Positions 1 through 27,289 of a stretch of DNA of 27,289 nucleotides are shown piece after piece. A model generated the notes under the pieces. The model saw only the letters and a list, made by a program, of their open reading frames with translations, did not search any database and had not been told where the DNA came from. Position numbers and translations under genes: made by a program. This stretch comes from a virus, in the IMG/VR virus record IMGVR_UViG_3300040807_000744, positions 1 through 27,289 of that record; one strand, 5' to 3'. How positions within the stretch are numbered: the first letter of the stretch is position 1; each line of letters begins with the position of its first letter.

Positions 1-1
1 G

Positions 2-292
2 AAAGAGGCTGAGATGTTATTAATGTCCGACATTCAACGATGCTATGAAGAACTCGATGTGTTCTCTTGGTTTCATGACTTAGACCAGGTTAGGCAAGAG
101 GCAATGGTTAACATGCTATTCAACCTCGGTCTACCTACCTTCCTAGAATTTAAACGAACCCTCAAGTTCATGGCCGAAGGCGCTTATTCGCAAGCTGCCG
201 AAGAGATGTTAGATAGTAAGTGGGCTAGACAGGTTGGTGACCGAGCAACCGAGCTTGCTTACATGGTTGAAACTGGTCAGTACCTGAAATAA
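2..292 (+). CDS. Phage lysozyme (endolysin), T4/GH24 type, 5'-truncated by the window edge
   Basis: Muramidase that cuts host peptidoglycan for lysis. The frame is open from base 2 with no start upstream, so the gene begins outside the window; the first internal Met is at 14. The visible ~96 residues match the C-terminal lobe of T4-type lysozymes: a DI..CYEELD helix, then LDQVRQEAMVNMLFNLG, a FKRTLKFM segment, an AAEEMLDSKWARQ helix and the closing RA.E.AYMVETGQY, the same order as in T4 lysozyme. The catalytic Glu/Asp/Thr of this family lie in the missing N-terminal part, so activity cannot be judged here. It faces the leftward early block tail to tail, with a terminator between. Lysozyme usually follows fibre and holin genes, which fits a circular map in which the right end of this window leads back to it. 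Family is confident; whether it carries a signal-arrest-release anchor is unknown. Confidence 0.88.
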   Translation, partial: KEAEMLLMSDIQRCYEELDVFSWFHDLDQVRQEAMVNMLFNLGLPTFLEFKRTLKFMAEGAYSQAAEEMLDSKWARQVGDRATELAYMVETGQYLK

Positions 293-310
293 AAAAGCCC
301 CCGAAGGGGC
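291..310 (-). terminator. Intrinsic terminator with UUCG tetraloop
   Basis: Read on the - strand this is GCCCC-TTCG-GGGGC followed directly by TTTTTT: a 5-bp GC stem, a UUCG tetraloop and a U-run. It lies just past the stop of the last leftward gene (320), so it should end leftward transcription. On the + strand the same stem has no T-run, so it would serve lysozyme mRNA only weakly. Confidence 0.85.
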
Positions 311-319
311 ATGGAGTAA

Positions 320-703
320 CTAAGTGTAACTCTGCGGGGAATAGGATGGGTCACACTCCATCTTTTTATACTCCTCTCGATAGTGTTTTGCAATATCCTT
401 TCTGACTGTTTCGTTTGCTTTTAGTATCCCGTTGCTCTTTTCTTGGAGTATATCTAAATGGGCGGGGCCGAAGTATTGCTCTAACCATTTAACAAACTTA
501 GTCGGGTTTTCTGTCATATGTCTATGGCATCCACTGCACATACAAACTGCATTCATTAAGTCCCATCGTAATATCTTCTTACGTCTGCCGTGAATATGGC
601 AACACTCTAATCTAAGGTCTGATCGACCACAGTGCTCGCAGTATCCCTTAAACCTTACAACGTCACTGAACCATTTATCAGCTGCGTCCCTCTTGATCGC
701 CAT
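320..703 (-). CDS. HNH/NinG-like zinc-binding nuclease
   Basis: 127-residue protein with a CEHCG pair near residue 22, an ECCHIHGRR segment near 33-41 and a CMCSGCHRH segment near 54-62, ending in a basic helical tail. The C-x2-C ... H ... C-x2-C-H-x-H layout is that of small phage HNH/zinc-knuckle nucleases and resembles lambda NinG (Rap family), where paired cysteines flank a GHY-type histidine. The family role is structure-specific cleavage or help in recombination; a recombination role here is inferred from the ERF and metallophosphoesterase genes in the same block. It is the last leftward gene and overlaps the upstream zinc-ribbon gene by 26 nt. The ATG at 703 has a GGAGG-type site upstream. 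HNH alternatives (homing-type or terminase-associated) cannot be excluded. Confidence 0.6.
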   Translation of the reverse strand: MAIKRDAADKWFSDVVRFKGYCEHCGRSDLRLECCHIHGRRKKILRWDLMNAVCMCSGCHRHMTENPTKFVKWLEQYFGPAHLDILQEKSNGILKANETVRKDIAKHYREEYKKMECDPSYSPQSYT

Positions 704-860
704 CCCTATCCTCCATTGTCCATTTTTTTTCTCTGCCGATTGCGGGGGCGAAGTGAAAACATCCCTCGCACATCCAGCCCTTTAATCGAAAGTCGTCTTG
801 CGCTGTAAAGATTTCAGTCATCTGCTGATTACAATCGTCGCAAATCATAAGTGCAATCAT
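678..860 (-). CDS. Small zinc-ribbon protein, unknown function
   Basis: 60-residue ORF with two cysteine pairs, CDDC near residue 7 and CEGC near residue 31, spaced as in a small zinc ribbon. Its ATG overlaps the stop of the upstream metallophosphoesterase gene in an ATGA junction (857-860), a translational coupling arrangement, and its end overlaps the next gene by 26 nt. No catalytic motif is visible; it may be a DNA- or protein-binding accessory. That it is a gene is supported by the coupling and paired cysteines; the function is not recognised. Confidence 0.6.
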   Translation of the reverse strand: MIALMICDDCNQQMTEIFTAQDDFRLKGWMCEGCFHFAPAIGREKKWTMEDRDGDQEGRS

Positions 861-2026
861 AATTGATCGGCTCCTACTTTAAATCGTGAATGCTCACCAA
901 ATGTTTTATGTAACAAAACTGCCGTCATACTTCTGGACGATCCGTAACCACTGGCGGCGTGCCAGGCGTCGGGCGGCGGTAGAACATTCCAAGATTCATG
1001 GTTAAGACCACCGATCTCGTGCGCTTGTTTATGATGTATATGGCCCGTCCATGCGAAACGATGCTTAGACTCACCCCATTCCTTTGCCAGAACTCTCGTA
1101 ATTGTTTCATAAATTCGTTGAACATTGATCTTATCTCCGTGGTGCATTACCACAAGGTTGTCACCCCAGGTAAAGTTAATAAATTTATTGTAGTTATCGA
1201 ACACCTTAACTCTGGGTTCGTTCTCGTAATACATCTTAATCATAGCGTTAAGCCATAGAGCCGCGTCAGGATCGTGGTTGCCTCTCACGTTAATGATCCA
1301 CACTTCCTTGTGGCTTTCTAGCATCCGAGTAATCAAACGCTTGTACAGCCTTCCTGCGGCCTCTATGACCATCCCCGCCCTACCGTCCACGTCAAGGGGG
1401 GTGCCGGAACCTGTTTCATTCTTTATGTTATTTGCATGAAAAAAATCCCCGAGGTTAACGAGGATTCCAGTGTGTGCGTGTTTGCTTGCGTGGGTTAAAG
1501 TATCCATTGCGTTAAACAGTAGCTTGCAGGATATGCCTATATCGTAGTCGTCCTGCCCTGTCTCTTTATTCCAAGCCCTTAAACCCAAGTGGTGATCACC
1601 TATGAGATAACAGGCGGCTAGGTTCTTATCTTTATTGTCTGTCGGTTTATCGACAGGCTTAGCCTTACCCTGTACGTCTTCCACAAGGCCCTGCTTAAAG
1701 TCTTCGAGTGCCTGTTCAAATAGCGCTTGGGTATCTGCTTGACTCTTAACCCACTGGCCTACTGGTTGGCCATCATCGTTGTAATAAGTCGATACACCTT
1801 TGACGCTGAAGCCTTTTGGCACTGTGCGGTGCATATCATGTTCAGGGGAATAGCCTTGCCTAGCGGCGGCTGCCCTTACCCTACTACAAGCCGATTGAAC
1901 ATTTCGCCCAGCAATCCCAACTCTTTCGGAAACTTGCCTAACAGATAAGCCCTGCCTTCTTAGTTCGATTATTTCTCTCTGCCTATCTGTCTCACAAAAC
2001 TCTAGCAATCCACCCCAATCACTCAT
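857..2026 (-). CDS. Calcineurin-like metallophosphoesterase with N-terminal HTH domain
   Basis: 389 residues. Residues ~11-50 form a sigma-region-4/MerR-like helix-turn-helix (DRQREIIELRRQGLSVRQVS...). Residues ~138-335 carry the ordered metal-binding motifs of the calcineurin-like/Mre11-SbcD superfamily: GDHHLG at 143-148, LGDFFH at 192-197, RGNHD at 248-252, HHGD at 295-298 and GHIHH at 328-332. All expected metal ligands are present, so it is probably an active two-metal phosphodiesterase or nuclease. Phage members of this family are usually annotated as DNA-repair exonuclease or phosphoesterase. The HTH plus phosphoesterase pairing suggests a DNA-directed enzyme, and the neighbouring ERF, HNH and replication-like genes suggest processing of ends or recombination intermediates (inference). 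It starts at ATG 2026, 2 nt after the preceding stop. Substrate unknown. Confidence 0.85.
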   Translation of the reverse strand: MSDWGGLLEFCETDRQREIIELRRQGLSVRQVSERVGIAGRNVQSACSRVRAAAARQGYSPEHDMHRTVPKGFSVKGVSTYYNDDGQPVGQWVKSQADTQALFEQALEDFKQGLVEDVQGKAKPVDKPTDNKDKNLAACYLIGDHHLGLRAWNKETGQDDYDIGISCKLLFNAMDTLTHASKHAHTGILVNLGDFFHANNIKNETGSGTPLDVDGRAGMVIEAAGRLYKRLITRMLESHKEVWIINVRGNHDPDAALWLNAMIKMYYENEPRVKVFDNYNKFINFTWGDNLVVMHHGDKINVQRIYETITRVLAKEWGESKHRFAWTGHIHHKQAHEIGGLNHESWNVLPPPDAWHAASGYGSSRSMTAVLLHKTFGEHSRFKVGADQL

Positions 2027-2028
2027 AA

Positions 2029-2355
2029 CTATACCTGCATTCGATTAGCTGCACGTTCTGAGGCTTCTACGGTTCTCCAAGCGTCGATATAGGCTTGGGC
2101 GGCCTGATACCTTACCTTGGCTTTAATCGCCTCTGAGCGCGCCTCTATGGCTTTAAAGCGGGTTTCTATGTACTGCTCGTCAGACTCCGCTCTCATCTCT
2201 GCTTCAGCCACACCACACCCTTTGTCTTTGTGTTGTAATGCGATGCTGGCTTTAACAGATTTCAAAGTACCTTCAAGGATATTAGCGGCCTGTTCCCTAT
2301 CGGCCCACTCTTCTCCCACCTTTGTTAGCTTTTCGTAAACGCTTTGCGGATTCAT
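2029..2355 (-). CDS. Small helical phage protein, unknown function
   Basis: 108 residues, predicted almost entirely alpha-helical and rich in Ala, Glu and Lys, with a long C-terminal amphipathic stretch (ETRFKAIEARSEAIKAKVRYQ) suggesting a coiled coil. Similar small helical proteins sit near recombination or replication genes in many phages, but no named function is recognised. Its ATG overlaps the upstream stop in an ATGA (2352-2355) and it ends 2 nt before the metallophosphoesterase start, so it is in the same translationally coupled string. It could be a partner of its neighbours. Confidence 0.65.
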   Translation of the reverse strand: MNPQSVYEKLTKVGEEWADREQAANILEGTLKSVKASIALQHKDKGCGVAEAEMRAESDEQYIETRFKAIEARSEAIKAKVRYQAAQAYIDAWRTVEASERAANRMQV

Positions 2356-2726
2356 AGGCTATCACCACATGCAAGCGAACTAACTCTCGATAACACTCCG
2401 GCACGGATGAGAGCATCTCTTGCCGCTTCTCCCGTGAGGGCTCCGACAATATCTCCATCGCGTAGGTTCTCGGCCACTTCACTGACTATCGCCTTCTTCA
2501 TGTAGTTTTCCCCAGGCTTTCGGTACATTAAATCCATCTTTGCACCGATAGCGGATACCTGCCCATGCTCGTGCATAATACGCAAAACTTCGGACATTCT
2601 ACTTTCATATCCAACCGTTGTACAAATTTCAAACATCTCGGTGATAGTGAACGCTTCGCCGGATTTGTATAGGTTAGAATTAAGAACCTGGTCAACGGCA
2701 TCCTGAAGTTTGTATCGTGGCTTCAC
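2352..2726 (-). CDS. Hypothetical protein, possible winged-helix fold
   Basis: 124 residues beginning at GTG 2726, which overlaps the upstream stop as GTGA; a GAGAGGG purine run lies upstream. Residues ~25-70 (FTITEMFEICTTVGYESRMSEVLRIMHEHGQVSAIG...MDLMYRKP) read like a small winged helix: three helices followed by a beta hairpin, as in phage replication-region proteins. The rest is helical with a short Gly/Ala-rich part. No catalytic motif is visible. The context, directly behind two replication-like genes, suggests a DNA-binding accessory (inference). Confidence 0.6.
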   Translation of the reverse strand: MKPRYKLQDAVDQVLNSNLYKSGEAFTITEMFEICTTVGYESRMSEVLRIMHEHGQVSAIGAKMDLMYRKPGENYMKKAIVSEVAENLRDGDIVGALTGEAARDALIRAGVLSRVSSLACGDSL

Positions 2727-3100
2727 GCGCCCTCTCTATAGACGGTATCCCCGTCATAAGCCTGACCATATTTATTAATAAAGTAATTAATCATGTGTGC
2801 TTTGAGTGGCCCATCTACCCAAGTCACGTCAGTAAGATCGTCCAGATTCGATCTATCGCGTAGGGATTTCTTGGTAGGACTCGCAAGAGGAGATGAGCCG
2901 CCTCGGTCTTGCGCTCTCGATAACCAAGAGTTAACAAATTTTTTGATACCAACCTTCGTCTTTCTTTTTTTGGGGTTCGCGTCGAGCCAACTCTCCATCT
3001 TTGCAAGTTCCGCGAATACATCGACCGCTGGATAAACCTTTTGCCACTGTATAATGTCTGTGTCATCTGCTTCCCACTCCTCTCCAGTGTTGAGTTTCAC
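2723..3100 (-). CDS. Phage replication-protein C-terminal-like domain
   Basis: 125 residues. The segment WQKVYPAVDVFAELAKMESWLDANPKKRKTKVGIKKFVNSWLSRAQDR (cut here for description, residues ~19-67) is the signature found at the C-terminus of many phage replisome-organiser or O-like/DnaD-like replication proteins, where it follows a winged-helix DNA-binding part. Here it occurs as a stand-alone small protein, with a separate HTH protein encoded just upstream, so the usual two-domain protein may be split across genes. It starts at GTG 3100 in a GTGA overlap with the upstream stop; a GGAG lies ~9 nt upstream. A role in replication initiation is inferred from the domain and place. Confidence 0.6.
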   Translation of the reverse strand: MKLNTGEEWEADDTDIIQWQKVYPAVDVFAELAKMESWLDANPKKRKTKVGIKKFVNSWLSRAQDRGGSSPLASPTKKSLRDRSNLDDLTDVTWVDGPLKAHMINYFINKYGQAYDGDTVYREGA

Positions 3101-3288
3101 AAGTAATACTCCGCATACGCTTTATTGTTGTGTGACTTCATGATTCTGGTTTCTATCTTGTGTCCCCTCTCACGTAATTCAGATATACGTGCAGCCAGGC
3201 GCATACACCCATATCTTTCTAGCGCCATTAGGGGGTTGATAGAGCCATGCTCTTGAATGTGTTTTAGGATTTGTTGATTCTGATTCAT
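3097..3288 (-). CDS. Small helix-turn-helix protein
   Basis: 63 residues matching the short winged HTH family common in phages (INPLMALERYGCMRLAARISELRERGH followed by a wing with IETR and a final Tyr-rich strand). These proteins bind DNA and often sit next to replication genes. A strong GGAGGG site lies 6-10 nt upstream of ATG 3288. It is followed by the replication-like gene in a GTGA overlap, suggesting that the two may work together as DNA-binding and organiser parts (inference). Confidence 0.7.
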   Translation of the reverse strand: MNQNQQILKHIQEHGSINPLMALERYGCMRLAARISELRERGHKIETRIMKSHNNKAYAEYYL

Positions 3289-3299
3289 ATGCCCTCCAG

Positions 3300-3473
3300 C
3301 TAATGAACTGTACTTGCTTCCTTTTGCATCATAAGGATTTCGGTTAACAAGTTACCTAAGTCCTCTGAATCTAACGATGTGAATAGATCAATACCATCTT
3401 CGGTAACTAAGATAGAGACATAATCTGTATCTTTATCTTTCATACCATTAACAATCCTTTCATAAATATCCAT
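3300..3473 (-). CDS. Small acidic hypothetical protein
   Basis: 57-codon ORF found by translating the - strand: MDIYERIVNG, then MKDKDTDYVSILVTEDGIDL and a helical SEDLGNLLTEIL. It is acidic, ends right at the ribosome-binding site of the next gene and runs in the same direction as all neighbours. Start choice is uncertain: ATG 3473 has an AAGGG somewhat far upstream; ATG 3443 has AAAGGA at ~12 nt. It resembles small phage proteins that precede HTH genes, but no family is recognised. First gene after the 306-nt gap. Confidence 0.5.
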   Translation of the reverse strand: MDIYERIVNGMKDKDTDYVSILVTEDGIDLFTSLDSEDLGNLLTEILMMQKEASTVH

Positions 3474-3619
3474 CCACACTTACCCTTTTGATGTCCTAGC
3501 GGACAACAATAACAAATTTAGTAATGACGAGCTTTGATTAACGTATCGAATCTTGACATCTATCCTAGCTACCTGCTCTCGGCATCTAGGGGCGCATCAT
3601 AGAGAGGGTCAACTCCGCT

Positions 3620-3641
3620 CTGGGGTTCTTCGGTTCCCCAG
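3620..3641. other. UUCG-capped hairpin with tandem U-U mismatch
   Basis: CTGGGG (3620-3625) pairs with CCCCAG (3636-3641). Inside, two U-U mismatches are followed by a C-G pair closing a UUCG tetraloop on the + strand sense. No U-run follows on either strand, so it is more likely an RNA structural element than a plain terminator. Confidence 0.5.
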
Positions 3642-3754
3642 CCTAACGCCCGTTAATCTCTGCGATTCAATGTTGTGGTTGGTTAACTGTGTGGTAAACT
3701 AACTACATCATTGGCCGCACACTAATGATACCCCCCGCGCACCCTCCAGCGCAA

Positions 3755-3770
3755 GCCCCCTTCGGGGGGC
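3755..3770. terminator. UUCG hairpin downstream of the XRE gene
   Basis: GCCCCC-TTCG-GGGGGC, a perfect 6-bp stem with a tetraloop, lies 10 nt past the stop of the HTH gene (3780). The - strand transcript has only CTTGCG after it and the + strand has ACCTCTTT, so the U-run is poor in both directions. It probably attenuates or protects the 3' end of the leftward ERF-group mRNA rather than fully terminating it. Confidence 0.5.
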
Positions 3771-3779
3771 ACCTCTTTC

Positions 3780-3980
3780 CTAGTTAAAGAAATCCCCAGG
3801 CTTAGCACCTAGAACACTCAATACACTGACAAACGTTGATATCTTCATATCACTGGCGTTTCGATAGTTGGTCACTGTTTGACGTGACACTCCTAAATGA
3901 TCTGCCAGTTGTTCGTTAGTCATGCCGCGCTCTGCCTGAAGAACCCTGATGAACTTCCCAATATCAGAATGGGATGTCAT
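3780..3980 (-). CDS. XRE/Cro-type helix-turn-helix regulator
   Basis: 66 residues from ATG 3980. IGKFIRVLQAERGMTNEQLADHLGVSRQTVTNYRN is a textbook five-helix lambda-repressor-like fold with the HTH at residues ~20-41, followed by a short MKISTFVSVLSVLGAKPGDFF tail. A start further upstream (4067) would add 29 basic residues lying wholly inside the SSB-tailed gene; ATG 3980 is preferred because AGGAGG lies upstream of it and the product then has the usual family length. It overlaps the upstream gene by 17 nt. Likely a transcription regulator of phage genes; the inverted repeat at 8096-8125 is a candidate target (inference). It lacks a cleavable CI-type C-terminal domain, so it is Cro-like in size. 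Confidence 0.85.
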   Translation of the reverse strand: MTSHSDIGKFIRVLQAERGMTNEQLADHLGVSRQTVTNYRNASDMKISTFVSVLSVLGAKPGDFFN

Positions 3981-4224
3981 CGCTAAAGTCCTCCTCTGGC
4001 TCAAACTGCTGCTTGGCTTTCTGTACGTGTTGTTGCGCCACCTTCTGCTTTGGTGATACAGATACACTTAGAAACTTCTTGCCTTGCTTAGAGGTCTTTG
4101 TCCAGCCAGATAGATAGTATTCAACCCCATCCACGTCGAGGCTTCCGGTCATATCTGGGTGCTTCTCGGTTTCTTTCTTATCGTTGCGAAATAAAACCCC
4201 GCGATTAGTGTTATCGTATTCCAT
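3964..4224 (-). CDS. Small protein with SSB-like acidic C-terminal tail
   Basis: 86 residues. The N-terminal ~55 residues predict beta strands (RGVLFRN, DMTGSLDVDGVEYYLSGWTK, KKFLSVSVSP) as in short OB-like/DUF736-type phage proteins. The C-terminus EEDFSDDIPF copies the acidic Asp-Asp-Ile-Pro-Phe tip by which bacterial single-stranded DNA-binding protein recruits partners. It lies 2 nt after the ERF annealase, so a role as ssDNA-binding partner or as a decoy for host SSB-interacting proteins is reasonable (inference). It is about half the length of a normal SSB and no full OB-fold signature is visible. ATG 4224. Confidence 0.65.
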   Translation of the reverse strand: MEYDNTNRGVLFRNDKKETEKHPDMTGSLDVDGVEYYLSGWTKTSKQGKKFLSVSVSPKQKVAQQHVQKAKQQFEPEEDFSDDIPF

Positions 4225-4226
4225 AA

Positions 4227-4850
4227 TTACTCTCCTGCTGCTTGTCTAAATTCAGACGACTTCATTATCGTCCGTTCTTCGGTGGTGAAACATCCACCCT
4301 TGCTTGGTGCCTTCCAGATACCAATCTTCTCTTCCTCGGTCAGTTCGTCCCAGGCTTCCTTCGCCATAACTAAGTCACCGATCTCGATCCCTGTCTTAAT
4401 TGCTTCAATGCTGTCCGCTAGTTGGTCGCACAATGCCTGGTACTCATCAACCTGATTACCTCTAAGCATTGAGCTTTCCGCATCATCATCGACCGCAGGA
4501 ATGCCAAATAGGGCCTGTAACGCATAGCGACGCGCATAGGTAATTGCACTGCCCGCTGCCTGCGGATCGCCCTTGACCATTGGTAGCGTGAACTCGTGCT
4601 CTAACCACTGACCACTGGTGTGAATTAAGCGAGTAGTAACCCCGATTGAATTGCCATCTCGGTGTGGTAGCTGAACATAGCTCAAGCCGTGTTTAAAGCA
4701 TGGCTCTTTGATCGCCTTGATTACGCTTGTAAGATCGGCGTAGCTTGATTTGAAGAATGGGTTAGCGGAGCCCTTAACGGCCCCACCCATCTCACCCTGT
4801 GCTGAGCATAATGCTAATGCCAGCTTTTCGATTGATTCACTAGACTTCAC
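4227..4850 (-). CDS. erf: ERF-family single-strand annealing protein
   Basis: 207 residues. Residues ~28-125 match the ERF superfamily: NPFFKSSYADLTSVIKAIKEPCFKHGLSY, then LPMVKGDPQAAGSAITYARRYALQALFGI and an acidic DDDAES, the pattern shared with P22 Erf and related annealases (family motifs shown in full order, not contiguous). These proteins bind ssDNA, form rings and anneal complementary strands, supporting recombination-dependent replication or genome circularisation. GTG 4850 is chosen because AAGGAGGG lies 5 nt upstream; it overlaps the upstream gene by 11 nt. It is followed by a protein with an SSB-type tail. No lambda Exo-like partner is visible; the downstream metallophosphoesterase could supply end resection (inference). 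Confidence 0.92.
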   Translation of the reverse strand: MKSSESIEKLALALCSAQGEMGGAVKGSANPFFKSSYADLTSVIKAIKEPCFKHGLSYVQLPHRDGNSIGVTTRLIHTSGQWLEHEFTLPMVKGDPQAAGSAITYARRYALQALFGIPAVDDDAESSMLRGNQVDEYQALCDQLADSIEAIKTGIEIGDLVMAKEAWDELTEEEKIGIWKAPSKGGCFTTEERTIMKSSEFRQAAGE

Positions 4851-5145
4851 TGTAACCCTCCTTAATTTGAAACGCTTCTTCTAGAAGAACCCTGTTAACC
4901 AAACGGAAAACGGATTCTTTATCTTCGAGTAGACACGCCTCAAATATGTCTCTCATTCGGTTATCCATCAACTCAACAGCTTGCTTGCTATCTTTAGCTG
5001 GAATAAATTCGCCGATCATTAAATCCCATAGATAATTTTGGTTTTCGCGCGCGTTATCAATCATTCTGATATTGGCGCAATCCCAGCAATACCTATCCCC
5101 ATCAACCACTGCATTACTACAGTCTTGGCATCTCTCACAACTCAT
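4840..5145 (-). CDS. Zinc-finger-like phage protein upstream of erf
   Basis: 101 residues. The N-terminus has CERCQDC (residues ~3-9) and CWDC (~20-23), a four-cysteine zinc finger, followed by a helical acidic body. A GGAGGG site 6-8 nt upstream of ATG 5145 lies within the end of the preceding gene, which it overlaps by 11 nt, and it overlaps erf by 11 nt, so the three genes are translationally coupled. The function is not recognised; a nucleic-acid-binding or partner role for ERF is inferred from position only. Confidence 0.65.
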   Translation of the reverse strand: MSCERCQDCSNAVVDGDRYCWDCANIRMIDNARENQNYLWDLMIGEFIPAKDSKQAVELMDNRMRDIFEACLLEDKESVFRLVNRVLLEEAFQIKEGYSEV

Positions 5146-5296
5146 GACTTCCCTCCATTTCTAAATGAGCGTAACCCTCTGCATAGCCAGCCAGATAATC
5201 CGGATCGCTATCCAGGGGATTTGCGTACATCATTGCGTCTTCGTAACCGCACCAGCGCAGCCACTCCGAATACTCAACTTGATTTAGTTCATCCAT
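5135..5296 (-). CDS. Small hypothetical protein (53 aa)
   Basis: 53-codon ORF read by hand from ATG 5296: MDELNQVEYSEWLRWCGYED and then a Tyr- and Asp-rich DPDYLAGYAEGYAH segment. A consensus GGAGGG sits 8 nt upstream, in the loop of a short hairpin, and the gene overlaps the next start by 11 nt, both good signs of a real gene. It is acidic and helical, with no known domain recognised. First gene after the 59-nt space that holds candidate promoter repeats (5321-5350). Confidence 0.65.
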   Translation of the reverse strand: MDELNQVEYSEWLRWCGYEDAMMYANPLDSDPDYLAGYAEGYAHLEMEGSHEL

Positions 5297-5299
5297 AAT

Positions 5300-5315
5300 T
5301 TGTCCCTCCAGACAA
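5300..5315 (-). promoter_or_regulatory. Hairpin exposing a ribosome-binding site in its loop
   Basis: TTGTC (5300-5304) and GACAA (5311-5315) can pair, placing the TGGAGG Shine-Dalgarno of the 53-aa gene in a six-base loop. A weak stem of this kind can tune initiation. It is read directly from sequence; function is inferred. Confidence 0.4.
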
Positions 5316-5320
5316 GTTAA

Positions 5321-5350
5321 ATGTAAAGCAATCTTATTATGATGTAAAGC
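5321..5350 (-). promoter_or_regulatory. Direct repeats and weak leftward promoter candidate
   Basis: ATGTAAAGC occurs at 5321-5329 and again at 5342-5350, a 21-bp spacing (two helical turns). On the - strand, TTTACA and TACATT are separated by 17 nt, a weak sigma70-like pair. This is the only sizeable space before the zinc-finger/erf group, so a promoter or regulator site is plausible. Confidence 0.4.
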
Positions 5351-5355
5351 GTTTC

Positions 5356-5532
5356 TTACTCACTCCCCCTTAGTTTTTTATGCTCATCTTCGGTAACCCA
5401 CCTACCATGCCAAAACCAATGCTTTGATCCATCAGGCAATTCAGCCGCTGGCCCATCTTCTCGATGCCGCTTGCCGTTCAAAAACCAATGAACACCGCCA
5501 TCGCTGTAAACCTTTACAGTGTATTCTTTCAT
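5356..5532 (-). CDS. MORN-like repeat small phage protein
   Basis: 58-codon ORF whose ATG overlaps the stop of the TGT-like gene in an ATGA (5529-5532). The sequence contains HWFLNGKRHREDGPA and a second, degenerate copy starting KHWFWHGRW. The 'W-x-NG-x-x-H-R-x-DGPA' pattern is a recurrent short repeat in phage and bacterial proteins, related in look to MORN/toxin-repeat motifs, with no established role in phages. Coupling with the TGT-like gene suggests co-expression, but not necessarily shared function. Confidence 0.65.
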   Translation of the reverse strand: MKEYTVKVYSDGGVHWFLNGKRHREDGPAAELPDGSKHWFWHGRWVTEDEHKKLRGSE

Positions 5533-6287
5533 CCGAACAATTCCAGGTTAGACGATGCACCAGAGCTTTTCCCGTTCCACCTACTAGCCGATGCATGACT
5601 CTCTATGCGCTCTGCAAGTATCAACGCTCGCGCCTCTCTGCTGTGCGGCACATACGTTCCCTTCCATGCCTGATCTATCCCAATATTTCGAGCGACATTT
5701 GTGCTGTCAGCTGACGAAAATGGAAAGTGACTAAACACAGTAGGGTCTAGCATTCTTAGCCCATGAAGTTTTGTTAGCGGCATACCATCGTCATCGGTCG
5801 CCACTTCCATAGCCTCAGCCATACGCCCCCACCAGACTGGCGTGCCGATTTGCGAGTATTGACCAGACGAGCCAATACAAACTCTTTGATATGCATTACA
5901 GTAGTCTCTTAGCGCCTCTAGCGGCTCGTGCAAATGCCAAACTATCGCGCCCTTCTGTAACATGTTAATCCCATACTTCGACCATGTTGCTAGCATTCTG
6001 CGGTTATCCTCAAATGTCCCGTCAATTACGTCAGGTATAACGTAAAAGTCAAAAGACGGATGCCGTGACCACTTGTCGATGAATTCAGCATATGCTTCTA
6101 GATCAATCGTGCCGCCATTCTTCCATGCCGAGAACGCGCCATTGTCGATACAAAACGACTGACACACCTCAGCTACAATCTCAATTTGGCTCGGCTTCCA
6201 GAAACTTACCATCGCGTGTCTGGCTTTCAGGCCGCGAACCTGTACAGCTATGTCACCGCTCAATGGTGTCCCGTGATAATGAATCAT
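5529..6287 (-). CDS. TGT/DpdA-like protein, possible guanine-transglycosylase
   Basis: 252 residues of a phage family with a TIM-barrel-like pattern of short strands: MVSFW (~26), FCIDNGAFSAW (45-55), FYVIPDVIDG (81-90), IVWHLHEP (115-122), VCIGSSG (136-142), LHGLRML (174-180) and FSSADSTNVARN (190-201). The strand-end Asp residues and GSSG loop recall tRNA-guanine transglycosylase paralogues, including DpdA proteins that exchange guanine in DNA for a 7-deazaguanine. Assignment to that group is by recall and pattern, not a search. If right, it would act on phage DNA as anti-restriction, or on RNA. No preQ0 synthesis genes (folE, queD, queE, queC) are in the window, so substrate would come from the host or missing genome part. 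A purine-rich GGGAG..GAGGGG precedes ATG 6287; paired direct repeats lie upstream. Confidence 0.55.
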   Translation of the reverse strand: MIHYHGTPLSGDIAVQVRGLKARHAMVSFWKPSQIEIVAEVCQSFCIDNGAFSAWKNGGTIDLEAYAEFIDKWSRHPSFDFYVIPDVIDGTFEDNRRMLATWSKYGINMLQKGAIVWHLHEPLEALRDYCNAYQRVCIGSSGQYSQIGTPVWWGRMAEAMEVATDDDGMPLTKLHGLRMLDPTVFSHFPFSSADSTNVARNIGIDQAWKGTYVPHSREARALILAERIESHASASRWNGKSSGASSNLELFG

Positions 6288-6304
6288 CCCCTCACTCTCC
6301 CTTT

Positions 6305-6342
6305 ATGAAAATCTCGGAATACAACCCATGAAATCTCGGATT
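6305..6342. repeat. Direct repeat upstream of the TGT-like gene
   Basis: ATGAAAATCTCGGAAT (6305-6320) is nearly repeated as ATGAAATCTCGGATT (6328-6342), about 23 bp apart and within 60 bp of the TGT-like start. The spacing and place suggest a regulator-binding pair on the leftward transcript's DNA. Confidence 0.55.
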
Positions 6343-6423
6343 CTAATTCCAGTTTTGCATGGATTTTTACTAAAACTTCACACCTTTCCGCTTTAAAGCA
6401 TCATATATGTGGCTTTACTGTGC

Positions 6424-6443
6424 AAATGTATACATTTATGTAT
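6424..6443. promoter_or_regulatory. Overlapping palindromes, operator candidate
   Basis: AAATGTATACATTT (6424-6437) is a perfect 14-bp palindrome. It shares its right half-site with a second inverted pair, ATACAT-TT-ATGTAT (6430-6443). Three alternating ATGTAT/ATACAT half-sites in 18 bp lie inside an AT-rich stretch (about 6395-6480) between two gene groups, with -10-like hexamers nearby. Probably a leftward operator/promoter region; no convincing -35/-10 pair could be fixed. Confidence 0.5.
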
Positions 6444-6475
6444 CTTATATGCGCGAATATATACTTATCTGTTTA

Positions 6476-6571
6476 CTATAGTGTCCAATTGAGTAGCGCG
6501 CTCCCGACTACAACGCAAAGCAAAGTCATTAGTAGCCACGCCATCAACTCGATCCATTCTTCGTCACTCAT
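6476..6571 (-). CDS. Possible 31-aa single-span membrane protein
   Basis: Short ORF MSDEEWIELM followed by AWLLMTLLCVVVGSALL and a stop: an acidic head and one clear ~17-residue hydrophobic segment. ATG 6571 overlaps the end of the preceding gene by 8 nt and GAGG lies ~9 nt upstream. The organised head-plus-membrane pattern argues for a real micro-gene, but at this length chance cannot be excluded. Confidence 0.4.
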   Translation of the reverse strand: MSDEEWIELMAWLLMTLLCVVVGSALLNWTL

Positions 6572-6761
6572 CTATCCAATCCTCGAATGCGTCTTGCTTA
6601 ACTGGATCAATGTAGTTAAGTTCATGCCAGGATATTGAGTAACTCCAATGCTCAGTCGCTGCTTCTTCACACCAAGCTGCAAACTTCGCATGGTCAATAT
6701 CTGCATACACTCCGACCACATAGTTATGACCGTAGTCATCTTTCATCTCTACCACATACAT
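6564..6761 (-). CDS. Small hypothetical protein (65 aa)
   Basis: 65 residues from ATG 6761, with GAGG about 6 nt upstream; a GTG two codons earlier (6767) overlaps that site and is less likely. The sequence starts MYVVEMKDDYGHNYVVGVYA, a beta-rich start with aromatic residues, then an acidic helix with WCEEAATEHWSY and a C-terminal DPVKQDAFEDWIDE. Strongly acidic. Resembles small phage proteins that report only as conserved hypothetical; no function recognised. Confidence 0.6.
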   Translation of the reverse strand: MYVVEMKDDYGHNYVVGVYADIDHAKFAAWCEEAATEHWSYSISWHELNYIDPVKQDAFEDWIDE

Positions 6762-6939
6762 AAACACCTCGTCTTGGCTTGACGATCTCGACCGCCCTCT
6801 GCCTTGTGTACTCGGTTAATTCATGAACGCTCAGATCATCCAACATGGCAAACTCTTTATTGAATCGGTCGGCCATAGTCTGCGCTGCCTGAATTGAAAC
6901 GATGATATCCTCAATCATCTCATCAAATTCGCTTTCCAT
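6736..6939 (-). CDS. Small acidic helical protein
   Basis: 67 residues if read from ATG 6939, which has AAAAAGGA 7 nt upstream, the best site. Earlier in-frame ATGs at 6960 (joined to the upstream stop as TAATG) and 6978 have poor sites. The protein is helical: EFDEMIEDIIVSIQAAQTMADRF, then LSVHELTEYTRQRAVEIVKP and a basic tail. Overlaps the next gene by 26 nt. No family recognised. Confidence 0.55.
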   Translation of the reverse strand: MESEFDEMIEDIIVSIQAAQTMADRFNKEFAMLDDLSVHELTEYTRQRAVEIVKPRRGVYVCGRDER

Positions 6940-6959
6940 TGTACTATCCTTTTTTGACA

Positions 6960-7112
6960 TTAGTAAACTTTCGCCCATGTAGCACCCGACCGCGCTAATG
7001 CGATTGTGTTGCGGTGCACTCCATACTTTTTGGCGAGTTGCGGATAGGTCAACCCGTTTCGATTAATTCGAATAGCTTTGACCTGGGCTGCTGTTAGTTT
7101 TCGTTTTGGCAT
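6960..7112 (-). CDS. Small helix-turn-helix protein (50 aa)
   Basis: 50 residues from ATG 7112, with AAAGGG 6 nt upstream; the longer reading from 7172 would run through the preceding gene and lacks a site. LTAAQVKAIRINRNGLTYPQLAKKYGVHRNTIALARSGATW (described in parts) is a resolvase/NUMOD-like HTH: one helix, a turn, the recognition helix VHRNTIALA, and the typical GATW end seen in phage homologues. Basic, DNA-binding; probably a small regulator. Its target is unknown. Confidence 0.75.
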   Translation of the reverse strand: MPKRKLTAAQVKAIRINRNGLTYPQLAKKYGVHRNTIALARSGATWAKVY

Positions 7113-7114
7113 TG

Positions 7115-7288
7115 CTAACCCTTTACACACTTTGGCTTGCGGTTCTCGTAGTCTGGCCAATGACCCGCGCACACCATGCGCTCATAGAATTTGGCCTGGG
7201 CTTCGGCTTCGGCTACGTCCATCGAGCCGACTAAACCGAGAGCGAAAAAAAAGGCGCAAGCGCCTAGAATGATTTGATAACGTTTCAT
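7115..7288 (-). CDS. Small protein with N-terminal membrane/signal segment (57 aa)
   Basis: ORF from ATG 7288 with AGGGGG just upstream. KRYQIILGACAFFFALGLVG forms a positively charged start plus hydrophobic segment, either a signal peptide or membrane anchor. The mature part, AEAEAQAKFYERMVCAGHWPDYENR ending CVKG (in two pieces), has the E-x-Y-x-x-M-V...GWPDY-like pattern of small phage proteins that I recall as conserved hypothetical. Two Cys may form a bridge in the periplasm. An intrinsic-terminator-like sequence lies inside the coding region for the hydrophobic segment. Function unknown. Confidence 0.6.
   Translation of the reverse strand: MKRYQIILGACAFFFALGLVGSMDVAEAEAQAKFYERMVCAGHWPDYENRKPKCVKG
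7245..7265 (-). terminator. Terminator-like hairpin plus T8 inside an ORF
   Basis: On the - strand AGGCG-CTTG-CGCCT is followed by eight T. This is a good intrinsic terminator shape, yet it lies within codons 9-16 of the 57-aa ORF. It may attenuate leftward transcription after the first three early genes, with translation of the ORF able to override it. Confidence 0.5.
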
Positions 7289-7296
7289 GCTGCCCC

Positions 7297-7467
7297 CTAG
7301 TAACCAAGCCAGGTTAGAACGTCTTGCGCGTTGTATAGACCGCGCTCGTTTGTATCTACATCGTCGCGGAACTCGTAAATGCTGTCGTCGACGCCGTGCT
7401 CGACTAGCAGTTGAAAGGCGCGCTCTTCGGTGATCTCGATACCTGCTGCTGATTCAAAGTAATCCAT
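7297..7467 (-). CDS. Small highly acidic protein (56 aa)
   Basis: ORF from ATG 7467, preceded by the repeated leader with GGAGGG. The product has 14 Asp/Glu against 3 Arg and no Lys: MDYFESAAGI, then EITEERAFQLLVEHGVDDSI and a C-terminal NAQDVLTWLGY. The HG...D...Y-x-A-x-x-VL-x-WLGY end recalls a small phage family known only as hypothetical. Such charge in an early protein is also seen in DNA-mimic antirestriction proteins, but no homology to ArdA or Ocr is claimed. Function unknown. Confidence 0.65.
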   Translation of the reverse strand: MDYFESAAGIEITEERAFQLLVEHGVDDSIYEFRDDVDTNERGLYNAQDVLTWLGY

Positions 7468-7470
7468 TGT

Positions 7471-7504
7471 GATTCCCTCCAGGTTAAAGAGCGCTTACGC
7501 GCTC
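7471..7504 (-). repeat. Hairpin + leader module, copy 1
   Basis: GAGCGC-TTAC-GCGCTC hairpin (7489-7504) whose loop contains the stop codon of the upstream gene, followed by the leader CCTGGAGGGAATCAC before the next ATG. The same arrangement recurs at 7723-7757 and 7970-8006. Confidence 0.6.
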
Positions 7505-7722
7505 AATTCTCGTTTAGTGTTTAATACAATTTCATTCCAGCCCATGCTGGCCAGCTTTACAGCCAAGCCGCAAGCTGATTCGGAAGGGCGCACACCAAGC
7601 TCGTCTAGTGCGTACTCTCTAGCTACTCGCATTTTGTCGTTACGTGATAGCCAGTTGACTTCCAGGGCTGAAAGAACTGCTGCTGCCATTTCGTGAATCT
7701 GTGAATCGGTAAGGTATGCCAT
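7495..7722 (-). CDS. Small hypothetical protein (75 aa)
   Basis: 75 residues from ATG 7722, with TGGAGGG and a 7-nt spacer; extension to 7791 would overlap the upstream gene and ignore this site. Helical: MAYLTDSQIHEMAAAVLSAL, NDKMRVAREYALDELGV, then ESACGLAVKLASMGWNEIVL. The third segment could be a buried helix but is not a clear membrane span. The stop codon lies in a hairpin loop. No family recognised. Confidence 0.65.
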   Translation of the reverse strand: MAYLTDSQIHEMAAAVLSALEVNWLSRNDKMRVAREYALDELGVRPSESACGLAVKLASMGWNEIVLNTKRELSA

Positions 7723-7757
7723 GGTCAATCCCTCCAGTGGGGGCCGCTTATGCGGCC
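7723..7757 (-). repeat. Hairpin + leader module, copy 2
   Basis: GGCCGC-TTAT-GCGGCC hairpin (7742-7757), again with the upstream gene's stop codon in its loop, then CACTGGAGGGATTGACC directly before the ATG at 7722. The stem sequence differs from copy 1 but the layout is the same. Confidence 0.6.
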
Positions 7758-7969
7758 TTGTACATTGATTTAAAGATCGCGTCGAACTCACCCTTCATTC
7801 GGTGGTACCCGTCGATTGTGCCCTTGTATGGTTCGCCAGGGCGGTGGTAATCGTTGAACCACTTCATTGCGGTTTTAACGCCGTGCGCTTTAATTGTTGA
7901 CTGCATAAGCTCAAAGCCTTCGCGGTATGCGTCTTCACGCTGTTTTGCTTCAATGTCAAAAATGTTCAT
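7748..7969 (-). CDS. First leftward early protein, unknown function (73 aa)
   Basis: 73 residues from ATG 7969, preceded by leader copy 3 with GGAGGG. It is the gene nearest the strong leftward promoter and so probably the first expressed. Sequence: MNIFDIEAKQREDAYREGFE, then KAHGVKTAMKWFNDYHRPGE and MKGEFDAIFKSMYKAA; mixed-charge, helical, aromatic. No domain recognised. First genes of phage early operons often encode host-takeover or anti-defence proteins; that is context, not evidence of function. Confidence 0.7.
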   Translation of the reverse strand: MNIFDIEAKQREDAYREGFELMQSTIKAHGVKTAMKWFNDYHRPGEPYKGTIDGYHRMKGEFDAIFKSMYKAA

Positions 7970-8006
7970 GGTGATTCCCTCCAGGTTGCATGGCGCGTTG
8001 TGCGCC
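7970..8006 (-). repeat. Hairpin + leader module, copy 3
   Basis: GGCGC-gttgt-GCGCC hairpin (7992-8006) followed by AACCTGGAGGGAATCACC before ATG 7969. The leader is nearly identical to copy 1. Here no upstream gene exists, so the hairpin is in the 5' leader of the first transcript. Confidence 0.6.
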
Positions 8007-8015
8007 GTTGAGATA

Positions 8016-8045
8016 ATTAAACAATAAACCTTTTACACGTGTCAA
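8016..8045 (-). promoter_or_regulatory. Leftward early promoter (sigma70 type)
   Basis: On the - strand TTGACA (8045-8040) is followed after 18 nt by TTTAAT (8021-8016). The -35 is perfect and the -10 differs at one place. An 8-bp palindrome ACACGTGT (8035-8042) overlaps the -35. It points at the leftward block, whose first gene starts at 7969. Confidence 0.7.
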
Positions 8046-8074
8046 ATAAATCTTTACATATTACTTAGATCAAT

Positions 8075-8102
8075 TTGTCATAACGTTTGCCGATCTTATA
8101 AC
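8075..8102 (+). promoter_or_regulatory. Rightward promoter candidate
   Basis: TTGTCA (8075-8080), 16 nt, TATAAC (8097-8102), both one mismatch from sigma70 consensus. It faces the packaging/structural block starting at 8138. Its -10 lies in the left arm of the inverted repeat at 8096-8125, so it could be repressible. Confidence 0.6.
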
Positions 8103-8125
8103 CAGTCTATAAAATAAGGTTATAA
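8096..8125. promoter_or_regulatory. Operator-like inverted repeat
   Basis: TTATAACC (8096-8103) and GGTTATAA (8118-8125) are perfect 8-bp inverted arms with a 14-bp AT-rich spacer; arm centres are 22 bp apart, about two helical turns. It overlaps the -10 of the rightward promoter and ends just before the first Shine-Dalgarno, a position fit for a repressor. A candidate binder is the XRE-type protein at 3780-3980. Confidence 0.6.
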
Positions 8126-8137
8126 CGGAGGCTTACT

Positions 8138-8290
8138 ATGGACATGCGACACAAGCTCGACAAAGAGACCAGGCAACGACACTTTCCCGAATATGACGGG
8201 GGCAAAGGATCGAAGCCACGCAAGAGCACACAAGAGAGCCGCGACAAGTTCAAGGCGAATTACGACCGTATAAACTGGGGTAATAAGTAA
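8138..8290 (+). CDS. Small basic protein at the head of the late block (50 aa)
   Basis: 50-codon ORF from ATG 8138 with GGAGG 6 nt upstream; its TAA overlaps the next ATG (TAATG). Hydrophilic and basic: MDMRHKLDKETRQRHFPEYD, then a GGKGSKPRKSTQESRD linker and DKFKANYDRINWGNK. Likely disordered. Position before the small terminase suggests a packaging or regulatory accessory, but no family function is recognised. Confidence 0.65.
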   Translation: MDMRHKLDKETRQRHFPEYDGGKGSKPRKSTQESRDKFKANYDRINWGNK

Positions 8291-8586
8291 TGGCTGCAAG
8301 TACAGCGGCAAAGAATCGAAAGCTAAGACAAGACACCCTGAGAGAGTACATTACCGAAAGGGGGTCAATTCAGTATCTTTTTGATCTAATCGAAAAAATC
8401 GAAGGGCTTGACCCTGATTCATCGACTTTTACGAATGATCTTCAAAAGTATAAAGCTGCACTCGATGCTCGAATCAAAATGGCTGGCAAGTATCTGCCCG
8501 ATCTTAAGAGTCAAGAGGTCACGGGTGAAGGTGGCGACGCTCTGATCGTGTCTGTGCTTAAGAAGCGCTTCGATGGCGTTGAGTAA
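8290..8586 (+). CDS. terS: Terminase small subunit
   Basis: 98 residues, directly before and joined by one base to the large terminase. Contents fit small podovirus small-terminase proteins: a helical LREYITERGSIQYLFDLIEKI, then DLQKYKAALDARIKMAGKYLPDLKSQE and the end GEGGDALIVSVLKKRF typical of phage TerS tails that contact TerL (listed as separate segments). It would recognise the packaging site and regulate TerL. The DNA-binding part is not a clear HTH. Assignment rests on place and helical pattern. Confidence 0.65.
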   Translation: MAASTAAKNRKLRQDTLREYITERGSIQYLFDLIEKIEGLDPDSSTFTNDLQKYKAALDARIKMAGKYLPDLKSQEVTGEGGDALIVSVLKKRFDGVE

Positions 8587-10046
8587 TGCCTACAATTGAG
8601 TTCCACCTAAAGCCCCAGGGTAAAGTGCTGCAAGAGTTCGCCGATTGTCGCGAGCGTAACAGCTTCATTATGGGGCCGCTGGGTTCAGGTAAGACGGTCC
8701 AGACCATTCTCAAGCTCTTTGATCTAATGTGCGAGCAGGCACCAGTGAGGGATGAGAGGCACCCGAACCACGGTGTACGCTTAACCCGAATCATCGCGGC
8801 ACGTAATACCTACTCTGAACTATTCAGCACCACCATTAAAGACTGGATCGAGATATTGGGCGACCTCGGTGAGTTTAAGCAGGGCAACAAAGAACCGCCA
8901 ACGCATCGGCTAGCCTTTCAACTCGAAGATGGTACGAGTGTTAGGTGTGAGGTCATCTTCATTGCATTCGACCGCCCCGATCACGTTAAGAAGGCTCGGG
9001 GTATACAGACAACTTGGGTATGGTTGAACGAAGCCAAGGAACATTCCAAGGCTGTGATTGACATGCTCGATCTTCGGGCTGGTCGATATCCATCACCGAA
9101 GGAAGGCGCGCGACCTACGCACTATGGGATTGTTGGCGACTCGAACGCGCCGGATGAAGACCATTGGTACTACAAGCTGGCAGAAGAAGAGCGACCCGAG
9201 GGTTGGGCTTTCCATCGGCAACCAGGCGGCGTGTATCGGGATGGCGAAAAGTGGGTAGTAAATCCAGACGCTGAGAATTTAACCAACCTACCGACTGCTT
9301 ACTATTACCGAGGTCTGCAAGGCAAGACCGATGATTGGGTCAAGGTCAATTTAGCGAATGAATACGGCTTTGTTAGCAGTGGCAAGCCCGTCCACCCGAT
9401 GTATGTGGACTCCGTGCACTGTTCGCCTACTGACTTTGAACCTTCCAAGGATATCCCGATAATTCTCGGCTTCGACTTTGGTCGAACACCTGCTTGTGCT
9501 TTTCTACAGCGTACATCAATGGGGCGATGGGTATGCTTCGATGAATTCTGTCTAACCGATAGTGGGGCGGTGGACTTTGCGCCACAGTTGAAACGGTATA
9601 TCGACGCCAACTATCCAGAGCACAAGTTCAAAGGCTGGGGTGATCCGTCGGGCGACAACAAGAACCAAGCGAATGCCGATACCCCTTTCAAGATTATCAG
9701 GGCGGCGGGTATTCCATGTTCACCGACAAACACTAACGACCCGTCGATGCGAAGGGCTGCACTTGAACTGCCGATGAAGGAAAACTGTATGGATGGCAAG
9801 CCAAGGTTCCTATTAACCCCGAAGGCTAAGATGATACGCAAGGGGTTGCAGGGTGGCTTCTGTTATCGGCGTATCCAGGTCTCGGGTGATCGATATACTG
9901 ATGAGCCAGACAAGAACGAATACTCACACCCTGTAGAAGCTCTTGAATACGCTTTACAAGGCGAAGGAGAAGGTAGGCAGGCATTGGCTAGGGCGCACGG
10001 CTTTGATCGCCCTACGACCGCTAAGGTGGCGTTTAGTGTCTTCTGA
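8586..10046 (+). CDS. terL: Terminase large subunit (packaging ATPase-nuclease)
   Basis: 486 residues. N-terminal ATPase: Walker A GPLGSGKT (30-37), Walker B TWVWLNEA (143-150) with the catalytic Glu next to a coupling segment. C-terminal RNase H-like nuclease: GFDFGRTPA with Asp297, WGDPSGD with Asp353, and the EYSHPVEALEY end with a third metal-ligand candidate near 445-451. This is the motor that cuts and pumps phage DNA into the prohead in the cytoplasm. Length is slightly below T7 gp19 but all key motifs are present. Starts at ATG 8586 in an overlap with the small subunit; its last 11 nt overlap the next gene. Confidence 0.95.
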   Translation: MPTIEFHLKPQGKVLQEFADCRERNSFIMGPLGSGKTVQTILKLFDLMCEQAPVRDERHPNHGVRLTRIIAARNTYSELFSTTIKDWIEILGDLGEFKQGNKEPPTHRLAFQLEDGTSVRCEVIFIAFDRPDHVKKARGIQTTWVWLNEAKEHSKAVIDMLDLRAGRYPSPKEGARPTHYGIVGDSNAPDEDHWYYKLAEEERPEGWAFHRQPGGVYRDGEKWVVNPDAENLTNLPTAYYYRGLQGKTDDWVKVNLANEYGFVSSGKPVHPMYVDSVHCSPTDFEPSKDIPIILGFDFGRTPACAFLQRTSMGRWVCFDEFCLTDSGAVDFAPQLKRYIDANYPEHKFKGWGDPSGDNKNQANADTPFKIIRAAGIPCSPTNTNDPSMRRAALELPMKENCMDGKPRFLLTPKAKMIRKGLQGGFCYRRIQVSGDRYTDEPDKNEYSHPVEALEYALQGEGEGRQALARAHGFDRPTTAKVAFSVF

Positions 10047-10413
10047 CGTGTACATAGTGTTCACCGATGATGATCGTCATTGGTGGTCGCCGTTCCTGCA
10101 TCCATTTATTAGACACTGTTACGTGTTAATGCCGGATCGAGGTCGGTGGATCGTGTATGGTAAGACCAGGCAATACTTTGATCTTTTTACTATTGACGAC
10201 CAACCGTTTAAACTTGACGAGGTGATAATTGTCAAAGCCAAGCGGAGACAATCAAGGCGCAATCTATTCATGTTAAACACGTGTGTAGGTCACGCAAAAC
10301 AAATTCTAGGAATCAATGACCCGTTGATTCTTACACCTTATCAACTGTATACGAGGTTGAAGCATGAAGAAGCCAAAGGCACCGAAGAAGACAGCGCAAG
10401 AAGTAGCGGTTGA
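10036..10413 (+). CDS. Conserved phage protein downstream of terL
   Basis: 125 residues if begun at GTG 10036, which has AAGGTGG 7 nt upstream; a GTG at 10048 is the alternative, and the extension back to 9943 lies inside terL and is rejected. The body is VYIVFTDDDRHWWSPFLHPF, then RHCYVLMPDRGRWIVYGKTR and a basic KAKRRQSRRNLF helix. Aromatic/His-rich proteins of this look occur right after terL in other phages and I recall them as hypothetical. The HWWxxFLHPFIRH part could be a metal- or membrane-contact surface. No function assigned. Confidence 0.65.
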   Translation: MSSDVYIVFTDDDRHWWSPFLHPFIRHCYVLMPDRGRWIVYGKTRQYFDLFTIDDQPFKLDEVIIVKAKRRQSRRNLFMLNTCVGHAKQILGINDPLILTPYQLYTRLKHEEAKGTEEDSARSSG

Positions 10414-10696
10414 GCGCCGTCAAACAATTATGTTGGATAAAGAGATTGAAGAGCAGGAAGATCGTTTCCGTGCCTTGTCTCGCGGCAAGCTGGGCCGATC
10501 CAGTCTATTAGCTGGCGCACCCCGAACACGTGGCGAGGCGGCAGGTCGTGGTGGTATGGGTGGTGGTACTCGCGGCACTACAGCGGGCGGCATGATTGGG
10601 TCTTTGGCGGGTGGCGCAACAGGGGCTTCAGCGTTTCGGGTGCCAAGAACAATGATAACGAACAAGCAATCAATATCTAACACTAAGCAGGTGTAA
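10364..10696 (+). CDS. Gly/Ala-rich small protein before the portal
   Basis: 110 residues overlapping the previous gene by 50 nt, GAGG ~8 nt upstream of ATG 10364. Basic coiled N-terminus (KKPKAPKKTAQEVAVERRQT, DKEIEEQEDRFRALSRG) and a low-complexity Gly-rich middle (GRGGMGGGTRGTTAGGMIGS), then GATGASAFRVPR. Small Gly-rich proteins sit between terminase and portal in other podoviruses. Possible minor head protein. Function unknown. Confidence 0.6.
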   Translation: MKKPKAPKKTAQEVAVERRQTIMLDKEIEEQEDRFRALSRGKLGRSSLLAGAPRTRGEAAGRGGMGGGTRGTTAGGMIGSLAGGATGASAFRVPRTMITNKQSISNTKQV

Positions 10697-10699
10697 GCC

Positions 10700-12268
10700 A
10701 TGCAACTACCTGAACACTTGGGATCGTTTAACGATTTAGTAACGAGAGAGAAGAAAGCGTTTGACTCTGAAGCTATGTGGCACACTCAGCTATCAGACGT
10801 GTATGAATACTTTCTACCTCAAAGAAACCTATTTGACCGCGAGGATAAGGGTCAAAAGAAGATGGATCGCATATTCGATTCGACTTCACTGACCGCTATT
10901 CAACAGGGTGCAAGCAAGCTACAAGAGAACATTGCACCTATCTGGGCGCGCTGGGCTACGTTCCAACCAAGTGAACAGGTACTCAAACTGTTAGAGTCTG
11001 GCGACTATGGCGTGTCAGAAACTGACATACGCGAGAACCTAGAAGAACAGGCCGAGATTGTTTTTGATTACATCAACCGTTCTAACTTCGGTACGCAATT
11101 CTTTGAGGCTGCACTTGATCTGCTAGTGGGTACAGCGACTTTAAGGATAGATGAGTCAGACGACGATGATATGCCCATCGTCTTTCACGCAATACCACAG
11201 AAAGGCATAGCGTTTGAAGAAGGGCCATACGGTACGATTGAAACGCATTGGCGTCGAATGAAGGTTAAGGCTCGATTAGTCGAAAGAATGTGGCGAGGCT
11301 TTAAGCCAAGCGAGAAGATAGCAAACTTAATCAAGGCTTCACCCGATAGCGAGATCGGTATTCATGAAGGTGTTGTCTACTGTCCTAAGATGAAACGATA
11401 TTACGGCATGGTCTGGTGTGACGGCGAAGACCATATATCGTGGTTTGAAGACTTCGGTATTTCATCGCCTTGGGTTACTGGTCGATACACTAAAGTAGCA
11501 GGTGAGGTTCGTGGTCGTGGCCCTGCTATGCAGACACTTCCCGATGTCCGATCACTGAATAAGGCTAAAGAGTTTGTATTACAGAAGGCCGCTATTGATT
11601 TGGCGGGTATGTATACAGCTACCGACGATGGCGTAACGAACCCCTACAACATCACTATTAGCCCAGGAATTGTTATTCCGGTAGGATCGAACAACTCGTC
11701 CAACCCATCTATTCAACGTTTGGATACTGGAACCAACTTACAACTAGCGCAGTTTGAGATTCAGGAATTGCAGAACGCAATTAAGGTTGCATTGTTTAAC
11801 GATCTTAGAGACCCCGCTGGCCCTGTTCGTTCGGCTACCGAAATTGCTATCGAGTCAAGGGAATTGGCTAAGCGTATTGGCTCTGCGTTCGGTCGGTTGC
11901 AGACTGAGGTGTTGGTACCTGTTCTCAAGCGCGTTGTGAATATCCTAACCCGCCGAGGTTTAATCACACCTATTCAACTAGAAGGCCGTGACATTGATAT
12001 TAAGTTCACTTCGCCACTAGCAAGGGCGCAAGATGCTGAAGACCTTATTGCCGTGCAACAAGCCGTACAGTTTGTCTTAGAGACTGCCGGGCCTGAACAA
12101 GTGATGATGGCATTTAAGACTGAAAACTTTGGTACATGGGCGGCGGAGAAAACAGGCATGTCATCGGAATTGGTGCGCTCTGAATCTGAGAAACAACAGA
12201 TCATTCAGGCGGGTGCTGAAGCTGCACAAATGCAACAACAACAACCACAATTACGGGCGGTTGAATGA
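10700..12268 (+). CDS. Head-tail connector (portal) protein, T7 gp8 type
   Basis: 522 residues, the size of T7-family connectors. Family features seen: N-terminal helix with WHTQLSDVYEYFLPQRNLFD, SLTAIQQGASKLQENIAP, the central RGPAMQTLPDVRSLNKAKEF, and the C-terminal RSATEIAIESRELAKRIGSA followed by FGRLQTEVLVPVLKRVV. The dodecameric ring at one vertex is the DNA channel, the terminase docking place and the tail joint. It starts at ATG 10700 and ends in an ATGA overlap with the next gene; the tail is Gln-rich, probably disordered. Confidence 0.93.
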   Translation: MQLPEHLGSFNDLVTREKKAFDSEAMWHTQLSDVYEYFLPQRNLFDREDKGQKKMDRIFDSTSLTAIQQGASKLQENIAPIWARWATFQPSEQVLKLLESGDYGVSETDIRENLEEQAEIVFDYINRSNFGTQFFEAALDLLVGTATLRIDESDDDDMPIVFHAIPQKGIAFEEGPYGTIETHWRRMKVKARLVERMWRGFKPSEKIANLIKASPDSEIGIHEGVVYCPKMKRYYGMVWCDGEDHISWFEDFGISSPWVTGRYTKVAGEVRGRGPAMQTLPDVRSLNKAKEFVLQKAAIDLAGMYTATDDGVTNPYNITISPGIVIPVGSNNSSNPSIQRLDTGTNLQLAQFEIQELQNAIKVALFNDLRDPAGPVRSATEIAIESRELAKRIGSAFGRLQTEVLVPVLKRVVNILTRRGLITPIQLEGRDIDIKFTSPLARAQDAEDLIAVQQAVQFVLETAGPEQVMMAFKTENFGTWAAEKTGMSSELVRSESEKQQIIQAGAEAAQMQQQQPQLRAVE

Positions 12269-12540
12269 GTTGGGAAAAACTAGAGATAGACCAAGAAGAA
12301 AGTAATAAGAGAAAGGCCGAAGTCAGAGAGAAGCAAGTAGAGTTAGCCAAGGCTTATAATCGCTGTTTCTCTACTGATGACGGGTTCAAAGTGCTGGAGG
12401 ACTTAACGAACCGCTTTGTCATTGATAACGATACCCCGTTGAATGCTGAGAACATTCAATATGAGGCGGCGTACCACAATGGTGAGGGTGGTGTTGTAAA
12501 GTTTATTCTGCATCTAATCAAGCAAGCGGAGAGGTTATGA
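12265..12540 (+). CDS. Bbp19-like small phage protein
   Basis: 91 residues: a charged coiled N-terminus, then LAKAYNRCFSTDDGFKVLED and the C-terminal NIQYEAAYHNGEGGVVKFIL. The 'YNRCFST..G..VL.DL' and 'YHNGEGGVV..I' motifs mark the Bbp19-type family found beside podovirus portals; its role is unknown. Joined by ATGA overlaps both to the portal before it and the gene after it. Confidence 0.7.
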   Translation: MSWEKLEIDQEESNKRKAEVREKQVELAKAYNRCFSTDDGFKVLEDLTNRFVIDNDTPLNAENIQYEAAYHNGEGGVVKFILHLIKQAERL

Positions 12541-12848
12541 GCGAGACTAAACGAGGCCGCAAACCAGCGGCAAAGTATGAGGTCGTCTGTGATGAGCGGG
12601 GATTCTTAGAGACCAAGGGGTTTGATTTCTCTTGGCTGGATACGCTTCACACCAATTACGGCTTCGACACGTTCCAATACATTCACAAATTCCGAGCGTT
12701 CAGGTGCTACAAAGAAGGTAAGCACTTGGACTGGATCGACATCAACGATCTGGCGTTACTTAACGGTAGTCGTCGAATCGCTGAAATCCTGTTGAAGCAC
12801 CAGCAGGTCAGTCCCAAAAGGGCTGTTATTCAATATCCGTGGAGATAA
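12537..12848 (+). CDS. Hypothetical protein in the head operon
   Basis: 103 residues: basic start KRGRKPAAKYE, then GFDFSWLDTLHTNYGFDTFQ, an aromatic central part (FRAFRCYKEGKHLDWIDIND) and a helical end. No known motif. Coupled by ATGA to the Bbp19-like gene and placed before the scaffold. Possibly a minor structural or assembly protein (inference). Confidence 0.6.
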   Translation: MSETKRGRKPAAKYEVVCDERGFLETKGFDFSWLDTLHTNYGFDTFQYIHKFRAFRCYKEGKHLDWIDINDLALLNGSRRIAEILLKHQQVSPKRAVIQYPWR

Positions 12849-12851
12849 GTT

Positions 12852-13598
12852 ATGGACGATCAGGCCGTTGTAGACGATACCCTGAGTGCAGGGGATCAGG
12901 TTTCACTTGTAGATGCCGCCTCACCTACACTGGGTGAGAACGAGTATTTCTTAATTGACGGTATCAAAGGGACAGGTGAACGCCCCGATTGGTACAAAGC
13001 AGAAAAATATAAGTCTGTTGCCGACCAGGCTAAGGCATACACCGAATTAGAGAAGCGCTTTGGTGGATTCACTGGCGCACCTAAAGACGGTTATCAAATG
13101 CCAAAAGGTATCGACGATGGTGACGAGTTATTCAGTGAGCTAAAGACCTTTGCTGAAGAAACTAATATGTCGCAAGACGCATTCAATCGAGCATGGGATT
13201 TGCTACAAGCACAGTCCGAGGCTGTTGAGTCTGTTTCTGTTGAGGTGGAATTACAGAAGCTAGGCAATAACGGTACCGAACGCATCAAGCACGTCGAGCA
13301 GTTCATGAAGAACAACCTTGACCCAGACACTTATGAGCGTCTCCGCTATGCGGTCAACAGTGCTGAGTCTGTCGAATTGGTGGAAGCGTTAATCAAATCA
13401 ACTGCCCCAGCTAAGCTACCTATCGACGGCGTTGTTGAGCCAGGCGGTATTACATGGCAAGCAATCGAAGCTGAAATGTTCAAGAAGGATCAGAACGGAA
13501 ACCTGCTTCGATCTGTTGACCGGAACCATGAAGCTAAGATTCAGCGCATGATGAAAGAGTATGGTGGTGACCGCCCTTATAGCCAAACGTTTGGTTAG
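12852..13598 (+). CDS. Scaffolding (capsid assembly) protein
   Basis: 248 residues, highly acidic N-terminus, helical middle and a charged C-terminus, placed between portal and major capsid as in T7 (gp9). Motifs typical of podovirus scaffolds: ERPDWYKAEKYKSVADQAKAY, LEKRFGGFTGAPKDGYQMP, and a C-terminal AKIQRMMKEYGGDRPYSQTF. It would guide coat assembly and leave the prohead before packaging. The fold and order make the assignment firm although direct identity is low. Confidence 0.87.
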   Translation: MDDQAVVDDTLSAGDQVSLVDAASPTLGENEYFLIDGIKGTGERPDWYKAEKYKSVADQAKAYTELEKRFGGFTGAPKDGYQMPKGIDDGDELFSELKTFAEETNMSQDAFNRAWDLLQAQSEAVESVSVEVELQKLGNNGTERIKHVEQFMKNNLDPDTYERLRYAVNSAESVELVEALIKSTAPAKLPIDGVVEPGGITWQAIEAEMFKKDQNGNLLRSVDRNHEAKIQRMMKEYGGDRPYSQTFG

Positions 13599-13751
13599 TT
13601 TGCTTTCTAATAACTAACTGATATTATAGGCGGGTCGGATACCCATCTTGGCCTGACAGATTATTTAAGGTTGTAGGCTGACCGATCTGTCGGGCACTCA
13701 GTCGAAGACCTACAAAACTTTTATTAATTACTCGTTTTGAGGGTTATTCAC
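13599..13751 (+). other. Structured 5' region of the major capsid gene
   Basis: 153 nt non-coding. CCTGACAGAT (13652-13661) pairs with ATCTGTCGGG (13685-13694), with one G-U, around a 23-nt loop that itself contains GGTT/GACC pairs (13669-13683). A short GGGT/ACCC stem (13632-13644) precedes it. No U-run follows, so this is not a plain terminator. It may be a processing or stability element that raises capsid mRNA. A GAGGG site 8 nt before ATG 13752 gives strong translation. Confidence 0.5.
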
Positions 13752-14585
13752 ATGAGTAAAAATCTATCTGCTGTAGCAGTGATTGAGTTTGACAGCATGG
13801 TCAAACACGCTTATCAGGGCATGGGCCTGTTGAAAAGCGCAGTTACTGTACGTAATAACGTTGTAGGCGATACCTACAAATTCCGTCGCATGGGCAAGGG
13901 TCTTGCTAACCAGAAGTCTACTTCTGACTTGGTAACTCCAATGGATGTGGGTCACGAGTTTAAGGTTGCTACTTTGAGCAACTGGAACGCTCCTGAGTAC
14001 ACTGACATCTTTGACGCTGCTGAAGTGAACTTTGACGAGAAGCAAGAACTGGCTAACACCATTGCAGGTGCATTGGGCCGTCGTTCTGACCAGCTCGTTA
14101 TCGACGCTATGGACGCATCAACGCCTTTGACTACTGCTATCCCTGAAGGTAGTGCTAACTTGACTATGGCTAAGGTTATCGAAGCCCAAGTTGCGTTGCG
14201 TGACCAAGGTGTACCCAATACTGAGTTGTTTGCTGTTATTGAAGCTAACGGCTTGGGTGGTCTTTTGAATGATGAGAAAGCAACCTCTGCTGATTACCAG
14301 GCTATCAAGGCTTTGGTATCTGGCGAGATCAACACTTTGTGTGGCTTCCAGTTCATCGTAATCGAGACCCGCACCGAAGGTGGTTTGACTGTAGCTTCTG
14401 ACATTGTTGACTCTTGGTTCTTCCAGCGTCCCGCTGTTGGCCTTGCAATCGGCATTGACATGAAAACCGAAGTTAACTGGATTCCTGAGCGCACCGCATG
14501 GTTGACCAACGGTATGCTTAAGGCTGGCTCTGTCGTTCGCGACGAGGGTGGTCTGGTTAAAGTTCAATACGATCGCACTGCGTAA
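13752..14585 (+). CDS. Major capsid protein
   Basis: 277 residues from ATG 13752, preceded by GAGGG; a TTG five codons upstream (13737) is in frame but has no site. Sequence fits the marine podovirus coat family: FDSMVKHAYQGMGLLKSAVT, VVGDTYKFRRMGKG, SDLVTPMDVGHE, APEYTDIFDAAEVNFDEKQE, ALGRRSDQLVIDAMDAS and the C-terminal WLTNGMLKAGSVVRDEGG. HK97-like fold expected. Codon use is the most biased in the window (many GCT, GGT, AAC, CGT), as expected for the most expressed gene. Confidence 0.92.
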   Translation: MSKNLSAVAVIEFDSMVKHAYQGMGLLKSAVTVRNNVVGDTYKFRRMGKGLANQKSTSDLVTPMDVGHEFKVATLSNWNAPEYTDIFDAAEVNFDEKQELANTIAGALGRRSDQLVIDAMDASTPLTTAIPEGSANLTMAKVIEAQVALRDQGVPNTELFAVIEANGLGGLLNDEKATSADYQAIKALVSGEINTLCGFQFIVIETRTEGGLTVASDIVDSWFFQRPAVGLAIGIDMKTEVNWIPERTAWLTNGMLKAGSVVRDEGGLVKVQYDRTA

Positions 14586-14598
14586 AGGAGACTAAATC

Positions 14599-14856
14599 AT
14601 GGCATTTTCACGTTCTGGTCTTTCGCGCATTGGTGGTTCTGGTGATGCAAACGCTGTATGGGTTTACTCATCTACTGAAGCACCTGCTACTGTTGCTGGT
14701 TCTGGCTTCTTCAACGACGCAAGCGCTGAGCTTACTGTCGGTGATGTGGTCTTAATCGTTGACACTGACGCACCTGCTGTCACTGTATCCTTCGTTATTT
14801 CTAATAGCGCTGGTGTAGTTGACTTGGCTTCTGGTACGGCTGTAGGCAACGTCTAA
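14599..14856 (+). CDS. Capsid-associated beta-domain protein (decoration or minor head protein)
   Basis: 85 residues just after the capsid gene, AAGGAGA-type site upstream. All-beta, Gly/Val/Thr-rich: GDANAVWVYSSTEAPATVAG, SGFFNDASAELTVGDVVLIV, TVSFVISNSAGVVDLA. The same pattern, 'Y-S/E-T-T/E ... T-V-x-A-x-G-F/Y-F-N-x-A-x-x-x-L-x-V-x-D', recurs at the start of the protein at 15458. Proteins of this look follow the coat gene in related phages and are likely structural. Capsid-like codon bias suggests a high copy number. Confidence 0.65.
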   Translation: MAFSRSGLSRIGGSGDANAVWVYSSTEAPATVAGSGFFNDASAELTVGDVVLIVDTDAPAVTVSFVISNSAGVVDLASGTAVGNV

Positions 14857-14864
14857 GCACAATC

Positions 14865-14880
14865 GGGGGCTTCGGCCCCC
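14865..14880 (+). terminator. UUCG hairpin after capsid and decoration genes
   Basis: GGGGGC-TTCG-GCCCCC, 6-bp stem with tetraloop, followed by AACTTATTC, a weak U-run. It lies between the capsid pair and the tail genes, so it probably terminates in part, or protects the capsid mRNA 3' end, lowering tail gene expression. Confidence 0.7.
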
Positions 14881-14900
14881 AACTTATTCAAAGGTGAGTT

Positions 14901-15458
14901 ATGGCGAGCAAAATCGACCTGATTAGTAATGCGTTAATCTTGATCGGTGACACGCCGATTAACTCATTGACAGGTGGGACACGAGCACAACAAGTTGCGT
15001 CCAATCTGTACGACAACATCGTCCAAAATGAATTGACCAAGCATCGTTGGGGCTTTGCCAAGAAAAAGGCACAGCTTGCCCTAACTACTGACACTCCAGT
15101 AGATAATGAGTGGAAAAGCATATATCAACTCCCAACCGATCTACTGTTCCTAATCAAGGTATACCCATCTACAAATTACGCTCTGTATGGCGACAAGGTG
15201 TACGCCGATACTAAAGATGCGCTATACGCTGATTACATATACAACGTTCCCGAATCTGAGTGGCCTGTTTATTTCGCTAAGATGATCGAGTATGCGCTGG
15301 CCCGTGACTTTGCTGCATCCATACGTGACAGTGATTCGGCTAGGCAAACAATGTCGGCTGAATATGTTAATCAGGCTAGAATGGCCAGATACACCGATTC
15401 ACAGCAATACCCTGTAGTACCTGTAGCATCCAATCCATTTGTTAACGTGAGGTTCTAA
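14901..15458 (+). CDS. Tail tubular protein A (adaptor, T7 gp11 type)
   Basis: 185 residues, near T7 gp11 size. Family features: N-terminal IDLISNALILIGDTPINSLT, QVASNLYDNIVQNELTKHRW, FAKKKAQLAL, YQLPTDLLFLIKVYP, and YADYIYNVPESEWPVYFAKM before a helical end. It forms the ring joining connector and nozzle. AAGGTGAG lies upstream of ATG 14901. It ends in a TAATG overlap with the next gene. Confidence 0.9.
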   Translation: MASKIDLISNALILIGDTPINSLTGGTRAQQVASNLYDNIVQNELTKHRWGFAKKKAQLALTTDTPVDNEWKSIYQLPTDLLFLIKVYPSTNYALYGDKVYADTKDALYADYIYNVPESEWPVYFAKMIEYALARDFAASIRDSDSARQTMSAEYVNQARMARYTDSQQYPVVPVASNPFVNVRF

Positions 15459-16111
15459 TGTTTGATAACGAGAGCTTCTCACACGTAGGCGGCAGTTCAC
15501 CTGCACCACGTATATACACTTATGAGACTACGGATATACGCACTACCGTTCTGGCTACGGGTTACTTCAACCAGGCTTATACGAAACTTCAGGTTAAAGA
15601 CCTAATCATCGTTAACAATTCTGTAGAAGTGTATACATGTAAGGTTACAGCGGTATCTAAGAATAGCGTAACGGTTGCCAAGACTTCATTCCTAGATCGA
15701 GAGTATGCTCATTACTATTTGAGTCAAGAAACAACTTTGGATTTAGATGAAGATGGTGTCACCTATACCGAAGTGCCAAATATGGCGATCGGATTAAATA
15801 GAGACTTTACGCTGTCTGACAACACTCTTACTTATACTGGCGTGGGTGGCACGTTTACATTCAACGGCACCAGCAGTGTATCTACAAACAAAACCGCCGA
15901 TGTAACAATGTCATTAGAGATTAATGGCGTGGTTAGTGGCGTGTCTATGCTTGACTCACACCAAGGCGGTAATAAGCGGCAATCAACTGCATCTGTTGGC
16001 GTGTTTCAGATTAGCTCAGGTGATGAGTTTAAGGTTTTGGTTAAAGGCGACGGGCAGAGCAATTTGTCTGCAACCTTTTACAATATGAATCTAGTGTTTA
16101 CGGAGCTTTAA
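15458..16111 (+). CDS. Beta-rich tail or head structural protein of unknown role
   Basis: 217 residues between tail tubular proteins A and B. Residues ~20-75 (TYETTDIRTTVLATGYFNQA, KLQVKDLIIVNNS, CKVTAVSKNSVTVAK) repeat the domain of the 85-aa protein at 14599. The C-terminal ~100 residues (DFTLSDNTLTYTGVGGTFTF, ADVTMSLEINGVVSGVS, VGVFQISSGDEFKVLVKGDG) look like a jelly-roll/C1q-TNF-like beta sandwich as found in receptor-binding or trimerising virion proteins. Probably a virion component, perhaps an appendage; function is inference. Confidence 0.65.
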   Translation: MFDNESFSHVGGSSPAPRIYTYETTDIRTTVLATGYFNQAYTKLQVKDLIIVNNSVEVYTCKVTAVSKNSVTVAKTSFLDREYAHYYLSQETTLDLDEDGVTYTEVPNMAIGLNRDFTLSDNTLTYTGVGGTFTFNGTSSVSTNKTADVTMSLEINGVVSGVSMLDSHQGGNKRQSTASVGVFQISSGDEFKVLVKGDGQSNLSATFYNMNLVFTEL

Positions 16112-18591
16112 TGGCCAAGTCACGATTCATTCAAAGCAACTTTGTAAGCGGGGCGCTCTCTCCACTACTCAAAGGGCGCATAGACCTACAGCAATACTAT
16201 CAGGGCGCTGAGGTTGCTAGAAACCTTGTTATCGTCCCACAGGGTGGTTTAAAGCGCAGGGCTGGCACTCAGTATGTAGATAAAGCGTTAAACGTTTTAA
16301 CAAAGGCTGCGGCCTTAATTACGATGCCCAACGGTGGTACACCTGCCGACATTAACGATGAAGACGATACAACCACCACTACAACCACAAGTAATGTAAG
16401 CACAACCAACCCCTACGTTGTTGCCCAGATGGATTTGGCGGGGCCTGTTGCTGTCGAAGTATTAGATGTGAGGGGAATCCTATTAACGTCTGGTACATCT
16501 GATGAGTTTGATGTTGAGTATTCCGATGATGCATCTTCTTGGACTAAGCTAACAGACATACCCCTGCTCGGCTCTAACCCGCAAAACTTTAGGTTTAAAG
16601 TTGGGTTGGCAAAGCGTTACTTTAGAATTGTAAAGAATACCGCCACAGACCTTGGCACAGCAAAGGTTACACTGAGTGACTTCAACGTGTTTGCTCAGTC
16701 TGCTACAGCGTCCAACGTTAAGCTAATTGATTTCAGTGTTGAGTCTGATCGTCATTATCTATTGTCATTAACCGACAAGAACATCCGTATATACAGAACG
16801 CCAGATACTTATGTGGCTGACGTTAAGGTTGACTTCCTATCCGCTGACATTCCAGATGTAAGGGATACGCAGGTAGAGAATGTAATGCTTTTATTCCAGG
16901 AAGATTACGCATCGAAGCGATTAATTAACCTGGGAGTTGATAGCGATTGGTTCTTGGATAACATTCCGTTTGTTAATGTACCCCAGTTTGACTACAACGA
17001 TGCGCTAAGCCCAACGCCTGTAGCCGATGTTCAGCGCATGACGCTAACGTCTTTTGTTGCTGGCGATACCTTCCAAATTGATATTGAGGGTGTGCTGTCT
17101 AAAAACATCACATTTGCTGGTGACGCTACTGCCGATCAAAGAAACTCAACTGTATTCAATATTCAGAAGAACATTCAAGAGATGCCTGTTATGGGCGACA
17201 CTGGTGTTACAGTTGCTTACGTTTCTGCTGGTGTTTACGACATATCTGTTGACGGTGAATCTGCTAAAGACTTTGAGTTATATTCTGGATTTGCGACAAG
17301 TGGCACAGCAAGTAAGACAGTAGCATTTACTAAGACCGCTACAGGCTCACCAAGAAAAGAGGATGTGTGGTCAAGCACTAGGGGTTGGCCTAAGACTGGC
17401 TGCTTCTTTGAGAATCGCCTTGTTTTGGGTGGAACTAAGTCTAAGCCGCAAAGTTTATTTGCCAGTAAGTCTGGCGCATTCTTTGACTTCGATATTGATG
17501 ATGGCGACGATGATGAGGCAATCTTTGCGACCATTTCATCTCGAAAGCTGAATGAAATTATTGACGTATTCCCTGGGCGTAACCTGCAAATCTTTACGTC
17601 TGGTGCTGAGTTTGCTGTAACCAGTAAGCCTATAACGCCAAGCAACATAGACATTAGTCCACAAACTTCTCATGGCGCATCTAACATTGAGGTTCAGGAG
17701 GTAGACGGCTCTACACTGTTCATTGATCGAAACGGTAAAACGTTACGCGACTTTGTATACAGCTTTAATGAAGATGCCTATACAACCCAAGATAAGTCCG
17801 TTCTAGCGTCACACCTTATTAAGCAACCTGTAGACCTTGCTCTATTGGGTGGTACTCAGAGCGAGGATTCAAACTGGCTATTCATTGTTAATAGTGATGG
17901 CGGTGTGGCGGTATTGAACACACTACGATCACAAGATATTAACGGCTTTACCGAATGGACTACTTCCGGTGCAATTAAGTCTGTTGCTGTTGTTGATGAC
18001 GAGTTGTACACGCTTAACGAGCGTACGATTGATAGTACGACTGTATCCTACATTGAGCGCTGGGATTTCACCTATGTTATGGATTCATCTATTAAGGTAA
18101 GCCCAACACCAACACAAACGGTAATCACTGGCCTTGATCACCTAGAGGGCGAGACCATTCAGATTGTTGGCGATACCATTGTCCTAAATCCGAAGACGGT
18201 AGCCAGTGGGCAGGTTACATTAGACGCTGACGAGATAGGTTATACAGAATTACAGTTAGGTATTAACTTCACCCCTGAGTTAGTGCCCATGCCATTGAAT
18301 ACAAGCATTGGTTCTGGTCAGAATGCAATGAGACTGAAGCGCATTATACGAGTCAATATGCGCGTATATGAGACGTTTGGTGTTCACATAGACGGCAACC
18401 CTGTTCCGATACGAACGTTTGGCTCAGCGCCAACCACGCCGCTAGATAGCGCTCCAAACAAGTTAAGTGGCATAATATCCGACATATACGATATTAACGG
18501 ATGGAATAGAGACACAATGCCAACAATCAGTGTACCCGATCCAACGCCATTCCATATCCAGGCGATTGAATACGAGGTTGAATCATCGTGA
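16111..18591 (+). CDS. Tail tubular protein B (nozzle, T7 gp12 type) with inserted discoidin-like domain
   Basis: 826 residues, close to T7 gp12 (794). Family features: N-terminal SNFVSGALSPLLKGRIDLQQ, LVIVPQGGLKRRAGTQYV, then VKLIDFSVESDRHYLLSLTD, WPKTGCFFENRLVLGGTKSK, FTSGAEFAVTS and a C-terminal VRRIIRVN-like beta part (ALRLKRIIRVN written MRLKRIIRVN here). Residues ~68-195 interrupt this with a Thr-rich linker (DEDDTTTTTTTSN) and a module with FDVEYSDDASSWTKLTDIPL and YFRIVKN, the look of an F5/8 type C domain. The protein forms the tail nozzle and holds the fibres. Starts in a TAATG overlap. Confidence 0.9.
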   Translation: MAKSRFIQSNFVSGALSPLLKGRIDLQQYYQGAEVARNLVIVPQGGLKRRAGTQYVDKALNVLTKAAALITMPNGGTPADINDEDDTTTTTTTSNVSTTNPYVVAQMDLAGPVAVEVLDVRGILLTSGTSDEFDVEYSDDASSWTKLTDIPLLGSNPQNFRFKVGLAKRYFRIVKNTATDLGTAKVTLSDFNVFAQSATASNVKLIDFSVESDRHYLLSLTDKNIRIYRTPDTYVADVKVDFLSADIPDVRDTQVENVMLLFQEDYASKRLINLGVDSDWFLDNIPFVNVPQFDYNDALSPTPVADVQRMTLTSFVAGDTFQIDIEGVLSKNITFAGDATADQRNSTVFNIQKNIQEMPVMGDTGVTVAYVSAGVYDISVDGESAKDFELYSGFATSGTASKTVAFTKTATGSPRKEDVWSSTRGWPKTGCFFENRLVLGGTKSKPQSLFASKSGAFFDFDIDDGDDDEAIFATISSRKLNEIIDVFPGRNLQIFTSGAEFAVTSKPITPSNIDISPQTSHGASNIEVQEVDGSTLFIDRNGKTLRDFVYSFNEDAYTTQDKSVLASHLIKQPVDLALLGGTQSEDSNWLFIVNSDGGVAVLNTLRSQDINGFTEWTTSGAIKSVAVVDDELYTLNERTIDSTTVSYIERWDFTYVMDSSIKVSPTPTQTVITGLDHLEGETIQIVGDTIVLNPKTVASGQVTLDADEIGYTELQLGINFTPELVPMPLNTSIGSGQNAMRLKRIIRVNMRVYETFGVHIDGNPVPIRTFGSAPTTPLDSAPNKLSGIISDIYDINGWNRDTMPTISVPDPTPFHIQAIEYEVESS

Positions 18592-18962
18592 ATCTGGCCG
18601 TACAAAACAACATATTCAAGCTACAGGATTTCATGCTTCAGCAGGAACAGGCTGAAACAGAAACCATCCACCACTTCTCTGAAGGCATTTATGCTCGGGA
18701 ATTGCGGATACCTGCTGGCGTATGTGTTGTTGGCGCATTACACAAAACGCGACACTTTATGATGGTATCTAAGGGCCGATGCTCTATAGCCACCCATGAG
18801 GGCGCAGAGATTGTAGAAGCACCGTACATGGTTGAAACTACACCAGGTATCAAGCGTGTTATCTACGCAGAGACCGATTTAGTGATGACAACATTTCATG
18901 TAACGAACGAAACAGATATAGATAAAATAGCAGAACAGATACTTGTTCCGGAGAATATATAA
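18588..18962 (+). CDS. Cupin-like small phage protein
   Basis: 124 residues from GTG 18588 (GTGA overlap; GAGG ~11 nt upstream). The pattern ARELRIPAGVCVVGALHKTR, HFMMVSKGRCSIATHEGAEI and VIYAETDLVMTTFHVTNETD is that of the small RmlC-like/cupin proteins found in phage tail regions. A metal-site His pair (HKTRHF) is visible. Its function in phages is unknown, perhaps assembly or host-surface chemistry. Ends in a TAATG overlap with the ejection protein genes. Confidence 0.65.
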   Translation: MNLAVQNNIFKLQDFMLQQEQAETETIHHFSEGIYARELRIPAGVCVVGALHKTRHFMMVSKGRCSIATHEGAEIVEAPYMVETTPGIKRVIYAETDLVMTTFHVTNETDIDKIAEQILVPENI

Positions 18963-19411
18963 TGTCTTGGGTAATCACAGCATTGGCTGTTACAAGCGCG
19001 GCAGTATCGGCTAGGGCATCTTACGTTTCTGGGCGAGTCCAAGAGGATGAATTAAAGCGCCAGGCTGAACAAGAGAAAGTTGCCGCACAAAGTCGAGAGT
19101 TACAGAGACGCCAAGAGTTAAACAGAGCGTTGGCTGCTAACGTTGTTGGTCAAGGCCAGATGGGAATAGCAGGTGAAGGCACCCCCGCAAGTATTGCGCT
19201 GGCAAGCGCACAGCAAGCCGGAATAAGTGAAGGCGCTATGAGTCTTACAGAGAAATTAAGACAGGCGCAGTTAAGGCGATCTGGTTCTGCTGCCGCTCAA
19301 ACTGGCAAGCTCCAAGCGGCATCAACATTGTTGAAGGCAGGCGCAACAATCGCGGGCGGCTACCAAGACTATAAAGCAACCCAAATTCCTACTGGCACGG
19401 GAACTACCTAA
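18962..19411 (+). CDS. Internal virion protein B (T7 gp14 type)
   Basis: 149 residues: hydrophobic N-terminus SWVITALAVTSAAVSARASY, charged coiled coil RVQEDELKRQAEQEKVAAQS, the family-typical VGQGQMGIAGEGTPASIALA, and Ala-rich helices to the end. Size and place before two large helical proteins match T7 gp14-gp15-gp16. gp14 forms the outer-membrane pore of the ejection tunnel. No overlap with the next gene: TAA-ATG adjacent. Confidence 0.8.
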   Translation: MSWVITALAVTSAAVSARASYVSGRVQEDELKRQAEQEKVAAQSRELQRRQELNRALAANVVGQGQMGIAGEGTPASIALASAQQAGISEGAMSLTEKLRQAQLRRSGSAAAQTGKLQAASTLLKAGATIAGGYQDYKATQIPTGTGTT

Positions 19412-21484
19412 ATGGCAATTAAGAAAATAGATTTTTTCGGGCGATTTGAGCCACCCCCTGCCGATGAGTCTACTGCGCGTCGATTTAGAGCGCTTGCTGG
19501 TGTTGCCGATCAAGTCAATGAAATAGCGACGGCGTTTGCTCAAAAAGAATTAGATGTTCGGGCGCAAAAGGCAAAACAAGCTGGCGCAGAAGCTGGCGAG
19601 TTAGCGGGCCTTAAAGCTGCCGAGACTGGTTTATTTGAGCCAAGAGAGTCGGGTGCTATTGTTTACGATGAAGCATATAACGCCGCATTAGAGTCTGCCT
19701 ATCTAGCCCAGATATCCAATGACGCAAGAAACGAAATTGACCGCGTAGCTATTGAAGCGCCGGATGATGTGCAGTCATTTTTAAATCTTGCAGGAAAGGC
19801 AAGGGCTGGAATACTCGAAGGTGCCGATAATCGGTTTTCTGAAGTCATTGATGCGACTATCAGCAACTTTATAGAAGCAAAGAAAAACCGAATATTCTCC
19901 GCAGAAAAAACGAAGAATCGCAACATGGCAAACGAAGCCAGAACTGCGGAGATCAACCAGGCTTTAATATCTACAGCGCAATATGCACGTGAAGGCGACA
20001 AGACCCAAGCATTAGCTAACCTAGCCCAAGCCGAAGTTACCATAGACTCTATGGTTGCTACTGGTGACCTAGCCATTGACAAAGCCAAGGAAATGAAGCG
20101 AGCTGGTCGGCGTGAAATGGTCGAGCAGGAATACAAGTTTGAGCTTGATTCGTTGGTTGAGGCCGAAGGATTTGGTGTGGCGTATAAAAGATTATCAGAG
20201 TTTGAGCGCCCCGAATCATTTACACCGGATGAGTGGACTGCATTCCAATCTGCTGCGTCTAGCGAGCTGTCACGCGCTAATTCTATTAGAGATGCGTCTA
20301 AGGCTGTAAACGATAAAGACATTCAGCAGTCAATTAAGCAATACTCTCAGGCGGTCTCCTTAGGCTTTGATATTGACCCAGAAGAAAAAGCTAGAGTTCA
20401 AGGCTTGGTATCTGGCACTGATTACCAAAAAGACTTTGACCGAGTAAACCGTGTTGCTGGTTTCAGTGTTATGTCTGCCAAGGCTAGAAATGATGCGTTG
20501 CAACAAGCGCAAACTGGTAAGCTAGCAGATATTGAGGATTACAAAGCACTGCTAACTGCTAACGATGAAATTAATAAACTGGCGCAGAAAGACCCATTTA
20601 GGCTTGGTGTTCAGCAAGGCTTAATCACTCAAGACCCGCTAGACATTCAGAATCCGCAGTCTTTCGGAAAGAGAATAGAGCAAGCCAAGATTCTATCGCA
20701 ACACTACGGGCTGCCAGTTCCCGTAATGACAAGCGAAGAAGCAGAAACATTCTCTAAGCAAATCGACCAGATGACCCCAGAAGAAAAGGTGAACACTGCG
20801 GTTACACTAAATCAAGCTCCCGAAACGTGGGGTATGCTGGCCAGCAAAAACCAAGCGGCATTCTCAATGGCTGGCGCTACTGGTGACCGCGACTTAATGA
20901 GCCGCGTATTCTCAGGCCAAGAGAAAATTAAAAGCGGATTAATTGAAGCGCCAAAGAAAAGCGAATACCTAGCAGAATTCGATGACTATGTTGGCGATGT
21001 GTACGGGCTAAAAGATAAGGCCGCTGTACTACAGGCGGCTGTCGCGTATTACTCTGACACTCAAGTGCCAGGCGAAATGTTTGACGCTGGCTTGTTTGAA
21101 GAGGCGGTCGAGGCTGTGACTGGCGGCATTGACACCTATAACGGGTTTAAAATCGCATTACCTCGCGGTATTAGTGATGATGACTTTGAGACTTACATTG
21201 ACGGCATAGACGCCGATTACATTGATAGCATAGGCGGCGTTACTGGATATACGTCCAACCAAGCAGTAAGAGCGATTAGAGATGGGCGGCTAATCAGTGT
21301 TGGAGATAATCAATATGTCGTCTCGGTCAATGGCTCCCAGGTTCTTATGAGCAAAGACGGCAACCCATTAATGCTGTCTTACGAAGAAGAAGTAGTCGCA
21401 AAAGCGCAGTCTGAATCATTCTTTAAGCGACAAAGTACATCCGAAATATTGGGTGAAGCTATTCGCGAGCAAAGGATTAGATAA
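19412..21484 (+). CDS. Internal virion protein C (T7 gp15 type)
   Basis: 690 residues (T7 gp15 is ~747), almost all helical with long charged segments such as FAQKELDVRAQKAKQAGAEA and NRIFSAEKTKNRNMANEART. Position between gp14- and gp16-like genes and starting motif KKIDFFGRFEPP are those of podovirus ejection proteins. It would form the periplasmic tunnel. C-terminal ~60 residues hold a small beta part (ISVGDNQYVVSVNGSQVLMS) that could bind gp16. Ends in a TAATG overlap. Confidence 0.8.
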   Translation: MAIKKIDFFGRFEPPPADESTARRFRALAGVADQVNEIATAFAQKELDVRAQKAKQAGAEAGELAGLKAAETGLFEPRESGAIVYDEAYNAALESAYLAQISNDARNEIDRVAIEAPDDVQSFLNLAGKARAGILEGADNRFSEVIDATISNFIEAKKNRIFSAEKTKNRNMANEARTAEINQALISTAQYAREGDKTQALANLAQAEVTIDSMVATGDLAIDKAKEMKRAGRREMVEQEYKFELDSLVEAEGFGVAYKRLSEFERPESFTPDEWTAFQSAASSELSRANSIRDASKAVNDKDIQQSIKQYSQAVSLGFDIDPEEKARVQGLVSGTDYQKDFDRVNRVAGFSVMSAKARNDALQQAQTGKLADIEDYKALLTANDEINKLAQKDPFRLGVQQGLITQDPLDIQNPQSFGKRIEQAKILSQHYGLPVPVMTSEEAETFSKQIDQMTPEEKVNTAVTLNQAPETWGMLASKNQAAFSMAGATGDRDLMSRVFSGQEKIKSGLIEAPKKSEYLAEFDDYVGDVYGLKDKAAVLQAAVAYYSDTQVPGEMFDAGLFEEAVEAVTGGIDTYNGFKIALPRGISDDDFETYIDGIDADYIDSIGGVTGYTSNQAVRAIRDGRLISVGDNQYVVSVNGSQVLMSKDGNPLMLSYEEEVVAKAQSESFFKRQSTSEILGEAIREQRIR

Positions 21485-23163
21485 TGCCATTTCTGTCTCA
21501 AACAGATAAGCGCGCTCGGCTTCAGCAGTTCCAACCTGCCGAGTTTCAGGAAGACCCGACATTCGGTGAAGTGTTTGGCGCGGGCGTTGGTCAGGTTGTA
21601 GACGAGGAAATGTCTATATCCTACCTGTTAAACAATGAAGCATTAAATGCTAGAAAGGCTGAAGCTAAGAAGTTAGCAAATGCTGGAGCGTTAAACATCG
21701 ATCAGTACACCAATTACATGGGCGAGATTGACTATGATCGAATTGCCAGTGAAACTGGTTTAGTTAAGTCTGACAAAGAAGTATTTGAGCAGCGCAGTGA
21801 GTTATTAAGAAAGCGCAGAGAGTATCGAGAAGACGTATTTGAGCGCGGTTCCGGCATGGCTCAATTCTTTGGTATGGCTACAGGCTTTATGCTTGACCCT
21901 ATCAATATTGCAACGATGCCGATTGCTACCTCATCCGCTACATTAAAAGGAATGTCTACCCTTGCTGGCGCAATGAGGGTTGCAAGAAACGAAGCGGCAT
22001 TAGCGGCAAGTGCAGAACTTTTGATTCAGCCATTAGTCTATCAGCATAAGCATGATATTAACTCGCCCTATTCAGCCACCGATGCGCTTACAGCTATTGC
22101 TACTGCGGCAACTGGTGCGGCTGTCTTGGGTGGAATTACTGGTGGATTAGCTGGCTATCTAAGAAAAGTTAGAGAGCAATCTGCGCCATTTGTTCCAGAG
22201 CAACCTAGCGTTGAACAACCGTTTATTAGAGACCCAGAGCAGCCAGCATACAGCCCAGAACTACAAGCGTATGAAACGCTAGCCAGGATTGAAGAAGACC
22301 TCAAGATGAATAAGATGTCTACGTCTTACAGTCTTGTGGCAGAGCAGTATGGCAAGTACAAGCAAGGTGAAATTGACTCTGTAATGGAGTTAAACAAGCA
22401 GGCATCGAAGGCTTTAGAGACAAGAAAGTCTGAACTATTAAAGGCCAATAGAGAGACATACGGGCGCTTTATTGCTGCGGCTGGCGGGATTAATCGCCAG
22501 GCATGGGAAGCCGAGGGATTTGATCTTGCTGACCTAAAATTAATCAAAGGCGACTTTGGTAAACCGTTTGTTAGAAAGACTGGCGGCCTAACTCCAGATG
22601 ATCTAGCCGAAGTATTAACTGAGCTTCAGCAGCAGGGCTATCCGATTCGCATAGATATGGAAGCCAATAAAGCCTTAGAGTTTGTTCAAGAGCTTATACA
22701 GCGTGGTGATAGACGTTTAAGCGCCGATGTCGAATCAGAGCTAGCAAGGATTGACGACCAATTAGACAGCATTGCAAGAGATACTGAAGCAGACGTTTTA
22801 GATACGGTATATGGTCGAGCGGTTAGAGAAGACATTCAGACTGACGTTGACTGGCTGAGAGAGTATGAATCGCGCTTAGAAGAATATTCCGAGCCACTTA
22901 AAACGCCAGAAATGTATGCTGAAGCACCCAGGATGGATGCTGCGCCACAAACCATTAGCGCAAGAGAGCGAGACGTTTTAGAGCGTAATGGTCTAGCAAA
23001 AGACTACGATTACGACATTGCGGAATACAAGCAATTAGTAGATCAGGACACACCTGTATTAAACTTTGACGGTGAAAACATAGTAGATGCGAAGGCTATC
23101 ATTGACGATTACGATAGCCAAATCGAAGGATTAAACGGCGTATTGGAGTGTGCTCTTGGCTAG
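21484..23163 (+). CDS. Ejection protein, N-terminal part of gp16-like protein
   Basis: 559 residues: LQQFQPAEFQEDPTFGEVFG, GVGQVVDEEMSISYLLNNEA, a hydrophobic stretch FFGMATGFMLDPINIATMPI, IQPLVYQHKHDINSPYSATD and TGAAVLGGITGGLAGYLRK. These match the N-terminal half of gp16-like internal virion proteins of marine podoviruses, and hydrophobic parts fit inner-membrane passage. No SLT-type lytic transglycosylase motif was found, unlike T7 gp16. It ends at 23163 with LECALG, where homologues I recall continue in one chain. The second half follows in the +1 frame. Confidence 0.75.
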   Translation: MPFLSQTDKRARLQQFQPAEFQEDPTFGEVFGAGVGQVVDEEMSISYLLNNEALNARKAEAKKLANAGALNIDQYTNYMGEIDYDRIASETGLVKSDKEVFEQRSELLRKRREYREDVFERGSGMAQFFGMATGFMLDPINIATMPIATSSATLKGMSTLAGAMRVARNEAALAASAELLIQPLVYQHKHDINSPYSATDALTAIATAATGAAVLGGITGGLAGYLRKVREQSAPFVPEQPSVEQPFIRDPEQPAYSPELQAYETLARIEEDLKMNKMSTSYSLVAEQYGKYKQGEIDSVMELNKQASKALETRKSELLKANRETYGRFIAAAGGINRQAWEAEGFDLADLKLIKGDFGKPFVRKTGGLTPDDLAEVLTELQQQGYPIRIDMEANKALEFVQELIQRGDRRLSADVESELARIDDQLDSIARDTEADVLDTVYGRAVREDIQTDVDWLREYESRLEEYSEPLKTPEMYAEAPRMDAAPQTISARERDVLERNGLAKDYDYDIAEYKQLVDQDTPVLNFDGENIVDAKAIIDDYDSQIEGLNGVLECALG

Positions 23164-25465
23164 CTTCGCACAATGTATAGACATAGCCTATAAGAATGGG
23201 CGCATAACTAAGGAAATTGCCGATCTAATAAAATCGTCGGACGATCCCAATGCGGCTATTGACAATCTTTTAGGTGAGTTAACTCGTAATAAGCGCGAAG
23301 CCGCTATCCAGGCTGTGCGTATCGCGCAACGATACGATGATATTAAAAGCCACCCAGACGGGATGATGGCTGGCCTAATAGCGACGATGACAAAAGACAA
23401 TCGCCAAAAAGCAAAATACAACAATGTTGATTCTTTGGCTCGCTTTTATACAGATAAATACAGCTCCAAGTTAGCTAATGTTTTATCTAAATACCGAACT
23501 CGCATGTTTGGTTTTAGTCAGGATGAAGAAGGCCTAGAGAAAATGATTCGCGCTATTTATGGTGAGGATGTTGGCGATCCTGAAATTAGCAAGTTTGCTA
23601 AAGATTGGTTAGATGTTACCGAAGAAATTCGCCAGACATTCAATGCTCGCGGCGGGTCTATATCTAAGAATGAGAGCTGGTTATTGCCGCAAAATCACGA
23701 TGCAACTGCGATTAAGAAAGTAGGTTTAGAGCAATGGAAGGCTAAGATTCGACCCATGCTGGACGAGTCTAAAATGTTTACCGATGAGCCGTACCAGTTT
23801 ACCGATGCGGCTTCAGACCAGATAGATGAGGCTCTGAATGCAGTATATGAAACCATTACGACTCACGGTTTAAACAAAGTTAAAGAGTTTTCCAGCCCCA
23901 GGCTAGGCAAAAAACTATCGAGACGAGGCGGTGAGCAGCGATTTTTATACTTTAAAGATGCAAACTCGTGGCTATCTTATCAAAGAGAGTTTGGTCGAGG
24001 CGATATTTTTACCACATTAACCGACCACATTAGCCAAAGATCGCATGACATAGCGCTAATGGAGCTGTTTGGCACTAACCCAGATGCGGCATTTAATGGC
24101 CTGTTGGCTCGCATTAGAACCGAATCAGACGTTAGCGGATATCAATTATCTTTTGCCAATTCAGTATGGAATGTGGTTTCGGGTAAATTAAGCCGAGGCG
24201 ACATGGTTGGTCTTGCTGACTTTATGCAGACGACTCGCAACGTTTTAACTGCTAGCACATTAGGAAAGGCATTCTTATCTGCAATTTCAGATACTGGCTT
24301 TCAGGCTATTACGTCTATGTATAATGGCGTTCCTGCTATGCGTGTATTTAAGCGTATCTTTAGCCAGATGAATCCAGCGAATGAAGCGGATCGAATCTTT
24401 GCGGTTAAGATTGGTTTGGGCGCTGAGGCGTGGCTAGGACGAGCCATGGCGGCAAACAGATATTCAGATGTCTATGGCACTGGAATGTCTACAAAGATCG
24501 CTGAAGGCGTGATGAGATTTTCTTTGTTGCAACCTTGGACCGATGCGGGGCAAAAAGCATTCAGCATGGAGTTTAGCTCGTTGCTGGCCGAGAACTTTGG
24601 CAAATCATTAAGCGAGCTAGACGATCCATTACAAAGACAGTTTGCTGCTTATGGTATTACTGAGGGCGACTGGAATCTGTTTAGAAAGAGTAAGACCCTA
24701 GATTACAAAGGCGCTAAGTTTGCCGATATGACTCAGGATGGTGGCGTCAAGTTTCACCAGATGATAATGACCGAGCGTGACTATGCTGTGCCCGTGCCAG
24801 ACTCTAGGGTTCGGGCGATAACCACTGGTGGTTATGGGCGCGGTACGGTTGGCGGCCAAATCATGCGGACCATAATGAACCTTAAATCGTTCCCGATTAC
24901 CATTGCCACAACCCATTTGTATCGCATGGCATTCCAGGCTACTACTGGCCAGAAGTTGCAGTATGGCGGTTTTTTAATGGCAAGTACCACTGCGCTAGGC
25001 GGCGTTGCATTGTTGGCTAAAGACTTTGCTGCGGGTAGAGAGCCAAGAGAAGTGGACGAGAAATTCCTAGCGGCTGCAATTGCTCAAGGTGGTGGCGTTG
25101 GCATCTTTGGTGACTACGTATTTTCTGACGTGAACCGATTTGGTCAAGGCCCAATATCTAGCGCATTCGGCCCGACCGGAGAGCTAGCAGAAAAGACCAT
25201 ATCTTTAGTTCTTGGCAATATGCAGCAAGCCGTTAAGGGTGAGGAAACAAATGTATTGGGCGAGGCTGTGCGTTATGTAGAGCGTTATACGCCCGACACA
25301 TGGCAGACACATTTATTCAAAAATGCGTTTTTCGATCAAATGGAGATGATGGCTGACCCTGAAGCGCAACGCAGGTATAATCGCATGATGAGAAAACGTA
25401 TGCGAGAATACAATCAAGATTATTGGTGGAAGCCAGGCGAACCATTACCAGAGGCATTACAATGA
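23150..25465 (+). CDS. Ejection protein, C-terminal part of gp16-like protein
   Basis: 771 residues if begun at GTG 23150; a TTG at 23156 with GGAG 7 nt upstream is the better reinitiation site. Features: CIDIAYKNGRITKEIADLIK, FGFSQDEEGLEKMIRAIYGE, a long helical middle, GRGTVGGQIMRTIMNLKSFP and hydrophobic TATTL-like GGFLMASTTALGGVALLAKD, the C-terminal half of gp16-like proteins. Overlaps the previous gene by 14 nt in another frame. The two together are about 1,330 residues, near T7 gp16 at 1,318. Either a natural split, reinitiation, frameshift or sequence error. Confidence 0.75.
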   Translation: MLLASFAQCIDIAYKNGRITKEIADLIKSSDDPNAAIDNLLGELTRNKREAAIQAVRIAQRYDDIKSHPDGMMAGLIATMTKDNRQKAKYNNVDSLARFYTDKYSSKLANVLSKYRTRMFGFSQDEEGLEKMIRAIYGEDVGDPEISKFAKDWLDVTEEIRQTFNARGGSISKNESWLLPQNHDATAIKKVGLEQWKAKIRPMLDESKMFTDEPYQFTDAASDQIDEALNAVYETITTHGLNKVKEFSSPRLGKKLSRRGGEQRFLYFKDANSWLSYQREFGRGDIFTTLTDHISQRSHDIALMELFGTNPDAAFNGLLARIRTESDVSGYQLSFANSVWNVVSGKLSRGDMVGLADFMQTTRNVLTASTLGKAFLSAISDTGFQAITSMYNGVPAMRVFKRIFSQMNPANEADRIFAVKIGLGAEAWLGRAMAANRYSDVYGTGMSTKIAEGVMRFSLLQPWTDAGQKAFSMEFSSLLAENFGKSLSELDDPLQRQFAAYGITEGDWNLFRKSKTLDYKGAKFADMTQDGGVKFHQMIMTERDYAVPVPDSRVRAITTGGYGRGTVGGQIMRTIMNLKSFPITIATTHLYRMAFQATTGQKLQYGGFLMASTTALGGVALLAKDFAAGREPREVDEKFLAAAIAQGGGVGIFGDYVFSDVNRFGQGPISSAFGPTGELAEKTISLVLGNMQQAVKGEETNVLGEAVRYVERYTPDTWQTHLFKNAFFDQMEMMADPEAQRRYNRMMRKRMREYNQDYWWKPGEPLPEALQ

Positions 25466-27289
25466 CAGTAGCAAGCAACACAAGCCGTAACCAATATACC
25501 GCTACCAGTGGTCAGACGGTATTCCCATATACGTTTGAGATATTCGATAAGAATGATGTGGTCGTTATTAAAGGCTCTACCATTCTTGCTGAAGGTACAA
25601 ACTATACCGTATCAGGTGTTGGCAGTGAGGGCGGTGGAAATATTACTCTGCTTGTTGGCGCAACCGCTGGTGAAATCCTTACAATCTATCGGGATATGGC
25701 GTATCAGCGTTTAACTGACTATCAAACCTCGGGTGACTTTCTAGCCCAAGAAGTAAACGACGACTTTGATCGCTTGTGGTTGGCCGTTCAGCAGAATGAA
25801 GATTCTGACGTTCGGTCTATCAGAAAGCCTGTTACCGACCTAGATAGCATTAACATGGAGCTTCCCATTGCTAGCGATAGGGCCAACAAGTATCTGAAGT
25901 TTGGTGGCAATGGTGAAGTGGTCGCTGTAGCAACATCATCTACTGCCGATTCAGGAACCATATACATAGAAGAATATGGTGGTGGTGTAAATGTTAGCGC
26001 CGCACAAAACACATCTGCATTGATTGCCGCTGTAGCAGCTTCGGATGGCGGCACTGTTGCCATTGGTCATTACCCTGTTAGCGGAAGCAACACATACCAG
26101 TTTAACTCCACTGAAATTACATCCGATGTTGTAACCTTGTCATTTAACAACGCAACCATTCTGGGTGCCGATGACGGTGTTGGCGATGCGTTCTTTAAGT
26201 TTAACGCAAAGAAAGTAACAATCACTGGAAAGGCCACAATAAACTGCCAGGATAATTATGCGGCTGGCATTATGGTTTACAACGACGATGCCAGTGAGGC
26301 CGAGACAAACCTGATTGAAGGCATGAAGATATTAAATGTCTTTCAGGATACAGCCCTAACATCTACTCAGGCTAACGGTATCGTTATCTGGGGCGGGTTT
26401 GCTGGTAGCTTAATCCAAGACTGTACGATTAATGGCGTTGCCAGTAATGGCCCTGACACGGTTGCAGGTGGTGCTATTGCACGTGGTATTTTATTCAGAT
26501 ACCTATCGTCTACTGGATTAGTATCGAAAGAGAATATTGTTCAGTCTTGCCATATTGAAGACCTAACCCCCGCGTCTGAAGCGGATGGCATCTTTGCTCA
26601 AGAAAGCCCGTACGAGTATGTAAACAACAATTCACTTACGGTAAATAACTGTACGTTCGTAAACTGTGAGAAGCGCGCCGTTAAAAGCCAGGTTCCCATC
26701 TTTGTTGCTACAAACAACAAGGTATTCAGAACGCGCGCATTTGATTTAAGCGATCTAACTACTCAGCCTTTTGGTGTAGACTTTGACGCCCAATATGGTG
26801 GTGCTTACATTGCGGGCAATACTTCGGTTTGGGAGTCTGGGTCATACGCTCCAACATCGTTTGCTGTAGTAAGTTGTAAGATGACGCTAGAAGAAGGCGG
26901 CTCAATCTCATCTACAGGTAAGCGTAACTACAATAGCAATATCGTAGACAACACTGTTTACATTGGTGATGACACTATTCGATCCGGCAGTCAGAGAACC
27001 ATTGTCTTATTGCAGAACCGAATTGCTGCCGATGATTCATTCTGGTCTAACTTTGGTACGGTTACGGTAGAGAACAACACAATACAGGGCCCCGTTAAAC
27101 AGTTTGGATGGGGCTTCTTAATTGGTACTACTGGCGAGAAACAGTTTGAGCAATTCAACATCTTGAATAACTATGTTGAGGATGCCGATCAGATTGTGCT
27201 ATTGACTAATGACACATCAAACACCCCAGGCGGGGCGACAACCTTTGCGGGTAACATTACGATCAAAGGGTGTTCTATTCGAGATAAAG
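25462..27289 (+). CDS. Tail fibre/spike protein with T7-type N-terminus and beta-helix body, 3'-truncated
   Basis: 609 codons open to the window end, so the 3' end is missing. ATG 25462 overlaps the preceding stop (ATGA). Residues ~1-125 are the T7 tail-fibre N-terminal domain that docks on the nozzle: NTSRNQYTATSGQTVFPYTF, EILTIYRDMAYQRLTDYQTS, GDFLAQEVNDDFDRLWLAVQ. From ~173 on comes a right-handed parallel beta-helix: an NTSALIAAVAASDGGTVAIG start as in pectate-lyase-like proteins, then repeated short turns with ITGKATINCQDN, SLIQDCTINGV, LTVNNCTFVNC, VTVENNTIQGP, ITIKGCSIRDK. Such bodies often bind or cut surface polysaccharide; catalytic residues cannot be picked out. Confidence 0.88.
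   Translation, partial: MTVASNTSRNQYTATSGQTVFPYTFEIFDKNDVVVIKGSTILAEGTNYTVSGVGSEGGGNITLLVGATAGEILTIYRDMAYQRLTDYQTSGDFLAQEVNDDFDRLWLAVQQNEDSDVRSIRKPVTDLDSINMELPIASDRANKYLKFGGNGEVVAVATSSTADSGTIYIEEYGGGVNVSAAQNTSALIAAVAASDGGTVAIGHYPVSGSNTYQFNSTEITSDVVTLSFNNATILGADDGVGDAFFKFNAKKVTITGKATINCQDNYAAGIMVYNDDASEAETNLIEGMKILNVFQDTALTSTQANGIVIWGGFAGSLIQDCTINGVASNGPDTVAGGAIARGILFRYLSSTGLVSKENIVQSCHIEDLTPASEADGIFAQESPYEYVNNNSLTVNNCTFVNCEKRAVKSQVPIFVATNNKVFRTRAFDLSDLTTQPFGVDFDAQYGGAYIAGNTSVWESGSYAPTSFAVVSCKMTLEEGGSISSTGKRNYNSNIVDNTVYIGDDTIRSGSQRTIVLLQNRIAADDSFWSNFGTVTVENNTIQGPVKQFGWGFLIGTTGEKQFEQFNILNNYVEDADQIVLLTNDTSNTPGGATTFAGNITIKGCSIRDK

Follow-up and report, generated by a model that had tools for sequence, protein, structure and literature searches.

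The tail nozzle is usually seen as plumbing, a part that seals and releases the DNA. In SU10, blades 1-3 of the nozzle are set off from the axis of the tail, and the edge of blade 1 carries the dock of the short fibres (PMC9509320); in T7 the fibre dock is found on the outer surface (PMC6702177). In phage OWB, the tail tubular proteins TTPA and TTPB bind Vp0980 (PMC7241545). We analysed a stretch of 27,289 bases of the virus record IMGVR_UViG_3300040807_000744 (the window, meaning this whole stretch), from a short-tailed phage of marine type whose nozzle shares its core and the gene order adaptor-nozzle with those of T7, Carin-1 (8ck1), LME-1 (9efk), P-SCSP1u and SU10, and carries in addition an inserted domain with the predicted fold of discoidin.

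The + strand of the window bears a T7-like structural block, in the order terminase, portal (a gene that matches a head-tail adaptor PHROG), scaffold-like gene, major capsid, a gene for an 85-aa protein (14599-14856), tail tubular protein A, a gene for a 217-aa product (15458-16111), nozzle, a gene for a 124-aa short-fibre-like product (18588-18962), genes for internal virion-type proteins and, truncated where the window ends, a tail fibre (25423-27288). Tail tubular protein A, the adaptor (185 aa, 14901-15458), matches the PHROG 394 tail protein with E 1.6e-36, and a single gene separates it from the nozzle. The fibre has an anchor-like N-terminus; residues 14-138 match several tail-fibre PHROGs as well as a tail protein, PHROG 1640 (E 1.6e-35). 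The N-terminal ~50 residues of the 217-aa protein resemble the 85-aa protein (33% identity, E 4e-11) and the C-termini are unrelated; this points to a paralogous anchor with a new tip, possibly a small fibre or decoration protein.

From its homologies, the 826-aa product encoded at 16111-18591 (+ strand) can be regarded as an established tail nozzle of the T7 gp12 (tail tubular protein B) type, in agreement with the initial annotation. It matches the PHROG 376 tail protein with E 4.9e-125 and, by phmmer, the nozzles of Carin-1 (8ck1, E 3.5e-45) and LME-1 (9efk, E 4e-29). A Foldseek search with the full-length model, which is of moderate confidence (pLDDT 73, with two long low regions), returned 8ck1, 9efk and T7 gp12 as the top matches, corresponding to the propeller plus platform fold. 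The Phage_nozzle family PF25675 is not among the Pfam matches of this protein at E <= 1, whereas its relative from the Alcaligenes phage Piluca matches it with E 3.4e-16; the Pfam scan of the 826 residues found no enzyme domain.

Near its N-terminus the protein departs from its solved homologs. In 8ck1 the core is interrupted at residue 61 and continues at 72, whereas in the window nozzle the interruption goes from 55 to 203, and neither 8ck1 nor 9efk has a counterpart of residues ~59-203. Since the match to PHROG 376 starts at residue 200 and at profile position 63, the consensus of the family does not include the segment. In the full-length model it occupies the turn between two core strands defined by DSSP, residues 52-58 (16264-16284) and 204-210 (16720-16740), the latter opening the next propeller blade and bearing a conserved KL.DF motif. 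An insertion at residues ~68-195 had been proposed (16312-16696, which are residues 68-196 of the ORF), and the quoted strings TTTTTTT (residues 87-93), VEYSDDASSWTKL, RYFRIVKN and VKLIDFSVESDRHYLL are present in the ORF. The insertion itself stands and its limits were right to within ~10 residues; the alignments and the gap survey put them rather at residues ~59-203 (about 16285-16719, + strand), replacing a turn of 5-11 residues, with the folded part at ~66-198.

The insert is present in all 80 viral contigs that encode close relatives of the nozzle (58-98% identity). In a survey of 199 distinct nozzles, in which the distance from the N-terminal motif RR.GT.F to the motif KL..F was measured, 124 had the insert and 75 lacked it. 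The carriers have ~140-235 residues between these anchors and every one matches the segment profile; none of the 75 does, and 74 of them have 5-11 residues, the nozzle of the Pelagibacter phage Baldr being arranged otherwise. The clade built on the Methylophilales phage MEP301 is without the insert and has ~31-36% core identity to the window nozzle; L213 and L223 reach ~54%, yet have 8 residues at the insert site. It had been considered that the segment might be core fold in every family member, which is ruled out by the 75 nozzles without it. An assembly artefact is likewise ruled out by the presence of the insert on independent contigs, such as L001 at 98% identity. The insertion into the nozzle is thus established.

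The segment had been said to look like an F5/8 type C domain, and several approaches agree with this. AlphaFold2, with 56 aligned sequences, modelled residues 62-205 as a discoidin-type jelly-roll with mean pLDDT 95 and pTM 0.89, the beta-sandwich comprising residues ~66-198 (16306-16704, + strand). The best solved matches of the domain model in Foldseek are CBM32 domains (4lpl, E 6.4e-07), and VIA-align gave Z scores of 13.6 with IFT25 (2yc2_A) and ~13 with several CBM32 domains, aligned over 120-128 residues at 2.2-3.3 A, the CBM32/F5-8C matches having Z 12-13.6. The top BFVD match is A0A516KVZ4 (TM 0.90, 34% identity), and the family profile found in the PDB the CBM32 of the alginate lyase AlyB-OU02 (E 0.001). 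In Pfam the window nozzle matches PF00754 from residue 77, narrowly under the cut-off (E 1.9e-5, about 25.2-25.3 bits against 28.2), and is also under that of the NedA-like PF22633 (21.5 bits against 27.8). Among 56 relatives, PF00754 matches 47 and PF22633 matches 43, and the cut-off of PF22633 is passed by three of the ten relatives scanned (L038, L043 and L075, 28.5-29.8 bits). On these models we take the discoidin fold as established, and as a claim about the segment, fold plus insertion is close to certain. We classify the insert as discoidin-fold and not as CBM32, because it is embedded in a nozzle with no carbohydrate-active enzyme attached.

The seven consecutive Thr residues had been described as part of a linker leading to the domain, but this is ruled out by their conservation and by the confident fold. 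They belong to a motif, D83-x-D85-D86-x-T88 plus the Thr run, at residues 83-93 (16357-16389, + strand), in which D83 is conserved in 103 of 115 sequences, N or D at position 85 in 102, D86 in 97, T88 in 111, T92 in 113 and T93 in 108. The run (87-93) lies within the confident AlphaFold2 model, as a folded part of the domain, where F5/8C has its 'DGdxxTxW' stretch. Residues 83-93 are the counterpart of that stretch and a candidate for the structural metal site that the 'DG.D..T' loop forms in F5/8C domains. The insert also has conserved charged residues (D108, D119, R161 and R172), and about 14 of its positions are near-invariant across wide divergence.

A discoidin fold is not by itself proof of glycan binding, because IFT25 and APC10/Doc1, which also have the discoidin fold, are good structural matches too. 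To our knowledge neither is a known sugar binder, and APC10/Doc1 domains bind protein.

The position of the domain on the tail can be approached through the better-known nozzles. The full-length model has its first two blades of four strands at residues 204-239 and 251-284, followed by a tip insertion at about 285-418, assigned by analogy; the insert precedes them all. By homology to T7 and SU10 and from its location before the first blade, it should be found where that blade begins, on the outside of the tail and close to the fibre dock. As the confidence of the full-length model is only moderate, the argument for exposure is drawn from homology. SU10 has extra Ig-like domains as well, but these are placed between blades 2 and 3 (PMC9509320), a different site from that of the insert.

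The insert is the fastest-diverging region of the nozzle, with a mean pairwise identity of 48% against 53-74% elsewhere. Its median dN/dS is 0.096 and that of the core 0.065, indicating purifying selection, and values as low as these do not point to a current arms race through point mutations. The distribution of the insert is patchy: in a core tree built with the segment left out, well-supported branches force three or more changes in its presence and absence. Carriers are found in several groups (the clade of the window with L229 nearby; L235, L312 and L313; and phage SI2, whose placement is weak), and L213 and L223, without insert, are placed inside or beside the insert-bearing clade.

Moreover, the module is replaced, with a sharp edge, between nozzles that are nearly identical. 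Cores that are 85-95% identical may carry inserts only 32-50% identical, as in L042/L068 (core 95%, insert 49%), L214/L215 (88% and 32%) and L017/L016 (85% and 38%), and in these pairs the change begins at residue 59; in L042/L077, on the other hand, the core is 94% and the insert 92% identical. Between L044 and L068, DNA identity falls from 89% (residues 30-58) to 38% (residues 59-73) and recovers by residue 241. In several pairs the insert is also the more diverged part at synonymous sites (p 4e-4 to 0.04, for instance 4e-4 in L012/L017 and 1e-3 in L033/L034); the difference is not significant in L214/L215 (p 1) or between the window and L017 (p 0.56), and is reversed in L042/L077, where the inserts are more alike. 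Module exchange between related phages is the simplest reading of unlike inserts on like cores; diversifying selection by itself would not make synonymous sites diverge more. In exchanged pairs the blade strands adjoining the insert, residues 204-240 (16721-16830), diverge along with it (in L214/L215, DNA identity is 56% at residues 216-240), as if the recombined cassette reached into the first blade.

These data bear on the possibility that the domain is structural, stabilising the nozzle hexamer or the fibre/adaptor junction without any external ligand. Strong purifying selection on the insert, the conserved D108, D119, R161 and R172, the resemblance to IFT25 and APC10, and the co-divergence of blade residues 201-240, which suggests mutual packing, are all consistent with such a role. 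However, the domain is dispensable, since 75 relatives do without it, among them L213 and L223 within or next to the carrier clade, and it has diverged more quickly than the core and is swapped wholesale between near-identical nozzles. We therefore consider a purely structural role rather unlikely, though a serious alternative.

The domain might also serve as a dock for another virion protein, such as the 217-aa or the 124-aa product, whose genes flank that of the nozzle. The gene for the 217-aa protein separates the adaptor gene from that of the nozzle in 53 insert-bearing loci as opposed to 1 of 80 insert-less loci, but 80 insert-bearing loci do not have it there, a comparison partly confounded by ancestry. 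As for the 124-aa gene, L213 has it without the insert, whereas L033 and L054 have the insert and no recognisable copy. An obligate partnership with either product is ruled out by these loci having one without the other, and docking in general seems improbable.

The turn that receives the domain accepts more than one module, given that L208 (3001-5862) and L220 (3001-5838) have a gap of ~235 aa there and carry a further module of ~70 aa beside the discoidin domain. Elsewhere in the protein, the nozzle of Baldr (L086:3001-5442) has an E1_FCCH-type domain (E 7e-13) and that of Piluca (L088:2839-4917) a weak CBM5/12 match (E 0.038). The patchy gain and loss of the insert and the additional module of L208 and L220 would suit a neutral decoration domain with weak, non-specific surface adhesion, like some Ig-like domains of phage structural proteins. 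A dN/dS of about 0.1 and the ~14 near-invariant positions point instead to a maintained specific function, which makes neutral decoration improbable.

We favour a surface-binding and probably glycan-binding function for the insert, because of its fold, its likely exposed site, its dispensability, its exchange and the precedent of OWB. A discoidin-fold domain of ~135 residues is inserted in the beta-turn that leads into the first propeller blade, and in the hexameric nozzle six copies would stick out from the outside of the tail, beside the fibre dock. The domain would most likely bind host-surface glycans or capsule/EPS, and this contact, alongside that of the tail fibre, could add avidity or a second contact in adsorption and irreversible docking. 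Related phages exchange it or lose it as a whole, in line with what one expects of a surface-recognition module. We infer the outward position, the type of ligand and the role in adsorption, and give the explanation as a whole, an outward, exchangeable and probably glycan-binding nozzle module that aids adsorption, a probability of roughly 0.5. More tentatively, with the odds somewhat against it, the insert could represent a second, exchangeable host-recognition element in a large group of uncultured podophages, acting independently of the fibre and exchanged as a cassette that always occupies one turn of the propeller. If so, host contact in T7-like phages would not be left to fibres and spikes alone, and predicting the hosts of uncultured phages should draw on the nozzle gene in addition to that of the fibre. 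The fixed site and the naturally insert-less relatives make a nozzle module directly testable.

The discoidin fold and the nozzle are both known; no link between discoidin and a nozzle or tail tubular protein was found in the open-access literature searched. The only record with the module found in the cultured-phage collection is the Dunaliella viridis virus SI2 (NC_023841), where the protein is annotated as 'tail protein'. A tblastn search of cultured phages with the insert alone (from the window, L312 or the consensus) gave no match at E 1, but was insensitive, as it missed SI2 itself. In the fetched loci no discoidin family was found outside the nozzle gene, the 11 hits listed being nozzle ORFs of duplicate or truncated loci, of the window itself and of SI2. 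L312 and L313, from a Flavobacteriaceae and a Paracaedibacteraceae MAG, have adaptor and insert-bearing nozzle genes, so that these bacterial bins seem to include phage contigs or prophages. The nozzles of SI2, L312 and L313 have a discoidin-like module at a site matching that of the window, on distant cores.

With the F5/8 type C (PF00754/PF22633) and CBM32 domains found in glycoside hydrolases and alginate lyases the insert shares fold and length (Z up to ~13) and the conserved 'YSDD..SWT' and 'RY.R' stretches. However, it is only 15-20% identical to them, has no enzyme partner, and has Thr in place of the Trp found in the usual 'TxW' of F5/8C. Lectin domains of phage-type tails, those of the R pyocin fibre and the LKA-1 and 297 tailspikes, are akin to the lectin domain of discoidin I/II and not to its F5/8C domain. 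The discoidin-like 'foot' of the R pyocin fibre and the C-termini of the LKA-1 and 297 tailspikes are jelly-roll domains for sugar contact (PMC6363177), but they sit on fibres and spikes, whereas the domain described here is on the nozzle. TTPA and TTPB of OWB show that tail tubular proteins and not only fibres touch the host, although there the receptor is a protein and the abstract describes no inserted sugar-binding domain (PMC7241545).
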